A DNA stretch of 64,000 nucleotides from Streptomyces sp. NBC_01498 (GTDB taxonomy: Bacteria; Actinomycetota; Actinomycetes; Streptomycetales; Streptomycetaceae), in assembly GCF_036327775.1 (NCBI RefSeq), contig NZ_CP109598.1:6088001-6152000 (forward strand). Reading direction: 5' to 3'. The position numbers were made by a program, and so were the translations under genes. How positions within the stretch are numbered: position 1 is the stretch's first letter; every line of letters starts with the position of its first letter. The notes below the pieces were generated by a model that saw nothing but the letters and a program-made list of their open reading frames with translations, ran no database searches and was not told where the DNA came from. Positions 1 through 64,000 of this stretch are shown here, in pieces.

Positions 1-153
1 GACGTCGGGCTGGAGCGCCCGGACCTGATCGATGGCCTGAAGGCCGTCCCCGGCCTCACCGACGACCGCGATCTCCTGCTCGGCCTCCAGGATCATCCGG
101 AAACCGGTGCGCAGCAGTGGCTGGTCGTCGACCAGTAGGACGCGGATCGCCAC
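1..153 (-). CDS. Response regulator, N-terminal receiver domain (truncated by window edge)
   Basis: Reading leftward from a GTG at 153-151, the 51 visible codons begin V-A-I-R-V-L-L-V-D-D-Q and continue L-L-R-T-G-F-R-M-I-L-E, the usual opening of a NarL/FixJ-type receiver domain. The double Asp of the acidic pocket is visible; the phosphoacceptor Asp would lie at or just past the visible end (the sequence stops at ...A-L-Q-P-D-V). An AAGGAG ribosome site lies 5-6 nt upstream of the GTG. The C-terminal output domain, presumably a LuxR-type helix-turn-helix, is outside the window. Its sensor kinase should lie beyond the left edge. Confidence 0.85.
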   Translation of the reverse strand, partial: MAIRVLLVDDQPLLRTGFRMILEAEQEIAVVGEAGDGLQAIDQVRALQPDV

Positions 154-237
154 GGGAACTCCTTCGCTGGGACAGATCCCGGACCATTCTGCCCTGCGCG
201 CCCGGCCACCCCGGCGGCGGGCACGCACGACCGCCCC

Positions 238-1152
238 TCACACCCCCCGGACCGGCTCCACCGGGACGCCCTCTCCCTCCGGCACCGCCACCGGCGGCCC
301 CGGCTCCGTGACCGGCGACGGCTCCGTACCCTGCCGGGGCGGCACCGTCAGCGGATACACCGGCGGCGTCCCGCCGAACTCCGGACACACCGCCTGATGA
401 TCACACCAGCCGCACAGCTTCGTCGGCCGAGGCCGCCAGTCACCCGTCCGGGTCGCCTCCCGGATCGCCTCCCACAACGCCAGCAACTTCCGCTCCACCC
501 GCTCCAGATCCTCCGGCACCGGGTCGTACGTCACCACGTCGCCACTGCCCAGATACACCAGCTGAAGCCGCCGCGGCACCACCCGCTTCCACCGCCACAC
601 CACCAGCGCGTAGAACTTCATCTGGAACAGCGCCCCCTCCGCGTACTCCGGACGCGGCGCCTTCCCCGTCTTGTAGTCCACGATCCGCACCTCACCCGAC
701 GGCGCCACATCCACCCGGTCGATCACCCCCCGCAACCGCAGCCCCGACTCCAGCTCCGTCTCCACGAACAACTCGCGCTCGGCCGGCTCCAGACGCGTCG
801 GGTCCTCCAACGAGAACCACCGCTCCACCAGCAGCTCCGCCTCCGACAGCCAGCGCCCCAGCCGCTCACCCCCCTCGTCCCCCGCGAACAGCCCGGCCAG
901 CTCCGGCCTCGACTCCAGCAACCGCTCCCACTGCCCCGGGACCAACGACCGGGCACGCGGCGCCGTACGCTCGACAGCGGGAGCATCGAACAGCCGCTCC
1001 AGTACCGCGTGCACCAGCGTCCCCCGCGTCGCCGCCTCACTCGGCCGCTCCGGCAACTTGTCGATCACCCGGAACCGGTACAGCAGAGGGCACTGCATGA
1101 AGTCACTCGCACGCGACGGCGAGAGCGAACTGGGCTGCTGACTCGTACTCAT
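238..1152 (-). CDS. RecB-family (PD-(D/E)XK) exonuclease with Fe-S cysteine pattern
   Basis: A 304-residue nuclease of the Cas4/AddB/RecB family. His48 (LVHAVLERLF), the later V-D-Y-K-T-G-K stretch and the following Q-x-x-x-Y (FQMKFYALV) are the family motifs for metal binding and catalysis. One cysteine near the N-terminus (MQCPLLYRF, Cys21) and three near the C-terminus (CGWCDHQAVCPEF) match the four-cysteine Fe-S layout of AddB/Cas4 nucleases. I chose the ATG at 1152 over upstream codons because a TAGGGT -10 box ends 7 nt before it, so the mRNA is probably leaderless. The promoter resembles the DNA-damage class controlled by PafBC. The gene is divergent from the site-2 protease. No CRISPR array is nearby, so a general repair role is more likely than CRISPR adaptation. 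Confidence 0.88.
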   Translation of the reverse strand: MSTSQQPSSLSPSRASDFMQCPLLYRFRVIDKLPERPSEAATRGTLVHAVLERLFDAPAVERTAPRARSLVPGQWERLLESRPELAGLFAGDEGGERLGRWLSEAELLVERWFSLEDPTRLEPAERELFVETELESGLRLRGVIDRVDVAPSGEVRIVDYKTGKAPRPEYAEGALFQMKFYALVVWRWKRVVPRRLQLVYLGSGDVVTYDPVPEDLERVERKLLALWEAIREATRTGDWRPRPTKLCGWCDHQAVCPEFGGTPPVYPLTVPPRQGTEPSPVTEPGPPVAVPEGEGVPVEPVRGV

Positions 1153-1159
1153 GACGCAG

Positions 1160-1182
1160 ACCCTACGGCTCGCCACTGACAG
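1160..1182 (-). promoter_or_regulatory. PafBC/RecA-NDp-like promoter for the RecB-family nuclease
   Basis: On the minus strand CTGTCAGTG (1182-1174) is followed by exactly 8 nt and then TAGGGT (1165-1160). The mycobacterial RecA-independent damage promoter is TTGTCRGTG-N8-TANNNT; this site matches 8 of 9 upstream positions, the spacing and the -10. The start codon follows 7 nt later, so transcription probably begins at or next to the ATG. Regulation by PafBC is inferred from this match only. Confidence 0.6.
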
Positions 1183-1259
1183 CGAGCGGAATACCATCGA
1201 CCCGAGACCGCGCACCCACGACCACCGAGCGAGCGAACACGCCGCGACGAAGGGACGAC

Positions 1260-2507
1260 GTGAAAAAGGACGACGAGAGCGGCGACAGCGGAAGGCCGCA
1301 GTCCGGTCCTGAGGACACGCCCCCCGACAAGAGGCGCAAACGACCCGACGACCCCGGCGGCGGCATCCTCATGGGCCGCCCCTTCGGCGTGCCCGTCTAC
1401 GTCGCCCCCAGCTGGTTCCTCGTCGCGGCCCTCATCACCTGGGTCTTCGGCGGCCAACTCGACCGCGTACTCCCCGAACTCGGCGGCATCCGCTACCTCG
1501 TCGCCCTCTTCTTCGCCGTCGCCTTCTACGCCTCCGTGCTCGTTCACGAACTCGCCCACACCGTCGTCGCCCTCCACTACAAACTCCCCGTACGCCGCAT
1601 CCAGCTCCAGTTCTTCGGCGGCGTCTCCGAGATCGAGAAAGAGTCCGAGACCCCCGGCCGCGAATTCACGCTCGCCTTCGTCGGCCCCCTCCTCTCCCTC
1701 GTCCTCGCCGGTTTCTTCTACCTCACCCTCGGCGCCGTCCGGCCCGGCACCGTCCCCGCCGTGCTCCTCGCCGGACTGATGATCTCCAACCTCATCGTCG
1801 CCGCCTTCAACCTCCTGCCCGGCCTTCCCCTCGACGGCGGTCGCATGCTCCGCGCAGTCGTCTGGAAGATCACCGGCAAACCCATGGCCGGCACCGTCGC
1901 CGCCGCCTGGGTCGGCCGCGCCCTCGCCGTCGCCGTCCTCATCGGCCTCCCCCTCCTCACCCACACCGGAGCCCTCGGCAACTCCACCAAGGACATCGGC
2001 GGCGTCGAAACCGTCACCGACGCACTCCTCGCCGCCATCCTCGCCGCCATCATCTGGACCGGCGCCGGCAACAGCCTCCGCATGGCCCGCCTCCGCGAAC
2101 ACCTCCCCGACCTCCGCGCCCGGACCCTCACCCGCCGCGCCGTCCCCGTCGAATCCACCACCCCCCTCTCCGAGGCACTCCGCCGCGCCAACGAAGCCGG
2201 CGCCCGCGCCCTCGTCGTCGTGGACGGACAGGGCGAACCCACCGCCCTCGTCCGCGAAGCCGCCATCGTCGGCGTCCCCACCCACCGCCGCCCCTGGGTC
2301 GCCGTCAGCGAACTCGCCCAGGACCTCACCGACGGCATGAAGATCCCCGCCGAACTCGCCGGAGAAGCACTCCTCGACCGCCTCCGCGCCAACCCCGCCA
2401 CCGAATACCTCGTCGTCGAGGACACCGGCGAGATCTACGGAGTCCTCGCGACCGCCGACGTCGAACGCGCCTTCGTCGCCGCCATGGCCAGGCCCGACAC
2501 CACCTGA
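1260..2507 (+). CDS. Site-2-protease-type (M50) membrane metalloprotease with CBS domains
   Basis: A 415-residue intramembrane zinc protease. After a charged N-terminus of about 45 residues, the first hydrophobic block leads into the zinc motif H-E-L-A-H (VLVHELAHTVV), and the second metal site appears as L-P-L-D-G-G-R-M-L. The region after the membrane part carries two CBS-like repeats (ARALVVVDGQGEP... and EYLVVEDTGEIYGVL), typical of the SpoIVFB/Rip3 subgroup. The GTG at 1260 follows an AGGGA ribosome site. Family members cut membrane-bound anti-sigma factors or other regulators; the substrate here is unknown. It is divergent from the nuclease gene, with about 107 nt between the starts. 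Confidence 0.9.
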   Translation: MKKDDESGDSGRPQSGPEDTPPDKRRKRPDDPGGGILMGRPFGVPVYVAPSWFLVAALITWVFGGQLDRVLPELGGIRYLVALFFAVAFYASVLVHELAHTVVALHYKLPVRRIQLQFFGGVSEIEKESETPGREFTLAFVGPLLSLVLAGFFYLTLGAVRPGTVPAVLLAGLMISNLIVAAFNLLPGLPLDGGRMLRAVVWKITGKPMAGTVAAAWVGRALAVAVLIGLPLLTHTGALGNSTKDIGGVETVTDALLAAILAAIIWTGAGNSLRMARLREHLPDLRARTLTRRAVPVESTTPLSEALRRANEAGARALVVVDGQGEPTALVREAAIVGVPTHRRPWVAVSELAQDLTDGMKIPAELAGEALLDRLRANPATEYLVVEDTGEIYGVLATADVERAFVAAMARPDTT

Positions 2508-2560
2508 ACCCCCGCACCGGCCCGGCCCCGGCCACGTAAGGACACCCCAAATGGAGCAGG

Positions 2561-2566
2561 TAGTCT
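2561..2566 (+). promoter_or_regulatory. -10 box for leaderless trmI
   Basis: TAGTCT ends exactly 6 nt before the ATG of trmI, and no Shine-Dalgarno sequence precedes that ATG. This is the arrangement expected when transcription starts at the A of the start codon. Confidence 0.6.
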
Positions 2567-2572
2567 GACCGC

Positions 2573-3475
2573 ATGTCCGAACCGACCGGTGCCGCCCGAC
2601 GTCGCGGCCCCTTCAAGGTCGGGGACCAGGTCCAGCTCACCGACCCCAAGGGACGCCACTACACCTTCACGCTCGAAGCCGGGAAGAATTTCCACACCCA
2701 CAAGGGTTCCTTCCCCCACGACGAGCTGATCGGTGCCCCCGAGGGCAGTGTTGTCCGCACCACGGGAAACGTCGCCTACCTCGCGCTGCGCCCCCTGCTC
2801 CCCGACTACGTCCTGTCCATGCCCCGCGGCGCCGCCGTGGTCTACCCCAAGGACGCGGGCCAGATCCTGGCCTTCGCCGACATCTTCCCCGGCGCCCGCA
2901 TCGTCGAAGCCGGAGTGGGATCGGGCTCGCTCAGCAGCTTCCTGCTGCGCGCCATCGGTGACCAGGGCATGCTGCACTCCTACGAGCGCCGGCAGGACTT
3001 CGCCGACATCGCCCGGCAGAACGTCGAGCGCTACTTCGGCGGCCCCCACCCCGCGTGGCAGCTCACCGTCGGCGACCTCCAGGACAACCTCACCGACACC
3101 GAGGTCGACCGGGTCGTCCTGGACATGCTGGCCCCCTGGGAATGTGTCGAGCCGGTCTCCAAGGCCCTCGTACCGGGCGGCATCCTCTGCGCCTACGTCG
3201 CCACCACCACCCAGCTCGCCCGCACCGTCGAGACCATCCGCGAGCACGGCTCCTTCAACGAGCCCGCCGCCTGGGAATCGATGGTCCGCAACTGGCACGT
3301 CGAGGGACTCGCCGTCCGCCCCGACCACCGCATGATCGGGCACACCGGCTTCCTCGTCACCGCCCGCCGCCTCGCCGACGGCGTCGAACCGCCGCTGCGC
3401 CGCCGCCGCCCCTCCAAGGGCGCCTACGGCGACGACTACGACGGCCCCGGAAGCGGCAGCGGCTCCCGCGGCTGA
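2573..3475 (+). CDS. trmI: tRNA (adenine-58-N1)-methyltransferase TrmI
   Basis: A 300-residue SAM-dependent methyltransferase that makes m1A58 in the tRNA T-loop. The N-terminal domain includes F-K-V-G-D-Q-V-Q-L-T and the conserved segment around the Y-P-K-D dipeptides. The SAM-binding glycine motif is V-E-A-G-V-G-S-G-S-L (about residues 111-120), followed by the acidic D-M-L-A-P-W loop. The sequence closely resembles the actinobacterial TrmI proteins usually found just upstream of the proteasomal ATPase gene, as here. Translation is probably leaderless. A long hairpin follows the stop. The C-terminus is a basic then Gly/Ser-rich tail of about 30 residues. Confidence 0.93.
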   Translation: MSEPTGAARRRGPFKVGDQVQLTDPKGRHYTFTLEAGKNFHTHKGSFPHDELIGAPEGSVVRTTGNVAYLALRPLLPDYVLSMPRGAAVVYPKDAGQILAFADIFPGARIVEAGVGSGSLSSFLLRAIGDQGMLHSYERRQDFADIARQNVERYFGGPHPAWQLTVGDLQDNLTDTEVDRVVLDMLAPWECVEPVSKALVPGGILCAYVATTTQLARTVETIREHGSFNEPAAWESMVRNWHVEGLAVRPDHRMIGHTGFLVTARRLADGVEPPLRRRRPSKGAYGDDYDGPGSGSGSRG

Positions 3476-3520
3476 CGCCGCGTCACCACCCGGCCCACGC
3501 GCGCCGGATCACCGCTTCCA

Positions 3521-3595
3521 CCGCAACACAACGACGCCGCCGCCGAGTTCACCCGCGCACCGGGTGAACTCGACGGCGGCGTCGTCGTGTTGCGG
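3521..3595. terminator. Long hairpin downstream of trmI
   Basis: Two 35-nt arms (3521-3555 and 3561-3595) are complementary except for two positions and enclose a 5-nt loop. On the plus transcript the two exceptions are C-A and A-C mismatches; on the minus transcript they become G-U wobbles, so the structure is stronger in the minus orientation. It lies between two plus-strand genes and probably ends trmI transcription while insulating against antisense transcription. Confidence 0.75.
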
Positions 3596-3686
3596 CAGCC
3601 ACGCTCACCCCGCTGTTCCGCTGCCCTGTGACGTGTGGCACCATTCACGCCACCCCCACCGGCACCGCCTTCACAGGAGACACCGC

Positions 3687-4277
3687 GTGCAGACCTCCGA
3701 CGTCCCGGACCTCGCGCACACCCGACCGCGTCCGGTGCACTGGCTCGCCACGGCCACCGCGATGGCCGCCGTCGTGGCCGCCGCCGGTCTGCTCCAGCCC
3801 GACGCCGCCACCGCCACCCAGACCGGCACCGCGTCCGCCGGACACACCGCTCCCGACACGGCTGCGGCGGCACGGCCCGCCCCCGACCCCGCCACCGCCG
3901 ACCTCCCGCTGGACTGCGGGGACGTGACCGTACGCGTGACGGAGGAAGCGGCCGGGGACCTCGACGGCGACGGCAACCCCGAAACCGTGGCGGCCGCCCG
4001 CTGCGACGCCGGCTCGGGCACCCCGCCGCACGGCCTCTACGTCCTCACCACCACCAAGGACGGCGCCCCCCGCGTCGTGGCCACCCTCGTGAATCCCGCC
4101 GACCGCCGGAGCGTCACCGACCTGGACATACGCGACGGCCTCGTCCGGGCCCGGCTCCTCGGCTACTCCGGACCGGACATCCCGTCCTGCTGCCCCGACG
4201 AGGAGCAGCGGCTCACCTGGGAATGGGCGAACGGCGCCTTCGTACGGAGCACCCAGAACGCGTCACGGAGCGTCTGA
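3687..4277 (+). CDS. Secreted protein of unknown function
   Basis: A 196-residue product from a GTG at 3687 with an AGGAGA ribosome site about 7 nt upstream. An N-terminal hydrophobic run (W-L-A-T-A-T-A-M-A-A-V-V-A-A-A-G-L-L) after about 16 polar residues looks like a signal peptide or anchor. A low-complexity Ala/Pro/Thr linker follows, then a compact domain beginning L-D-C-G-D-V-T-V-R-V. D-L-D-G-D-G-N-P-E resembles the Ca-binding or repeat loop seen in secreted FG-GAP-like proteins. A Cys-Cys pair (P-S-C-C-P-D-E-E-Q) near the C-terminus could form disulfides with the other two cysteines. The arrangement resembles the LppP/LprE group, but I cannot assign a function. Confidence 0.75.
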   Translation: MQTSDVPDLAHTRPRPVHWLATATAMAAVVAAAGLLQPDAATATQTGTASAGHTAPDTAAAARPAPDPATADLPLDCGDVTVRVTEEAAGDLDGDGNPETVAAARCDAGSGTPPHGLYVLTTTKDGAPRVVATLVNPADRRSVTDLDIRDGLVRARLLGYSGPDIPSCCPDEEQRLTWEWANGAFVRSTQNASRSV

Positions 4278-4431
4278 GCCGGTCGCGGGGATCCACCCGG
4301 CGGACGGCGAGGAGTCACCACTCGCGTCGGAGCGTCACCGTGCACCGTGTCCGGTGACAGTCCGTGACACCGGCGGGACTACGCCGACGGCGTAACCCGA
4401 CCCCCGCCGACCGGGTCGGCCCCCCGCGCGG

Positions 4432-4752
4432 CTACTCCGCGTCGGGCCCGTACACCTCGACCCTGTCCGAAACCCGACGCACATGAATGCAGTCACCCGG
4501 GCACTCCTTGGCCGAATCCACCACGTCCCGCAACAGCGGCAGCGGCACCCGCGTCGTGGCCCCCGGAGCCTGTAGCAGCTCGTCGTCCTCGCTCTTCACG
4601 TACGCCAGCCCGTCAATGTCCAGCTCGAACACATCCGGGGCGTACTGCGCACAGATCCCGTCACCGGTGCAGAGGTCCTGATCGATCCAGACCTCCAGCG
4701 CCTCACCGACCCCTGTGGCCACTTCGGTCGGAGCCTGCTGCTGCACGGTCAT
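4432..4752 (-). CDS. Ferredoxin, [3Fe-4S]-type
   Basis: A 106-residue small iron-sulfur protein. The cluster ligands are C-T-G-D-G-I-C and later C-P-G-D-C-I. In the first group the position where a [4Fe-4S] ferredoxin would have its second cysteine is not Cys, the pattern seen in [3Fe-4S] ferredoxins that serve cytochromes P450. The ATG at 4752 has a GGAGAT ribosome site 2-3 nt upstream. It is divergent from arc, and no P450 gene is nearby, so the redox partner is unknown. The N-terminal 25 residues before the cluster domain are polar. Confidence 0.88.
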   Translation of the reverse strand: MTVQQQAPTEVATGVGEALEVWIDQDLCTGDGICAQYAPDVFELDIDGLAYVKSEDDELLQAPGATTRVPLPLLRDVVDSAKECPGDCIHVRRVSDRVEVYGPDAE

Positions 4753-4951
4753 ATCTCCTGCCGTTTCCTGCGTCGGATGAGACGATCTCGGGCAAGTCAT
4801 GCCAGCCCTGACGGGTGTTGACCATCCCGACGATACAACCGGCCGCTTTCCGATGTTGAACGGTGGGTATTCCCCTGGCGTGAGGGAGAGCGCAAGGGTG
4901 AAGATCGGACACACCCCGACCGTCTTTGTGATCTAGGGGTTTTAATCACCA

Positions 4952-4967
4952 CCTACCCAGGTAGGGT
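4952..4967 (+). promoter_or_regulatory. arc promoter -10 overlapped by a perfect dyad
   Basis: CCTACC-CA-GGTAGG (4952-4965) is a perfect 6+6 inverted repeat that runs into a TAGGGT -10 box at 4962-4967, giving a leader of about 30 nt before the arc GTG at 5006. A protein binding the dyad would block RNA polymerase, so it is a candidate operator. No regulator is identified. Confidence 0.5.
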
Positions 4968-5005
4968 CAGGAAGCGTCCAGCTCCCCTTGGAGGAGGTGA
5001 GGACC

Positions 5006-6772
5006 GTGGCAGCCCACGACGACGACATCAACCGCGGCATCCGGCCCGGGCGAGGGTCTGAAGACCCGGCCGGCCAGGTTGCCTATCTCGAGCAGGAAAT
5101 CGCCGTCCTGCGACGTAAGCTCGCCGACTCTCCGCGGCATACGCGAATTCTCGAAGAGCGCATCGTCGAACTGCAGACAAATCTGGCAGGCGTGTCCGCC
5201 CAGAACGAGCGGCTCGCCAACACGCTGCGTGAGGCCCGCGACCAGATCGTCGCCCTCAAGGAAGAGGTCGACAGACTCGCGCAGCCCCCCGCCGGATTCG
5301 GCGTCTTCCTACAGGCGAACGAGGACGACACGGCCGACATCTTCACCGGAGGCCGCAAACTCCGGGTGAACGTCAGCCCCGGCGTCGAGCTCGAACAGCT
5401 CCGGCGCGGCCAGGAAGTGATGCTCAACGAGGCCCTCAACGTGGTCGAGGCCATGGAGTTCGAACGGGCCGGGGACATCGTCACCCTCAAGGAGATCCTC
5501 GAGGACGGCGAGCGCGCCCTGGTCGTCGGGCACACCGACGAGGAACGGGTGGTACGGCTCGCCGAGCCGCTGCTCGACATCACCATCCGCGCCGGTGACG
5601 CCCTGCTGCTCGAACCCCGCTCCGGCTATGTCTACGAAGTGGTCCCCAAGAGCGAAGTCGAGGAGCTCGTCCTCGAAGAGGTCCCCGACGTCGACTACGA
5701 CAAGATCGGCGGCCTCGGCGGCCAGATCGAGATGATCCGCGACGCCGTCGAACTCCCGTATCTCCACCCCGACCTCTTCAAGGAGCACGAACTCCGCCCG
5801 CCGAAGGGCATCCTGCTCTACGGCCCCCCCGGCTGCGGCAAGACACTCATCGCCAAGGCCGTGGCCAACTCACTCGCGAAGAAGGTCGCCGAAGTCAGCG
5901 GCAAGCCCGCCGGCAAGAGCTACTTCCTCAACATCAAGGGTCCGGAGCTCCTCAACAAATACGTCGGCGAGACCGAGCGGCACATCCGCCTGGTCTTCCA
6001 GCGGGCCCGTGAGAAGGCCAGCGAGGGCACTCCCGTCATCGTCTTCTTCGACGAGATGGAATCCCTCTTCCGCACCCGCGGATCCGGTGTCAGCTCGGAC
6101 GTGGAGAACACCATCGTCCCCCAGCTGCTCGCCGAGATCGACGGTGTGGAGGGCCTGGAGAACGTCATCGTCATCGGCGCCTCCAACCGCGAGGACATGA
6201 TCGACCCCGCGATCCTGCGGCCCGGCCGGCTCGACGTCAAGATCAAGATCGAGCGCCCGGACGCCGAGGCGGCCAAGGACATCTTCGCGAAGTACCTGCG
6301 GTCCTCGCTGCCCCTGCACGAGGACGACCTGTCCGAGCACAACGGCTCTCCCGAGTCCACCGTCCAGGGCATGATCCAGTCGGTGGTCGAGCGCATGTAC
6401 ACCGAATCCGAGGAGAACCGCTTCCTGGAGGTCACCTACGCCAACGGTGACAAGGAAGTCCTCTACTTCAAGGACTTCAACTCCGGAGCGATGATCCAGA
6501 ACATCGTAGACCGTGCCAAGAAGATGGCGATCAAGGACTTCCTCGACGAGAACCAGCGAGGACTCCGCGTCAACCATCTCCTCCAGGCATGCGTGGACGA
6601 GTTCAAGGAGAACGAGGACCTGCCCAACACCACCAACCCGGACGACTGGGCCCGTATCTCCGGCAAGAAGGGCGAGCGGATCGTCTTCATCCGCACCCTC
6701 GTCACCGGAAAGCAGGGCGCCGACACCGGACGCTCCATCGACACGGTGGCCAATACCGGGCAGTACCTCTAG
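5006..6772 (+). CDS. arc: Proteasomal AAA+ ATPase ARC/Mpa
   Basis: A 588-residue hexameric unfoldase that recognises Pup-tagged proteins and feeds them to the 20S core. Residues about 24-92 are a heptad-rich coiled coil that binds Pup. Two OB-type domains follow, then the AAA+ module with Walker A G-P-P-G-C-G-K-T at 273-280 and Walker B F-F-D-E around Asp349-Glu350. The C-terminus ends G-Q-Y-L, the tyrosine-penultimate tail that docks into the proteasome and opens its gate. I chose GTG 5006 rather than TTG 4988 because GGAGGTGA lies about 7 nt before it, inside the longer frame. A strong hairpin follows the stop, so arc is probably transcribed alone. Confidence 0.97.
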
Positions 6773-6780
6773 GACACAGA

Positions 6781-6816
6781 CCGGCTGCGGATGTCCGGAA
6801 GGGCATCCGCAGCCGG
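6781..6816 (+). terminator. Rho-independent-like terminator after arc
   Basis: A perfect 13-bp stem (6781-6793 with 6804-6816) with a 10-nt loop is followed by TTGCTTTCC. It starts 8 nt after the arc stop codon and separates arc from dop. Confidence 0.85.
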
Positions 6817-7015
6817 TTGCTTTCCGCACCTTCCACGGCACGGGCCACGACACAGGCAATGACGGAAACGATCTCCCCACCAGTGCAGAGGCGTTTAGGC
6901 TCTGCGGTACCGCCGCGTGCCGCAGTGCGGGGACGGGCACCGCACGCGCACCGGAGAGACAGCGGTACTTGAGCGCCGTTCCCGAACGGGAGCGCCGCCG
7001 GGCAAGGAGGGCCGC

Positions 7016-8527
7016 ATGACCGTACGGCGAGTAATGGGTATCGAGACGGAGTACGGCATCTCCGTCCCCGGCCAACCGAACGCCAATGCCATGCTCACCT
7101 CGTCCCAGATCGTCAACGCCTACGCGGCGGCGATGCACCGGGCGCGCCGCGCCCGCTGGGACTTCGAGGAGGAGAACCCGCTGCGGGACGCACGAGGCTT
7201 CGACCTCGCCCGCGAGGCCGCCGAGTCCAGCCAGCTCACCGACGAGGACATCGGGCTGGCCAACGTGATCCTCACCAACGGCGCACGGCTGTACGTCGAC
7301 CACGCGCACCCCGAGTACAGCTCCCCGGAGATCACCAACCCGCGCGACGCCGTCCTCTGGGACAAGGCCGGCGAGCGCATCATGGCCGAGGCCGCCGAAC
7401 GGGCCGGACAGCTCCCCGGCGCCCAGCCGATCCTTCTCTACAAGAACAACACCGACAACAAGGGCGCCTCCTACGGCACGCACGAGAACTACCTGATGAA
7501 ACGGGAGACCCCGTTCTCGGACATCGTGCGGCACCTGACCCCGTTCTTCGTCTCCCGCCAGGTCGTCACCGGCGCCGGCCGCGTCGGCATCGGCCAGGAC
7601 GGCCACGAGCACGGCTTCCAGATCAGCCAGCGGGCCGACTACTTCGAGGTCGAGGTCGGGCTGGAGACCACACTCAAACGGCCCATCATCAACACCAGGG
7701 ACGAGCCGCACTCCGACGCCGAGAAATACCGCAGACTCCATGTGATCATCGGCGACGCGAATCTCTCGGAGATCTCCACCTATCTCAAGCTCGGCACGAC
7801 CTCCCTGGTCCTCGCCATGATCGAGGACGGTTTCATCAACGTCGACCTGGCCGTCGACCAGCCCGTACGCACCCTCCACCAGGTCTCGCACGACCCGACC
7901 CTGGCCCAGCTGGTCACGCTGCGCAGCGGGCGGACACTCACCGCCGTACAGCTCCAGATGGAGTATTTCGAACTGGCGCGCAAATATGTCGAGGAGCGCT
8001 ACGGCGCCGACGCGGACGAGCAGACCAGGGACGTACTCGGCCGTTGGGAGGACACGCTCAACCGGCTGGAGAACGACCCGATGAGCCTGTCGGGCGAGCT
8101 GGACTGGGTCGCCAAGAAGGAGATCCTGGAGGGCTACCGCCGCCGGGACAGCCTGGACTGGGACGCCGCGCGGCTGCACCTGGTGGACCTCCAGTACGCG
8201 GACGTGCGCCCCGAGAAGGGCCTGTACAACCGTCTGGTGGCCCGCGGCAGGATGCGCAGGCTGCTGGACGAACCGGACGTCGAACGGGCCGAGGCGAAGC
8301 CTCCCGAGGACACCCGCGCCTACTTCCGGGGCCGCTGTCTGGAGCAGTACGCGGACGACGTGGCCGCGGCCTCCTGGGACTCGGTCATCTTCGACCTGCC
8401 GGGCCGCGACTCGCTCCAGCGGGTACCGACCCTGGAACCCCTCCGGGGCACCCGTGAGCACGTGAAAGACCTGCTGGACCGGTGCCGCTCGGCCGAAGAC
8501 CTGGTCCGGGTGCTCTCGGGCGGCTGA
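7016..8527 (+). CDS. dop: Depupylase/Pup deamidase Dop
   Basis: A 503-residue member of the carboxylate-amine ligase fold shared with PafA and glutamine synthetase. It opens [11 protein letters not shown], the Mg-ATP site of the family. It carries the Dop-specific loop (about residues 45-80: [13 protein letters not shown] onward) that PafA at 13463 lacks. Dop hydrolyses the isopeptide bond between Pup and its target and can deamidate Pup ending in Gln. Because this Pup is already encoded with terminal Glu, depupylation should be its main job here. The ATG at 7016 follows AAGGAGG by 6 nt. A TAGGCT at 6896-6901 is a candidate -10. Confidence 0.97.
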
Positions 8528-8548
8528 AACGGTCCCGGTGCGGGAATC

Positions 8549-8608
8549 ATGGAGATGGCCCCCGGACGTTGCGAGAACTGCGGGGCCGATGTCGGACCCT
8601 GCTTGTAG
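8549..8608 (+). other. Micro-ORF with three cysteines between dop and pup (unconfirmed)
   Basis: An ATG at 8549 opens 19 codons reading M-E-M-A-P-G-R-C-E-N-C-G-A-D-V-G-P-C-L, then TAG. The C-x-x-C-G pattern is zinc-knuckle-like. The TAG stop is also the first three bases of the candidate pup -10 box. There is no convincing ribosome site, and it may be chance. Confidence 0.2.
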
Positions 8609-8611
8609 GGT
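8589..8611 (+). promoter_or_regulatory. Candidate pup promoter, partial PafBC-type match
   Basis: ATGTCGGAC (8589-8597), 8 nt, then TAGGGT (8606-8611). The TGTCRG core and the 8-nt gap match the RecA-NDp promoter layout, but only 6 of 9 upstream bases agree. It would give a leader of about 45 nt before pup. The -10 is plausible; PafBC control is speculative. Confidence 0.4.
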
Positions 8612-8661
8612 CGGATCTTGAAGGTCACATCGAGCGGGGCGAACCGAGCGGGGTGAGGGAA

Positions 8662-8880
8662 ATGGCGACCAAGGACACCGGCGGCGGCCAGCAGAAGGCG
8701 ACGCGTTCCACCGAGGACGTCGAGGAGCAGACCGAGGACGTACAGCAGTCCGAGGACCTCAAGGAGCGCCAGGAAAAGCTGTCCGACGACGTGGACTCCG
8801 TGCTGGACGAGATCGACGACGTCCTCGAGGAGAACGCCGAGGACTTTGTTCGCTCATTTGTTCAAAAAGGTGGCGAGTAG
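8662..8880 (+). CDS. pup: Prokaryotic ubiquitin-like protein Pup
   Basis: A 72-residue, highly charged, disordered tag. The C-terminal half (D-L-K-E-R-Q-E-K-L-S-D-D-V-D and onward) is the helix-forming ARC-binding segment, and the end is F-V-Q-K-G-G-E. The last codon is GAG, so the protein is made with C-terminal Glu, ready for ligation by PafA without deamidation, unlike mycobacterial Pup, which ends in Gln. A GAGGGA ribosome site lies just before the ATG. It sits 134 nt after dop and 275 nt before prcB, with its own candidate promoter. Confidence 0.97.
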   Translation: MATKDTGGGQQKATRSTEDVEEQTEDVQQSEDLKERQEKLSDDVDSVLDEIDDVLEENAEDFVRSFVQKGGE

Positions 8881-9050
8881 TCGTCGCCGACTGCCCGGGT
8901 TGAGCGACGGGCCGCGCGACATGCTCGGCGGACCGCTGCCGTGAGTGCCAGGAGCTGAAGGGGCGCGTGGTGCGGGGAAGGCTTCCCGTGCCGCGCGCGT
9001 CATCCGTCCCCCGCTCCTGCGGCGCAGGTGGATCACCGCCATGAGACGGG

Positions 9051-9056
9051 TAGGGT
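9051..9056 (+). promoter_or_regulatory. Candidate -10 box for prcBA
   Basis: TAGGGT lies about 100 nt before the prcB start in the 275-nt gap after pup. I saw no clear -35. It suggests that prcBA can be transcribed independently of pup. No convincing gene was found in the rest of this gap. Confidence 0.35.
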
Positions 9057-9155
9057 CCGGAGCGTACGGTGCTTCAACTGCAATTCGGCCATGGGCACGT
9101 TGGGGGACGATCCCGACCCGCCGCGCCGTGCCATCGCATATCTGGAGGGAAACGC

Positions 9156-10001
9156 GTGGAAGCCAACACTCGTAGCACCGGGCGTCTGCCGGCTGCCTTC
9201 CTGACGCCCGGTTCGGCCTCGTTCATGGACTTCCTGTCCGTCCATTCGCCGGAGATCCTGCCGGGCAACCGGGTGCTGCCGCCCGTCCAGGGTGCGATCG
9301 AGGCGCCGCACGGGACGACGATCGTCGCCGTGACGTTCGACGGCGGGGTCATCCTGGCCGGCGACCGGCGGGCCACCATGGGCAACATGATCGCGCAGCG
9401 CGACATCGAGAAGGTCTTCCCGGCCGACGAGTACTCGGCCGTGGGCATCGCGGGCACGGCGGGTCTCGCGGTGGAGATGGTCAAGCTCTTCCAGCTGGAG
9501 CTGGAGCACTTCGAGAAGGTCGAAGGCGCGCAGCTGTCCTTCGAGGGCAAGGCCAACCGGCTCTCCACCATGATCCGCAGCAATCTGGCCATGGCGATGC
9601 AGGGCCTGGCCGTGGTGCCGCTGTTCGCGGGCTGGGACGTGGACCGGGCGAAGGGCCGCATCTTCTCGTACGACGTCACGGGCGGCCGTTCCGAGGAGCA
9701 CGGGTACGCGGCGACCGGCTCCGGCTCGCTCTTCGCGCGCGGTTCGATGAAGAAGCTGTTCCGTGAGGGGCTGACGGAGGAGCAGGCCGTCACGCTCGTC
9801 ATCCAGGCCCTGTACGACGCGGCGGACGACGATTCGGCCACCGGCGGCCCGGATGTCGCGCGCAAGATCTATCCCCTCGTCAACATCATGAGTGACGAGG
9901 GTTTCCGCCGGGTCTCCGACGAGGAGTCCTCGCGGACCGCCCGCGCGATCATCGAGCGCCGGCTGGAGCAGCCGGACGGTCCGCGCGCCGAGTTGCTCTG
10001 A
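9156..10001 (+). CDS. prcB: 20S proteasome beta subunit precursor PrcB
   Basis: A 281-residue proteolytic subunit. A 53-residue propeptide ends at His-Gly, and cleavage before Thr54 (G-T-T-I-V-A-V-T-F) would expose the catalytic N-terminal threonine. The following [14 protein letters not shown] segment holds the conserved Asp, Arg and Lys/Arg environment of the beta fold. I chose GTG 9156, which has GGAGGGA 5-6 nt upstream, over an ATG 87 nt earlier that would add an unrelated extension. It is followed by prcA after 58 nt that contain two small palindromes. Confidence 0.97.
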
Positions 10002-10013
10002 GGCCCGGCCTCT

Positions 10014-10041
10014 TCTGATCGGATCAGACATGTCACTGACA
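10014..10041 (+). repeat. Two adjacent palindromes between prcB and prcA
   Basis: TCTGATC-G-GATCAGA (10014-10028) and TGTCA-C-TGACA (10031-10041) sit side by side just upstream of the prcA ribosome site. They could be RNA stem-loops setting the beta:alpha ratio or protein-binding sites. Confidence 0.5.
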
Positions 10042-10059
10042 GGAAGGGACGGATAGCCG

Positions 10060-10833
10060 GTGTCGACGCCGTTCTATGTCTCACCCCAGCAGGCCATGGC
10101 CGACCGGGCGGAGTACGCCCGCAAGGGCATCGCCCGCGGTCGCAGCCTGGTTGTGCTGCAGTACGCCGACGGCATCGTCTTCGTCGGTGAGAACCCGTCC
10201 CGCGCGCTGCACAAGTTCAGCGAGATCTACGACCGGATCGGTTTCGCCGCCGCCGGGAAGTACAACGAGTACGAGAATCTGCGCATCGGCGGGGTCCGCT
10301 ACGCGGATCTGCGCGGATACACCTACGACCGTGACGATGTGACGGCCCGTGGGCTGGCCAACGTGTACGCGCAGACGCTGGGCACGATCTTCTCCAGCGC
10401 CGGTGAGAAGCCGTACGAGGTGGAGCTGGTCGTCGCGGAGGTGGGTGCGACGGCCGACGGGGACCAGATCTACCGGTTGCCGCACGACGGGTCGATCGTG
10501 GACGAGCACGGTTCGGTGGCGGTGGGCGGCAGTTCGGAGCAGATCAGTACGTTCCTGGACCAGCGGCACCGTGACGGCATGTCGCTCGCGGAGGCACTGA
10601 AGCTGGCCGTGCAGGCGCTGTCGCGGGACACCAACGGCGGTGAGCGGGAGATTCCCGCCGAGCGGCTGGAGGTGGCGGTGCTGGACCGGACGCGACCGCA
10701 GCAGCGGAAGTTCAAGCGTGTGGTGGGCCGTCAGCTCGCCCGGCTGCTGGAGGCGGACGGTGCGGCGTCCACACCGACGGACGCCCCGTCGGACGTCGAG
10801 GGCTCCGAGGGGTCCGGCGACGCCGAGAAGTGA
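10060..10833 (+). CDS. prcA: 20S proteasome alpha subunit PrcA
   Basis: A 257-residue structural subunit forming the outer rings and gate of the core particle. It begins [12 protein letters not shown], the alpha-type N-terminal helix and gate region, and contains the ARC-docking pocket side of the fold. It has no N-terminal threonine site. The C-terminal about 25 residues are acidic and Ser/Pro-rich. The GTG at 10060 follows GGAAGGGACGG. It forms an operon with prcB, ended by a strong hairpin. Confidence 0.96.
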
Positions 10834-10868
10834 GCACTGTCCTGGAGCGGTGAGAGCGCGTGGTTCTC

Positions 10869-10909
10869 CCGGTGCCCCGGACCGCCTGTGCGGCGGTCCG
10901 GGGCACCGG
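10869..10909. terminator. Bidirectional terminator between prcA and the LacI-family gene
   Basis: A perfect 18-bp stem (10869-10886 with 10892-10909) with a 5-nt loop lies between the convergent ends of prcA and the LacI-family gene. Confidence 0.88.
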
Positions 10910-10949
10910 TCTGTCCGGGGCGTCGTGGTCGGTGTTCAGTGGTCGGTTT

Positions 10950-12008
10950 TCAGTGGGGCGGGGGCGCGGTCGAGCCGCGTTCCACCAGCGTGACGGGGAG
11001 CACGGTGTTCCGGGGTGCGCGGCCGTCGAGGATGGCGAGCAGCGCCGCCATTCCCTGTTCGCCGACCTGTTCGGCGGGCAGCCGCACCGTGGTCAGTTCG
11101 GGTTCGACCGCCGTGGCGAGGGCGAGGTCGTCGAAGCCGGTGACGGAGAGGTCGGCGGGCACGCGCAGGCCGAGTTTCCGGGCGGCCTTGACGGCGCCGG
11201 CGGCCAGGATGTCGCTGTCGCAGACGAGGGCGGTGGGCCGGGGGCCGGGGCCGCTGAGGGCGTGTTCGGCCGCCCGGCGGGCCTCGTGCACCTCCAGGGG
11301 TGAGGTGACGGTGCGTACGAGGGCGCCGGGCGTGTCCCGTACGGACCGGGCGAGGGCGTCGGCCCGTTCGGCGAAGGTCCAGGAGGTCACGGCCGAGGCG
11401 AGGTGGACGAGGCGCCGGTGGCCGAGCCCCAGCAGATGGTCGGTGATCATGCGCATGGCGCCGGCGATGTCGAAGTTGACGTGTGCGGCGGCGCCGGACT
11501 CGTCCGGGTCGCTGTCGAGCATCACCAGGGGGAGGTCGGTGCCGCGCAGGGCGGCGAGCGCGTCGGCCGGGATGGAGGAGGCGATGACGCCGTCGAGGGC
11601 GGCCTGTGCGTTGGCGAAGGGGTCCTTGGCGGGGCCGATGCCTTCGGGCGAGGGGTAGATCACGACGCCGAAGCTGTGCGCGGCGGCGACGGTGGCGGCG
11701 CCGGTGTAGACGCGGGCGAAGAACTCGTGGGGGAGCGCGGGGACGACGAGGAGGGCGGTCCGGGTGCGGCCGAGGCGGAGGTTGCGGGCGGCGAGGTTGG
11801 GGCGGTAGCCGAGTTCGCGGGCGGTGTCGCGGACATGTCCGGCGGTGCGTTCGGAGACCCGGCCGGGCCACTTGTCGCCGAGCACGAGGGAGACGGTGGC
11901 CTGGGACACCCCGGCGGCGCGTGCCACGTCCCTGCTGGTGGGGCGGGCGGCCGTGCCGGGGAAAGGGCCGGGGCCGGGCCGGTGGCCTCCGGGCGGCGGC
12001 TCTGCCAT
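10950..12008 (-). CDS. LacI-family transcriptional regulator
   Basis: A 352-residue repressor. After about 25 Pro-rich residues comes the LacI helix-turn-helix (T-S-R-D-V-A-R-A-A-G-V-S-Q-A-T-V-S-L-V-L), the hinge, and a periplasmic-binding-protein-like sensor domain ending with S-V-T-G-F-D-D-L-A. The ATG at 12008 has GGAGGACG upstream. It is divergent from an MFS transporter, and the gap holds a dyad (12122-12150) suited to repressor binding. It probably controls itself and the transporter; the ligand is unknown. Confidence 0.92.
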   Translation of the reverse strand: MAEPPPGGHRPGPGPFPGTAARPTSRDVARAAGVSQATVSLVLGDKWPGRVSERTAGHVRDTARELGYRPNLAARNLRLGRTRTALLVVPALPHEFFARVYTGAATVAAAHSFGVVIYPSPEGIGPAKDPFANAQAALDGVIASSIPADALAALRGTDLPLVMLDSDPDESGAAAHVNFDIAGAMRMITDHLLGLGHRRLVHLASAVTSWTFAERADALARSVRDTPGALVRTVTSPLEVHEARRAAEHALSGPGPRPTALVCDSDILAAGAVKAARKLGLRVPADLSVTGFDDLALATAVEPELTTVRLPAEQVGEQGMAALLAILDGRAPRNTVLPVTLVERGSTAPPPH

Positions 12009-12121
12009 GGGTGTCGTCCTCCGTGGTGACTGCGGCCCGGCGGCGGCCGGAGCGCGTGCGGGGGAGCGCGTGTCCTCCCGGCCGGGGCCCGTATCCGGTG
12101 GACCGGCGGGCATCGGACATG

Positions 12122-12150
12122 GTACGTATGAGGGCGGACGTTATACGTAC
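12122..12150. promoter_or_regulatory. Candidate operator between the LacI-family gene and MFS transporter
   Basis: GTACGTAT-N13-ATACGTAC is a perfect 8+8 dyad 44 nt before the transporter ATG. The complementary strand also reads TATAAC within it, a possible -10 for the regulator gene. The long spacer is unusual for a LacI-type operator, so assignment to this regulator is tentative. Confidence 0.5.
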
Positions 12151-12193
12151 AACTTGATGATGCCGGGTGAACCGGGGGACCGAAGGGGGAGCC

Positions 12194-13453
12194 ATGGCCG
12201 CGGGCTACGCGGACATTCTGGGGACGCCGTACGCCGCGCGGCTGCTGGCCGGCACGCTCGTCGGGCGGCTGCCCAGCGCCACGGGGCACATCGCGATCGT
12301 CCTGTTCGTCCGCGACGCGGGCGGCGGCTACACCCTGGCCGGCGCCCTCGCGGCGGTCTACGGGCTGTCGACCGCGGTCGGCCAGCCGCTGCTCGGCCGG
12401 GCCGTGGACCTGTTCGGCCAGCCGCGCGTGCAGCTCCCCGCCGCGGTGCTGTCCGCCCTCGGCATGGTCCTCCTCGCCGTCACGGGCATCGACCCGCTGC
12501 CCCTGGCCTACGCGGCCGCGGTGGTCGCCGGATTCTTCACCCCGCCGCTCGAAGGCGGTCTGCGGGCGCTGTGGCCGAGCGTGCTCCAGCGGGAGGACCG
12601 GGTGCACCGCGCGTACGCCATGGACGCCGTGGCGCAGGAGGTGATGTTCACGGCGGGCCCGCTGTTCGTCACCCTGCTCGTCGCGCTGTGGTCGCCGGGC
12701 GCCGCGCTGCTCGTCATCAACGCCATCGGTGTCCTCGGCGCGCTCTCCGTCGTCCTGTCGAAACCCTCGCGCGCCTGGCGTTCGGCGCCCCGTGAGGCGC
12801 ACTGGCTCGGCGCGCTGCGTTCGCCGGGACTGCTCGCCCTCCTCGCCGCGTTCCTCTTCGTCGGTCTTGCGCTCGGTTCCATCACCGTGGCAGGGGTGGC
12901 GTACGCGGACGACCAGGGACGCGAGTCGGTGTACGGCTGGCTGATGGCCGCGCTCGGCCTGGGCGCGCTGGTGGGCGGGCTGGCGTACGGCGCGCGGCAG
13001 TGGACGGGGAGCCCCGAACGCCGGCTGGTGGGCATCGTCGCGCTGCTCGCGGCCGGTTATCTGCCGCTGGCGCTGACTCCCGGGGTGGTGGCCATGACCG
13101 GGCTGGCGGTGCTGTCCGGGGTGTTCCTGGCGCCCGCGCTGGCGTGCGCGTTCATCGTGGTCGACCGGCACGCCCCGCGCGGCACGGTCACGGAGGCGTT
13201 CTCCTGGCTGGTCACGACGTTCGGGGTGGGCGCCGCGTTCGGTACGGGGGTGGCGGGCCCGGCGGTGGAGCTGGCCGGGACCTCGGCGAGCTTCGCCGTG
13301 GCGGGGGCGGGCGGTGTCGCGGCGCTGCTGGTCCTGCTGGCCACCCGGGGAGTCCTCACGGCTCCCGGTGGAGAGACCGCCGAAGGCGCCGGAGACGAAA
13401 ATGATCGCAACGGTGCGGCCCAACCCGGTTTCAGCTCAGGCCGTCAGGCGTAA
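12194..13453 (+). CDS. Major facilitator superfamily transporter
   Basis: A 419-residue membrane protein with about 12 hydrophobic segments. The cytoplasmic loop after helix 2 (L-L-G-R-A-V-D-L-F-G-Q-P-R-V) resembles the MFS signature. The ATG at 12194 follows AAGGGGGAG. It is probably an exporter or sugar transporter, given the divergent LacI-type regulator. It ends 9 nt before pafA, and its stop codon is part of the likely pafA -10 box. The regulator/transporter pair separates prcA from pafA. Confidence 0.88.
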   Translation: MAAGYADILGTPYAARLLAGTLVGRLPSATGHIAIVLFVRDAGGGYTLAGALAAVYGLSTAVGQPLLGRAVDLFGQPRVQLPAAVLSALGMVLLAVTGIDPLPLAYAAAVVAGFFTPPLEGGLRALWPSVLQREDRVHRAYAMDAVAQEVMFTAGPLFVTLLVALWSPGAALLVINAIGVLGALSVVLSKPSRAWRSAPREAHWLGALRSPGLLALLAAFLFVGLALGSITVAGVAYADDQGRESVYGWLMAALGLGALVGGLAYGARQWTGSPERRLVGIVALLAAGYLPLALTPGVVAMTGLAVLSGVFLAPALACAFIVVDRHAPRGTVTEAFSWLVTTFGVGAAFGTGVAGPAVELAGTSASFAVAGAGGVAALLVLLATRGVLTAPGGETAEGAGDENDRNGAAQPGFSSGRQA

Positions 13454-13456
13454 TGT
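13429..13456 (+). promoter_or_regulatory. Promoter for leaderless pafA
   Basis: TAATGT (13451-13456) ends exactly 6 nt before the pafA ATG, with no Shine-Dalgarno between. TTTCAG (13429-13434), 16 nt upstream, is a weak -35. The -10 begins with the TAA stop of the MFS gene. Confidence 0.55.
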
Positions 13457-13462
13457 TCAGAC

Positions 13463-14824
13463 ATGGACCGACGCATTTTCGGGCTGGAGAACGAGTACGG
13501 CGTCACGTGCACCTTCAGGGGGCAGCGCCGGCTGTCACCTGACGAAGTGGCGCGCTACCTCTTCCGCCGTGTTGTGTCATGGGGCCGCAGCAGCAACGTC
13601 TTCCTGCGGAACGGCGCCCGCCTCTACCTCGACGTGGGGTCGCATCCGGAATACGCGACACCCGAATGCGACAACGTGACCGAGCTGGTCACGCACGACA
13701 AGGCGGGCGAGCGCATTCTGGAAGGGCTGCTCGTCGACGCCGAACGCCGCCTGCACGAGGAGGGAATCGCGGGCGACGTCTATCTCTTCAAGAACAACAC
13801 CGATTCGGCCGGAAACTCCTACGGCTGCCACGAGAATTATCTCGTCGCCCGGCACGGGGAATTCTCCCGGCTCGCGGACATCCTCATCCCGTTCCTGGTC
13901 ACCCGGCAGTTGATCTGCGGGGCCGGCAAGGTGCTCCAGACGCCGCGCGGCGCGGTCTACTGCGTCAGTCAGCGTGCCGAGCACATCTGGGAGGGGGTCA
14001 GCTCCGCGACCACCCGTTCCCGGCCGATCATCAACACCCGTGACGAGCCGCACGCGGACGCGGAGCGGTACCGCCGGCTGCATGTGATCGTCGGCGACTC
14101 GAACATGTCCGAGACCACGATGCTCCTCAAGGTCGGCGCGACGGATCTCGTGCTGCGCATGATCGAGGCGGGCACGGTGATGCGTGACCTCACGCTGGAG
14201 AACCCGATCCGGGCGATCCGCGAGGTCAGCCACGACATCACCGGTCAGCGCAAGGTGCGGCTGGCCAGCGGGCGTGAGGCGTCGGCCATCGAGATCCAGC
14301 GGGAGTACTACGAGAAGGCCGTGGACTTCGTGGACCGCCGGGGCATCCGCACCGGCACCGTCGAGCAGGTCCTGGAGCTCTGGGGCCGGGCACTGGACGC
14401 CATCGAGGCGGAGGACCTGGACCGGATCGGTACGGAGATCGACTGGGTCATGAAGTACAAGCTCCTGGAGCGCTACCGGGCGAAGCACAACATGACCATG
14501 TCCCACCCGCGAGTGGCGCAGATAGACCTCGCCTACCACGACATCCACCGCCGCCGGGGGCTCTACTACCTGCTGGAGAAGCGCGGCCAGGCGGCCCGGA
14601 TCTGCAACGACATGAAGATCTTCGAGGGCAAGTCCGTGCCCCCGCAGACCACCCGGGCGCGGCTGCGCGGGGACTTCATCCGGCGGGCCCAGGAGCAGCG
14701 GCGGGACTTCACCGTCGACTGGGTCCATCTCAAGCTCAACGACCAGGCGCAGCGCACGGTGCTGTGCAAGGACCCCTTCCGTTCGGTGGACGACCGGGTG
14801 GAGAAGCTGATCGCCGGCATGTGA
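13463..14824 (+). CDS. pafA: Pup-protein ligase PafA
   Basis: A 453-residue ligase that phosphorylates the C-terminal Glu of Pup and joins it to substrate lysines. It begins [11 protein letters not shown], the same ATP-Mg motif as Dop, and contains [18 protein letters not shown] and [11 protein letters not shown]. It lacks the Dop loop and is about 50 residues shorter than Dop at 7016. The ATG follows a -10 box by 6 nt, so the transcript is probably leaderless. A hairpin ends the gene. Confidence 0.97.
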
Positions 14825-14861
14825 CGGCCGGGGCGGCCGACGGCTGTCCGGAACGTGTCCT

Positions 14862-14889
14862 GGGCCCCGTACGTTCTCGTGCGGGGCCC
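14862..14889 (+). terminator. Terminator after pafA
   Basis: A 12-bp stem with one G-U pair (14862-14873 with 14878-14889) and a TTCT loop is followed by TTGTC, 38 nt after the pafA stop. Confidence 0.8.
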
Positions 14890-14972
14890 TTGTCATGGCT
14901 CCGGTGCTGTCCGCCGGGCAGGGCCTAGAGTGGCGGGCGACCACAACCGTCCGCCTGAGATCTGAGGAATTC

Positions 14973-15908
14973 GTGCGCCGACTTGCCGGCCTCATCGTCA
15001 TCCCCCTCCTGCTGCTGTCCACAGCGGCCTGCGGTGACGACGGAGGCTCCGACTCCACCTCGTCCAAGAACGGGCTTCCCGAGATCACCGCGGGTGCCAA
15101 GTTCGGTGAGAAGCCCACGCTGACGAAGGGGAAGGGTGATCCGCCGAAGGAGCTGGAAACCGATGTCATCAGTGAGGGTGACGGAGCGACGCTCAAGAAG
15201 GGCGACGCGATTCAGGTCAATTACCTGGGTCAGTCGTGGGATTCGACGAAGCCCTTCGACAACAGCTTCGATCGCAAGGCTCCTTTCGATCTGACGCTCG
15301 GCGCCGGGATGGTCATCCAGGGCTGGGACAAGGGTCTGGAGGGCCAGAAGGTCGGCAGCCGTGTGATGCTCGGCATTCCGCCGGAGCTGGGTTACGGGGC
15401 GCAGGGCCAGGGCGACATCAAGCCCAACGCGACGCTGGTGTTCGTCGTGGACATCCTGAAGGCGACTCAGGTCCCGACCACCGCGAAGGGCACCGAGGTC
15501 GCGCAGGACAACATCGATCTGCCGAAGGTCGGGGTCAACGACGACGGCAAGGCGCCCACGGTCACGATCCCGAAGTCGGACCCGCCGACGAAGCTCGTCT
15601 CGAACTACGTGCTGGAGAGCAAGGGCGAGGCCGTCAAGGCGACCGACTCGGTGGTGCTGAACTACGAGGCGCTGGTGTGGAAGGGCGCGAAGACCTTCGA
15701 CAGCACCTGGAAGAACGGGAAGACCGTCACGTTCCCGCTGCCGCAGCTGACCCTCAAGGGGCTGAAGGACGGTGTCGTGGGCAAGAAGGTCGGCAGCCGT
15801 GTGCTGGTCGTGATCCCGCCCGCCGACGGGTTCGGGGACAAGGAGCAGCAGGGCATCCCGAAGAACTCCACTCTGGTGTTCGCCGTGGACATCCTGGCGA
15901 AGGTGTAA
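14973..15908 (+). CDS. Lipoprotein with two FKBP-type peptidyl-prolyl isomerase domains
   Basis: A 311-residue exported protein. The N-terminus R-R-L-A-G-L-I-V-I-P-L-L-L-L-S-T-A-A-C is a lipoprotein signal with the lipid-attached Cys at about residue 20. Two FKBP-like domains follow. The first (about 60-165) keeps V-I-Q-G-W-D-K-G-L-E-G and G-I-P-P-E-L-G-Y-G. The second (about 195-311) has degenerated versions and may be inactive. It probably helps fold secreted proteins. The GTG at 14973 follows GAGGA, and TAGAGT (14926-14931) is a candidate -10. The next gene is a cytoplasmic FKBP 43 nt downstream. Confidence 0.9.
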   Translation: MRRLAGLIVIPLLLLSTAACGDDGGSDSTSSKNGLPEITAGAKFGEKPTLTKGKGDPPKELETDVISEGDGATLKKGDAIQVNYLGQSWDSTKPFDNSFDRKAPFDLTLGAGMVIQGWDKGLEGQKVGSRVMLGIPPELGYGAQGQGDIKPNATLVFVVDILKATQVPTTAKGTEVAQDNIDLPKVGVNDDGKAPTVTIPKSDPPTKLVSNYVLESKGEAVKATDSVVLNYEALVWKGAKTFDSTWKNGKTVTFPLPQLTLKGLKDGVVGKKVGSRVLVVIPPADGFGDKEQQGIPKNSTLVFAVDILAKV

Positions 15909-15951
15909 CACTGTCCCGGTTGCCGCGTTCATCATTTAGAGGAGCAGTTCA

Positions 15952-16326
15952 GTGAGCATCGAGAAGCCCGAGATCGACTTCCCGGGTGGCGAGCCGCCGG
16001 CCGACCTGGAGATCAAGGACATCTGGGAGGGCGACGGCGCCGTGGCGAAGGCGGGCGACACCGTCTCCGTCCACTACGTGGGTGTGGCGTTCTCCACGGG
16101 TGAGGAGTTCGACGCCTCCTGGAACCGGGGTACGCCGCTGCGCTTCCAGCTCGGTCAGGGGCAGGTCATCTCCGGCTGGGACCAGGGTGTGCAGGGCATG
16201 AAGGTCGGCGGCCGTCGTCAGCTGACGATCCCGTCGCACCTGGCGTACGGCGAGCGCGGCGCGGGCGGTGGCGCGATCGCTCCGGGCGAGACGCTGATCT
16301 TCGTCTGTGATCTCGTCTCCGCCTGA
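15952..16326 (+). CDS. FKBP-type peptidyl-prolyl cis-trans isomerase
   Basis: A 124-residue single-domain FKBP without a signal peptide. Active-site elements visible are V-H-Y-V-G-V, F-D-A-S-W-N-R-G, V-I-S-G-W-D-Q-G-V-Q-G-M and I-P-S-H-L-A-Y-G. It catalyses proline isomerisation in the cytoplasm. The GTG at 15952 has GAGGAG about 8 nt upstream. It is probably cotranscribed with the two-domain lipoprotein; a hairpin then separates it from pafB. Confidence 0.94.
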   Translation: MSIEKPEIDFPGGEPPADLEIKDIWEGDGAVAKAGDTVSVHYVGVAFSTGEEFDASWNRGTPLRFQLGQGQVISGWDQGVQGMKVGGRRQLTIPSHLAYGERGAGGGAIAPGETLIFVCDLVSA

Positions 16327-16423
16327 TCACCGTCCCGTCGCTGCCTGACCGCCCGGTGCGCGCCGTGTGAGCGCTGTCCGGCGGTGTCCGATCGGTGTCG
16401 TTGTCCGACCGGTCGTGGACGTA

Positions 16424-16455
16424 CGAGGGCCCATGCCGTCCGGCGTGGGCCCTCG
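16424..16455 (+). terminator. Terminator between the FKBP gene and pafB
   Basis: Arms 16424-16438 and 16441-16455 pair with one T-G wobble and a very tight turn, followed by GCTTTGTC. It isolates pafBC transcription from the FKBP operon. Confidence 0.8.
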
Positions 16456-16529
16456 GCTTTGTCGCGGGGGCGCCGGGCGGTACGGTCGACGCGCGGATGC
16501 GGCACGATCTGATGAGGTGTGGGGCGTCG

Positions 16530-17486
16530 ATGGCCATTGCCAAGGCCGAGCGGTTGATGAATCTCGCGTTGTGCCTGCTCGGCACCCGGCGCCCGCTCAG
16601 CAAGCGCGAGTTGCGCGAATCCATCGAGGCGTATCTGGAAGCCGGCTCGGACGACTCCTTCAACCGGATGTTCGAGCGGGACAAGGACGATCTCCGCGAA
16701 CTCGGCCTGGTCATCGAGACGGTGGAGAACCTCGACGGTGAGATCGGCTATCTGGCCCGCCGGGACAGCAACCGGCTGCCGGCCATCACCCTCGACGCCG
16801 AGGAGGCCGCGGCGCTCGGGCTCGCCGCGAAGGTGTGGCAGCAGGCGCGGCTCGCGGGCGCGGCCAGCGGCGCGCTCCAGAAGCTGCGGGCGGCGGGGAT
16901 GCCGGAGGCCGAGGACGCCTACGAGGCCCACCACAGCGCCCTGGAGCCCCGTATTCCGGTGCACGAGGCGGCGTTCGAGCCGTTGATGCTGGCGTGCCGG
17001 GACCGCAGGCCGGTGGTCTTCGACTACCGGAAGGCGAACGCGGCCAGGCCCGAGCAGCGCCAGGTGGAGCCGTGGACGCTGGAGTGCTGGCGGGGCCACT
17101 GGTATCTCGCCGGATGGGACCGGGAGCGCGGGGCGGAGCGGGTGTTCCGGCTGTCCCGGATCAGTGGCCGGGTGCGGGCGCGGACCGGGGCGTTCACGGT
17201 GCCGGTGCCGGACGTCGTCACGGTGCGGGAGACGGTGGAGAGCTGGGCGGGGGAGACGGCGACGCGTTCGGCGCTGATCCGGCTGCGCACCGAGAGCGGT
17301 TACCCGCTGCGGGCGCGGGCGGTCTCCTCGCGGGAACTGGGCGACGGCTGGGACGAGTTGGAGATTCCGTACGGTCACGGGCTGGACGCCTGGCTGGTGG
17401 AGTTCGGCCCCGACGTGGTCGTGCTGGAGCCCGCGGACCTGCGGGCCGATGTCGTGGAGCGGCTGCGCGCCGTGGCCAAGGGCTGA
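16530..17486 (+). CDS. pafB: WYL-domain transcriptional regulator PafB
   Basis: A 318-residue protein with an N-terminal winged helix-turn-helix (about residues 1-75, with P-L-S-K-R-E-L-R-E-S-I and F-E-R-D-K-D-D-L-R-E-L-G-L) and a WYL domain around E-P-W-T-L-E-C-W-R-G-H-W-Y-L-A-G-W-D. In mycobacteria PafB and PafC form a heteromeric activator of the RecA-independent DNA-damage response. The WYL region is the presumed signal sensor. The ATG at 16530 has GAGGTG about 10 nt upstream. pafC follows after 18 nt. Confidence 0.94.
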   Translation: MAIAKAERLMNLALCLLGTRRPLSKRELRESIEAYLEAGSDDSFNRMFERDKDDLRELGLVIETVENLDGEIGYLARRDSNRLPAITLDAEEAAALGLAAKVWQQARLAGAASGALQKLRAAGMPEAEDAYEAHHSALEPRIPVHEAAFEPLMLACRDRRPVVFDYRKANAARPEQRQVEPWTLECWRGHWYLAGWDRERGAERVFRLSRISGRVRARTGAFTVPVPDVVTVRETVESWAGETATRSALIRLRTESGYPLRARAVSSRELGDGWDELEIPYGHGLDAWLVEFGPDVVVLEPADLRADVVERLRAVAKG

Positions 17487-17504
17487 GGGGGACTCGTACA
17501 CATC

Positions 17505-18539
17505 ATGGCTGCCAACGCCATCGACCAGACGCGGCGGATGCTGTCGCTGGTGACGTATCTGCGGGAGCGGCCGGGCGCCCATGTCAGCGATGTGGCGCGG
17601 GCCTTCGGGATCACCGAGGACGAGCTGATCTCCGATCTCGACGTGCTGCCCATGTGCGGGACGAGCTTCCGCGGCGGGGATCTGCTGGACATCGACACCG
17701 ACGGCGACCGGATCTGGTGGCACAACCCGGACGACGTCGCGGAGCCGCTGCGGCTGGCGGCGGACGAGGCGACGGCGCTGCTGGTGGCGGCGCGCGCGGT
17801 GGCCACGCTGCCGGGACTGCGGGAGAGCGACCGGCAGGCGCTGCTGCGGGCCACGGCGAAGCTGGAGGCGGCGGCGGGCGAGGCGGCCGGTGCCAGCTCG
17901 CGGCTGTCGGTCATCTTCGAGTCCGAGGGCGGGGTGTTCGCCGAGGTCGACCGGGCGATCTCGGAGCGGCGGCGGCTGTGGCTGCGCTACTACTCACCGG
18001 CGCGGGACGAGCTGACCGAGCGTGAGGTCGATCCGATCAGGCTGTTCGCGGTGGGGCACACGTACATGGAGGCGTGGTGCCGGCTGTCGGAGGCGCGGCG
18101 TACGTTCCGGCTGGACCGGGTGGCGGAGATCCGCCTCCTGGACGCGCCGGCCGCGCCCCCGGAGCTGGAGCTGCGGGATCTGTCGGAGGGGCTGGTGCAG
18201 CCGTCGGCGGAGGACCCTGAGGTGGTGGTCGAGGTGGGGCCGGGCGGACGCTGGGTCGCCGAGTACTACCCGCACGACAGCGCGGAGGAGCTGCCCGGCG
18301 GGGGGATGCGGATCACCCTGCGTACCCCGGCGCCCGCGTCCCTGCGGCGGCTCGCGCTGCGGCTGGGCGGCGACGGCCGTATCACCTCGCCGCCGGAGCT
18401 GGCGGAGAGCGCGCGGCGGGCGGCCGGTGAGGCGCTGGCGGCGTACGACTCGGTCGGGACCGACACGGTCGGGGCACCGGACCGCGAGCGGGGCCGGGAC
18501 CAGGACCGGGACCCGGGGGTCGGGGGAACAGGTCCGTGA
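17505..18539 (+). CDS. pafC: WYL-domain transcriptional regulator PafC
   Basis: A 344-residue partner of PafB with the same architecture: winged helix (H-V-S-D-V-A-R-A-F-G-I-T-E-D-E-L), WYL domain (R-R-R-L-W-L-R-Y-Y-S-P-A-R-D) and a C-terminal WCX-type extension. The last about 25 residues are a charged low-complexity tail. The ATG at 17505 follows GAGGGGGA. The stop overlaps the next gene (GTGA), so the small zinc-ribbon protein is translationally coupled. Candidate target promoters in this window are at 1160-1182, 21493-21515 and 38090-38112. Confidence 0.94.
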   Translation: MAANAIDQTRRMLSLVTYLRERPGAHVSDVARAFGITEDELISDLDVLPMCGTSFRGGDLLDIDTDGDRIWWHNPDDVAEPLRLAADEATALLVAARAVATLPGLRESDRQALLRATAKLEAAAGEAAGASSRLSVIFESEGGVFAEVDRAISERRRLWLRYYSPARDELTEREVDPIRLFAVGHTYMEAWCRLSEARRTFRLDRVAEIRLLDAPAAPPELELRDLSEGLVQPSAEDPEVVVEVGPGGRWVAEYYPHDSAEELPGGGMRITLRTPAPASLRRLALRLGGDGRITSPPELAESARRAAGEALAAYDSVGTDTVGAPDRERGRDQDRDPGVGGTGP

Positions 18540-18790
18540 GGAGTGCTTTTCCGGTGCCGGAGTCCCGGGCGCCGGTCCTGTTCCAGGCGGCCTGTCCCGA
18601 GTGCCGGGCCCGTTTCGAGCTGTCGCCGGGCGCGCTGCGGCTGGCGATCGGCGCGAGCCGCCGTACGACGTTCTACTCGTTCACCTGTCCCGAGTGCGAA
18701 GCGGCGGTGCGCAGGCCCGCCGGGGAGCGCATCGTCGAGCTGCTCACCGGCGGTGGGGTGCGGACGCTGCGGCTCCATTCGACGCCCTGA
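18536..18790 (+). CDS. Small zinc-ribbon protein coupled to pafC
   Basis: An 84-residue protein with two C-P-E-C knuckles (A-A-C-P-E-C-R-A-R-F at about 19-27 and F-T-C-P-E-C-E-A at about 49-56), spaced as in a single zinc ribbon. The GTG start overlaps the pafC TGA by the GTGA arrangement, which implies coupled translation and a functional link to PafBC. I do not recognise a named family. It could modulate PafBC or bind nucleic acid. Confidence 0.8.
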   Translation: MRSAFPVPESRAPVLFQAACPECRARFELSPGALRLAIGASRRTTFYSFTCPECEAAVRRPAGERIVELLTGGGVRTLRLHSTP

Positions 18791-18834
18791 CCCTTCTGTC
18801 CGGCCTCCGACCCTCCAACGAAAGGGCTCCGCGC

Positions 18835-19032
18835 ATGTTCTGGGCCATGCTCGCCGTCGCTCTCGGATTCTGCGGGATCGTCGTCCTCGGTGTTCTCGCG
18901 ACGCGGGTGTTCGTCGAGGCGCGGCGGCTCGGTGACCAGGTCGCCGCCACGGCCCGGCGGATCGACCGGGCGGCGGAGGAGCTGGAGATCGCCGCGACGC
19001 GTCTGGCGCGGACCGGGGACGCCGTCCGGTAG
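18835..19032 (+). CDS. Small single-pass membrane protein
   Basis: A 65-residue product. Residues about 2-24 form one membrane helix (F-W-A-M-L-A-V-A-L-G-F-C-G-I-V-V-L-G-V-L-A). A charged amphipathic tail with heptad-like spacing follows (R-R-L-G-D-Q-V-A-A-T-A-R-R-I). The ATG at 18835 follows AAAGGG. Its position between pafC and tatA and its TatA-like layout (short membrane helix then charged helix) suggest an envelope role, but function is unknown. Confidence 0.75.
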   Translation: MFWAMLAVALGFCGIVVLGVLATRVFVEARRLGDQVAATARRIDRAAEELEIAATRLARTGDAVR

Positions 19033-19154
19033 ATGAGTGCACCCTCCCGGCATCCTCGGTGCGGGCGGTAGGGTGACGAAGCGGTCCCGTACCGGAGGCG
19101 GGGGCCGTCGGCGGGAGTACGCACAGGCATTGCCCTGCGTTTACCCCTGCGGGT

Positions 19155-19160
19155 TACGAT
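19155..19160 (+). promoter_or_regulatory. Candidate tatA -10 box
   Basis: TACGAT lies 76 nt before the tatA start, with TTGCCC 19 nt upstream as a possible -35. It would start a tatAC transcript in the 204-nt gap after the small membrane protein. A second TAGGGT occurs near 19070. Confidence 0.35.
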
Positions 19161-19236
19161 CGCTGCCAGCGTGACGGTCGACTTCTGGCCGTCCGTGGTC
19201 CCAGACTCCTGTCGCCTCGGTGAAGAAGGTAACGCT

Positions 19237-19530
19237 ATGGGTAGGCTCGGCCCCACCGAGATCATTCTTATTCTTGTCGTCATCATCCTGCTCTTCGGTG
19301 CGAAGAAGCTTCCCGACATGGCCCGTTCGCTCGGCAAGTCGGCGCGCATCCTCAAGAGCGAGGCCAAGGCGATGAAGTCCGACGACAAGAGCGGCACGGT
19401 TCCGACCGACCCGCCGACCACGACCCCCGCCGACCCGGAGCAGCCCGCGCCCCGGACCATCCAGGCCGCGCCCGGCGATGTCACCAGCTCGCGTCCCGTC
19501 GCCGAGCCCACCGACTCGACCAAGCGCTGA
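19237..19530 (+). CDS. tatA: Twin-arginine translocase subunit TatA
   Basis: A 97-residue protein: transmembrane helix I-I-L-I-L-V-V-I-I-L-L, the hinge F-G-A-K-K-L-P, an amphipathic helix (D-M-A-R-S-L-G-K-S-A-R-I), then an acidic Pro/Thr-rich tail. It forms the protein-conducting assembly of the Tat pathway for folded proteins. I used the ATG at 19237 with GAAGG upstream rather than an in-frame GTG 66 nt earlier. tatC follows after 68 nt. Confidence 0.95.
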   Translation: MGRLGPTEIILILVVIILLFGAKKLPDMARSLGKSARILKSEAKAMKSDDKSGTVPTDPPTTTPADPEQPAPRTIQAAPGDVTSSRPVAEPTDSTKR

Positions 19531-19598
19531 TCCGACCCCCTGGGCCGATGCACGCACCGGGCACGGTGACGGCCTGCCGCACGAGATGAGGACGTGGG

Positions 19599-20537
19599 TT
19601 GCCCAAGTCTGCCCGCACCGAGGAGAAGGATCCCGAGGGGCGCATGCCGCTCGTGGAGCACCTTCGTGAGCTGCGCAACCGGCTGTCGAAGGGGCTGCTC
19701 GCGATCGTCGTGGTGACGATCGTGGCCGTGTTCTACAGCGAGCAGATCATGTCGTTCCTCTCCGAGTCGGTGCCCAAGTGTGAGAACGGGCTCCAGGAGA
19801 GCGACGGCGGCAACTGCGCGGTCGTCTCGTTCAACACCCTCACCTCGCCCTTCACCACGACGATCCGGGTCAGCCTCACGGCCGGCGTCATCGTGGCGAG
19901 CCCGGTCTGGCTCTACCAGCTGTGGGCGTTCATCGCGCCGGGCCTGCACAAGAACGAGAAGAGGTACACGTACGCGTTCGTGGCGAGCGCCGTGCCGCTG
20001 TTCACCGCCGGCGCCTACCTCGCGTACATCATCCTGCCCATCAGCGTGAAGGTGCTCATCAGCCTGACGCCGGAGGGCTCCTCCAACATCCTCTCGCTCG
20101 ACGAGGTCCTCGACTTCACCACCCGCATGGTGCTGGTCTTCGGGCTCGCCTTCGAGCTGCCGCTGGTGCTGGTCATGCTGAACATGACCGGCATCGTCAC
20201 CGGCCGCCGGATGGCCGGCTGGTGGCGGGGCGTCGTCATGGGTGTCTTCGTCTTCGGCGCCGTGATCACTCCCACCACCGACCCCGTGGGCATGCTCGCG
20301 CTTGCCGGACCGATCGTGATCCTCTACTTCGGCGCGGTCGGCTTCTCCCTCGTGAACGACCGGCGCAGGCGGCGGGGAGATCCCGACACCGAACTGGACG
20401 ACGACGAGGCGTCCGACCTGAACCACCTGCCGGAGCATGTCGGCGCGGTCGAGCCGGTGTCCGCCACCGCCGTCCTGCCGGAGCAGGCGGACAGCAGCCG
20501 GTCGAGCCGTGTGAACGGCTACGACGACATCACCTGA
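19599..20537 (+). CDS. tatC: Twin-arginine translocase subunit TatC
   Basis: A 312-residue, six-helix receptor for twin-arginine signal peptides. The N-terminal cytoplasmic motif M-P-L-V-E-H-L-R-E-L-R-N-R-L includes the conserved Glu that reads the twin arginines; F-I-A-P-G-L-H-K-N-E-K-R and I-T-P-T-T-D-P also match. The start is a TTG at 19599; nearby GTG codons are out of frame. The C-terminal about 70 residues are an acidic tail. It forms the tatAC unit linked to pafBC. Confidence 0.94.
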   Translation: MPKSARTEEKDPEGRMPLVEHLRELRNRLSKGLLAIVVVTIVAVFYSEQIMSFLSESVPKCENGLQESDGGNCAVVSFNTLTSPFTTTIRVSLTAGVIVASPVWLYQLWAFIAPGLHKNEKRYTYAFVASAVPLFTAGAYLAYIILPISVKVLISLTPEGSSNILSLDEVLDFTTRMVLVFGLAFELPLVLVMLNMTGIVTGRRMAGWWRGVVMGVFVFGAVITPTTDPVGMLALAGPIVILYFGAVGFSLVNDRRRRRGDPDTELDDDEASDLNHLPEHVGAVEPVSATAVLPEQADSSRSSRVNGYDDIT

Positions 20538-20559
20538 GCGGGATCGGACCGGCCGGACC

Positions 20560-21456
20560 GTGACCAGCGAGATCAGCCTGCTCGTCAATCCCGTCGCCGG
20601 GCGAGGCCGGGGCGCGCGTGCCGCGCAGCCCGCCGCCCGCGCGCTCAGGGACGCCGGGTACTCCGTCCGTACGGTGGTCGGCACCGACGCCGCCGACGCG
20701 CTGCGGCGGGCCCGTGAGGCCGTCGCGGCCGGTACGGACGCGCTGATCGCCGTCGGCGGGGACGGGCTGGTCTCCCTCGCGCTCCAGGCGGTCGCCGGTA
20801 CGGACACCCCGCTCGGTGTGGTGGCCGTCGGCACCGGCAACGACTACGCGCGGGCGCTCGGGCTGCCGGTGCGGGACCCGGCGGCGGCCGGGCGGATCGC
20901 GGCCGACGCGCTCGCACACGGCCGGGCCCGGGAACTGGACCTGGGGCGGGTCGCGGGCCGCTGGTTCGGTACGGTCCTCGCCTCCGGCTTCGACTCACGC
21001 GTCAACGACCGCGGCAATCGCATGCGTTGGCCGAACGGGCGCTTCAAGTACGACCTGGCGATGCTGGCCGAACTGGCCGCGTTCCGGCCGGTGCCCTACC
21101 GCGTCACCCTGGACGACGGCGTCGAGCGCGAGATCGAGGCGACCCTCGTCGCCGTCGGGAACGGCACCTCCTACGGAGGCGGCATGCGGATCTGCGCGGG
21201 CGCCGCCATGGACGACCGGCTCTTCGACGTGACCGTCGTCGGCGACTGCGGGCGCGCCACCCTGCTGACGGTCTTCCCGCGTGTCTACCGGGGCACCCAC
21301 CTGGACCATCCCCGGGTCACCGTCCACCGCACCCGGACGATCACCCTCGCCGCCCCGGGCCTCACCGGCTACGCCGACGGGGAGCCGCTCGGCCCGCTGC
21401 CGCTGACCGCCGAGTGCGTCACCGGGGCCGTACGGGTGCTGATACCGGGCCCCTGA
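20560..21456 (+). CDS. Diacylglycerol/lipid kinase-family protein
   Basis: A 298-residue protein with the DAGK catalytic fold: N-P-V-A-G-R-G-R-G near the N-terminus, V-G-G-D-G-L-V-S-L-A-L as the nucleotide-binding Gly-rich loop and G-T-G-N-D-Y-A-R-A-L-G. It phosphorylates diacylglycerol, a sphingoid base or a related lipid using ATP; the substrate cannot be told from sequence. It starts with a GTG 23 nt after tatC and is probably in the same operon. No strong ribosome site is visible. Confidence 0.9.
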   Translation: MTSEISLLVNPVAGRGRGARAAQPAARALRDAGYSVRTVVGTDAADALRRAREAVAAGTDALIAVGGDGLVSLALQAVAGTDTPLGVVAVGTGNDYARALGLPVRDPAAAGRIAADALAHGRARELDLGRVAGRWFGTVLASGFDSRVNDRGNRMRWPNGRFKYDLAMLAELAAFRPVPYRVTLDDGVEREIEATLVAVGNGTSYGGGMRICAGAAMDDRLFDVTVVGDCGRATLLTVFPRVYRGTHLDHPRVTVHRTRTITLAAPGLTGYADGEPLGPLPLTAECVTGAVRVLIPGP

Positions 21457-21492
21457 CCGGCCCCGGTACCGCGCCCGTAAAGATCGCGACGA

Positions 21493-21515
21493 CTGTCAGA
21501 GGTGCCGGGTAGGCT
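21493..21515 (+). promoter_or_regulatory. PafBC/RecA-NDp-like promoter for the helicase
   Basis: CTGTCAGAG (21493-21501), exactly 8 nt, then TAGGCT (21510-21515). This matches 7 of 9 upstream bases, the spacing and the -10 of the RecA-independent damage promoter. The helicase ATG begins 10 nt after the -10. Confidence 0.5.
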
Positions 21516-21525
21516 CGTGAGCAAG

Positions 21526-24354
21526 ATGACAGAGGACCTCACACCGGCCGAGCGGTACGCCGCCGCCCGTACCCGCGCAGCCGAGCAGGCCACCGCACTC
21601 GCCCCGTTCCGCGAGATGTACGACTTCGGGCTCGACCCGTTCCAGATCGAGGCGTGCCGGGCGCTGGAGTCCGGCAAGGGCGTCCTGGTCGCGGCGCCCA
21701 CCGGCTCCGGCAAGACGATCGTCGGTGAGTTCGCCGTGCACCTGGCCCTCGCCGAGGGCCGTAAATGCTTCTACACCACCCCCATCAAGGCCCTGTCCAA
21801 CCAGAAGTACGCCGACCTGGCGAAACGCTACGGCGCGGACCGGGTCGGACTGCTCACCGGCGACAACAGCGTCAATTCCGACGCCCCGGTGGTCGTCATG
21901 ACCACCGAGGTCCTGCGCAACATGCTGTACGCGGGCTCCCAGTCGCTGTCCGGGCTCGGCTATGTGGTGATGGACGAGGTCCACTACCTCTCCGACCGGT
22001 TCCGGGGCGCCGTCTGGGAAGAGGTGATCATCCACCTGCCGGAGTCCGTGACCCTGGTCTCCCTGTCGGCGACCGTCTCCAACGCCGAGGAGTTCGGCGA
22101 CTGGCTGGACACGGTGCGCGGCAGCACCGAGGTCATCGTCTCCGAGCACCGGCCCGTGCCGCTGTGGCAGCACGTCTTCGCGGGCCGCCGCATGTACGAC
22201 CTCTTCGAGGAGAGCACCGACCACGGCGGCCGGGGCGGGGCGCGCCGCGAGGTCAACCCCGACCTCGTCCGGCTGGCCCGGATGGAGAACCAGCGCACGT
22301 ACAACCCGCGTGAGCGCCGGCGCGGCAAGATGGTCCGCGAGGCGGACCGGGAGCGCGAGCGCCGGCAGCGCGGCAGGATCTGGACGCCGGGACGGCCCGA
22401 GGTCATCGAGCGGCTGGACGCCGAGGGCCTGCTGCCCGCCATCACCTTCATCTTCAGCCGGGCCGGCTGCGAGGCGGCCGTACAGCAGTGCCTGTTCGCG
22501 GGACTGCGGCTGAACGACGACGGCGCGCGCGCCGAGGTCCGCCGGATCGTGGAGGCGCGCACCGCGTCCATCCCCACCGAGGACCTGCACGTCCTCGGGT
22601 ACTACGAATGGCTGGAGGGCCTGGAGCGCGGTATCGCCGCCCACCACGCCGGGATGCTCCCGACGTTCAAGGAGGTCGTCGAGGAGCTGTTCGTGCGCGG
22701 GCTGGTCAAGGCCGTCTTCGCGACCGAGACGCTGGCGCTCGGCATCAACATGCCCGCCAGGTCCGTCGTCCTGGAGAAGCTCGTCAAGTGGAACGGCGAG
22801 CAGCACGCCGACATCACGCCCGGCGAGTACACCCAGCTGACCGGCCGGGCGGGCCGGCGCGGCATCGACGTCGAGGGCCACGCGGTGGTCCTGTGGCAGC
22901 GCGGCATGGACCCGGGGGCGCTCGCGGGACTCGCGGGCACCCGTACGTATCCGCTGCGCTCCAGCTTCCGCCCCTCGTACAACATGGCCGTCAATCTTGT
23001 GCACCAGTTCGGGCGGCACCGGTCGCGGGAGCTGCTGGAGACGTCGTTCGCGCAGTTCCAGGCGGACAAGTCGGTGGTGGGGATCTCCCGGCAGGTGCAG
23101 AAGAACGAGGACGGGATGGAGGGCTACCGGGAGGGCATGACCTGCCATCTCGGTGACTTCGGGGAGTACGCGCGGCTGCGCCGCGAACTCAAGGACCGGG
23201 AGACGGAGCTGGCCAAGCAGGGCGCCACACAGCGCCGGGCCGCCGCCGCGACGTCGCTGGAGAAGCTCAAGCCCGGCGATGTCATCCATGTCCCGACCGG
23301 CAAGTTCGCGGGGCTCGCGCTGGTGCTCGACCCCGGTCTGCCGGCCGGGCGCGCCAACGGGCACCGGGGCGTGGAGTATCACGACGGTCCCCGGCCGCTG
23401 GTCCTGACCGCCGAGCGGCAGGTCAAGCGGCTCGCGGCGATGGACTTCCCGGTCCCGGTCGAGGCGCTGGACCGGATGCGGATTCCCAAGAGCTTCAACC
23501 AGCGTTCGCCCCAGTCCCGCCGGGATCTGGCCTCGGCGCTGCGCACCAAGGCCGGTCATCTCGCGCCGGAGCGGCACCGCAAGGGGCGTGCCCCGGCCGC
23601 CGACGACCGGGAGATCGCCCGGCTGCGCACCGAACTGCGGGCGCACCCCTGCCACGGCTGCGACGAGCGTGAGGACCACGCGCGGTGGGCCGAGCGCTAT
23701 CACCGGCTGCAACGGGACACCCGGCAGCTGGAGCGGCGGATCGAGGGCCGGACGAACACGATCGCCCGTACCTTCGACCGGATCGTCGCCCTCCTCACGG
23801 AGATGGACTATCTGCGCGGCGACGAGGTCACCGCCAACGGCAGGCGTCTGGCCCGGCTCTACGGCGAGTTGGACCTGCTCGCCAGCGAATGTCTGCGCGA
23901 AGGGGTGTGGGAGGGGCTCTCCCCGGCCGAACTGGCCGCGTGCGCCTCGGCGTTGGTCTTCGAGGCCCGTCAGTCGGACGACGCCGTATCGCCCCGGGTG
24001 CCCGGTGGCGCGGCCAAGGCGGCGCTCGGCGAGATGGTCCGTATCTGGGGCCGGCTCGACGCCCTGGAGGAGGACTTCAAGATCAACCAGGCCGAGGGGG
24101 TCGGCCAGCGGGAGCCGGACCTGGGCTTCGCGTGGGCCGTGCACCTGTGGGCGTCGGGCAAGGGTCTGGACGAGGTGCTGCGCGACGCCGAGATGCCGGC
24201 CGGTGACTTCGTCCGGTGGTGCAAGCAGGTGATCGACGTCCTCGGGCAGATCGCCGCGGCGGCGCCCCGCGAGAACAGCACGATCGGGAAGAACGCGCGC
24301 AAGGCGGTCGACGCGGTGCTGCGGGGAGTGGTGGCGTACAGCTCGGTGGGGTGA
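21526..24354 (+). CDS. helY: DEAD/DEAH-box helicase, HelY/Ski2-Mtr4-like
   Basis: A 942-residue SF2 helicase. Motif I is A-P-T-G-S-G-K-T (57-64), motif II is V-V-M-D-E-V-H (DEVH type), motif III S-A-T-V-S and motif VI Q-L-T-G-R-A-G-R-R-G. A C-terminal DSHCT-like domain (E-N-S-T-I-G-K-N-A-R-K-A-V near the end) identifies the Ski2/Mtr4/HelY group, which acts on structured RNA and possibly DNA. I chose ATG 21526. A GTG at 21517 is in frame but lies only 1 nt after the -10 box. The promoter resembles the PafBC class. Downstream lies a 588-nt gap with tandem repeats. Confidence 0.93.
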   Translation: MTEDLTPAERYAAARTRAAEQATALAPFREMYDFGLDPFQIEACRALESGKGVLVAAPTGSGKTIVGEFAVHLALAEGRKCFYTTPIKALSNQKYADLAKRYGADRVGLLTGDNSVNSDAPVVVMTTEVLRNMLYAGSQSLSGLGYVVMDEVHYLSDRFRGAVWEEVIIHLPESVTLVSLSATVSNAEEFGDWLDTVRGSTEVIVSEHRPVPLWQHVFAGRRMYDLFEESTDHGGRGGARREVNPDLVRLARMENQRTYNPRERRRGKMVREADRERERRQRGRIWTPGRPEVIERLDAEGLLPAITFIFSRAGCEAAVQQCLFAGLRLNDDGARAEVRRIVEARTASIPTEDLHVLGYYEWLEGLERGIAAHHAGMLPTFKEVVEELFVRGLVKAVFATETLALGINMPARSVVLEKLVKWNGEQHADITPGEYTQLTGRAGRRGIDVEGHAVVLWQRGMDPGALAGLAGTRTYPLRSSFRPSYNMAVNLVHQFGRHRSRELLETSFAQFQADKSVVGISRQVQKNEDGMEGYREGMTCHLGDFGEYARLRRELKDRETELAKQGATQRRAAAATSLEKLKPGDVIHVPTGKFAGLALVLDPGLPAGRANGHRGVEYHDGPRPLVLTAERQVKRLAAMDFPVPVEALDRMRIPKSFNQRSPQSRRDLASALRTKAGHLAPERHRKGRAPAADDREIARLRTELRAHPCHGCDEREDHARWAERYHRLQRDTRQLERRIEGRTNTIARTFDRIVALLTEMDYLRGDEVTANGRRLARLYGELDLLASECLREGVWEGLSPAELAACASALVFEARQSDDAVSPRVPGGAAKAALGEMVRIWGRLDALEEDFKINQAEGVGQREPDLGFAWAVHLWASGKGLDEVLRDAEMPAGDFVRWCKQVIDVLGQIAAAAPRENSTIGKNARKAVDAVLRGVVAYSSVG

Positions 24355-24394
24355 ACCGGCGGGGTGAACCGGCGGGAGCGGTGGCCGGGGTCCC

Positions 24395-24802
24395 CGCGGA
24401 CCGGTGCCCGGGTCTCGCCGCCGGGCGGCCGATGCCACGGGGGCGCGGTGCGTAGTGCTCCTGCCGGGCGTACGCGCGGGACCCGGTAGGCACGGGGGAG
24501 GGTGCTGCGTCCCGGGGGTCCAGCGCGGTGGGCTCGGCCGGTGGGGAGCGTTGGCCGGGGCCTCCGCCGGTGTCCGGCGGGTCCTCGCGGACCGGTGGCC
24601 GGGTCTCGCCGCCGGGCGGCCGATGCCACGGGGGCGCGGTGCGTAGTGCTCCTGCCGGGCGTACGCGCGGGACCCGGTAGGCACGGGGGAGGGTGCTGCG
24701 TCCCGGGGGTCCAGCGCGGTGGGCTCGGCCGGTGGGGAGCGTTGGCCGGGGCCTCCGCCGGTGTCCGGCGGGTCCTCGCGGACCGGTGGCCGGGTCTCGC
24801 CG
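24395..24802. repeat. 191-bp tandem duplication, two full copies plus a decaying third
   Basis: The segment starting CGCGGACCGG at 24395 recurs at 24586 and 24777, each 191 nt apart. Copies 1 and 2 look identical apart from one base that I noticed. Copy 3 is exact for only about 26 nt, then continues to about 24880 as a diverged version with recognisable pieces (for example GTGCTCGTGCCGG against GTGCTCCTGCCGG). Both strands are open in several frames, but no ribosome site or coding pattern supports a gene. The rest of the 588-nt gap (24355-24942) holds only a terminator hairpin. Confidence 0.85.
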
Positions 24803-24913
24803 CGAGGCGGGCCCTCGTGCTCGTGCCGGACGTACTCGCGTACGCGTGGGACCCGGGCAACGCGAAGCACCCCGTACTCCCCGGGGGTACGGGGCGCTCC
24901 GGGTGGGTGAAAG

Positions 24914-24940
24914 CCCGCCGGACCGGCCCGGTCCGGCGGG
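24914..24940 (-). terminator. Terminator of the ADP-ribosylglycohydrolase gene
   Basis: A perfect 12-bp stem (24914-24925 with 24929-24940) with a 3-nt loop lies immediately beyond the stop codon of the minus-strand gene. Confidence 0.8.
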
Positions 24941-24942
24941 TG

Positions 24943-25899
24943 TCAGATGGTCAACCGCTCTGCCAGACGCACCAGTTCCGGGGTGCGCAGCACGCGGTCG
25001 CCGTGCCCGGGGAGCGTCACGTGGAGGACGTCCGTCCAGCGGCGGGGGATCGCGGTGAAGCCGTACACGGCGCCCGCGAGAGCGCCGGTGACCGCCGCGA
25101 CCGTGTCCGTGTCGCCACCCAGATCGATCGCCGCCGTCAGGGACGCCTCGAAGGACCGTGTGGTGCGCAGCGCCCAGAGCGCCGAGCCCAGACACGGCCA
25201 CACCGCGCCGTTGAACTCCGTGGCGTCGTCCGGGTGCCAGCCCGGGTCGAGCACCGTGGCCCAGCGCGCACGCCGGTCCTCCCGTACGCCGTCGAGCGCG
25301 CCGGGTACGGCGGCCACCGGATCGCCGCCGTCCAGCGCCACCCGGATCAGCTCGTGCAGCACCGCCGTGCCCTCCCACGCCGCCGGGTCGCCGTGGGTGA
25401 GTGCCGCGATCCGGCGGGCCGCCGACATGGTGGCGGCCCGTCCCGAGGCGGCGAAGTGCACGGCGGGGGTGGCGGCCCGCATCAGCGAGCCGTTTCCCGC
25501 GGCCCGTCCGGAGCGCCGGAAGTGGACCGAGGCGGCGCGGTCCCACGGCTCGCCGCTCAGCAGGACCTGTTCGGTCTGGAGCCCGATGTCGTGGGGGCCG
25601 GCCGCGGCCCAGCGGCGGAACCGGTCGAAGAGGTCGGGAAGGTCGAGGCCGCCGCGTTCCAGCAGCGACTCGCCGACGAGGACCGCCATCTGGGTGTCGT
25701 CCGTGGCCTCGCCCGGGTCCCAGCCGCCACCGCCGCCCATCTCGCCCGCCCCGCCGGGGAATCGGGCGCCGAAGGCGCCGGCCGGACCGAACTCGAAAGG
25801 CGCCCCGAGCGCGTCGCCGGCGGCCGAGCCGACGACCGCTCCGAGTACCCGGTCCGTACGTGCCGGATCCGGGGCGTACGGACGATCCGCGGAGGTCAT
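24943..25899 (-). CDS. ADP-ribosylglycohydrolase (DraG/ARH family)
   Basis: A 318-residue enzyme that removes ADP-ribose from proteins or other acceptors. The dinuclear-metal motifs are A-T-D-D-T-Q-M (Asp67-Asp68-Thr69) and D-L-G-G-D-T-D-T-V-A near the C-terminus; the N-terminal G-S-A-A-G-D-A-L-G-A-P is also typical. No partner ADP-ribosyltransferase lies nearby. The ATG at 25899 is preceded at 6 nt by TAGGCT, so translation is probably leaderless. Confidence 0.92.
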   Translation of the reverse strand: MTSADRPYAPDPARTDRVLGAVVGSAAGDALGAPFEFGPAGAFGARFPGGAGEMGGGGGWDPGEATDDTQMAVLVGESLLERGGLDLPDLFDRFRRWAAAGPHDIGLQTEQVLLSGEPWDRAASVHFRRSGRAAGNGSLMRAATPAVHFAASGRAATMSAARRIAALTHGDPAAWEGTAVLHELIRVALDGGDPVAAVPGALDGVREDRRARWATVLDPGWHPDDATEFNGAVWPCLGSALWALRTTRSFEASLTAAIDLGGDTDTVAAVTGALAGAVYGFTAIPRRWTDVLHVTLPGHGDRVLRTPELVRLAERLTI

Positions 25900-25905
25900 C
25901 CGGCC

Positions 25906-25911
25906 AGCCTA
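25906..25911 (-). promoter_or_regulatory. -10 box for the leaderless glycohydrolase gene
   Basis: TAGGCT on the minus strand (25911-25906) ends exactly 6 nt before the ATG, and no Shine-Dalgarno is present. Confidence 0.55.
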
Positions 25912-25957
25912 GGCGGGCCGGACGGCCTCCGTGCGTCGGTGTTTCCCGCGAGCGGGA

Positions 25958-26608
25958 CTACTTCGGCATCAGGACCGTGTCGATGATGTGCACCGTGGCG
26001 TTGGACGTCGGGACGTCGCCGCAGACCACGGCCGCCGAGTCGTTGACCTTGTACGAGTCGCCGGAGCCGGCCGTCGTCAGCGTGCTCTTCTGGAGGGTGT
26101 CGTACGTGCCGCTCTCCAGCTGCTTCTTGGCCAGCTTCTCGCCCACGACGTGGTAGGTGAGGATCTTGGTCAGCATGGCCTTGTCGGCGAGCACGGCGTC
26201 CAGGTCGGCCTTGGGGAGCTTGGCGAAGGCGTCGTTGGTGGGGGCGAACACGGTGATGTTCTGCGCCGTGTTGAGGGTGTCCACCAGGCCGGCCTTCTTC
26301 ACCGCCGTGACCAGGGTGGACAGCTCCGGGTTGTTGGACGCGGCCGTCGCGACCGGGGCCTGGCCCATGCCCTCGAAGCTGCCGGGGCCGGTCTTCGGGA
26401 CGGAGGCACAGGCCGGGCCGAACGGCGCGTCCATGGTGTCGCCCGCCGCGTCGTCCGCGGTGTCGTCCGGCGCCGACGTGTCCTCGGCGGCGGACGAGGA
26501 CTCCGCCGCGCTGTCCTTCTCCTCACCCGAGCAGGCGGTCAGGGTCAGCGGAAGGGCGAGGGCGGCGACGACGGTGACGGCGGCACGCTGGATACGGGTG
26601 ATCTTCAT
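25958..26608 (-). CDS. Fasciclin-domain lipoprotein (MPT70/MPT83-like)
   Basis: A 216-residue exported protein. The lipobox L-T-L-T-A-C puts the lipid anchor at Cys26, followed by an acidic Ser/Ala/Asp linker to about residue 60. The fasciclin (FAS1) domain then includes N-I-T-V-F-A-P-T-N-D-A-F-A-K-L and L-T-Y-H-V-V-G-E-K-L, and ends T-V-H-I-I-D-T-V-L-M-P. The family mediates surface adhesion; in mycobacteria MPT70/MPT83 belong to the SigK regulon. The ATG at 26608 has AAGGAG 7 nt upstream. It follows the molybdopterin oxidoreductase on the same strand after 70 nt, probably as one operon. Confidence 0.93.
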   Translation of the reverse strand: MKITRIQRAAVTVVAALALPLTLTACSGEEKDSAAESSSAAEDTSAPDDTADDAAGDTMDAPFGPACASVPKTGPGSFEGMGQAPVATAASNNPELSTLVTAVKKAGLVDTLNTAQNITVFAPTNDAFAKLPKADLDAVLADKAMLTKILTYHVVGEKLAKKQLESGTYDTLQKSTLTTAGSGDSYKVNDSAAVVCGDVPTSNATVHIIDTVLMPK

Positions 26609-26678
26609 GTCAATCTCCTTGGAAAACAGTGCTGTTGATTCAGGTGTCACATGGGGTGATCGGTGGGGTGGTGGGGGC

Positions 26679-28349
26679 TCAGTCGACGGCGACCACCACC
26701 GAGTGCCAGCCGGTCGCGCCGTCGGGGACCGTCCCCACGCGCTTGTCCGTCTGGGTGGAGCCGTCCCGGTCCGTGGCGCGGACCTCCAAGGTGTGGCTGC
26801 CGGACGTGGCGGGCCACTCCCACAGCCACTGCCGCCAGGTGTCCTCGCTGTCCTCGGCGGCCAGCTTCGCCCGGTTCCACGACCCGCCGTCGACACGCAC
26901 CTCGACCCGTTCGATGCCCCGGTGCTGCGCCCACGCGACCCCGGCGACCTGCACGGTGCCCGCCTTCGGGGACGCGAACGGGCGCGGCGTGTCGATCCGC
27001 GACTGGGTCTTGATGGGCGCCTGCCGGGACCAGCCGCGCTTGACCCAGTAGGCGTCGTAGTCGGCGAACGTGGTCAGTTCGAGGTCCTGGAGCCACTTGC
27101 ACGCCGACACGTAGCCGTACAGGCCCGGGACGACCATCCGGACCGGGAATCCGTGGTCGAACGGCAGGGGCTGCCCGTTCATCCCGACCGCCAGCATCGC
27201 GTCCCGGCCGTCCATGACCGCCTCCACCGGGGTGCCGATGGTCATGCCGTCCACGGAGCGGGACACCAGCTGGTTCGCGGGCCCGCCCTTCGAGGGCGGT
27301 ACGACGCCCGCCTCGGCCAGCAGAGCGGCCAGGGGGACACCGATCCAGCGGGCGTTGCCCACGTACGGGCCGCCGACCTCGTTGGAGACACAGGTCAGGG
27401 TGATGTCCCGCTCGATCAGCTCCCGGCGCAGCAGATCCCGGAAGCTGACCGTGAGCGGCCGGGCGACGCCCTTGCCGTGGATGCGCAGACGCCAGCGGTC
27501 GGCGTCCACCCGGGGCACCACCAGGGCGGTGTCCACCCGGTAGAAGTCCTTGTTGGGCGTGGTGAAGGAGCTGAGGCCCCGGACGTCGAGCGCGGCTCCC
27601 GGCCGTACCGGGCGGGCCGGTGAGGACGGGGCGGGCAGGACGACCGACCGGCGGGTGGCCGCGGCCTCGGCCGCGCCCGACGCGTTGAGCTGCCGGCCGA
27701 GCAGGCCCGCCCCCGCCGACACCGCGGCGGCGGCCGTCGCGGCGATGACGAAGCCGCGCCGGTCGAAGGCGACGGGGGACGCGCCGCCGCCGGACTCCGC
27801 CGAGGGTGCGTCCGGCCCGGTGACGGCCGTGTCCGGTACCGAACTCCCCCGCGGGGCAGGCCGGTCGGCGAGCCGACCGGCCAGCAGGTAGAGCACTCCG
27901 CAGGCGGCCAGACCGCCCACGACCGACGGCAGGGCGTCCACCGGGCGGCCGTCGGGCCGCTGCACCGCGGCCAGCGCGCCGATCGCGCCGAAGACCAGAA
28001 CGGCCGCCGAGCCCGATTTCCGGTAGCGCAGCGAGGCCACTCCGACCGCCATGGCGAACAGCGACAGCAGGACCAGGATGCCCAGTTGCAGCACCAGCTT
28101 GTCGTCCTCGCCGAAGGTACGGACGGCGAAGTCCTTCACCGGGGCGGGCGTGAGATCGATGACCGCACCGCCCACCGCCGTGACCGGACTCGCCTCGGGC
28201 CGGACGCTTGCCGAGACCAGCTCGGCGACGCAGAGCGCCGTGAGCCCGGCGAGGAGCCCGCCGAGCGCGCCCAGGCCGGCACGCAGCACTCGTACGCCAC
28301 GCGGCCCCCGGCCGGCCCCGCTCGTCGGATCCTTCTCATCTTCGCTCAC
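26679..28349 (-). CDS. Membrane-anchored molybdopterin oxidoreductase (sulfite-oxidase fold)
   Basis: A 556-residue protein. The N-terminal about 170 residues hold four hydrophobic helices. A second hydrophobic segment after D-R-R-G-F-V-I resembles a twin-arginine signal. The catalytic domain follows, with the molybdenum-cofactor region including I-T-L-T-C-V-S-N-E-V-G-G, whose Cys is the expected Mo ligand. The C-terminal immunoglobulin-like dimerisation domain ends G-W-H-S-V-V-V. Substrate unknown. I place the start at GTG 28349, because an ATG 9 nt earlier overlaps the apparent -10 (CCGAAT) of a SigK-like promoter; the mRNA is then leaderless. The fasciclin gene is downstream. Confidence 0.88.
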   Translation of the reverse strand: MSEDEKDPTSGAGRGPRGVRVLRAGLGALGGLLAGLTALCVAELVSASVRPEASPVTAVGGAVIDLTPAPVKDFAVRTFGEDDKLVLQLGILVLLSLFAMAVGVASLRYRKSGSAAVLVFGAIGALAAVQRPDGRPVDALPSVVGGLAACGVLYLLAGRLADRPAPRGSSVPDTAVTGPDAPSAESGGGASPVAFDRRGFVIAATAAAAVSAGAGLLGRQLNASGAAEAAATRRSVVLPAPSSPARPVRPGAALDVRGLSSFTTPNKDFYRVDTALVVPRVDADRWRLRIHGKGVARPLTVSFRDLLRRELIERDITLTCVSNEVGGPYVGNARWIGVPLAALLAEAGVVPPSKGGPANQLVSRSVDGMTIGTPVEAVMDGRDAMLAVGMNGQPLPFDHGFPVRMVVPGLYGYVSACKWLQDLELTTFADYDAYWVKRGWSRQAPIKTQSRIDTPRPFASPKAGTVQVAGVAWAQHRGIERVEVRVDGGSWNRAKLAAEDSEDTWRQWLWEWPATSGSHTLEVRATDRDGSTQTDKRVGTVPDGATGWHSVVVAVD

Positions 28350-28356
28350 ACCGGCC

Positions 28357-28385
28357 ATTCGGCGCAGTGATGCAAGGCGGATTGG
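28357..28385 (-). promoter_or_regulatory. SigK-like promoter for the molybdopterin oxidoreductase
   Basis: On the minus strand CCAATCC (28385-28379), 17 nt, then CGAAT (28361-28357). The mycobacterial SigK consensus, as I recall it, is CCATCC-N16/17-CCGAAT. The same elements recur at 28442-28469 and before sigK at 35838-35865. Confidence 0.6.
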
Positions 28386-28441
28386 TCCATCACCCGAAGG
28401 AATGAAAAGTAGGACTGGCGGAAGAAAGATCGCCACTTTGA

Positions 28442-28469
28442 CCAATCCACCGGCCGACCTGGCTCGAAT
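28442..28469 (+). promoter_or_regulatory. SigK-like promoter for the amine oxidase operon
   Basis: CCAATCC (28442-28448), 16 nt, CGAAT (28465-28469). Transcription would begin near 28476, leaving a leader of about 37 nt with GGAGGGAG before the ATG at 28513. It is divergent from the promoter at 28357-28385. Confidence 0.6.
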
Positions 28470-28512
28470 CCTTCCCGAGGGCTGTGCCCGCAGCCCGACC
28501 GGAGGGAGCTGT

Positions 28513-29805
28513 ATGAGCGGGGAAGGCCGACGCCGGCGAACGGCGGTCGTGGGTGGGGGAGTGGCGGGGCTGACCGCCGCGTACGTCCTGAGCCGCTCGC
28601 ACGAGGTGTCGCTGTACGAGGCCGACGACCGGCTCGGCGGCCACGCCCACACGCACGACCTCGTCTCGGCCGACGGCCGGGCGCACCGGGTCGACTCCGG
28701 GTTCATCGTCCACAACGAACGCACCTATCCGCTGCTGCTGCGGCTGTTCCGCGAACTGGGCGTGGAGACGCGGGAGTCGGAGATGAGCATGTCCGTACGG
28801 TGCGACGGCTGCGGGCTCGAATACGCCGGGGCCCGGGGGCTGCCGGGACTGTTCCCGCGCCCCGGGCAGCTGCTGCGCGGGCGGTATCTGCGGATGCTCA
28901 CCGAGGTGCCCGCCTTCCACCGCCGGGCCCGGCGGCTCCTCGCGGACGAGAGCGCCGCCGGGGACGGCGGCGACGAGGCCACGACGCTGGGGCAGTTCGT
29001 CGCGGAGGGCGGCTTCTCGCCGTACTTCACCGCCCACTTCCTGACGCCGCTCGTCTCGGCCGTCTGGTCCTGCGACGCCGGAACGGCCCTGCGCTACCCG
29101 GCCCGTTACCTCTTCCGCTTCCTGGACCACCACGGTCTGCTGTCGGTGACCGGGTCCCCGGTGTGGCGCACGGTCACCGGCGGTTCACGCGAGTACGTCG
29201 ACCGCGTCGCCAAGCAGCTCGACTCCGTCCGCACCGGGGCGCCCGTCCACTCGCTGCGGCGGGCCCGGTCCGGCGTCGAGATCACCACCGCCGACGGCAC
29301 CACCCGGCACCACGACTCGGTCGTCGTCGCCGTCCATCCCGACCAGGCCCTGCGGCTGCTCGCCGATCCGACCCCCGACGAGCGAAAGGTGCTCGGTGCC
29401 TTCCGCTACTCGCGCAACGCGACCCTGCTGCACACCGACACGAGCCCGTTGCCCCGTGCCCGGGGCGCCCGCGCCTCCTGGAATCTGACCCTGCCCTCCT
29501 GCACGGCCGACTCCGGCCGGGTACAGGTCAGTTACGACATGAACCGGCTTCAGGGCCTGGACGCCGCCGAGACCTTCGTGGTGACGCTGAACGGCGCCGA
29601 CCGCATCGACGAGGACCGGGTGCTCGCCCGGATGTCGTACGAACACCCCGTCTACACACCGGAGTCGGTCGCCGCCCAGCGCCGGCTGCCCGCGCTGAGC
29701 GGACCCGTCACGGCGTACGCGGGGGCGTACCACGGCTGGGGATTCCACGAGGACGGCTGCCGTTCGGGCGTCGACGCCGCCGCCGCGCTCGGGGTGACAT
29801 GGTGA
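28513..29805 (+). CDS. FAD-dependent amine oxidase-family protein
   Basis: A 430-residue flavoprotein. The dinucleotide-binding start is R-T-A-V-V-G-G-G-V-A-G-L-T-A-A-Y with E-A-D-D-R-L-G-G-H-A-H-T after it. D-S-G-F-I-V-H-N-E-R-T-Y-P and the C-terminal Y-A-G-A-Y-H-G-W-G-F-H-E-D-G match the group found next to DUF1365 and cyclopropane-synthase genes, equivalent in position to Rv0449c at the mycobacterial sigK locus. Substrate unknown, presumably a lipid. It is the first gene of a five-gene operon; its stop overlaps the DUF1365 start. Confidence 0.92.
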   Translation: MSGEGRRRRTAVVGGGVAGLTAAYVLSRSHEVSLYEADDRLGGHAHTHDLVSADGRAHRVDSGFIVHNERTYPLLLRLFRELGVETRESEMSMSVRCDGCGLEYAGARGLPGLFPRPGQLLRGRYLRMLTEVPAFHRRARRLLADESAAGDGGDEATTLGQFVAEGGFSPYFTAHFLTPLVSAVWSCDAGTALRYPARYLFRFLDHHGLLSVTGSPVWRTVTGGSREYVDRVAKQLDSVRTGAPVHSLRRARSGVEITTADGTTRHHDSVVVAVHPDQALRLLADPTPDERKVLGAFRYSRNATLLHTDTSPLPRARGARASWNLTLPSCTADSGRVQVSYDMNRLQGLDAAETFVVTLNGADRIDEDRVLARMSYEHPVYTPESVAAQRRLPALSGPVTAYAGAYHGWGFHEDGCRSGVDAAAALGVTW

Positions 29806-30746
29806 GCGCCGGCATCCCGGAGAGCGGCATCCCCGAGAACGGCGGTCCGGTGCCCGGCAGTCCGGGGAGCGGCGCCCCGACGACCGTTGTTCCGGACACT
29901 GTTCCCGCGCTCTACCCGTGCACCGTCACACACACCCGTACCGCGCCCACCCGGTACGACCTGCGGCTGCGCACCTATCTGTGGCTGATCGACCCGGACC
30001 GCCCGCCCCGGCTGCCCCGCGTACTGCGCCCGCTGGCCCGCTTCGACGCCCGGGACCACTTCGGCGGTACGTCACCGACGATCCGGGCCGGACTGGAGAC
30101 GTATCTCGCCTCACGGGGCGTGGAGTTGGCCGGCGGGCGGGTGGTGATGCTCGCGCACGCCCGGGTCCTCGGCCATGTCTTCAACCCGCTGACCCTCTAC
30201 TGGTGCCACACGCCCGCCGGCGAACCGCTCTGCGTCGTGGCCGAGGTGCACAACACCTACGGCGAGCGGCACTGCTATCTGCTGCGCCCCGGCGACCGGC
30301 AGGGCGGGCGGCCCGGCGAGGAGTCCGGTGAGCGCTCCGGTGAGCGGCCGGGCGACGCGCTCGGTGGCCGGCCCGGCAAGCGGGCGGGCGCGCGGGCGGG
30401 CGGGCGTGTTGGGGCCGACGAGAACACCTTCTGGGTGGACAAGGAGCTGTACGTCTCGCCGTTCTTCCCCGTCGACGGCGGCTACCGGATGCGGCTCCCC
30501 GAACCCGGCGAGCGGCTGAAGCTGACGGTCCATCTGGAACGGGACGGCGGGCGGCCGTTCACCGCCACCGTGCGCGGCCACCGGCGCGCCGCCACCCCCT
30601 CGGCGCTGCTGCGCGCCGCCCTGCGCCACCCCCTGTCCACCGCCGTCGTGTCCGCCGGCATCCGCTACCACGGCATCCGCCTCTACCTGCGCGGACTTCC
30701 CGTGCGCCCCCGTCCCCGTCACCGCCCCCAGGAGGGTGTGAAATGA
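29799..30746 (+). CDS. DUF1365 protein with low-complexity insertion
   Basis: A 315-residue protein whose core matches DUF1365: P-C-T-V-T-H-T-R, Y-L-W-L-I-D-P-D, L-G-H-V-F-N-P-L-T-L-Y-W-C and D-K-E-L-Y-V-S-P-F. The family co-occurs with cyclopropane-fatty-acid-like synthases; its biochemistry is unsettled. Residues about 165-207 are a Gly/Arg/Glu/Pro insertion between two conserved blocks, and the N-terminal about 38 residues are also low complexity. The ATG at 29799 overlaps the stop of the oxidase gene; a GTG three nt later is equally possible. The stop overlaps the next gene as ATGA. Confidence 0.88.
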   Translation: MVSAGIPESGIPENGGPVPGSPGSGAPTTVVPDTVPALYPCTVTHTRTAPTRYDLRLRTYLWLIDPDRPPRLPRVLRPLARFDARDHFGGTSPTIRAGLETYLASRGVELAGGRVVMLAHARVLGHVFNPLTLYWCHTPAGEPLCVVAEVHNTYGERHCYLLRPGDRQGGRPGEESGERSGERPGDALGGRPGKRAGARAGGRVGADENTFWVDKELYVSPFFPVDGGYRMRLPEPGERLKLTVHLERDGGRPFTATVRGHRRAATPSALLRAALRHPLSTAVVSAGIRYHGIRLYLRGLPVRPRPRHRPQEGVK

Positions 30747-32065
30747 GCTTGTACGTCTCCCCGTCGTCGTCCCCGACCCCGCCGTCGCCCGTCTCCCCGG
30801 CCGTACCGGCGCCCCCCGTGCCGCCCGGCACGGCCCGCGTCGACGCGCGGCGCTGGCCGGACGTGGCGCGGGCGCCGCGGACCTCGTGGCCGCGCACGGC
30901 CGTCGCCGAACGCGTCGTCCGCCACGCGCTGGGCCGTCTCGCCCTGCGGGTGAGACTGGGGGACGAGAAGGAGACGCTGGGCCTCGGCGGACCGCTGATG
31001 GTCGTCCACGACCCGCGCGCGTTCTTCCGGCGGATCGGCGCCACCGGACTGATCGGCTTCGGCGAGTCGTACATGGCGGGCGAGTGGGAGGCCGACGACC
31101 TCGTCGGTGTTCTGACGGTCCTTGCCTCGAACGCCGCCGTCCTCGTCCCGGCACCGCTCCAACGGCTGCGCCGTGTCTGGGCGTTGAAGCGGCCCGACGC
31201 CCAGCGCAACACCCCCGAGGGCTCACGGGACAACATCAGCCACCACTACGACCTGTCCAACGACCTGTTCGCTCTCTTCCTCGACGAGACCCTCTCGTAC
31301 TCCTCCGCCCTCTTCCGGGGGTTCCCCGCCGACGCGTCGCTGCTGCCCGCCGCGCAGCACCGCAAGATCGACCGGCTGCTCGACGAGGCACGGGTGGGAC
31401 CCGGCACCCGGGTCCTCGAAATCGGCACCGGATGGGGCGAGTTGGCCATACGGGCGGCCGAACGCGGGGCCCGGGTCGTCACCGTGACCCTCTCCGCCGA
31501 ACAGCTGGCCCTGGCCGAGAAGCGGATCGCGGCAGCCGGTCTGGAGGACCGGGTGACCGTCCAACTCCGCGACTACCGGCGGGTGCAGGGCACCTTCGAC
31601 GCCGTCGTCAGTGTCGAGATGATCGAGGCCGTGGGCGAGGAGTTCTGGCCCGAGTACTTCACGACCCTCGACCGGCTGCTGGCACCCGGCGGCCGGATCG
31701 CGCTCCAGGCGATCACCATGCCGCACGACCGGCTGCTGGCCTCCCGCACCACCCACACCTGGATCGGCAAGTACATCTTCCCCGGCGGACTGATCCCCTC
31801 GGTCGAGGTGATGGAGCAACTGACCACCTCCCACACGTCGTTGAGGGTCGTGGAACGGGACGCGTTCGGTCCGCACTACGCGGAGACGCTGCGGCTGTGG
31901 CGCGAACGGTTCGCCGAACAGGCCGCGCGCGTCGACGCGCTGGGATTCGACGTGACGTTCCGGCGCATGTGGACCTTCTATCTCGCCTACTCCGAGGCCG
32001 GGTTCCGCTCCGGCTATCTCGACGTCCAGCAGCTGGTGCTGGCCAGGGAGGGAACGACCCGATGA
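30743..32065 (+). CDS. Cyclopropane-fatty-acid synthase-like methyltransferase 1
   Basis: A 440-residue SAM-dependent enzyme of the CFA/mycolic-acid cyclopropane group. The SAM motif is V-L-E-I-G-T-G-W-G-E (about 224-233). N-I-S-H-H-Y-D-L-S-N-D precedes it, and F-D-A-V-V-S-V-E-M-I-E-A-V-G holds the bicarbonate/active-site region. It should add a one-carbon unit to unsaturated acyl chains of membrane lipids. The ATG overlaps the DUF1365 stop, and the stop overlaps the second synthase (ATGA both times), so translation is coupled. It corresponds in position to ufaA1 at the mycobacterial locus. Confidence 0.9.
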   Translation: MSLYVSPSSSPTPPSPVSPAVPAPPVPPGTARVDARRWPDVARAPRTSWPRTAVAERVVRHALGRLALRVRLGDEKETLGLGGPLMVVHDPRAFFRRIGATGLIGFGESYMAGEWEADDLVGVLTVLASNAAVLVPAPLQRLRRVWALKRPDAQRNTPEGSRDNISHHYDLSNDLFALFLDETLSYSSALFRGFPADASLLPAAQHRKIDRLLDEARVGPGTRVLEIGTGWGELAIRAAERGARVVTVTLSAEQLALAEKRIAAAGLEDRVTVQLRDYRRVQGTFDAVVSVEMIEAVGEEFWPEYFTTLDRLLAPGGRIALQAITMPHDRLLASRTTHTWIGKYIFPGGLIPSVEVMEQLTTSHTSLRVVERDAFGPHYAETLRLWRERFAEQAARVDALGFDVTFRRMWTFYLAYSEAGFRSGYLDVQQLVLAREGTTR

Positions 32066-33546
32066 CGGGATTCCGGCCGACCACGGGCGATCGGCCCGCC
32101 ACCACCCCCGGGCCGCGCTCCGGCCCCACCCCGCCGCACGCCGCGGGCGCCCCGCGCACCGGGGCCGCGCACCTGCTCCTGCCGCTGGTCGAGCGCGTCC
32201 TCGGCACCCGGCTGCCGCTGCGGCTGCGCGCCTGGGACGGCAGCACCGCCGGCCCCGAGGGCGCCCCGGCCGTCGTCCTGCGCTCGCCCCGCGCCCTGCG
32301 CCGGCTGCTCTGGTCGCCCGGCGAACTCGGCCTGGCCCAGGCGTACATCACCGGTGACCTCGACATCGACGGCGACCTCGCGGAGGGACTGCGCACCATC
32401 TGGGGCGCGCTCCGCGCCCGGGGCCCGCACCCGGCGCGGCTCACCCTCGCCGACCGGGCCCGCGCCGTGCGCACCCTGCGGCGCCTCGGCGCGCTCGGAC
32501 CGCGCCCGCCCGCTCCGTCCTCGCAGGCCACACTGGCCGGCGCACGGCACAGCAAGGCGCGCGACCGGGCCGCCATCAGCCATCACTACGACCTGTCCAA
32601 CGACTTCTACGCCCTGCTGCTCGACGAGACCATGGCGTACTCCTGCGGTTACTGGACGAAGGACGAGGCCGCCGACGGCACAGCCACGGGCGGCGACACC
32701 GCCGGGGGCCGGGACACTGACGACGGAACGGGCGGGGACGAGCGCGCGGACGGGCCCGGATACGGTCCCGCCGACGCCCAGCGCGACAAGCTGGAGCTGA
32801 TCTGCCGCAAGCTCGGGCTCGGACCGGGCTCCACGCTCCTGGACATCGGCTGCGGCTGGGGCTCCCTCACCCTGTACGCCGCCGAGACGCACGGCGCACG
32901 GGTCACCGCCGTGACGCTCGCCGCCGAACAGGCCCGGTACGTGGGCGAACAGGTCACGGCACGCGGCCTTCAGCACCTGGTCGAGGTGCGGCACACGGAC
33001 TACCGGGACATCGCGCCCGGCTCCTACGACGCGGTGTCGACCGTCGAGATGGGCGAACACGTCGGCGACGCCGAGTACCCCGGCTTCACCGCCACGCTCC
33101 ACCGGATGCTGCGGCCCGGCGGACGGGTGCTGGTGCAGCAGATGTCACGGGGCGCGGTGGCGCCCGGCGGCGGCGCGTTCATCGAGTCGTACATCGCGCC
33201 CGACATGCACATGCGGCCCCTCGGCGACACCGTCTCGCTGCTGGAGGGAGCCGGTCTGGAAGTGCGGCACGTGGAGGCGATGCGGGAGCACTACACGCGG
33301 ACGATCCGGGCCTGGCACCGCACACTGGAGGAGCGCCTGCCCGCGTTCGTCGCGCTCGTGGGCGAGGAGACCACGCGGGTCTGGCGGCTGTATCTGGTCG
33401 GCAGCGCCCTCGCGTTCGAGGAACGCCGGATGGGCGTGGACCAGATCCTGGCCGTACGCCCCCCGGAGCGCGGGCCCGGCGATCTGCCGCCCCGGCCGGG
33501 GGAGTGGTACGGGGCGCTCGCGTACGGGGAGGGTGGAACACGGTGA
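32062..33546 (+). CDS. Cyclopropane-fatty-acid synthase-like methyltransferase 2
   Basis: A 494-residue paralogue of the preceding enzyme. A-I-S-H-H-Y-D-L-S-N-D and the SAM motif L-D-I-G-C-G-W-G-S (260-268) are intact, as is V-S-T-V-E-M-G-E-H-V-G. Residues about 201-238 are a Gly/Asp/Thr-rich insertion between Y-W-T-K and R-D-K-L-E-L-I, where family members are continuous. The first 35 residues are Pro/Thr-rich. The ATG at 32062 overlaps the previous stop; the stop overlaps the DUF1295 gene as GTGA. Having two adjacent paralogues suggests different acyl substrates or methylation steps. Confidence 0.9.
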   Translation: MTGFRPTTGDRPATTPGPRSGPTPPHAAGAPRTGAAHLLLPLVERVLGTRLPLRLRAWDGSTAGPEGAPAVVLRSPRALRRLLWSPGELGLAQAYITGDLDIDGDLAEGLRTIWGALRARGPHPARLTLADRARAVRTLRRLGALGPRPPAPSSQATLAGARHSKARDRAAISHHYDLSNDFYALLLDETMAYSCGYWTKDEAADGTATGGDTAGGRDTDDGTGGDERADGPGYGPADAQRDKLELICRKLGLGPGSTLLDIGCGWGSLTLYAAETHGARVTAVTLAAEQARYVGEQVTARGLQHLVEVRHTDYRDIAPGSYDAVSTVEMGEHVGDAEYPGFTATLHRMLRPGGRVLVQQMSRGAVAPGGGAFIESYIAPDMHMRPLGDTVSLLEGAGLEVRHVEAMREHYTRTIRAWHRTLEERLPAFVALVGEETTRVWRLYLVGSALAFEERRMGVDQILAVRPPERGPGDLPPRPGEWYGALAYGEGGTR

Positions 33547-34349
33547 ACGGGTATCCCTGGGGCGCGTTCGGGCAGGGCGTCGGACTCGCGGCGCTCGCCG
33601 CCGCGGCCGTCATGCTGGTGACCTTCGCGCTGGCCGTCGCCAAGGGCCTGCACCGGATCGTCGACATCGCCTGGGGGATCGCCTTCACGGCGGTGGCCGT
33701 CACCGGCCTCCTGGCCTCGGCGGGCGAGGGCGACGGCACGCGGCGGCTGCTGGTCACCGTACTGACCGGGATCTGGGGGCTGCGGCTGGCGGCGCACATC
33801 GCGCGGCGCGGGCGCGGACACGGCGAGGACGCGCGGTACGAGACGATGCTCGCCAGGGCGCCGGGCAACCGGAACCTCTACGCCCTGCGCATGGTGTACC
33901 TGCTGCAAGGGCTGCTGGTCGTGGTGGTGTCGCTGCCCGTCCAGGCCGCGCAGTACCTTCCCGGCGGCCTCGGCCCCGTCGCGTACGCCGGCTGCGCCCT
34001 GTGGCTGGCCGGTCTGCTCTTCGAGGCGGTCGGGGACGCCCAGCTCGCCCGGTTCAAGGCCGATCCGGCGAACAAGGGCCGGATCATGGACCGGGGGTTG
34101 TGGAGCTGGACCCGGCACCCCAACTACTTCGGTGACTTCTGCGTCTGGTGGGGGCTGTTCCTGATCGTCTGCGACGACCCGGCGGTTGCCGCGGCGACGG
34201 TGGTCGGCCCGCTGGTGATGAGCGGTCTGCTGATCTTCGGCAGCGGGAAGCGGCTGCTGGAGCGGCACATGGCGCGGCGGCCGGGCTTCGCCGCGTACGC
34301 CGCCCGTACGAGTGGTTTCTTTCCCCGCCCGCCGCGCGGGACGTCCTGA
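33543..34349 (+). CDS. DUF1295 membrane protein (steroid-reductase-like fold)
   Basis: A 268-residue polytopic protein with about six to seven hydrophobic segments. The C-terminal part carries the ICMT/steroid 5-alpha-reductase signature: M-D-R-G-L-W-S-W-T-R-H-P-N-Y-F-G-D, then a W-W-G-L-F region and R-R-P-G-F-A-A-Y near the end. Such proteins reduce or methylate lipid-like substrates inside the membrane. The GTG at 33543 overlaps the previous stop and has GGAGGG upstream. It is the last gene of the amine oxidase operon, equivalent in position to Rv0446c. Confidence 0.9.
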   Translation: MNGYPWGAFGQGVGLAALAAAAVMLVTFALAVAKGLHRIVDIAWGIAFTAVAVTGLLASAGEGDGTRRLLVTVLTGIWGLRLAAHIARRGRGHGEDARYETMLARAPGNRNLYALRMVYLLQGLLVVVVSLPVQAAQYLPGGLGPVAYAGCALWLAGLLFEAVGDAQLARFKADPANKGRIMDRGLWSWTRHPNYFGDFCVWWGLFLIVCDDPAVAAATVVGPLVMSGLLIFGSGKRLLERHMARRPGFAAYAARTSGFFPRPPRGTS

Positions 34350-34365
34350 GACGCCCGCTGCCTGA

Positions 34366-34418
34366 CGGTGCCCCGGTGGTCCGCACCCGTACGGGGGGTG
34401 CGGACCACCGGGGCACCG
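34366..34418. terminator. Bidirectional terminator between DUF1295 gene and rskA
   Basis: A perfect 23-bp stem (34366-34388 with 34396-34418) and a 7-nt loop sit between convergent genes. Confidence 0.88.
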
Positions 34419-34438
34419 GTCAACGGTCAACGGCTCGG

Positions 34439-35191
34439 TCAGGTCGGGAAGTTCATCAGCGCCAGCGGGTCGGACGTCGGCTGCGGGGAGCCGCCCGCCG
34501 GTTCCACGGTGATGCCCATGCCCGACGCCTCGCCGACGGCGCCGGCCATCAGCACCGAGTCCGACGTCACGGACGGATCCAGCAGACCCGCGTCCCGCAT
34601 CGTGCCGTCGTCGTTGAACCAGAGCTGGTACACCTTGCCGCCGGGCGGCTTCGGCAGACCCGTCGCGATGAACGCCGCCTTGTCCCGGGCCTTCGACACG
34701 ACCACCGTGCCGGTCGCCCCGTCGGTCAGCCCGCCCGTCCTGATCCTGGCGTCGGGCGCCGCGAGTACGGCGGCCAGCTCCTCGGACCGCTGCTGCGAGG
34801 CGCTCGCCCGCGCACGGGCGTCCTGGGCCTCCTGGTGCTGCCACACCGCGATCCCGCCGAAACCGGCCGCGGCGGCCAGACAGGCGGCGAGCGCGAAGCG
34901 CGACAGCGCGCGGCCCTTCGCACCGCCACCGCCACGGGACTCCCGGGAGACCCTCGGCGGCTCCTGGCGTTCGGCGGCGATCCGCCGCAGCACCCGCTCC
35001 TTCAGCTCCGGCGGCGGGGTCACCGCCACGGCCAGTCCCAACCGGGTGGTGGTGGCGGCCAGTTCACGCACTTCCTGCGCACAGGCCTGACACACCCCCA
35101 AGTGCCGTTCGAACTCGGCGCGTTCGTCGGGAGCCAGGGCGTGCAACGCGTAGGCGCCGGTCAACGTGTGCAGTTCGGCTGTGCTGCTCAT
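34439..35191 (-). CDS. rskA: Anti-sigma-K factor RskA-like membrane protein
   Basis: A 250-residue anti-sigma factor. The cytoplasmic N-terminal domain contains the zinc-binding H-x-x-x-C-x-x-C motif (R-H-L-G-V-C-Q-A-C, about residues 29-37). One membrane helix (F-A-L-A-A-C-L-A-A-A-A-G-F-G-G-I) lies near 100-115. The extracytoplasmic part is the RskA domain (G-K-V-Y-Q-L-W-F-N-D-D-G). It would hold SigK at the membrane until cut by regulated proteolysis; the site-2 protease at 1260 is a possible but unproven second-step protease. The ATG overlaps the sigK stop (ATGA). Confidence 0.92.
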   Translation of the reverse strand: MSSTAELHTLTGAYALHALAPDERAEFERHLGVCQACAQEVRELAATTTRLGLAVAVTPPPELKERVLRRIAAERQEPPRVSRESRGGGGAKGRALSRFALAACLAAAAGFGGIAVWQHQEAQDARARASASQQRSEELAAVLAAPDARIRTGGLTDGATGTVVVSKARDKAAFIATGLPKPPGGKVYQLWFNDDGTMRDAGLLDPSVTSDSVLMAGAVGEASGMGITVEPAGGSPQPTSDPLALMNFPT

Positions 35192-35772
35192 GCGCTCACC
35201 CCCAGGCAGTCGCGCAGCCGGATCAGTCCGTCGCGCAGTCGGGTCTTGACCGTGCCGAGCGGCACGGACAGCAGTTCGGCCACCTCGCGGTAGGCGAGCC
35301 CCTGGTAGTACGCCAGGGTGACCGACTGGCGCTGGAGCTCGGTGAGAGTACGGAGACAGCGCCGTACCTGTTCACGCTCCAGCCGGGATTCCACCTGTTC
35401 GGTGACCTCGTCGAAGGCCGGTGTCCGGTCCAGCAGCGCCGCCCGGTGCTCGCGGTCGCTGGACGCCTGGGCCGAACGGACCCGGTCCACCGCGCGCCGG
35501 TGCGCCAGGGTCAGCACCCAGGTCATGCCGCTGCCGCGGGACGCCTGGTAGCGGGGCGCGCTGCGCCAGACCTCCAGCAGGACCTCCTGGGTCACCTCCT
35601 CCGACTGGGCGGGATCGCGCAGGACGGAGCGGACGAGCCCGAGTACGGGGCCCGAGACCAGGTCGTACACCCGGGCGAACGCCTCCTGGTCGCCCCTGGC
35701 CACCTGGCCCAGCAATTCCTGAAGGTCGGGCCCGGCAGAAGCGGGGCCGCCGATATGCACGGCTTGTTTCAC
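35188..35772 (-). CDS. sigK: ECF sigma factor SigK-like
   Basis: A 194-residue ECF sigma factor. Region 2 includes F-A-R-V-Y-D-L-V-S-G-P-V and A-Q-S-E-E-V-T-Q-E-V-L-L-E-V-W; region 4 includes L-T-E-L-Q-R-Q-S-V-T-L-A-Y-Y-Q-G-L-A-Y-R-E-V-A. I chose GTG 35772 because GGAGGAACA lies about 9 nt upstream; the frame is open further but without support. Its SigK identity rests on the RskA partner, the sequence of region 4 and the neighbouring genes. A promoter resembling those of its presumed targets lies at 35838-35865, suggesting autoregulation. Confidence 0.9.
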   Translation of the reverse strand: MKQAVHIGGPASAGPDLQELLGQVARGDQEAFARVYDLVSGPVLGLVRSVLRDPAQSEEVTQEVLLEVWRSAPRYQASRGSGMTWVLTLAHRRAVDRVRSAQASSDREHRAALLDRTPAFDEVTEQVESRLEREQVRRCLRTLTELQRQSVTLAYYQGLAYREVAELLSVPLGTVKTRLRDGLIRLRDCLGVSA

Positions 35773-35837
35773 GCGGCTGTTCCTCCACGGTGCGGACGGG
35801 CGGGCCGTCCGGACGCGGCGGACGGTTTCACGTGTGT

Positions 35838-35865
35838 GTTCGGAGCCGGTCCCGCATCGGATTGG
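35838..35865 (-). promoter_or_regulatory. SigK-like autoregulatory promoter of sigK-rskA
   Basis: On the minus strand CCAATCC (35865-35859), 16 nt, CGAAC (35842-35838), about 65 nt before the sigK GTG. It shares the -35 exactly with the two promoters near 28.4 kb; the -10 differs in its last base. Confidence 0.55.
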
Positions 35866-35876
35866 TCCGGTTGTTC

Positions 35877-35936
35877 GCCGGTCGCCCGTGCGGCGGACGC
35901 CCGTGCGCCGGTCACCCGTCCCCGGTCGCCCGTGCG
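35877..35936. repeat. Degenerate tandem repeat upstream of sigK
   Basis: Four imperfect 14-16-nt units related to CCGGTCGCCCGTGCG lie end to end just upstream of the sigK promoter. The rest of the 393-nt gap 35773-36165 holds the sigK leader, the promoter and a terminator; no gene is visible. Confidence 0.5.
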
Positions 35937-36104
35937 AGGGATGCCGTGCCCCGCCAACGTACTCCGCGCACCGCACCCGGTGGGGCGGGACGGGCACCGC
36001 CGCACGCGGCGGCCGTACGGCCCGTACAGGACGCCCGGCCGTTCGACGGCCCGCGTACCGCACCCGGCGGCGGACGGGATCCGCCCCCGACCCCGCACAG
36101 CACG

Positions 36105-36144
36105 CGACCGCCGGACGGGGTGGGCTGATCCCGTCCGGCGGTCG
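36105..36144 (-). terminator. Terminator of the siderophore-interacting protein gene
   Basis: A perfect 15-bp stem (36105-36119 with 36130-36144) with a 10-nt loop lies 22 nt beyond the stop of the minus-strand gene. Confidence 0.82.
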
Positions 36145-36165
36145 AGGGCGTGTACGGCCCGGGGC

Positions 36166-37011
36166 TCAGGCCGCCGGACTCTCCTGCTCGCGCTCCACCT
36201 GCTCGTTCCACTCGCGCTTGACCGCGCGCCACGCCTCGTCGTTCTGGCCCAGCCGCCAGTAGCCCGAGATGGACAGCCGCTCGCGCGGGATCGCGCGGTC
36301 CTGCCGCAGATGGCGGCGCAGCTCCTTCACGAACCCGGCCTCGCCGTGCACGAAGGCGTGCACGTCACCGGGTGGGAACTCCAGCGCCCGCACGGCCGTG
36401 ACCAGCGCCGCGCCGAACGGGCGCTCCCCGCGGTGCAGCCAGACGATGTCGGCGCCGGGCGGAGCGGCGATCTTCAGCTCCTCGTCCGGGCCCTCGACCT
36501 CCAGGAGGACCACCATCCGGGCGCCCTCCGGGGCCCGCTCCACGGAAGCGGCTATCGCGGGCAGCGCGCTCTCGTCCCCCACGAGCAGATGCCAGTCGGC
36601 CGCCGGGTCCGGGGTGTACGACCCGCCGGGCCCCAGGAACCGCACCGTCTCACCGGGCTGGACGGCAGCCGCCCAGGGGCCGGCCAGGCCCTCGGAGCCG
36701 TGCACGACGAAGTCGATCGTCATCTCGCCGGCGGCCCGGTTCCACTCGCGCACCGTGTACGTACGGGAGGTGGGCCACTGCTCACGCGGCAGCTCCGCGC
36801 GGATCCGGTCCAGGTCGAACGGCTCCGCATAGCTCACCCCCTCCGGGGCGAACAGCAGCTTCACGTAGTGGTCGGTGAACTCGTCCGCGTCCAGCCCGGC
36901 GGCTCCGTCGCCGCCGAGGACCAGGCGCACCATGTGCGGTGTGATCCGCCGGGTGCTCACCACGCGTGCCTCGCGGACCTTCGGTGACGTACGTGTCTGC
37001 TGTGCTGCCAC
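36166..37011 (-). CDS. Siderophore-interacting protein (FAD-linked ferric reductase)
   Basis: A 281-residue protein of the ViuB/SIP family that reduces Fe(III)-siderophores in the cytoplasm. The FAD-binding motif is T-S-R-T-Y-T-V-R-E-W, followed by G-P-W-A-A-A-V-Q-P-G and the SIP C-terminal domain with V-H-A-F-V-H-G-E-A-G-F-V and L-S-I-S-G-Y-W-R-L-G. The GTG at 37011 has GGGGAGA upstream. An iron box 50 nt before the start implies repression by DmdR1/IdeR when iron is sufficient. Confidence 0.94.
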   Translation of the reverse strand: MAAQQTRTSPKVREARVVSTRRITPHMVRLVLGGDGAAGLDADEFTDHYVKLLFAPEGVSYAEPFDLDRIRAELPREQWPTSRTYTVREWNRAAGEMTIDFVVHGSEGLAGPWAAAVQPGETVRFLGPGGSYTPDPAADWHLLVGDESALPAIAASVERAPEGARMVVLLEVEGPDEELKIAAPPGADIVWLHRGERPFGAALVTAVRALEFPPGDVHAFVHGEAGFVKELRRHLRQDRAIPRERLSISGYWRLGQNDEAWRAVKREWNEQVEREQESPAA

Positions 37012-37060
37012 GGCGGTCTCCCCTGACTGGTATGGGCGCCCCTCGACGCGCGGGAGTTGC

Positions 37061-37079
37061 TTAGGTTTACCTAACCTAA
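37061..37079 (-). promoter_or_regulatory. DmdR/IdeR-type iron box
   Basis: On the minus strand TTAGGTTAGGTAAACCTAA is a 19-nt near-palindrome matching the consensus TTAGGTTAGGCTAACCTAA at 17 of 19 positions. It lies 50 nt upstream of the siderophore-interacting protein start. Confidence 0.85.
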
Positions 37080-37162
37080 CACTCCGCCGCCGGGGTTACC
37101 TCCGGTCCGGCTCCCGGTGGACACTCCCGTCCCTCCAGCCTCCGCCGTGACGCCCCGAGCCG

Positions 37163-38083
37163 CTACTTCCCGAGCGTGACGAGCAGCCGGTGCAGCGCGT
37201 TGTTGAGCCCCCAGCGGGAGGCCAGCGCCTCCAGGGTCTCCGGATCGAGCGGCTCGGCGGGCAGCGCCGGATCGAAGGCGGGCAGCGGGACGTCCCCGGC
37301 GACCCGCACCACCGTCGGCGCGACCGCCAGATAGGCCCGCGACTCGTCAAGCCGCTTGCGCTGCGAGGGCGTCAGCGCGGAACGGGGGTCGTCGACGGCC
37401 GCCATGATCCCCGCCAGGTCGCCGTACGCGTCGATCAGCTTCGCGGCCGTCTTCTCACCGATCCCCGGCACCCCGGGGAGCCCGTCGCTCGGGTCGCCGC
37501 GCAGCAGCGCCAGATCCACATAACCGGGCCCGTCCACCCCGTACTTCCCGCGCAGCCACGCCTCGTCCGTCACCTGGAGCGAGCCGACACCCTTCAGCGG
37601 ATACAGCACCCGCACCCCGCGCGCGTCGTCCACCAGCTGATACAGATCCCGGTCGCCCGTGATGATGTCCACCGGCCCGGACGCGCGGGCCGTGAGGGTG
37701 CCGATCACATCGTCCGCCTCGTACCCCGCGACGCCCACGCGGGCGATGCCCAGCGCGTCCAGCACCGCCTCGATGACCGGCACCTGCGGCGCGAGCGTGT
37801 CGGGCGTCTCCTCCTCGTCCGGCCCCTCCGGCGTCTCGACCGCCACCCGGTGCGCCTTGTACGACGGGATCAGATCCACCCGCCACTGGGGCCGCCAGTC
37901 CGCGTCCCAGCAGGCCACGAGATCGTCCGGCCGGTGGTCCTGGACGAGCCGGGCGATGAAGTCGAGCAGCCCCCGCACCGCGTTCACGGGCGTACCGTCG
38001 GGGGCCCGCACCGAGTCGGGGACGCCGAAATAGGCGCGGAAGTAGAGGGAGGCGGTGTCGAGGAGCATCAGGCGTCGCGTCAC
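37163..38083 (-). CDS. 5'-3' exonuclease (Pol I N-terminal/FEN-like)
   Basis: A 306-residue stand-alone flap/5' nuclease. The metal-binding acidic residues appear in M-L-L-D-T-A-S-L-Y-F-R, C-W-D-A-D-W-R-P-Q-W-R, Y-E-A-D-D-V-I-G-T-L and I-T-G-D-R-D-L-Y-Q-L. The helix-3-turn-helix DNA-binding motif is D-G-L-P-G-V-P-G-I-G-E-K-T-A. It should remove RNA primers and flaps in replication and repair. I chose GTG 38083 because a PafBC-type promoter ends 6 nt upstream, making a leaderless transcript; the longer open frame is unsupported. No hairpin was seen after its stop. Confidence 0.93.
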   Translation of the reverse strand: MTRRLMLLDTASLYFRAYFGVPDSVRAPDGTPVNAVRGLLDFIARLVQDHRPDDLVACWDADWRPQWRVDLIPSYKAHRVAVETPEGPDEEETPDTLAPQVPVIEAVLDALGIARVGVAGYEADDVIGTLTARASGPVDIITGDRDLYQLVDDARGVRVLYPLKGVGSLQVTDEAWLRGKYGVDGPGYVDLALLRGDPSDGLPGVPGIGEKTAAKLIDAYGDLAGIMAAVDDPRSALTPSQRKRLDESRAYLAVAPTVVRVAGDVPLPAFDPALPAEPLDPETLEALASRWGLNNALHRLLVTLGK

Positions 38084-38089
38084 ACCCCG

Positions 38090-38112
38090 ATGATGCCCCA
38101 CGGCACTGACAA
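38090..38112 (-). promoter_or_regulatory. PafBC/RecA-NDp promoter for the 5'-3' exonuclease
   Basis: On the minus strand TTGTCAGTG (38112-38104), exactly 8 nt, CATCAT (38095-38090), then 6 nt to the GTG start. The upstream 9-mer is a perfect match to TTGTCRGTG; the -10 departs from TANNNT only in its first base. The rest of the 309-nt gap 38084-38392 contains a C-rich run near 38150 and no gene. Confidence 0.65.
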
Positions 38113-38392
38113 CGGCCGCCGACGTGCGCACCGGCCGCGCACCCGCCCCCGTCCCCCCCCGTCTCCCCGTTCCCCGATGCTCGTCCCCTCGCCCCTCCGG
38201 TCCGTGACCGCGCGCGGTCGGTGCCCGGCGGCGTACGTTGGAGGGTGGCGCTACGTGGCAGTAACCGGAGCGTCCCCGCCGTGTCCGCCCGCCTGTTCGT
38301 ACCGGAGGCGGATCGGCGGCGGGTGGGGCGGACCGCCCTTGCGAGGCCGTCAACTCTGAGAGGATGACGGCCCGGCCGGAGGGAGCCCAGAC

Positions 38393-38941
38393 ATGGACGA
38401 CAAGGAAGCGCTCAGGGTGGGCGCCGCCGTCCGAAGGCGGCGCAGGTCCCTGGGGCTGACGCTGGCGGCCGTCGCCGACCGCAGCGGACTGTCCGTACCG
38501 TTCCTCAGCCAGATCGAGAACGAACGCGCCCGGCCCAGCGCCCGCTCGCTGGAGCGGGTGGCCGGCGCACTGGAGACCAGCACGGCCGCGCTGCACGCCG
38601 CGGCCGACTCGGCACGCACCGTCGACGTCGTACGGGCCGGGGACGGCGCTCCCGGGGTGCGCCGGGTGGCCCGCGGCGGACACCAGCTGCACGCCAAGGA
38701 GTACACCGGCGAACTGGACACCGGGCGCGAGTACCAGCACCGCAACGACGAGGTCATGTACATCGCCGACGGGTCGGTGGAGGTCGAGGCCGAGGGCTGC
38801 GCCTACCGCCTGGAGCGGGGCGACACCCTGTACCTCTCCGGGGGAGTCCGGCACCGCTGGCGGGCCACCGAGCCCGGCACCCGCATCCTGGTCGTCGCCG
38901 TCGCCGAGCAGATCGACGCGACGTACGACACCCGCCGCTGA
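38393..38941 (+). CDS. XRE-family regulator with cupin domain
   Basis: A 182-residue protein. Residues about 9-64 are a lambda-repressor-type helix-turn-helix (L-T-L-A-A-V-A-D-R-S-G-L-S-V-P-F-L-S-Q-I-E). Residues about 100-178 are a cupin fold (Y-Q-H-R-N-D-E-V-M-Y-I-A-D-G-S-V and L-E-R-G-D-T-L-Y-L) that binds a small effector. The ATG at 38393 follows GGAGGGAG. The next gene starts 11 nt after its stop, so the two are probably cotranscribed. Regulated genes unknown. Confidence 0.92.
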   Translation: MDDKEALRVGAAVRRRRRSLGLTLAAVADRSGLSVPFLSQIENERARPSARSLERVAGALETSTAALHAAADSARTVDVVRAGDGAPGVRRVARGGHQLHAKEYTGELDTGREYQHRNDEVMYIADGSVEVEAEGCAYRLERGDTLYLSGGVRHRWRATEPGTRILVVAVAEQIDATYDTRR

Positions 38942-38952
38942 GCGCCTCCGCC

Positions 38953-39735
38953 ATGACCACCGGGAACAGCGTGCCGAGGGCGAGCGTGCCGCCGGGGCCG
39001 CTGTCTGCGGCGGGTCCGCGCGGCCCCCGTGTGGTGTCGCTCGTCCCCTCGCTCACCGAGGCCGTCGCGGTCAGCGCGCCGGGCCTGCTGGTCGGCGCGA
39101 CCGACTGGTGCACCCACCCCGCCGGCCTCGGCGTCGCGCGCGTCGGCGGCACCAAGAACCCCGACGTCGCCGCGATCGTCGCGCTGCGCCCCGATCTCGT
39201 GGTCGCCAACGAGGAGGAGAACCGCGCGCCTGACCTGGCCGCGCTGCGCGCCGCGGGCATCGAGGTCCTGGTGACCGAGGTGCGCGACCTCGACCAGGCG
39301 TTCGCCGAACTGGAACGGATGCTGGTGACCGGGTGCGGGCTCGCGGTGCCGCGCTGGCTGGAGGAGGCCCGCGACGCGTGGGCGGCGGTGCCGCCTCCGT
39401 ACGGAGAGGGGCGCCGGGCGGTCGTACCGATCTGGCGCAGGCCCTGGATGGTGCTCGGCCGGGACACCTTCGCCGGGGACCTGCTGGCCCGGCTCGGGGT
39501 GCGCAACGTCTACGCCGACCGGGCCGAGCGCTATCCGCGGGTCCCGCTGGAGGAACTGCGGGCCTGCGGGGCCGATCTGGTGGTGCTGCCCGACGAGCCG
39601 TACCGCTTCACCGCCGACGACGGGCCCGAGGCGTTCCCCGGGCTGCCGGCGGCGCTGGTCGACGGGCGGTTCCTCACCTGGTACGGGCCGTCGCTGGCCG
39701 GGGCGCCGGCGGTGCTGCGGGCAGCGCTCCGCTGA
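38953..39735 (+). CDS. BtuF-like helical-backbone metal receptor, without signal peptide
   Basis: A 260-residue protein with the TroA/BtuF fold: R-V-V-S-L-V-P-S-L-T-E-A-V near the N-terminus, V-G-A-T-D-W-C-T-H-P, and L-R-P-D-L-V-V-A-N-E-E-E-N-R. Binding proteins of this fold usually carry vitamin B12 or ferric chelates to an ABC transporter. Here there is no signal peptide or lipobox and no transporter nearby, so a cytoplasmic role is likely. Its 3' end overlaps the convergent transporter gene by 62 nt. Confidence 0.85.
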   Translation: MTTGNSVPRASVPPGPLSAAGPRGPRVVSLVPSLTEAVAVSAPGLLVGATDWCTHPAGLGVARVGGTKNPDVAAIVALRPDLVVANEEENRAPDLAALRAAGIEVLVTEVRDLDQAFAELERMLVTGCGLAVPRWLEEARDAWAAVPPPYGEGRRAVVPIWRRPWMVLGRDTFAGDLLARLGVRNVYADRAERYPRVPLEELRACGADLVVLPDEPYRFTADDGPEAFPGLPAALVDGRFLTWYGPSLAGAPAVLRAALR

Positions 39736-40864
39736 CCAGGCCGTGCGCGGTACGGGCCCAGACGACCGCCCAGGCGGCGGTCAGGAGCACGAAGAGGCCC
39801 ACCGCCAGCCCGTCCAGGGCGGCCCAGCCGGTGGCACGGGCCAGCCCGGCGGCGCCGGTCACGCAGGTACCGACGGGGAACGTGAACGCCCACCAGGTGA
39901 GCGAGAACGGCATCCCGCGCCGCAGGGCGCGCACGGTCGCCGCGGCGGCGAGGGCCAGCCACAGCAGGGCGAAGCCGAGGACCGGGAGGCCGTACAGCAC
40001 CGCGAACCCCGCCGGGGCGGAGACGGGCGGGGACACCGTGCCGAGCGCGCCGGAGGCCGCGTGGGCGAGATGGCCGGCCGCCGTCGTGGACTGCCCGAGC
40101 GGGCCGAGGACGAGGAGCAGCGCCGGGGTCAGGGCGAGCGGCAGCGGCCCGTACCGCACCAGCCTGCGGAAGATCAGCGGAAGCAGGGTGAGTGTCGCCG
40201 ACAGGCCGAGGGCGAACAGGGCGCAGCAGACCGTCAGCAGCGCCTGCCGCCCCTGTCCGGCGGGCAGATGCGGGATCAGCGCGGGGCCCAGCGCCGCCGA
40301 CACGAGGGGCGGCACGACCGCCAGCAGCCAGACCGGGGAGGCGTCGGCGGGCCGTACCCGGCGGCGTACCACCATCAGGCACGGGACGCCCACGGCCGTC
40401 ACCAGACCGGCGAGGGTGCCGGCGGTGAACAGCGCGGCGGCCACGGCCACGGCCGCGCCCCCGCCGATCACCGGCCCGCCCACGGCGAGGGTGGCGCCGC
40501 CGACCGAGAGCAGCGCCATGGCCAGGCATCCGTAGAAGGGCGCCACGGCGGGGTCGAGAAGGTGGGCGCGGGCCTGGTCGCGGTGGTGGATCCAGTGCCC
40601 GGCGCGGGCCGCCGACACGGCCGCCAGCATCAGTGCCGACAGGATCCACACCGCGACGAAGAAGGAGCGGGCCACGGGGGCGGGCGGCGTGGACCAGGGG
40701 AGCGCGGAGCCCGATATCGCGACGATCGCGGTGCCCATGACGCTCGCGTACCAGTTGGGTCCGACATGGCGCAGGGCGGGGAAGCGCCGGGGGTGGGGCA
40801 CGGCGGGTGGTGCGGCGGGCGCCGGGGGTGGTGGCGCCGACACGGTGGGGGCGGGGGTGGGCAT
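39674..40864 (-). CDS. TDT-family (tellurite-resistance/dicarboxylate) transporter
   Basis: A 396-residue membrane protein with about ten hydrophobic helices after a Pro-rich cytoplasmic N-terminus. V-G-P-N-W-Y-A-S-V-M-G-T-A-I-V starts the first helix, and the C-terminal W-W-A-F-T-F-P-V-G-T resembles TehA/Mae1/Ssu1 members, which move anions such as malate, sulfite or chloride. The ATG at 40864 has GGAGAG upstream. It is divergent from a LysR-type gene with an inverted repeat in the gap, so LysR control is likely. It ends inside the 3' end of the convergent metal-receptor gene. Confidence 0.9.
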   Translation of the reverse strand: MPTPAPTVSAPPPPAPAAPPAVPHPRRFPALRHVGPNWYASVMGTAIVAISGSALPWSTPPAPVARSFFVAVWILSALMLAAVSAARAGHWIHHRDQARAHLLDPAVAPFYGCLAMALLSVGGATLAVGGPVIGGGAAVAVAAALFTAGTLAGLVTAVGVPCLMVVRRRVRPADASPVWLLAVVPPLVSAALGPALIPHLPAGQGRQALLTVCCALFALGLSATLTLLPLIFRRLVRYGPLPLALTPALLLVLGPLGQSTTAAGHLAHAASGALGTVSPPVSAPAGFAVLYGLPVLGFALLWLALAAAATVRALRRGMPFSLTWWAFTFPVGTCVTGAAGLARATGWAALDGLAVGLFVLLTAAWAVVWARTAHGLVSGALPAAPPAPRPATARTR

Positions 40865-40910
40865 GGTCGTACTCTCCTGGCTCGGCATCCTCCCCACCAG
40901 GCCCTTAGGT

Positions 40911-40928
40911 GTTATGAGGCCATAACCT
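40911..40928 (+). promoter_or_regulatory. LysR operator overlapping the -10 of its leaderless gene
   Basis: GTTATG-AGGC-CATAAC (40911-40926) is a perfect dyad. The -10 box TAACCT (40923-40928) begins inside its right arm and ends 6 nt before the LysR ATG. The layout suggests that the regulator represses itself while controlling the divergent transporter. Confidence 0.6.
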
Positions 40929-40934
40929 GAACGT

Positions 40935-41858
40935 ATGACCGATGAGCCGCTGTCGCCGACCCTCGCCCACCGGGTGCCCGAGCTCGGCGCGCTGGAACTG
41001 CTCATCGCGGTCGCCCGGCACGGCAGCATGGGCGGCGCCGCCCGTGAACTCGGCATCAGCCAGCCCGCCGCCAGCAGCCGGATCCGGTCGGTCGAGCGCC
41101 AACTCGGCGTCAGCCTCTTCGACCGCTCGCCCAGCGGCTCCCGCCCGACCGACGCGGGCGTCCTCGTCACCGACTGGGCGCGGCGGATCATGGAGGCGGC
41201 GGAGGCGTTCGACGCGGGGGCACAGGCGCTGCGCGACCGCCGTGACTCACGGCTGCGGGTGGCCGCCAGCATGACCATCGCCGAGTATCTGCTGCCCGGC
41301 TGGCTCATCGCCCTGCGCGCGGCCCGGCCGGAGACGGCCGTCTCGCTGCTGGCCGGCAACTCGGGCGCCGTCGCCGCGCGGCTGCTCGGCGGCGAGGCGG
41401 ACCTCGGTTTCGTGGAGGGACTCGACGTGCCCGGCGGACTGGACGGCACGGTGATCGGCCGCGACCGGCTCGTGGTGGTGGTCGCCCCGGCGCACCCGTG
41501 GAGCGGACGGCGTACGCCACTGACACCCGCCGAACTGGCGTCCGCTCCGCTGATCCTCCGTGAGCGGGGCTCGGGCACCCGCCAGGTGCTCGACGCGGCG
41601 CTCGCCTCCTACGGAGGTCTCGCCGAACCGCTCCTCGAACTCTCCTCCACGACGGCGGTCAAGGCCGCGGTGGTGAGCGGCGCGGGGCCCACGGTGCTCA
41701 GCGAACTCGCCGTGCGGGAGGAGCTGGTGTCCCGCCGTCTTACGGAGGTACGGGTGGCGGGCATCGCGCTGGGCCGGGAACTGCGCGCGGTGTGGCCGGC
41801 GGGCCACCGCCCGACCGGCCCGGCCCGCGACCTGCTGTCCCTGACGCGCACGGCGTAG
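40935..41858 (+). CDS. LysR-family transcriptional regulator
   Basis: A 307-residue regulator. The winged helix spans about residues 18-77 (A-L-E-L-L-I-A-V-A-R-H-G-S-M-G-G-A-A and G-I-S-Q-P-A-A-S-S-R-I); the rest is the periplasmic-binding-like effector domain. It probably senses an anion or metabolite moved by the divergent TDT transporter. The ATG follows a -10 box by 6 nt without a Shine-Dalgarno, so it is probably leaderless. It is followed by a 357-nt gene-free stretch. Confidence 0.93.
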   Translation: MTDEPLSPTLAHRVPELGALELLIAVARHGSMGGAARELGISQPAASSRIRSVERQLGVSLFDRSPSGSRPTDAGVLVTDWARRIMEAAEAFDAGAQALRDRRDSRLRVAASMTIAEYLLPGWLIALRAARPETAVSLLAGNSGAVAARLLGGEADLGFVEGLDVPGGLDGTVIGRDRLVVVVAPAHPWSGRRTPLTPAELASAPLILRERGSGTRQVLDAALASYGGLAEPLLELSSTTAVKAAVVSGAGPTVLSELAVREELVSRRLTEVRVAGIALGRELRAVWPAGHRPTGPARDLLSLTRTA

Positions 41859-41888
41859 CGGGGAGGCGGCACCCCATGCGGGCGGGGC

Positions 41889-41976
41889 GGCACCCGTACG
41901 GGCGGGCGCCCGGGGCTGGACTGCGTCGTTCTCGCCGTCGATCAGGGCGTGGCACCCGTACGGGCGGGCGCCCGGG
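41889..41976. repeat. 26-bp direct repeats downstream of the LysR gene
   Basis: A 26-nt block that begins GGCACCCGTACGGG occurs at 41889-41914 and again at 41951-41976, 62 nt apart. A decayed version lies just before the first copy. Each copy contains the palindrome CCCGTACGGG. The rest of the gap 41859-42215 shows no gene. Confidence 0.65.
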
Positions 41977-42215
41977 ACGCTTGGGCTGTCGACGGTCGCC
42001 CGTGCTCGGCCCACCCGTTCCTCGCGGACCCGTGCGCGCTCTCCTTTTCGCCGGCGGCGCGCCGTTCGGCTCACCCGCCGGGATCGCGGCCACCCCCTGG
42101 GGTGTCCCCGTCGGGGCCGGGCAGCGGGCCGCCTCCCGCCGTCGCTGGGAAGGCACCCGCACGCGCGGCCCCCGGCACGGTCGGTCCCCCGTCAGGCCCG
42201 GGGGTCAGACGGCGG

Positions 42216-42923
42216 TCACGCGTGACCCGAGCCCGACGGGACCCGCGACGAGGCCGCGACCAGCGCCTCCATCACCCGGAGGTCCTGTCCCATCTCCGGA
42301 TGCCACTGCACGCCCAGCGACCAGCGCCCGTCGACCAGTTCCACCGCCTCGACCGTCCCGTCGCCCGCGTACGCCGACGGGACCAGCCCCCGGCCCAGCC
42401 GGTCGACGGCCTGATGGTGGGAGGACGGTACGTCCGCCTCCTCCGGGACGATCGTGCCGTACCGGGTGCCCGGCACCGGCTTCACCGGGTGCGCGCCGAA
42501 CACACCGAGGGTCGCGGCGGTGTGGCCCTCCAGATGCTGGATCAGCGTCCCGCCGAGCGCGACGTTCAGCAGCTGCATGCCCCGGCAGATCGCGAGGACC
42601 GGGGTGCCGGACTCCAGCGCCGCGCCGATCAGGGCCAGTTCCCACTCGTCCCGCTCCCTGGCGGGCGGTCCGGTACGGGGGTCGGGTTCGGCCCCGTACC
42701 GGACGGGCTCCACGTCCGGGCCGCCCGCGACGACCAGCCCGTCGAGGCGGGCGACCACCGGGGCGGCGGTCGCCGCCCCGTCCGGCGGGAGCATGACGGC
42801 CATGCCGCCCGCCCGCTGGACGAGCCGGGGATACGCCATGGGCAGCAGAGCTGCGGGCATGTCCCAGACGCCCCATTTGGCCGACGTCTCCAGATAGGTG
42901 CTGACGCCGATGAGAGGCTTCAC
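42216..42923 (-). CDS. Class I glutamine amidotransferase-like gamma-glutamyl hydrolase (PuuD/C26)
   Basis: A 235-residue enzyme of peptidase family C26. The nucleophile is Cys113 in A-I-C-R-G-M-Q-L-L-N, and the catalytic His-Glu pair is in G-V-Q-W-H-P-E. PuuD-type members release glutamate from gamma-glutamylated intermediates. The GTG at 42923 has GGAGGAA 8 nt upstream. It lies downstream of the permease on the same strand, in the cassette with the GlnA-like ligase, and would perform the deglutamylation step. Confidence 0.92.
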   Translation of the reverse strand: MKPLIGVSTYLETSAKWGVWDMPAALLPMAYPRLVQRAGGMAVMLPPDGAATAAPVVARLDGLVVAGGPDVEPVRYGAEPDPRTGPPARERDEWELALIGAALESGTPVLAICRGMQLLNVALGGTLIQHLEGHTAATLGVFGAHPVKPVPGTRYGTIVPEEADVPSSHHQAVDRLGRGLVPSAYAGDGTVEAVELVDGRWSLGVQWHPEMGQDLRVMEALVAASSRVPSGSGHA

Positions 42924-43023
42924 TGAACGTTCCTCCGATGTGGTGCTGTGCTGTCGTGCTGTAGCGCGGTGGTGCCGTCCTGCGGTGGTGCCTCGTACGG
43001 GGCGCGGCGGGCGGGGCCCGTCC

Positions 43024-44529
43024 TCAGTCCCGTTCGAGTTCGGCCTCGGCCGCCGCCAGCGCGGCGAACTCCTCCTCGGGCGCGGCGGCGACCAGCCGGT
43101 GCCGACTGTAGAAGGCGAAGTAGGCCAGAGCCACCCCGTACACCCCGAGCGCGATGAACGCGGCGTCCTTGTCCACCAGGAACGTCGCCACCAGCGCCGA
43201 CAGCGCCAGCACGAACGCGGTGCCGGAGGTCACCATGCCGCCGGGTGTCCGGTACGGGCGGTGCAGACCCGGTTCGCGGCGCCGCAGCACCAGGTGCGAG
43301 AGGGCCATCAGGGCGTACGAGATGGTGGCGCCGAAGACGGCGACGTTCAGCATCCGCCCGCCGTTGCCGCTGCCCGCGGCGAGGGCGAAGCCGATCGCCC
43401 CCGGTATCAGCAGACCCAGATACGGCGCCTTGCGGCTGCTGGTCAGCGAGAGGAACCGGGGCAGATAGCCCGCGCGGGAGAGCGCGAACAGCTGACGGGA
43501 ACCGGCGTAGATGAGCGAGAAGAACGACGCGACCAGACCGGCGAGACCCGCGTAGTTGACGAACCGGCTGAGCGCGGTGGGTTCGCCGTCGCCCTGGAGC
43601 GCGACGACCAGCGGGTTGCCCGCCTCCTGGACGGCGGCCGAGCCACGGGCGCCCGTAGCGGCGAAGAACGTGATCAGGGCCAGCAGCACCAGCACACCCA
43701 TGGAGATCGACAGCGCCCGGGGCAGCGAGCGGACCGGGTCCTTGGCCTCCTCGGCGGCCAGCGGCACGCCCTCCACCCCGAGGAAGAACCACATGCCGAA
43801 CGGGAACGCGGCCCAGATGCCCAGCAGCCCGTAGGGCAGCCAGGAGTTGGAGCCGAAGGCGTCCTCCTGGACGGGAATGTCGTTGAGGCCGGAGCTGTCG
43901 AATTCGGCGAACGCGCCCACCGCGAAGATCAGCAGCGCGGCCACGGCGATCGCCGTCACGACCAGGCTGAAGCGCAGCGCCTCGCCGACACCCCAGAGAT
44001 GGATGCCGATGAAGATCACGAAGCAGGCGAGATAGACCGGCCAGCCCGCCTCCAGCCCGAACAGGTCGAGCGACTCGACGTAGTCGCCGATGAAGATGGA
44101 GATCGCGGCCGGCGCCAGGATGTACTCGATGAGGATGGCCGTACCGGTCAGGAAGCCGCCCCAGGTGCCGAGCGCCCGGCGGGCGAAGCCGTAACCGCCG
44201 CCCGCCGTGGGCAGGATCGCGGACAGTTCGGCGAGCGAGAAGACAAGGCACGCGTACATCGCGCCCATCAGCAGCGTCGCGATGGCGAGCCCGCCGAAGC
44301 CGCCCTCGGACAGGCCGATGTTCCAGCCGGAGAAGTCCCCGGAGACGACGTACGCGACCCCGAGACCGGTCAGCAGCAGCCAGCCCGCGCTGCCGCGCTT
44401 CAGGGTACGGCGCCGCAGATAGTCCGCGTCGCCCGCGGAGCCGCCCGCCTTGGGATCCGAAGGCCCCGAAGGGTCGGGGACGCCGGGCGGACCGGCGGGT
44501 GGAATACGGGAGTCCGTGCCTTCGGCCAT
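43024..44529 (-). CDS. APC-family permease, ethanolamine-permease-like
   Basis: A 501-residue transporter with about 12 hydrophobic helices after a polar N-terminus of about 45 residues. V-V-S-G-D-F-S-G-W-N-I-G-L and L-P-T-A-G-G-G-Y-G-F-A-R-R-A in the first helices resemble the ethanolamine permease (EAT) group. F-F-L-G-V-E-G-V-P-L-A-A-E-E-A-K-D-P is the conserved loop. The ATG at 44529 has AGGAG about 7 nt upstream. It probably imports the amine used by the adjacent gamma-glutamylation cassette. Confidence 0.9.
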   Translation of the reverse strand: MAEGTDSRIPPAGPPGVPDPSGPSDPKAGGSAGDADYLRRRTLKRGSAGWLLLTGLGVAYVVSGDFSGWNIGLSEGGFGGLAIATLLMGAMYACLVFSLAELSAILPTAGGGYGFARRALGTWGGFLTGTAILIEYILAPAAISIFIGDYVESLDLFGLEAGWPVYLACFVIFIGIHLWGVGEALRFSLVVTAIAVAALLIFAVGAFAEFDSSGLNDIPVQEDAFGSNSWLPYGLLGIWAAFPFGMWFFLGVEGVPLAAEEAKDPVRSLPRALSISMGVLVLLALITFFAATGARGSAAVQEAGNPLVVALQGDGEPTALSRFVNYAGLAGLVASFFSLIYAGSRQLFALSRAGYLPRFLSLTSSRKAPYLGLLIPGAIGFALAAGSGNGGRMLNVAVFGATISYALMALSHLVLRRREPGLHRPYRTPGGMVTSGTAFVLALSALVATFLVDKDAAFIALGVYGVALAYFAFYSRHRLVAAAPEEEFAALAAAEAELERD

Positions 44530-44683
44530 GAGCCGCTCCTGCCTCGGGATTCCTGCCTCGTCAAAGGTGTGAGGCCACACCATTGCGGCCGGAACGCCGG
44601 GGCGCAAGCCCTCTGCGTGAAGGGACTGTTACGGATCCGCGACGCGTACGCCCGGGGCTCGCCCACCCTCCCGCTACCCGCTC

Positions 44684-45439
44684 TCAGGCCAGGAAACCCC
44701 GCAGCAGGGCGGCCGTCCCGGCGCAGTGCTCGCGCATCACCCCGCGGGCCGCGTCCGCGTCGCCCGCCAGGACCGCGTCCACCAGCGCCGTGTGCTGCCG
44801 CTGGGAGTGCTCCAGGTTGCGCACCAGCAGCGGAATGCAGTCCAGCAGGTCGTTGACCCCCGCCCGCACCGCCGCGTACTGCTCGGTCAGCCGCGCCGAC
44901 CCGGACAGCTCCGCCAGCGTCAGATGCAGCAGCGTGTCCCGCCGCCGGTACTCGCCCAGCGGGGCGTCGTGCGTCGCCGCCAGCGCCGTACGCAGCCGGG
45001 CCGCGCCCTCCCCGGTCAGCCCCTCCGCCGCGCACAGCCCCGCCGCGCCGACCTCCAGCACCTCACGGAAACGCAGCACGTCCTCGATGTCGACCCCGTC
45101 CACCCGGCGGCGCAGCTCCTCCTCCGCGCCCTGCCGCGAGGTGTCCGGACGGGCCAGGACGAACGTCCCGCCGTACCGGCCCCGCCGGCTCTCCACCAGC
45201 CCCTGGTCGCCCAGCACCTTCAGCACCTCGCGCAGCGTGACCCGGCTGATCCGCAGCCGCTCCGCCAGCTCCCGCTCGGCGGGCAGCCGCTCCCCGGCCG
45301 CCACCAGCCCCAGCCGCAGCACCTGCATGATCTGCTCCAGCGCCTCCTCGAAACCGTTGCCCGCACGCACGGGACGCAGGACAGGCGTCAACCTGTCCGC
45401 CGACGATTCACTCCGCCGCGCCCCGTCCTCCGTGGCCAC
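44684..45439 (-). CDS. FadR-subfamily GntR regulator
   Basis: A 251-residue regulator. The winged helix includes L-P-A-E-R-E-L-A-E-R-L-R-I-S-R-V-T-L-R-E-V-L-K, and the all-helical FCD effector domain follows (V-L-R-F-R-E-V-L-E-V-G-A, R-R-D-T-L-L-H-L-T-L-A). I chose GTG 45439 with GAAGGGGAGA upstream over a TTG 21 nt earlier. It is divergent from the GlnA-like ligase, with an inverted repeat in the gap, and upstream of the permease on its own strand. It probably controls the amine cassette. Confidence 0.92.
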   Translation of the reverse strand: MATEDGARRSESSADRLTPVLRPVRAGNGFEEALEQIMQVLRLGLVAAGERLPAERELAERLRISRVTLREVLKVLGDQGLVESRRGRYGGTFVLARPDTSRQGAEEELRRRVDGVDIEDVLRFREVLEVGAAGLCAAEGLTGEGAARLRTALAATHDAPLGEYRRRDTLLHLTLAELSGSARLTEQYAAVRAGVNDLLDCIPLLVRNLEHSQRQHTALVDAVLAGDADAARGVMREHCAGTAALLRGFLA

Positions 45440-45463
45440 GTCGCCGTCTCCCCTTCCCAAGCA

Positions 45464-45483
45464 AAGGTCTCTCGGAATACCTT
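45464..45483. promoter_or_regulatory. Candidate operator of the FadR-type regulator
   Basis: AAGGT-N10-ACCTT is centred in the 78-nt divergent gap between the regulator and the ligase gene, where it would cover both promoters. Confidence 0.45.
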
Positions 45484-45517
45484 AAGGTCCCCGGCTGGCC
45501 GATGGAGGAGTTGTCCC

Positions 45518-46888
45518 GTGGCAGACCGAAACCCCCCGCTCTCCGTCGAGGAGCTGCGCGCCGCAGTGGCGAGCGGCGAGATCGACACCGTCGTCCTCGC
45601 CTTTCCCGACATGCAGGGCAGACTCCAGGGCAAGCGCTTCGCCGCCCCGTACTTCCTCGACGAGGTCCTGGAGCACGGCACCGAGGGCTGCAACTACCTC
45701 CTCGCCGTCGACGTGGAACTCAACACCGTCGACGGCTACGCGATGTCCTCCTGGGAGAACGGCTACGGCGACTTCGCCATGCACCCGGACCTCGCCACCC
45801 TGCGCCGCGTTCCCTGGAACGAGGGCACGGCGATGCTCGTCGCCGACCTCGCCTGGAACGACGGCTCGCCCGTCGTCGCCGCGCCCCGCCAGATCCTGCG
45901 CCGCCAGCTGGAACGCCTCGCCGAGCACGGCTACACCGCGCACGTCGGCACCGAACTCGAATTCATCGTCTTCAGGGACACCTTCGAGCAGGCGTGGGAC
46001 GGCGGCTACCGCGACCTCACCCCGGCCAACCAGTACAACATCGACTACTCGGTCCTCGGCACCGGACGCATCGAGCCCCTGCTGCGCCGGATCCGCAACG
46101 ACATGACCGCCGCCGGCCTGACCGTCGAGTCCGCCAAGGGCGAGTGCAACCCGGGGCAGCACGAGATCGTCTTCCGGTACGACGAGGCACTGCTCACCTG
46201 CGACCAGCACGCCATCTACAAGACCGGCGCCAAGGAGATCGCCTCCCAGGAAGGCGTCTCGCTCACCTTCATGGCCAAGTACAACGAGCGCGAGGGCAAC
46301 TCCTGCCACATCCACCTCTCGCTCCAGTCCGCCGACGAGCCCGGCACCAGCGTCATGGCGGGCGACGACCCCCACGGCATGTCCCCCGTGATGCGGCACT
46401 TCCTGGCCGGCCAGCTCGCCGCGCTCCGTGACTTCTCCCTGCTGTACGCGCCGAACATCAACTCCTACAAACGCTTCGCGCCCGGCTCCTTCGCCCCGAC
46501 CGCCGTCGCCTGGGGCAATGACAACCGCACCTGCGCGCTGCGCGTCGTCGGCCACGGCCGCTCCCTGCGCTTCGAGAACCGGCTCCCCGGCGGCGACGTC
46601 AACCCGCATCTGGCCGTCGCGGGCCTGGTCGCGGCGGGCCTCTACGGCATCGAGCAGGAACTCGAACTCCCCGAGCCCTGCACCGGCAACGCCTACACCT
46701 CCGGCTACGAGCAGGTCCCCACCACCCTGCGCGAGGCCGCCGGCCTCTGGGAGCACAGCCCCATCGCCAAGGCCGCCTTCGGGGACGAGGTCGTCGCCCA
46801 CTACCTCAACCTGGCCCGCGTCGAACTCGCCGCGTTCGACGCCGCCGTGACCGACTGGGAGCTGCGCCGCTCCTTCGAACGCATGTGA
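45518..46888 (+). CDS. Glutamine-synthetase-like gamma-glutamyl-amine ligase (GlnA4/PuuA type)
   Basis: A 456-residue member of the glutamine synthetase fold. Metal and ATP sites are visible as G-T-E-L-E-F, N-P-G-Q-H-E-I, N-S-C-H-I-H-L-S-L and L-R-F-E-N-R-L-P-G-G-D-V-N-P. The length, regulator, permease, aldehyde dehydrogenase and amidotransferase around it match ligases that glutamylate ethanolamine or polyamines rather than ammonia; Streptomyces GlnA4 acts on ethanolamine. The GTG at 45518 has GGAGGAG 7 nt upstream. The aldehyde dehydrogenase starts 11 nt after its stop. Confidence 0.9.
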   Translation: MADRNPPLSVEELRAAVASGEIDTVVLAFPDMQGRLQGKRFAAPYFLDEVLEHGTEGCNYLLAVDVELNTVDGYAMSSWENGYGDFAMHPDLATLRRVPWNEGTAMLVADLAWNDGSPVVAAPRQILRRQLERLAEHGYTAHVGTELEFIVFRDTFEQAWDGGYRDLTPANQYNIDYSVLGTGRIEPLLRRIRNDMTAAGLTVESAKGECNPGQHEIVFRYDEALLTCDQHAIYKTGAKEIASQEGVSLTFMAKYNEREGNSCHIHLSLQSADEPGTSVMAGDDPHGMSPVMRHFLAGQLAALRDFSLLYAPNINSYKRFAPGSFAPTAVAWGNDNRTCALRVVGHGRSLRFENRLPGGDVNPHLAVAGLVAAGLYGIEQELELPEPCTGNAYTSGYEQVPTTLREAAGLWEHSPIAKAAFGDEVVAHYLNLARVELAAFDAAVTDWELRRSFERM

Positions 46889-46899
46889 GGAACACCCCC

Positions 46900-48273
46900 G
46901 TGCCCGACCAGCCCGACGCCCACCGGATCCTCAACCCGGCCACCGAGGAGATCATCGCCACCGTCCCCGCGACCGGCGGCGCCGAGGTCGACGCCGCCGT
47001 CGCGCGCGCCGCCGCGGCCCAGCGCCGCTGGGCGGCGGCGGCCCCCGCCGACCGCGCCCGCCTGCTGCGCCGCTTCGCCGCCGAGGTCGACGGCCATCTC
47101 GAAGAACTGGCCCGGCTGGAGGTCCGGGAGGCCGGCCACACCCTCGGGAACGCCCGGTGGGAGGCCGGAAACGTCCGCGACCTCCTCGACTACGCCGCCG
47201 GGGGAGTGGAGCGCCTGACGGGCCGCCAGATCCCCGTCGCGGGCGGCCTCGACATCACCCTCCTCGAACCACTGGGGGTCGTCGGCGTCATCGCCCCCTG
47301 GAACTTCCCCATGCCCATCGCCGCCTGGGGCACCGCACCGGCCCTCGCGGCCGGCAACGCCGTCCTCCTCAAGCCCGCCGAGACCACCCCGCTCACCGCC
47401 CTGCGGCTGGCCGAACTCGCCCTGGAGGCCGGGCTCCCCGAGCACCTGTTCCAGGTGCTCCCGGGCGCCGGGGACGTCACCGGCCGGGCCCTCGTCGACC
47501 ACCCCGGCGTCGCCAAGATCGTCTTCACCGGCTCCACCCCGGTCGGCAAGGAGATCATGGCCAGGGGCGCCCGCCTGGTGAAGCGCGTGACGCTCGAACT
47601 CGGCGGCAAGAGCCCCAACATCGTCTTCGCCGACGCCGACGTCGAACGCGCGGCGGCCGAGGCCCCGATGGCCTTCCTCGACAACGCCGGCCAGGACTGC
47701 TGCGCCCGTACCCGCATCCTCGTCCAGCGCACCGCGTACGACCGGTTCCTCGACCTCCTCGCCCCCGCCGTGCGCGCGGTCGTCGTCGGCGACCCGTCGG
47801 ACGAGAAGACCCAGATGGGCCCGCTGATCTCGCGCGCCCAGCTGGAGCGCGTACGCGGGTACGTCCCCGAGGACCGGACGGCCGTCCGGGGCACCGCCCC
47901 CGACGGGCCCGGCTTCTGGTTCCCGCCCACCGTGCTGGCCGGCCTCCCCGCCGACGACCCCGCCGTCACCGAGGAGATCTTCGGACCCGTCGCCGTCGTC
48001 GTCCCCTTCGAGGACGAGGCGGACGCGATCCGGCTGGCCAACGACACCGCGTACGGCCTCTCCGGCTCGCTCTGGACCCGCGACCTCGGCCGGGCGCTGC
48101 GCGTCTCGCGCGCCGTCGCCGCCGGGAACCTGTCCGTCAACTCCCACAGCAGCGTGCGCTACTCCACGCCGTTCGGCGGCTACAAACAGTCCGGCGTCGG
48201 CCGGGAACTGGGCCCCGACGCCCTCACCGCGTTCACCGAGACCAAGAACATCTTCATCAGCACGGAGGCGTGA
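46900..48273 (+). CDS. NAD(P)-dependent aldehyde dehydrogenase
   Basis: A 457-residue enzyme. The catalytic Cys lies in G-Q-D-C-C-A-R-T and the general-base Glu in T-L-E-L-G-G-K-S-P-N; F-T-G-S-T-P-V-G-K-E is the cofactor loop. It would oxidise the aldehyde formed from the gamma-glutamylated amine. I favour GTG 46900, which has GAGGAA 7 nt upstream, over GTG 46885, which overlaps the ligase stop region. It is cotranscribed with the ligase and the SDR. Confidence 0.93.
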   Translation: MPDQPDAHRILNPATEEIIATVPATGGAEVDAAVARAAAAQRRWAAAAPADRARLLRRFAAEVDGHLEELARLEVREAGHTLGNARWEAGNVRDLLDYAAGGVERLTGRQIPVAGGLDITLLEPLGVVGVIAPWNFPMPIAAWGTAPALAAGNAVLLKPAETTPLTALRLAELALEAGLPEHLFQVLPGAGDVTGRALVDHPGVAKIVFTGSTPVGKEIMARGARLVKRVTLELGGKSPNIVFADADVERAAAEAPMAFLDNAGQDCCARTRILVQRTAYDRFLDLLAPAVRAVVVGDPSDEKTQMGPLISRAQLERVRGYVPEDRTAVRGTAPDGPGFWFPPTVLAGLPADDPAVTEEIFGPVAVVVPFEDEADAIRLANDTAYGLSGSLWTRDLGRALRVSRAVAAGNLSVNSHSSVRYSTPFGGYKQSGVGRELGPDALTAFTETKNIFISTEA

Positions 48274-48276
48274 CCC

Positions 48277-49080
48277 ATGCCCGACGAGACCACCCCGGGC
48301 GCCGAGGTGCCCGTCTGCCGCCGACTGGTCGGCCGTACGGCCGTCATCACCGGCGCGGGCAGCGGCATCGGCCGCGCCACCGCCCGACGGCTCGCCTCCG
48401 AGGGCGCGCACGTCGTCTGCGGCGACATCGACACCACGGCGGGCGAGGCCGTGGCCGCCGAGGTCGGCGGCCTCTTCGTCCGCGTCGACGTCACCGACGC
48501 GGACCAGGTCGACGCCCTCTTCAAGAAGGCGTTCGACACCTACGGCAGCATCGACGTCGCCTTCAACAACGCGGGCATCTCACCGCCGGAGGACGACTCG
48601 ATCCTCACCACCGGCATCGAGGCATGGCGCCGGGTCCAGGAGGTCAACCTCACCTCCGTCTACCTCTGCTGCAAGGCCGTCCTGCCCTACATGCGGCAGC
48701 AGCGGCGCGGCTCCATCATCAACACCGCGTCGTTCGTCGCGACCATGGGCGCGGCCACCAGCCAGATCTCGTACACCGCCTCCAAAGGAGGCGTGCTCGC
48801 CCTCTCCCGTGAACTGGGCGTGCAGTTCGCCCGCGAGGGCATCCGGGTCAACGCGCTCTGCCCGGGACCGGTCAACACCCCCCTGCTGCGGGAACTGTTC
48901 GCGAGCGACCCCGAACGGGCCGCGCGGCGCCTCGTGCACATCCCGGGCGGGCGCTTCGCCGAGGCCGACGAGATCGCCTCGGCGGTCGCGTTCCTCGCCA
49001 GCGACGACGCGTCGTTCGTCAACGCGACGGACTTCATGGTGGACGGCGGCATCGGCGGCGCGTACGTGACACCGCTGTAG
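48277..49080 (+). CDS. Short-chain dehydrogenase/reductase
   Basis: A 267-residue SDR. T-G-A-G-S-G-I-G-R-A binds the nucleotide, F-N-N-A-G-I-S matches the N-N-A-G motif, and S-Y-T-A-S-K-G-G carries the catalytic Tyr and Lys. It resembles 3-oxoacyl-ACP-reductase-like SDRs used as alcohol dehydrogenases. In this cassette it could oxidise the alcohol of a gamma-glutamyl-ethanolamide-type intermediate to the aldehyde before the dehydrogenase; this is inference. The ATG lies 3 nt after the previous stop with GGAGG upstream. Confidence 0.92.
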   Translation: MPDETTPGAEVPVCRRLVGRTAVITGAGSGIGRATARRLASEGAHVVCGDIDTTAGEAVAAEVGGLFVRVDVTDADQVDALFKKAFDTYGSIDVAFNNAGISPPEDDSILTTGIEAWRRVQEVNLTSVYLCCKAVLPYMRQQRRGSIINTASFVATMGAATSQISYTASKGGVLALSRELGVQFAREGIRVNALCPGPVNTPLLRELFASDPERAARRLVHIPGGRFAEADEIASAVAFLASDDASFVNATDFMVDGGIGGAYVTPL

Positions 49081-49101
49081 GGACCCCCTCGCACCGTCGT
49101 G

Positions 49102-49147
49102 GTGCCACCCCGCCGGACGGGCCCCGGCCTGTCCGGCGAGGTGGCAC
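49102..49147. terminator. Bidirectional terminator after the SDR gene
   Basis: Arms 49102-49118 and 49131-49147 pair over 17 positions with one C-A mismatch on the plus transcript (a G-U wobble on the minus transcript) and a 12-nt loop, between convergent genes. Confidence 0.75.
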
Positions 49148-49226
49148 GCGGACCACTCGTGGTCGGACGCACCCACGCCCCGACGCGCAGCCGACGACGG
49201 GCGCCGTCGAGCGCGGACCCCCGAGG

Positions 49227-50429
49227 TCAGAGGTACGTACGCCCCTCGCCCCGGTACGTCGGCACCGTCTCCGTCACCCGGTCGCCCTCGATCAGGTGCA
49301 GCCCGTCGAAGCGCTCGCACAGCTCCCCGGCCTTCGCGTGCCGGAACCACACCCGGTCGCCGATCAGCAGATCGTCGGCGGCGGAGCCCAGCAGCGGGGT
49401 CTGCACCTCACCGGCCCCCTCCTGCGGGTCGTACCGCAGCCCCTCCGGCAGATACGGCTCCGGCAGCCGGTCCCGGCCCGGCGCGCCCGACGCCGGATAG
49501 CCGCCGCCGAGCACGGTCACCACGCCCACCCCCGGCCTGCGCACGACCGGCTGCGCGAACAGCGCCGCCGGACGGCCCGTGAACGACGTGTAGTGGTCGA
49601 ACAGCCGGGGCACGAACAGCCCCGAACCGGCGGCGACCTCCGTCACCGACTCCTCCGCGGCCGTGTGCTGCACACTGCCCGTCCCGCCGCCGTTGACGAA
49701 CTCCAGCCCCGGCGCCACCAGCCGCACCGCGCGCACCGCCGCCCGGCGCCGCTCCGCCAGCTCCCTCCGCGCGGCCGACTGCATCAGCCGCACCGCGCGC
49801 GAACGCAGCGGCCGGCCCGCGACCGCGTCGCCGACACCGGCCACATGCCCCTCGTACGCCATCAGCCCCACCAGCCGGAAACCGGGTCTGCGCGCGATCG
49901 ACCGGGCCAGCTCGGCCAGTTGGGCCGGCTCCCGCAGCGGCGAGCGCCGGGCCCCGATCCGGACCCGCCCGCCCCACAGCCGCAGCGCCGTGTCCAGCTC
50001 CAGACAGACCCGGATCTCCTCCCGCCCGCCCGACCGCGCGAGATCGATCAGATCCAGCTGCGCCGGATCGTCCACCATCACCGTCACCGCCGCGGCGAGC
50101 TTCGGATCGGCGGCCAGCTCCGCGAACGCCCCCCGGTCCACCGACGGATACGCGAGCAGCACGTCCTCGAAACCGGCCCGCGCCAGCCACAGCGACTCGG
50201 CCAGGGTGAAAGACATCACGCCCGCGAAGCCCTCCCGCGCCAGGACCCGCTCCAACAGCGCGCGGGAGCGCACCGATTTGCTGGCGACCCGGATCGGTTT
50301 GCCCGCCGCCCGGCGGACGAGATCGTCCGCGTTGGCGTCGAAGGCGCCGAGGTCGACCACGGCGAACGGGGCGTCGAGATGGGCGGTGGCCCGGTCGTAC
50401 CGGGCCCGGTCGGTGGCGCGGGGAGTCAT
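49227..50429 (-). CDS. Alanine-racemase-fold amino acid deaminase/aldolase
   Basis: A 400-residue PLP enzyme of the fold-type III group. The PLP lysine is expected in I-R-V-A-S-K-S-V-R-S, and G-L-M-A-Y-E-G-H-V-A-G and V-N-G-G-G-T-G-S-V are further family marks. Relatives are D-threonine aldolase and D-serine dehydratase; the exact reaction is not clear. I chose ATG 50429. The open frame extends far upstream through the antisense of the proline-rich gene without support. There is no strong ribosome site; AAGCT lies 6 nt upstream, so a leaderless start is possible. Confidence 0.88.
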   Translation of the reverse strand: MTPRATDRARYDRATAHLDAPFAVVDLGAFDANADDLVRRAAGKPIRVASKSVRSRALLERVLAREGFAGVMSFTLAESLWLARAGFEDVLLAYPSVDRGAFAELAADPKLAAAVTVMVDDPAQLDLIDLARSGGREEIRVCLELDTALRLWGGRVRIGARRSPLREPAQLAELARSIARRPGFRLVGLMAYEGHVAGVGDAVAGRPLRSRAVRLMQSAARRELAERRRAAVRAVRLVAPGLEFVNGGGTGSVQHTAAEESVTEVAAGSGLFVPRLFDHYTSFTGRPAALFAQPVVRRPGVGVVTVLGGGYPASGAPGRDRLPEPYLPEGLRYDPQEGAGEVQTPLLGSAADDLLIGDRVWFRHAKAGELCERFDGLHLIEGDRVTETVPTYRGEGRTYL

Positions 50430-50613
50430 CGTCCGAGCTTGCCAGACGGGCTTACCCGACGGTAGGGGGATGTTCTGGTCAGATCCGCCCCGACCTGCGG
50501 ACCTGTGCCCGCGGGGTGCTCCCCAGCCCGTAGAGTGACGCCCACGCGGCGACGAACGGGCTTGCCCCGGGCGGCGATCCGCCGTGGACAGGGCCGTGAT
50601 CACAGGGGGGCGG

Positions 50614-52104
50614 ATGAGTACCGAAGCGCGGCGCGCGGCCGTCCCGCCCCGCCCCTCCGGGCCACCGCCCCAGCCCCCTTCCGTACCTCCGCCAGGCCGG
50701 CCCGCCGGATCCGCGGGATCTGCCGGAACCGACCCGTCCGATTCCCCCGCCGACGATTCGCGAACGCGGGGCCGCGCAACGGGCGGACCGCAGGGGCCCG
50801 CCTCGAACACCGCCGGGCCCTTCCGTACGGAGCCGGGACCGCCCCAAGCCACCGGGCCGGCCGGAACACCCCCCGGCACCGCGGGCCGGGCCTCCGGCGG
50901 ACAACCCGGCATACCCCCGCGCCCCGCCGGACCGCCCCCGCAGGGACCGCCCGCACAGCGCACCCCGCCGCCCCGGACGGCCCCGCGCCCCACCGCACCC
51001 TCCGGCACCGTGCCGCCCGACCAGGACACGGCCCGCCTGCGCCGCGTCCCCCCGGCGCCGCCCGTCGCCCCGGTCCCGCCACGCCCCACCCGGCCCCCGG
51101 CCCCGCCACCGGCCGCGTTCACCACCCCGGCGACCGCCCCCGGCCCCCAACTCCCGCCACCCCCGGCCGCCTTCAAGGTCGCGCACCGCCCCTCGTGGCC
51201 CCCCGGGGAGCCGCCCGCCCGTGCCTTCACCGAAGGACCCGCCGGCGCCCCGTACCTTCCGCCGCCGTCCCACCGCCGGCCGGCCGGCCCCGCTGACCCC
51301 GGCGACCCCGGACAGGCGACCGCCGGACCGCCGCACCCCCCGTACACCCGCCGCCCCGGCACGACGGCCGCCGCGCTCGCCTGCGTGATCCTCGGCGTCG
51401 GCCTGATCGGCGGCGCCGTCACCGGCAGCTGGCTCACCGACGAGTCGTCCGCCGACCCCGCGTCGGCCGCGGGCTACGCCTCGCTCCGCGCCCTCTGGCA
51501 CAGCACCCCCGTCGACACCTTCTTCCCGCCCACCCTCACGGGCGACGCGGCGGGCCCCGGCGGCGCCGACCGGACCTGGACGAGGATCGCCGTCGCGCCC
51601 GACGGCGTCTGCGCCGGAGCCTTCGACCCGCTCCTCCTGAAGACGCTGCGCACGGTCGGCTGCGAACGGGTCCTGCGGGCGACCTACGTGGACGTCACCA
51701 ACAGCGCCGTCGTCACCGTCGGCATGGCCTTCACCAAGGCCGAACCGGCCGCCATGGAGGCGCTGGACGCCCGGTTCACCGGCGAGAAGCTCGCCGAGCG
51801 CGCCGACCTGATGCCCCGTACGTACCCGGTGACGGGCACCGTCGCCGCCTCCTTCGGAGACGGGCAGCGCGCCAGCTGGACGGTGAACGTCCTCACGGAG
51901 GCGCCCGTCGTCGTCTACGCCGTCTCCGGCTTCGCCGACGGGCGCGACGTCCGCGACCCGCAGCCGGCCGCGCGGGCCGCCGCCGACGGCGCGAGGACCA
52001 CCGTCGCCCAGGCCGGGCTCGGCCACGACGCCCAGGGCGTCGCCGAGCGGATCGGGCGGGGCCTGCGTACGACTGTCAGCACGGCAACGGAGCCGCCCGG
52101 ATGA
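50614..52104 (+). CDS. Proline-rich single-pass membrane protein coupled to mycosin
   Basis: A 496-residue protein. The first about 245 residues are a disordered Pro/Ala/Gly/Arg-rich cytoplasmic region. One membrane helix follows (T-A-A-A-L-A-C-V-I-L-G-V-G-L-I-G-G-A), then an extracytoplasmic domain of about 230 residues with two cysteines (V-C-A-G-A-F and V-G-C-E-R-V). The ATG at 50614 follows AGGGGGGCGG. Its stop overlaps the start of the mycosin gene (ATGA), implying joint work. I do not recognise a named family for the outer domain; it may be the substrate or anchor partner of the protease. Confidence 0.82.
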   Translation: MSTEARRAAVPPRPSGPPPQPPSVPPPGRPAGSAGSAGTDPSDSPADDSRTRGRATGGPQGPASNTAGPFRTEPGPPQATGPAGTPPGTAGRASGGQPGIPPRPAGPPPQGPPAQRTPPPRTAPRPTAPSGTVPPDQDTARLRRVPPAPPVAPVPPRPTRPPAPPPAAFTTPATAPGPQLPPPPAAFKVAHRPSWPPGEPPARAFTEGPAGAPYLPPPSHRRPAGPADPGDPGQATAGPPHPPYTRRPGTTAAALACVILGVGLIGGAVTGSWLTDESSADPASAAGYASLRALWHSTPVDTFFPPTLTGDAAGPGGADRTWTRIAVAPDGVCAGAFDPLLLKTLRTVGCERVLRATYVDVTNSAVVTVGMAFTKAEPAAMEALDARFTGEKLAERADLMPRTYPVTGTVAASFGDGQRASWTVNVLTEAPVVVYAVSGFADGRDVRDPQPAARAAADGARTTVAQAGLGHDAQGVAERIGRGLRTTVSTATEPPG

Positions 52105-53339
52105 CCCAGCAGCCCCCCGCACCGACCACGCCGAGGCGGACGGCACCGACGTCCCGCCGTCGCGCGCGTCGCGTCGCGGCCACCCTCGCCGCAGCCTCCT
52201 TCCTGCTCGCCGTTCCCGCCGCACCCGCCCACGCGGACGTCATCCGCGCCCAGCAGTGGGCCCTGGAGGCGATGCACACCGACGAGGCGTGGCGCACCAC
52301 CAAGGGCGACGGCATCACCGTCGCGGTCCTCGACACCGGGGTCGACGCCACCCACCCCGACCTGGCCGGACAGGTCCTGCCCGGCAAGGACCTCATCGGC
52401 TTCGGCGCCCGGAGCGGCGACCGCGCCTGGGCCCGCCACGGCACCGCCATGGCCGGCATCATCGCGGGCCACGGGCACGGACCCGGCGGCGAGGACGGCG
52501 TCCTCGGCATCGCCCCCGAGGCGAAGATCCTGCCGGTCCGCGTGATCCTCGAAGGCACCGACCCGGACCGCGCCAAGGCCCGCAAGTCACGCGGCGGTTC
52601 ACTCGCCGACGGCATCCGCTGGGCCGCCGACAACGGCGCCGACGTCATCAACCTCTCCCTCGGCGACGACAGCGAGTCCGCCCACCCCGAACCCGCCGAG
52701 GACGCCGCCGTCCAGTACGCCCTGGCCAAGGGCGCCGCCGTCGTCGCCTCGGCCGGGAACGGCGGTGAGAAGGGCGACCGCGTCTCGTACCCGGCCGCGT
52801 ACCCCGGCGTGATCGCCGTCACGGCCGTCGACCGCTACGGCACCCACGCGGCGTTCTCCACCCGCCGCTGGTACGCCACCGTGAGCGCGCCCGGCGTCGA
52901 CGTCGTCATAGCGGACCCCGACCGCCGGTACTACGAAGGCTGGGGCACCAGCGCCGCCGCCGCCTTCGTCTCCGGCGCCGTCGCCCTCCTCCGCGCGGCC
53001 CACCCCGAACTCAGTCCCGCGCAGATCAAGAAGCTGCTCACCGACACCGCGCGCGACGCCCCGGACGGCGGACGCGACGACGCCACCGGTTACGGCTTCG
53101 TCGACCCGGCGGCGGCGCTCGACGCGGCTGTCGAACCCGTCGCGGACGCCACCACGGCCGACAAGGCGACCGGCTACACCAAGCGGTACTTCGGCCGGGG
53201 ACCCCGCGACACCGCCGAGGACTCCGAACCGGCCGGCTGGCTCGCCCCGCTCGCGGGCGGCCTCGGCGCGGTACTGCTGGCCGCGGCGGTGGTGCTCTGG
53301 CGCGGCGGACCGGTCAGCGCACGCCGCCCCCGGTACTGA
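52101..53339 (+). CDS. Type VII secretion-associated serine protease, mycosin-like (S8)
   Basis: A 412-residue subtilisin-family protease. A basic N-terminus and signal peptide end near A-P-A-H-A-D. The catalytic triad is Asp78 (V-A-V-L-D-T-G), His113 (A-R-H-G-T-A-M-A-G) and Ser284 (G-T-S-A-A-A-A-F). A C-terminal membrane helix (W-L-A-P-L-A-G-G-L-G-A-V-L-L) is followed by a short basic tail, as in MycP. No ESX/type VII core genes are in the window, so it is an orphan. Its 3' end overlaps the convergent serine hydrolase gene by 26 nt. Confidence 0.93.
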   Translation: MTQQPPAPTTPRRTAPTSRRRARRVAATLAAASFLLAVPAAPAHADVIRAQQWALEAMHTDEAWRTTKGDGITVAVLDTGVDATHPDLAGQVLPGKDLIGFGARSGDRAWARHGTAMAGIIAGHGHGPGGEDGVLGIAPEAKILPVRVILEGTDPDRAKARKSRGGSLADGIRWAADNGADVINLSLGDDSESAHPEPAEDAAVQYALAKGAAVVASAGNGGEKGDRVSYPAAYPGVIAVTAVDRYGTHAAFSTRRWYATVSAPGVDVVIADPDRRYYEGWGTSAAAAFVSGAVALLRAAHPELSPAQIKKLLTDTARDAPDGGRDDATGYGFVDPAAALDAAVEPVADATTADKATGYTKRYFGRGPRDTAEDSEPAGWLAPLAGGLGAVLLAAAVVLWRGGPVSARRPRY

Positions 53340-54066
53340 GGGCGGCCCGCGCCACCGCCTCGACCAGCGCGACCCCCGCCTCCTTCGTGGTGTGCCCGCC
53401 CGACAGCACGGCCACCAGGACGGGACGGCCCCCCGCGACGACCCGGCCGACCGAGTTGACGACCCAAAGCCCCGTGGCGCTCAACGGCATCCAGCCGTTC
53501 TTGACGGCCGCCGCGCGCCCCGGGGAGCCGGGCACCGCCGCGCGCCCCACAGGCGCGTCCCCCGCCGCCGGGACGCCCCACGCCTGGTCCGCCACGACAT
53601 GCGCCATCAGATCCGCCACGAAGGCGCGGGAACGCCCACCCAGCGGCGACGGCCCGTCGCCGAACACGGCGTCCAGCAGCGCCACCTGATCCGTCGCGGT
53701 GGTACGGGACAGCCCCCAGGCCCGCGCCGCCGTTGACCCCCGCAGTCCCAGCCGCCGGTGCGCCGCGTCCAGCCCGCCGGCCCCGCCGATCACCTGCCAC
53801 AGCTCGGTCGCGGCGTCGTTGTCGCTGCGCTCGATCATCGCCGCCGCCCGCGCGTGCTCCCGGGGGGACGGCTCCCGGCCGGTGTCCTGGCAGCGCAGCA
53901 GCAGCGCGGCGAGGATGCCGACCTTCACGACGCTGGCCGAGGGATGGGTGGGCACCGGCGCGTGCCGGTACGCCGCGGTGGCCCCGGTGGCCGGGTCCCG
54001 GACGGCGACGTCGTACGTGACGCCCTCGCCGGCCGTCCCGACGAGCGGTTCGTTTCCGTCGCGCAT
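53314..54066 (-). CDS. Serine hydrolase of the class A beta-lactamase-like fold
   Basis: A 250-residue protein. S-V-V-K (Ser45-Lys48) is the nucleophile motif, S-D-N (81-83) the second motif, and K-N-G-W stands in for K-T-G. There is no signal peptide, so it is not an ordinary secreted beta-lactamase; a cytoplasmic hydrolase is more likely. The ATG at 54066 lacks a strong ribosome site. It is convergent with the mycosin gene, overlapping 26 nt. Confidence 0.85.
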   Translation of the reverse strand: MRDGNEPLVGTAGEGVTYDVAVRDPATGATAAYRHAPVPTHPSASVVKVGILAALLLRCQDTGREPSPREHARAAAMIERSDNDAATELWQVIGGAGGLDAAHRRLGLRGSTAARAWGLSRTTATDQVALLDAVFGDGPSPLGGRSRAFVADLMAHVVADQAWGVPAAGDAPVGRAAVPGSPGRAAAVKNGWMPLSATGLWVVNSVGRVVAGGRPVLVAVLSGGHTTKEAGVALVEAVARAALSTGGGVR

Positions 54067-54130
54067 GCGCTCCCCCTCCGTCCGTCCCCGCCGATTCTGC
54101 CCCCCGCCCTCCTTCTGAGGAGTACGGCTC

Positions 54131-54136
54131 TAGGCT
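54131..54136 (+). promoter_or_regulatory. -10 box for the leaderless sseB-like gene
   Basis: TAGGCT ends exactly 6 nt before the GTG start at 54143, with no Shine-Dalgarno. Confidence 0.6.
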
Positions 54137-54142
54137 CGACCC

Positions 54143-54889
54143 GTGGCACTCAAGAACATTCCCGATTCCGGCTTCTCCGCCGACGACGGCAGCGCCGACC
54201 CCGTCCTCACGGAGGCCCTCGCCGCCTGGTCCGCCGACCGCGCCGCCGAGCCGCGCGTCCTGGCCGCTCTCCGGGACGCCCGGCTGCTCGTCCCCGTCGT
54301 CGCCGTTCTCGGCGAGACCGAGGAGGACGAGCGGGGACTGCGGCGCGAGAAGAACAGCGACATGGCCGTTCCCACGCTCCGGGCCGGCGGCCGGCGCGCC
54401 CTGCCCGCCTTCACCTCGACCGCCTCGCTTGCCCGGTGGGACCCCGGCGCGCGCCCCGTCGCCGTACCCCTGCGCCAGGCGCTGAGCGCGGCGGCGCACG
54501 AGAAGGCCGACACCGTGGTCATCGACCTGGCGGGTCCGGTGCCGTACGAACTGGCCGGTCCGGCCCTGTACGCGCTCGCCGAGGGCCGCACCGGCACCGA
54601 CCCGCTGGACGACCCGGCCGTCGTCGCGGCCGTGCGGGCGGTGGCCGCCGCCGAGCCCTCCGTACGGAGGGCGCACCTCGGTCCGGGGGAGGCCGACGGC
54701 ACACTCGCCCTGGTCCTGCTCCCGGACGCCGCCCCGGCGGACGCGGTCCGCCGTGTCGCCTCCGCGCTGGCGGCGGACGACGTGCTGAGGGCCCGCCTGG
54801 TGCGCGGCCTGGACCTGGCACTGCTGCCGGCCGGTGCCGCGCCTCCGGGCGAGCCCCTGTTCGTACGGGACGGGCCGGCTCAGCCGTAG
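54143..54889 (+). CDS. SseB-family protein
   Basis: A 248-residue protein resembling the SseB (enhanced serine sensitivity) N-terminal domain: R-L-L-V-P-V-V-A-V-L near residue 50, then A-V-P-T-L-R and L-P-A-F-T-S-T-A-S-L-A-R-W. Function in actinobacteria is unknown; some relatives occur near type VII genes, and here the orphan mycosin lies two genes upstream. It is leaderless. Its 3' end overlaps the convergent DUF1844 gene by 10 nt. Confidence 0.88.
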   Translation: MALKNIPDSGFSADDGSADPVLTEALAAWSADRAAEPRVLAALRDARLLVPVVAVLGETEEDERGLRREKNSDMAVPTLRAGGRRALPAFTSTASLARWDPGARPVAVPLRQALSAAAHEKADTVVIDLAGPVPYELAGPALYALAEGRTGTDPLDDPAVVAAVRAVAAAEPSVRRAHLGPGEADGTLALVLLPDAAPADAVRRVASALAADDVLRARLVRGLDLALLPAGAAPPGEPLFVRDGPAQP

Positions 54890-55251
54890 ACGGGACCCGT
54901 GTACTTCTCGCCGGGGCCCTGACCGGCCCCGTCGGGGACCAGGGACGCCTCGCGGAAGGCCAGCTGGAGCGACTTCAGCCCGTCGCGCAGCGGCGCCGCG
55001 TGGAAGGAGCTGATCTCGGTCGTGCTCGCGTCCAGCAGCCCGGCCAGCGCGTGCACCAGCTTCCGGGCCTCGTCCAGGTCCTTGTGCGCGTCACCGTCCT
55101 CCGTGAGCCCGAGCTTCACCGCCGCCGCGCTCATCAGATTGACGGCGACCGTCACGATCACCTCGACGGCGGGGACCTCCGCGATGTCGCGGGTCATCGC
55201 GTCGAAGTCGGGGGAAACAGGGGAGTCGGAAGAAGAGGGCGTGTCGCTCAT
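54880..55251 (-). CDS. DUF1844 protein
   Basis: A 123-residue small protein. The conserved core is V-E-V-I-V-T-V-A-V-N-L-M-S-A-A-A-V-K-L-G-L followed by A-R-K-L-V-H-A-L-A-G-L-L, the DUF1844 pattern. It is predicted helical, without a signal peptide. Its position next to infC is, to my knowledge, common in actinobacteria. The ATG at 55251 is preceded at 7 nt by TATCGT, suggesting a leaderless mRNA. Function unknown. Confidence 0.88.
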   Translation of the reverse strand: MSDTPSSSDSPVSPDFDAMTRDIAEVPAVEVIVTVAVNLMSAAAVKLGLTEDGDAHKDLDEARKLVHALAGLLDASTTEISSFHAAPLRDGLKSLQLAFREASLVPDGAGQGPGEKYTGPVYG

Positions 55252-55258
55252 GCCGCCC

Positions 55259-55264
55259 ACGATA
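55259..55264 (-). promoter_or_regulatory. -10 box for the DUF1844 gene
   Basis: TATCGT on the minus strand ends 7 nt before the ATG, and no Shine-Dalgarno is visible. Confidence 0.45.
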
Positions 55265-55402
55265 GGCCCCACCACGGGGTGCCTCCGCCCCCGGTCACCG
55301 GCCTCCGGCACCAGGGGCGGAAGCGTGGCCGTGCCGTACGGAACGGCCACCCGGCCACAAGCTGCGGAAGACCCGCGGGCGTTCTACGGAAGAGGAGCGA
55401 GG

Positions 55403-55594
55403 ATGCCCGGTGAGACAGGTCTCCCGTGGCTCGCCGAACAGTGCGGGGAGCCGGCCGACCCGCGTCCGGCGGAGCTCGACCTCCTGGTGGAGCGGGGGCC
55501 GGTCTCCGCCATGGTCCTGATCGCGGAGCGGTCGGTGACGGACCTGGCCACGTACCCGGCCCGGACCCGTGGGTTAGCACCTGCCTCCACCTGA
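55403..55594 (+). CDS. Short hypothetical ORF upstream of infC
   Basis: A 63-residue open frame from an ATG with AGAGGAG upstream, ending just before the infC promoter region. It reads M-P-G-E-T-G-L-P-W-L-A-E-Q-C-G-E and shows no recognisable domain. The good ribosome site is the main support. It could be a gene remnant. Confidence 0.35.
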   Translation: MPGETGLPWLAEQCGEPADPRPAELDLLVERGPVSAMVLIAERSVTDLATYPARTRGLAPAST

Positions 55595-55898
55595 TGCTAA
55601 CCTTGTGTTACGACCGGTCGGACACGTGTGTGACCGACCCACAAGTGGAGGCTCCGTTCTCCCACCTGGCTGCCCCTCGGGGCGGCGGGTCACCGGTCAG
55701 GCGGCGGCCATCGTTCCGTACGGACGATGGAGTCGCCCGATGCGCCCCGCGGTTCGACGCGGCGGTGTTCCGGTATTCATGGAGCTCCCGCCTGTGTCCT
55801 GTCGGGGCATTTTTCGTTTCTCCCCGCGGTTGGTCTGACGAAACAGACGTTACGCGGCTGTCTGCCAGGCGGCCGTGTGGTGCTACCGAGGAGGATCC
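55572..55898 (+). promoter_or_regulatory. infC operon promoter and long structured leader
   Basis: GGTTAGCA (55572-55579) and TGCTAACC (55595-55602) form an inverted repeat. Within it TTAGCA (55574-55579) and TAACCT (55598-55603), 18 nt apart, read as a -35/-10 pair. The leader to the infC start is then nearly 290 nt and includes the near-perfect palindrome 55708-55730. A long leader before infC-rpmI-rplT is where L20 or IF3 feedback acts in other bacteria; no specific L20 site was identified here. No gene is seen in 55595-55898. Confidence 0.5.
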
Positions 55899-56576
55899 AT
55901 CAGCGCTGAGCCCCGCATTAACGACCGGATTCGTGTTCCCGAGGTCCGCCTTGTCGGCCCCAGCGGCGAGCAGGTCGGCATCGTGCCGCTTGCGAAGGCC
56001 CTGGAGCTGGCGCAGGAGTACGACCTGGACCTGGTCGAGGTCGCGGCGACCGCCCGTCCGCCCGTGTGCAAGCTCATGGATTACGGGAAGTTCAAGTACG
56101 AATCGGCCATGAAGGCCCGTGAGGCGCGCAAGAACCAGGCGCACACGGTCATCAAGGAGATGAAGCTCCGGCCGAAGATCGACCCCCATGACTACGACAC
56201 CAAAAAGGGTCACGTCGTCCGGTTCCTCAAGCAGGGCGACAAGGTCAAGATCACGATCATGTTCCGCGGTCGTGAGCAGTCCCGCCCCGAACTGGGCTTC
56301 CGACTGCTCCAGCGGCTCGCTTCGGACGTCGAGGAGCTCGGCTTCATCGAGTCGAACCCGAAGCAGGACGGCCGGAACATGATCATGGTTCTGGGCCCGC
56401 ACAAGAAGAAGACCGAAGCCATGGCCGAGGCCCGCGAAGCCCAGGCCGCCCGCAAGGCGGAGCGCCAGAGCCACGCGTCCGACGACCATGTCGACGAGTC
56501 TCCGGACGCCGTGCAGGCTCGGGCCAAAGCCGAGGCAGACGCCGAGGCCCCGGCCGAAACGTCCTCCGACGCGTGA
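55899..56576 (+). CDS. infC: Translation initiation factor IF-3, with ATC start
   Basis: A 225-residue IF-3 if started at the ATC at 55899 ([12 protein letters not shown]). GAGGAGG at 55888-55894 lies 4 nt upstream of this ATC. The only canonical in-frame start, GTG 55875, lies upstream of that ribosome site and would put it inside the gene. IF-3 genes classically use AUU or other rare starts for autoregulation. The N-domain, linker (M-D-Y-G-K-F-K-Y-E) and C-domain (K-M-K-type L-R-P-K-I and G-R-E) are complete. A C-terminal acidic tail of about 45 residues is typical of actinobacteria. rpmI and rplT follow. Confidence 0.95.
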
Positions 56577-56696
56577 TCCACGGGGCCGCCCGCCAGGCGC
56601 CCCCGGGTTCCGCCCGGAATATCCAGACAGAGAACTGACGCTCCCGGCAGCCGGTCCGTCCGGTGGGAGCGCCACTGACGAGGAGAGAACGGCGCC

Positions 56697-56891
56697 ATGC
56701 CGAAGAACAAGTCGCACAGCGGTGCCAGCAAGCGCTTCAAGCTCACCGGCTCCGGCAAGGTGATGCGCGAGCGCGCCGGCAAGCGCCACCTGCTCGAGCA
56801 CAAGTCGTCGCGAGTGACCCGACGCCTGACCGGCACCGTGGAGCTGGCCCCGGGCGACGCCAAGAAGATCAAGAAGCTTCTCGGCAAGTGA
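56697..56891 (+). CDS. rpmI: 50S ribosomal protein L35
   Basis: A 64-residue basic protein, [14 protein letters not shown] at the start and K-K-I-K-K-L-L-G-K at the end, full length for L35. GAGGAGA lies upstream of the ATG. It is the second gene of the infC operon, 120 nt after infC and 118 nt before rplT. Confidence 0.98.
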
Positions 56892-57009
56892 CGTCGCGGC
56901 CCCCGGTGACGGGGGCGCGCGACGCCAGGACCGGGATCCATCCGTTTCCGGGCCGGGTGAGCGGCGAGTGAATTCCGCCGAACCCAGCCCCGCTACAAGG
57001 AGTTAACAA

Positions 57010-57396
57010 GTGGCACGCGTCAAGAGGGCAGTCAACGCCCACAAGAAGCGCCGGGCGATCCTCGAGCAGGCCAAGGGCTACCGCGGCCAGCGTTCGCGCC
57101 TGTACCGCAAGGCCAAGGAGCAGGTCACCCACTCCCTGGTCTACAACTACAACGACCGCAAGAAGCGCAAGGGCGACTTCCGCCGGCTCTGGATCCAGCG
57201 GATCAACGCCGCCGCGCGCCAGAACGGCATGACGTACAACCGCCTCATCCAGGGTCTCAACGCCGCCAACGTCGAGGTGGACCGCAAGATCCTGGCCGAG
57301 CTCGCGGTCAACGACGCCCCCGCCTTCGCCGCGCTGGTCGAGGTCGCGCAGAAGGCGCTGCCGAGCGACGTCAACGCCCCCAGGGCCGCCGCCTGA
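57010..57396 (+). CDS. rplT: 50S ribosomal protein L20
   Basis: A 128-residue rRNA-binding protein. [14 protein letters not shown] begins the long basic N-terminal extension, and the C-terminal globular domain contains the R-L-I-Q-G-L region. The GTG at 57010 follows AAGGAG by about 8 nt. It is the last gene of the infC operon and a possible repressor of it by binding the leader. Confidence 0.98.
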
Positions 57397-57435
57397 GCCG
57401 TCGCCCGATCGCGGCACGGATCGCAGCACGTCCCG

Positions 57436-57468
57436 CCGGACCCGCAGGCAGCCCGCCTGCGGGTCCGG
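57436..57468 (+). terminator. Terminator of infC-rpmI-rplT
   Basis: A perfect 14-bp stem (57436-57449 with 57455-57468) with a 5-nt loop lies 40 nt after rplT. Confidence 0.85.
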
Positions 57469-57726
57469 CGCGTTCCACGCACGGCCACGGGCATTCGTAC
57501 GCCGCGCCCGCGTCCGCGCACGCCACGCGCCCCTCGCCGGCCGTCCCGGTCGGGCGCGTCCCGCGGCCGTAACACCGCCCGCGTGCGCCACGCGCGCGCG
57601 TATGTCCGCACGGGACGCACCGGACGCTCGGGACGCACCGGACGCGCGGTCCGCACAGGCACGCGCGTAGGTCCGCACCGGACGACACGAGAAGCGCACG
57701 AGAACCACAGAAGCGAGCCGCCGCCC
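57469..57726. other. Low-complexity gene-free stretch before the TrmH-family gene
   Basis: Short reiterations of GACGCACCGGACG and CGCACGGG-like words dominate about 57600-57680. No -10 box close to the next gene, no ribosome site and no credible short gene was found. Simple-sequence slippage is the likely origin. Confidence 0.5.
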
Positions 57727-58560
57727 ATGGGCACCCCCGAGCTGATCTCCCCGCGTTCCCCGCGCGTCACCGCCGCCCGGCGGCTCGCCCGACGGGCCTT
57801 CCGGGGCAAGGAACGCCGCTTCGTCGCGGAGGGCCCCCAGGCCGTGCGCGAGGCCGTCGGCCACCGGGGCGACGACGGCGTCCCCACCCTGACCGAGCTG
57901 TTCACGACGGTCGAGGCCGCCGAACGGTACGCGGACATCGTCGCCGCCGCCCGCGCCGCCGGGGCGCGCGTGCACCACGCGGACGCCGCCGTGCTCGCCG
58001 ACGTCTCCCAGACCGTCACCCCGCAGGGCCTCCTCGGTATCTGCCGCTTCCTCGACGTGCCGTTCGGGACGGTGCTGCGGGCGCGGCCCCGGCTGGTCGC
58101 CGTCCTCGCGCACGTACGCGACCCCGGCAACGCCGGTACCGTCCTGCGCTGCGCCGACGCGGCGGGCGCGGACGCCGTCGTCCTCACCGACGCGTCCGTG
58201 GACCTCTACAACCCCAAGTCGGTCCGGGCGTCGGCCGGTTCGCTGTTCCATCTGCCGGTCGTCGTGGGTGTCCCCGTCGAGGAGGCCGTGGCGGGCCTGC
58301 GGGACGCGGGCGTCCGGCTGCTGGCCGCCGACGGGGCGGGCGACGACGACCTGGACGACGAGCTGGACGCGGGCACCATGGGCGGCCCGACCGGCTGGAT
58401 CTTCGGGAACGAGGCGTGGGGGCTGCCCGCCGGGACACGGGCGCTGGCGGACGCCGTCGTACGCGTCCCGATCCACGGCCGGGCCGAGAGTCTGAACCTG
58501 GCGACCGCCGCGGCCGTATGTCTCTACGCCTCGGCCAGGGCGCAGCGCGTCCGCACATGA
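57727..58560 (+). CDS. TrmH/SpoU-family RNA 2'-O-methyltransferase
   Basis: A 277-residue SPOUT-class enzyme. The N-terminal part has the substrate-binding L7Ae-like region (R-R-F-V-A-E-G-P-Q-A-V-R-E). The knot motifs are H-V-R-D-P-G-N-A-G-T-V-L-R (motif 1), I-F-G-N-E-A-W-G-L (motif 2) and I-P/V-P-I-H-G-R-A-E-S-L-N-L (motif 3). It methylates a ribose in rRNA or tRNA; the exact site is not clear. The ATG at 57727 has only a weak ribosome site. Upstream in-frame codons fall in a repetitive stretch and were not used. Confidence 0.93.
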   Translation: MGTPELISPRSPRVTAARRLARRAFRGKERRFVAEGPQAVREAVGHRGDDGVPTLTELFTTVEAAERYADIVAAARAAGARVHHADAAVLADVSQTVTPQGLLGICRFLDVPFGTVLRARPRLVAVLAHVRDPGNAGTVLRCADAAGADAVVLTDASVDLYNPKSVRASAGSLFHLPVVVGVPVEEAVAGLRDAGVRLLAADGAGDDDLDDELDAGTMGGPTGWIFGNEAWGLPAGTRALADAVVRVPIHGRAESLNLATAAAVCLYASARAQRVRT

Positions 58561-58660
58561 GCTGAGGGGGTCCGCGCGGTCACCTTGAGCGATGAGAGCG
58601 AGTAGGGTGACCGGAAACTCGGGGGCCCACTGTGCTCTTCGGAAGAGGTGGGATGCGGGC

Positions 58661-60091
58661 ATGACGGTCGGGGCGAGCGGGTCGGCCACCGCACGGGGAC
58701 CTGTCCGGCCGGACCCGGGCGAACCCGGCGCATCCGACGCCGGGGACGCGGAAGGCCCTGAGGGTCACGGAGGCCGCGTAGGACCCGAAGGCGGCGGATC
58801 GCCCGGCGGCCCCGGCCCGGAGAACAGCGGAACACCCGCCGGCCCCGGCCCCGAAAGCACCCCGAGCCCCCTCGCCGTCGCGCGCCCCGCCGTCACCCGG
58901 AGCCCCGCCGCGACCGGGAGCCCCGCAGGCACCATGAGCCCCGTCCCCACCGCGCGCCCCGACCACCCCGGCAGCCCCCTCGCCACCGCGAACCCCGTCC
59001 AGGACCTCGGCGTCGACCCCGACGACCTCCCCGACGGGCTCGTCGTCGCCGACGAGACCGGCCGCGTGATCTGCTTCAACGCCGCCGCCGCCCGCATCAC
59101 CGCCGTCGCCGCCGCCGAGGCCGTCGGCAGCCCCCTGGAACGCGCGCTGCCCCTCGAAGACCTCGAAGGCCGCCGCTGGTGGGCGCTGACCGACCCGTAC
59201 GGCGGTCTGCTCACCCGCTACGGCCAGCCCGAACGCAACCTGCTGCTGCACGGCCGCGAGGTCCTGGTCTCCGCCCGCTACGTGCGCACCCGCCCCCAGG
59301 GCCCCGTCCGCAGACTCGTCATCAGCATCCGCGGCACCGAGGCCCGCCGCCGTACCGAACGCAGCCACGCCGAGCTGATCGCGACCGTCGCGCACGAACT
59401 GCGCTCCCCGCTCACCTCCGTGAAGGGCTTCACCGCGACGCTGCTCGCCAAGTGGGAGCGGTTCACCGACGACCAGAAGCGCCTCATGCTGGAGACCGTC
59501 GACGCCGACGCCAACCGCGTGACCCGGCTGATCGCCGAACTCCTCGACATCTCCCGGATCGACTCCGGGCGCCTGGAGGTACGCCGCCAGCCCGTCGACA
59601 TCGCCACCGCCGTCGGCCGCCACATCCAGTCCTTCACCGCCTCCGGCCAGTCGCCGGACCGGTTCCTCGTACGGGTCCGGCAGCCGCTGCCCGATCTGTG
59701 GGCCGATCCCGACAAGATCGACCAGATACTGGGCAACCTGCTGGAAAACGCGGTGCGCCACGGCGAGGGAACCGTCACCATCGAAGTGGCACCCGCCCAG
59801 GTCAAGCATGTCGAGTACGCGCACGCCGAGCACACCCACGCCGACGGCGGCGCGAAAGGAACAGCGGTCACCGTGAGCGACGAAGGCCCCGGCATCCCCG
59901 AGGAGTCGATGAGCCGTGTCTTCACCCGCTTCTGGCGGGGCAGCAAGCGCGGCGGCACCGGCCTGGGCCTCTACATCGTCAAGGGCATCGTCGAGGCGCA
60001 CGGCGGCACGATCACCGTCGGCCGGGGGCCCGGCGGCGGCGCCCAGTTCCGCTTCGTCCTGCCCGTCGGCGCCCCCGCCTATCTGGCGTGA
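58661..60091 (+). CDS. PAS-domain sensor histidine kinase, apparently soluble
   Basis: A 476-residue kinase. The first about 110 residues are Pro/Gly-rich. A PAS domain follows ([19 protein letters not shown]). The phosphorylated His245 is in [11 protein letters not shown]. The ATPase domain has [10 protein letters not shown] (N box), D-E-G-P-G-I-P (G1) and [10 protein letters not shown] (G2). No membrane helix is visible, so it senses a cytoplasmic signal. The ATG at 58661 follows GAGGTGGG; TAGGGT at 58603-58608 is a likely -10. No response regulator is adjacent. Confidence 0.92.
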
Positions 60092-60126
60092 GACCGCCCA
60101 CGGGCTTCTTCACTCCGTACGGCCTC

Positions 60127-60132
60127 TAGACT
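60127..60132 (+). promoter_or_regulatory. -10 box of pheST
   Basis: TAGACT lies 8 nt before a GTG at 60141 that is in frame with pheS, and 77 nt before the favoured ATG at 60210. Confidence 0.5.
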
Positions 60133-60209
60133 CGACCCCTGTGGCACCTTTGCGTCCTCGGACATCGAGCGGGGTCGTTCCGCCCACCCAATCGGAAGTA
60201 CGGGAAGAG

Positions 60210-61340
60210 ATGTCGGCACCCAACAAGTCGTACGACCCAGTCGAGGTCGAGGCGCTGAAACCGGAAGAGATCGAGCGCATGCGGGACGAGGCGCTCGCCG
60301 CCTTCGCCGCCGCCGGCGACCTCGACGCGCTCGCCCACGCGAAGACGGCGCACGCCGGTGGTACCTCACCCCTGTCCCTCGCCAACCGCGAGATCGGCGC
60401 CCTGCCGCCGCAGGCCAAGGCGGAGGCGGGCAAGCGCGTGGGCCAGGCCCGCGGCGCCGTGAACAAGGCCCTCGCCGCCCGGCAGGTCGAGCTGGAGGCC
60501 GAGCGCGACACGCGCGTGCTGGTCGAGGAGGCGGTGGACGTCACGCTGCCGTACGACCGCGTCCCGGCCGGCGCCCGGCACCCGCTCACCACCCTCATGG
60601 AGCGCATCGCCGACGTCTTCACGGCCATGGGGTACGCGGTGGCGGACGGCCCGGAGATCGAGGCGGAGTGGTTCAACTTCGACGCCCTGAACTTCGTGCC
60701 TGACCACCCGGCCCGCCAGATGCAGGACACCTTCTTCGTCCAGGGCCCGGACGGCACCTCCGGCGACGAGTCCGGGGTGGTGCTGCGCACGCACACCTCA
60801 CCGGTCCAGGCGCGCACCCTGCTCGACCGGGAACCGCCCGTCTATGTGATCTGCCCCGGCCGCGTCTACCGCACGGACGAGCTGGACGCCACCCACACCC
60901 CGGTCTTCCACCAGGTCGAGCTGCTCGCCGTGGACGAGGGCCTCACCATGGCCGACCTCAAGGGCACCCTCGACCACATGGTCCAGGAACTGTTCGGCGG
61001 CGAAGGCATGAAGACCCGGCTGCGGCCCAACTTCTTCCCCTTCACCGAGCCGTCCGCCGAGATGGACATGGTCTGCTACGTCTGCCGCGGCGAGTCCGTC
61101 GGCAACCCGGACCGCCCCTGCCGCACCTGCGGCAGCGAGGGCTGGATCGAGCTGGGCGGCTGCGGCATGGTCAACCCGAAGGTGCTCGTCGCCTGCGGGG
61201 TGGACCCCGAGAAGTACAGCGGATTCGCCTTCGGGTTCGGCATCGAGCGGATGCTGATGTTCCGCCACAACGTCGAAGACATGCGAGACATGGTCGAGGG
61301 TGACGTCCGGTTCACCCGGCCCTTCGGGATGGAGATCTGA
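60210..61340 (+). CDS. pheS: Phenylalanine-tRNA ligase alpha subunit
   Basis: A 376-residue class II synthetase subunit. The N-terminal about 90 residues form the tRNA-binding coiled coil. Motif 2 is around [19 protein letters not shown], and motif 3 is [16 protein letters not shown] and C-R-T-C (around residues 290-310) form a zinc-ribbon-like insertion found in many bacterial alpha chains. I used ATG 60210; the GTG at 60141 would add 23 residues on a leaderless transcript. Its stop overlaps the pheT start. Confidence 0.96.
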
Positions 61341-63889
61341 TGCGCGTCCCGCTTTCCTGGCTGCGGGAGTACGTCGACCTGCCGGCCACCGAGACCGGCC
61401 GGGACGTCCAGGCCAGACTCGTCACCGCCGGTCTCGAGGTCGAGACCGTCGAACAGCTCGGCGCGGGCCTCAAGGGCCCCCTCGTCGTCGGCAAGGTCCT
61501 CACCGTCGAGGAACTGACCGAGTTCAAGAAGCCCATCCGCTTCTGCACCCTCGACGTCGGGGACGCCAACGGCACCGGTGAGCCGCAGGAAGTCATCTGC
61601 GGCGCCCGGAACTTCGCCGTCGGCGACAAGGTCGTCGTCGTGCTGCCCGGCGCCGTGCTGGCCGGCGGCTTCGCGATCTCCGCCCGCAAGACGTACGGCC
61701 GTACCTCACACGGCATGATCTGCTCCAGCGCCGAGCTGGGCATGGGCGACGACGGCAGCGGCGGCATCGTCGTCCTGCCGCCGGAGCACGAGGCCGGCAC
61801 CGACGCGATCGAACTGCTCCAGCTCGTCGACGAGGTCCTCGACATCGCGGTCACCCCCGACCGCGGGTACTGCCTCTCCATGCGCGGCATCGCCCGCGAG
61901 ACCGCCATCGCCTACGGGCTGTCGCTGCGCGACCCGGCGCTCCTCGACGTGCCCGCGCCCAACTCGTACGGCCACCGCGTGGAGATCACCGACCCCGTCG
62001 GGTGCGACCACTTCACCGCGCGTACGGTCACCGGTCTCGACCCCGAGGCCCGCTCCCCGATCTGGCTCAGGCGCCGGCTCCAGAAGGGCGGGATGCGTCC
62101 GATCTCGCTGGCCGTCGACATCACCAACTACGTGATGCTGGAGATCGGCCAGCCGCTGCACGCGTACGACCGCAAGCGGGTCGAGGGCGCCCTCGGCGTC
62201 CGGCGGGCCGAGCAGGGCGAGGAGCTGACCACGCTCGACGGCGTCAAGCGCGTCCTGGACGCGGCGGACCTCGTCATCACCGACGACCGGGGCCCGATCG
62301 GCCTCGCCGGGGTGATGGGCGGCGCGGACACCGAGATCGCCGACGGCGAGATCGCGCCCGGTCCGCTGTCCTCGTCCGCCGCCGACCGTGCCGCGCGCGG
62401 CACCACCGAGGTCGTCATCGAGGCCGCGCACTTCGACCCGATCTCGATCGCCCGTACCGCCCGGCGCCACAAGCTGCCCTCCGAGGCGTCCCGGCGCTTC
62501 GAGCGCGGAGTCGATCCGCACGCCGCGTCCGCCGCCGCCCAGCGCACCGTCGATCTGCTGGTGCTGCTCGCGGGCGGCTCGGCGGAGGCCGGTGTCACCG
62601 AGGCCGTCGCCCCGACCGGGCCGCACACCATCACCATGGCCACGGACCACCCAGACCGGGTGGCCGGTCTCGCGTACGGCAGGGAGACCGTCGTCCGCCG
62701 GCTCCAGCAGGTCGGCTGCGACGTCCAGGGCCAGGACGAGCTGATCGTCACCGTCCCGAGCTGGCGTCCCGACCTGCGCGAGATCAACGACCTCGCCGAG
62801 GAGGTCATCCGGCTGGAGGGGTACGAGAACCTGCCCTCCACCCTGCCCCGGCCGCCCGCCGGGCGCGGGCTCACCGAGCGGCAGCGGCTGCACCGCAGGG
62901 TCGGCCGCGCGCTGGCCGGCGCCGGCTACGTCGAGGTGCTGAGCTACCCGTTCATGGGGGAGGCGCAGCTCGACCAGCTCCAGCTGCCCGCGGACGACGC
63001 CCGCCGCCGTACGGTCACCCTGGTCAACCCGCTGGCCGACACCGAGCCCGCGATGCGCACGACCCTGCTGCCGGGCCTGTTCGGCGCGCTGCGCCGCAAC
63101 GACGGCCGGGGCTCGCACGATCTGGCGCTGTACGAGACGGGACTGGTCTTCCGGCCCACGGGCGACGAGAAGGTCCCCGCCCGGCTGCCCGTCACCCGGC
63201 GGCCCTCGCCCGAGGAGCTGGCGACGCTCGACGCCGCGCTGCCCCGGCAGCCGCGCCGGGCGGCCGTCGTCCTGGCCGGTGCCCGCGAGCGGGCCGGCTG
63301 GTGGGGCGCCGGCCGTCCCACCGGCTGGGCGGACGCGGTCGAGGCGGCCCGTACGGTCGCCGCCGAGGCGGGCGTCACGCTGACCGTCGAGGCCGACCGG
63401 CACGCGCCGTGGCACCCGGGCCGCTGCGCCGCGCTGTACGCGTCGGTGGACGGCGAGCGCACCCTGGTCGGGCACGCCGGTGAGCTCCACCCACGGGTCG
63501 TCAAGGCGTACGGCCTGCCGGAGCGTACCTGCGCCATGGAGCTGGAACTGGACCTCGTGGAGCGGGCGGGCACCGGCGCGCTGCGGGCGCCCCGGATCTC
63601 GACGTTCCCCGTCGCGACCCAGGACGTGGCACTGGTCGTGGCCGAGGACGTGCCGGCCGCCGACGTGGAGCGGGCACTGGGCGAGGGCGCCGGTGAACTG
63701 CTCGAATCGGTACGGCTGTTCGACGTGTTCACCGGTGAACAGCTGGGCGAGGGGCGGAAGTCCCTGGCGTACGCGCTGCGATTCCGTGCCGCCGACCGGA
63801 CGTTGACCGTGGACGAGGCGACCGCCGCGCGCGACGCCGCGGTGGCGCTGGCCGCCGAGCGGACCGGGGCGGTCCTGCGCGGGGCGTGA
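61340..63889 (+). CDS. pheT: Phenylalanine-tRNA ligase beta subunit
   Basis: An 849-residue subunit, complete. Order: N-terminal segment [16 protein letters not shown]-type tRNA-binding domain (about 40-150, with V-I-C-G-A-R-N-F), B3/B4 editing domain, B5, the catalytic-like core with R-R-N-D-G-R-G, and the C-terminal anticodon-binding FDX-ACB domain (about 755-849). It pairs with PheS as an alpha2-beta2 enzyme. The ATG shares its A with the pheS TGA (TGATG), giving coupled translation. Confidence 0.97.
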
Positions 63890-63910
63890 GCGGGCGGGAT
63901 TCCCGAACGG

Positions 63911-63953
63911 GAGAGGGGCGCGGCCGGGCTCAGGTTCCGGCCGCGTCCCTCTC
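63911..63953 (+). terminator. Terminator of pheST
   Basis: Arms 63911-63927 and 63937-63953 pair over 17 positions with one G-U and a 9-nt loop, 21 nt after the pheT stop. Confidence 0.82.
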
Positions 63954-64000
63954 GCGTGCCCGGGGAGGCCCGGCGCGCCCGCACCGGCGGGGGCGCGGCC

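Follow-up and report, generated by a model that had tools for sequence, protein, structure and literature searches.

A RecA-NDp/PafBC-type promoter with predicted leaderless geometry before a stand-alone flap nuclease gene, and a candidate PafBC regulon in Streptomyces

Directly upstream of a stand-alone 5′-3′ exonuclease gene in Streptomyces lies what is very probably a PafBC-dependent promoter, whose leaderless mRNA would encode a FenA-type flap nuclease and which would be one of about 45 to 55 promoters of a PafBC regulon predicted from the genome sequence. From this site, located in a 64-kb window (the whole stretch of DNA that was analysed), we infer PafBC binding, induction by DNA damage, the start of the transcript and a repair role of the nuclease. 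In the proposed mechanism, DNA damage would give rise to single-stranded DNA, which on being bound by PafBC would render it active; active PafBC would let the housekeeping RNA polymerase use promoters that carry TTGTCRGTG and a −10 without a good −35; and transcription of the nuclease gene would begin at its GTG, the mRNA being translated leaderless. A wider reading, held with less assurance but still favoured, is that the sites make up the full PafBC regulon of Streptomyces, about half of it leaderless under a 6–7-nt rule, with two classes of −10 and with targets gained or lost via the 9-mer on a fixed leaderless core.

Layout of the focal promoter and its gene

On the minus strand, positions 38112–38090 of the window read TTGTCAGTG-N8-CATCAT, with the GTG of the exonuclease gene 6 nt further on (Table 1); reading that strand confirmed the arrangement described in the earlier note. 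The 9-mer matches the upstream element TTGTCRGTG exactly, as had also been claimed, and the whole consensus TTGTCRGTG-N8-TANNNT is departed from only at −12, where CATCAT has C instead of T; the spacing, the A at −11 and the T at −7 all fit. A non-T at −12 is common to 23 of the 43 strict sister sites of the genome (defined below). Correctly oriented and just 5′ of the gene start, the site reads as one more RecA-NDp/PafBC-type promoter, a promoter kind already known.

Table 1. Positions of the promoter elements and genes in the window
Feature	Position	Strand	Remarks
Second PafBC-type promoter, CTGTCAGTG-N8-TAGGGT	1160..1182	−	One mismatch; 7 nt before ATG of a PD-(D/E)XK nuclease gene (PF12705)
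Two proteasome subunit genes	9069–10001, 10060–10833	+	PF00227
pafA, Pup ligase	13463..14824	+	PF03136; marks the Pup-proteasome locus
pafB, WYL + WCX	16395..17486	+	Translation probably begins at an internal ATG; residue 46 onwards aligned with 7p5x chain AY
pafC, HTH_PafC (PF19187) + WYL + WCX	17505..18539	+	Matches the 7p5x chain named PafC
Weak candidate site	21493..21515	+	Two mismatches; start of a DSHCT-type (HelY-like) helicase gene
Stand-alone 5′-3′ exonuclease/flap nuclease gene	37163..38083	−	GTG start, 306 aa; PF02739 + PF01367
Start codon GTG of the nuclease gene	38081..38083	−	
6 nt between −10 and start codon	38084..38089	−	Predicted leaderless start at or beside the G of GTG
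−10 hexamer CATCAT	38090..38095	−	TANNNT with C at −12
8-base spacer CCGTGGGG	38096..38103	−	In orthologues, within a conserved block GTRCGG adjoining the −10
Upstream element TTGTCAGTG, RecA-NDp/PafBC-type	38104..38112	−	Exact 9-mer; conserved in many Streptomyces orthologues

The nuclease harbours the 5_3_exonuc_N and 5_3_exonuc domains without a polymerase domain, and polA is a separate gene elsewhere in the genome (site L070). Against NCBIfam models the protein scores near PolA and stand-alone exonucleases, under their cut-offs. Its closest solved chains are 6c33–6c36, named ‘5′-3′ exonuclease’, which we take to be FenA of M. smegmatis; as the alignment with 6c33 begins at residue 1 of both proteins, the GTG start fits.

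Sister sites, their genes and their start codons

The number of 9-mers in the window is unremarkable (2 versus 0.48 expected; equalled in 9 of 100 shuffles, thus a mild excess), as it would be if the focal site were a chance match ahead of an ordinary gene. The composite pattern with up to two mismatches, in turn, was found five times in the window, exceeding all of 100 shuffles (mean 1.19, maximum 4). Over the whole genome (7.27 Mb, single contig), the exact TTGTCRGTG-N8-TANNNT occurs 21 times versus 0 for the backward pattern, TTGTCAGTG-N8-NANNNT (the strict sites) 43 times versus 0 for the reversed pattern, the composite with at most one mismatch 56 times versus 1, and the bare 9-mer 48 times versus 9 for its control. 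Moreover, among the 48 exact 9-mers, 43 are followed at just this distance by a hexamer with A at −11 and T at −7. Chance is contradicted by this genome-wide excess, by conservation at a fixed position among orthologues and by the company of repair genes (both below); it was rejected on the genome-wide counts and the orthologue conservation, and we give it a very small probability. The set of 54 sites used in the following consists of the 43 strict sites plus 11 near-match sites with one mismatch in the 9-mer, L061 (before a DnaB helicase gene) and L076 being left out of the 56 as their mismatch lies in the −10.

By Pfam scan of the downstream ORFs, 10 of the 43 strict sites precede repair-type genes: recA, ruvC, polA (DNA polymerase I), dinB (Y-family polymerase), ligA (NAD-dependent), the genes of an lhr-type helicase, a DinG/YoaA-type helicase, a uracil-DNA glycosylase family protein and an RNase_T exonuclease, and the focal nuclease gene. 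The scan covered 37 of the 43 strict downstream genes; L007, L012, L028, L029, L030 and L073 were left unscanned because the downstream gene is doubtful. Among the 11 near-match sites, seven precede repair-type genes, which encode UvrB, a UvrD-type helicase, an endonuclease III-type protein, a DNA alkylation repair protein, presumably a RadA-like protein (by domain make-up), a RecD2-HHH protein (L019; the RecD2-type call rests on one HHH domain) and the PD-(D/E)XK nuclease at window position 1160. The classification as repair-type is the author's judgement throughout.

The genome-wide search proposed in the earlier note was thus run, and enrichment was seen: enzymes of repair, recombination or replication stand behind 17 of the 54 sites versus 1 of 19 control ORFs (Fisher's P=0.018, or P=0.06 if a SNF2 helicase is included and the control count becomes 2 of 19). 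The control is small, with 20 evenly spaced places less L177, which has a motif site of its own; its sole repair gene is a UvrD helicase, and 4 of the 19 ORFs are without a Pfam match and may be in wrong frames. Under a repair background of 5%, which is assumed and unmeasured, P values of 6e-10 (17 of 54) and 4e-5 (10 of 43) are obtained.

Other targets include genes of GNAT, PrsW protease, arginase-family, pentapeptide-repeat, ALF-repeat, TerD, PhoH and MoxR-like ATPase proteins. A ribosomal protein S6 gene follows one strict site and was not counted as repair; the S6 operon usually holds ssb. The earlier proposal of a PafBC-controlled set of nucleic-acid enzymes is supported, in that the computations able to refute it did not do so; it is qualified by the targets of other types, by the weak site at 21493 and by the patchy conservation of the element (below). 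Of the two further window sites cited along with it both exist, the one at 21493 being the weaker because of its two mismatches and of in-frame starts that lie 1 and 10 nt after the −10.

Two observations concern the remaining targets. Exact or near-match sites are found before ALF-repeat, pentapeptide-repeat, PrsW protease, DUF4132 and TerD genes (L015, L035, L013, L165 and L171, respectively), which are candidate damage-response genes. In addition, L006 and L027 (genome positions 2641271–2641343) form two PafBC-type promoters back to back, 27 bp apart, that front a MoxR-like ATPase gene and a SWIM zinc-finger gene.

Flap nucleases and polymerases are generally part of damage responses, and control of the nuclease by LexA within the SOS response, in place of a LexA-independent switch, would be in keeping with this. 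However, no site resembling the SOS box GAACNNNNGTTC was found from 36426 to 39292, even with one mismatch, and the count of GAACNNNNGTTC-like sites in the window is at the level of chance. SOS control of the nuclease was thus rejected for want of such a site near the gene, leaving it highly improbable, and the result is suggestive only as to LexA independence.

The start codons behind the sites follow a narrow spacing. A potential start codon (ATG or GTG) is positioned exactly 6 nt (9 sites) or 7 nt (13 sites) after the −10 in 22 of the 43 strict sites, versus 121 of 1,959 (6.2%) for NANNNT elsewhere in the same loci (P=7e-16). In 19 of the 43 this codon shares the reading frame of the first-choice ORF (P=2e-12 versus the 6.2%), the three of the 22 leaderless-like sites that are out of frame with it being L012, L029 and L073; a start at 6–7 nt is also shown by 7 of the 11 near-match sites. 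According to the available part of PMC8079986, the −10 averages 6.3 nt before the transcript start in S. lividans, and leaderless transcripts account for 17% in S. lividans and 21% in S. coelicolor; compared with these fractions, 19 of 43 gives P=3e-5 and P=5e-4, respectively.

In the 43 strict sites the identities of the bases at −12 and −8 are associated, and two classes of −10 can be distinguished: class 1 (20 sites), with T at −12 and mostly G before the last T (TAnnGT), and class 2 (23 sites), with C, G or A at −12 and mostly A or C before the last T ([C/G]AnnAT). In class 2, TG precedes the −10 in 11 of 23 sites, A stands before the last T in 12 of 23, and T is found more often at spacer position 6. 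Differences between the classes, which were noticed first and tested afterwards, have uncorrected Fisher's P values from 0.0006 to 0.009; the classes possibly reflect different polymerase contacts. Leaderless geometry showed no significant difference by −10 class (7 of 20 versus 15 of 23; P=0.07).

A related observation was made at recA. In this genome (L004) and in 14 other genomes of the genus (L238–L251), a GTG lies 7 nt after the RecA-NDp −10 (8 nt in L248) and in frame with RecA, 12–13 codons 5′ of the ATG of MAG (VKRSTQANRVEP-MAG). As judged from this spacing, a leaderless start may be used at recA as well; alternatively, the upstream GTG could be kept by conservation of a ribosome site.

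Gain and loss of the element on a conserved core

For 80 orthologues of the nuclease from named genomes, the nearest of which belong to Streptomyces, the element was sought within 100 bp of the start, 8 nt ahead of a NANNNT. TTGTCRGTG with at most one mismatch (R allowed) was found in 35 of them, versus 0 at eight other offsets, 0 for the reversed pattern and a mean of 0.14 (highest 20) for 200 permuted patterns; with at most two mismatches 48 match, though one permuted pattern hit 44. All of the 35 have an in-frame start 6 nt (18) or 7 nt (17) after the −10, close to the published S. lividans distance from −10 to transcript start (6.3 nt; available part of PMC8079986), which agrees with the earlier view of the GTG as the true start of a predicted leaderless message. 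These 35 span Streptomyces, Kitasatospora, Actinacidiphila, Promicromonospora, Cellulomonas, Micromonospora and Nonomuraea, with N-termini that differ between genera. With the −10 as anchor of the alignment, the 9-mer has six columns of 0.95–1.5 bits and three of 0.5–0.6 bits, versus 0.15–0.7 bits for the 20 columns on its upstream side; because the orthologues share ancestry, neither column nor locus counts are independent.

The same alignment raises the alternative of a conserved, mostly constitutive leaderless promoter built on the extended −10 block GTRCGGCATSAT, with a TTGTCAGTG effect that is modest, strain-specific or decaying. The block is conserved more strongly than the 9-mer, columns 11–22 on the whole ranking above it. 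All 54 Streptomyces-named orthologues have a NANNNT with an in-frame start codon 6–7 nt downstream of it, and of the 16 Streptomyces-named loci with at least three mismatches in the 9-mer, 13 keep CGGCATSAT. The element itself is present with at most one mismatch in 27 of the 54 (at most two: 38 of 54), and in 8 of 15 genomes of a second genus sample, whose species may overlap with the first. Against a merely constitutive core stand the exact and correctly spaced 9-mer in this genome, the fact that most 9-mer columns rise above the flank across orthologues, and the M. smegmatis orthologue, which is lowered without PafBC in the available part of PMC5656591. A constitutive core with a minor role for the 9-mer is thus considered unlikely, albeit much the weightiest of the alternatives, and PafBC-dependent control remains the preferred reading.

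In the 15 genomes of the second sample, the element at recA is exact in all 14 loci found and that at polA, allowing one mismatch, is present in 13 of 15. As the element is lost while the core remains, the leaderless core looks old and stable in the genus, with a PafBC element that is gained and lost. Because about half of the Streptomyces orthologues are without the element though the core promoter stays, PafBC control of the nuclease, to the extent that promoter comparison can tell, looks like an evolvable add-on, unlike that of recA.

Outside these groups, the element with at most one mismatch was found in none of the 14 nuclease loci read in families f4, f19, f26, f30 and f33 (a fifteenth, L236, was unreadable). 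In f4, presumably the mycobacterial family, four of the five loci read are without a spaced element within 200 bp, and the fifth (L237) has a two-mismatch element 6 nt before a GTG.

The GTRCGGCATSAT block (window 38084–38103; L077–L156) shows more conservation than a −10 would seem to require, and it persists in loci that have lost the element. As a genome-wide promoter class, TRCGGCATSAT was rejected: it occurs 15 times versus 7 for the reversed pattern, and none of the 15 has a start codon 6–7 nt downstream.

The regulator, known systems and implications

Both PafB and PafC are encoded within the window (16395–18539), next to the Pup-proteasome genes, and the greater part of each protein aligns with solved PafBC chains, those of 7p5x, which we take to be a polymerase complex. 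A PafC match (E 1e-20) was found in 16 of 16 genomes of the genus, the E value being 1e-170 or better in the 15 other than our own, and in 177 of 197 genomes of the class. Over the 16 genus genomes (own included), 398 strict sites were counted versus 2 control sites (944 versus 18 for a looser pattern), each genome having at least 10 and the largest count being 40. Where no PafC match was obtained at E 1e-20 (20 genomes), strict sites number 16 versus 5 controls, or 83 versus 29 for the looser pattern, and G015, a 78%-complete genome, contributes 5 of the 16; PafC-bearing genomes outside the genus often have few sites or none (none in G095, G104 and G126). PafC presence is therefore weak as proof of motif use, sites occurring in PafC-less genomes and few in PafC-bearing outsiders, and kinship confounds the comparison.

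Two genomes of family f19, G154 and G174, harbour 63 and 119 strict sites, respectively, above the genus maximum. Among the 11 sites listed for G154, six are identical copies (TTGTCGGTGCCCGCCCGTAGGGT), as though a repeat or mobile element had carried them around.

A genuine element might also be read by a regulator other than PafBC, such as ClgR, whose claim to the RecA-independent promoter in mycobacteria is discussed in the available part of PMC5656591, or by one of the further WYL proteins of this genome (seven matches, PafB and PafC included). Yet it is PafB and PafC that align with the solved PafBC chains, and all 16 genus genomes combine PafC with an excess of the motif, versus 16:5 in the PafC-less genomes, a contrast confounded by kinship. 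A reader other than PafBC is accordingly improbable, and PafBC is retained as the likely regulator.

The closest known systems are the RecA-NDp/PafBC promoters of mycobacteria, where activation of PafBC by single-stranded DNA and sigma adaptation have been described (PMC11804915, in its available part). In M. tuberculosis, 75 motifs of the form TGTC[AG]G-N10-TANNNT were tied to 126 genes (PMC8151990, likewise in part). The sites described here share that geometry, the repair targets and an encoded PafBC, and differ in that TTGTCAGTG is dominant, that 23 of 43 have a non-T at −12 and that half show leaderless geometry. For the nuclease itself, the available listing for an M. smegmatis pafBC deletion (PMC5656591) includes, as reduced, the 5′-3′ exonuclease MSMEG_3883 (−1.6), homologous to the focal nuclease, along with RecA and MoxR proteins. 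The promoters differ, four of the five f4 loci read being without the spaced element and L237 having two mismatches; the f4 proteins resemble 6c33. MSMEG_3883 is presumably FenA.

Within Streptomyces, a RecA-NDp promoter 5′ of SCO6735 of S. coelicolor goes with UV induction of that gene (PMC5087735, in the part available), which makes SCO6735 and recA of S. coelicolor cases of the same promoter type in the same genus. That study dealt, in the same part, with one gene and its orthologues, recA being compared, whereas the present set is genome-wide and includes a flap nuclease, and is known from sequence. A 2022 study of LexA in S. venezuelae left the RecA/LexA-independent damage response of Streptomyces open, since the mycobacterial PafBC motif, according to an initial search, did not seem to be conserved there (PMC9380542, as far as its available text goes). 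The genus counts conflict with this remark, S. venezuelae not being singled out among the genomes counted. No report of a genome-wide PafBC regulon in Streptomyces was found in the literature within reach of our search, which took in few subscription papers.

The excess of the motif makes the question of a RecA/LexA-independent response in Streptomyces directly testable, with a short list of promoters and genes, and leaderless start codons are predicted for many genes of the regulon. It also provides a clean case of gain and loss of a regulatory element on a fixed core, from recA (14 of 14) through polA (13 of 15) to the flap nuclease (8 of 15). The predicted genome-wide, half-leaderless regulon is a more interesting result than the focal site alone. 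The promoter pattern suggests that Streptomyces has a second, SOS-independent DNA-damage regulon; if this is true, the damage response would have leaderless translation built into it.
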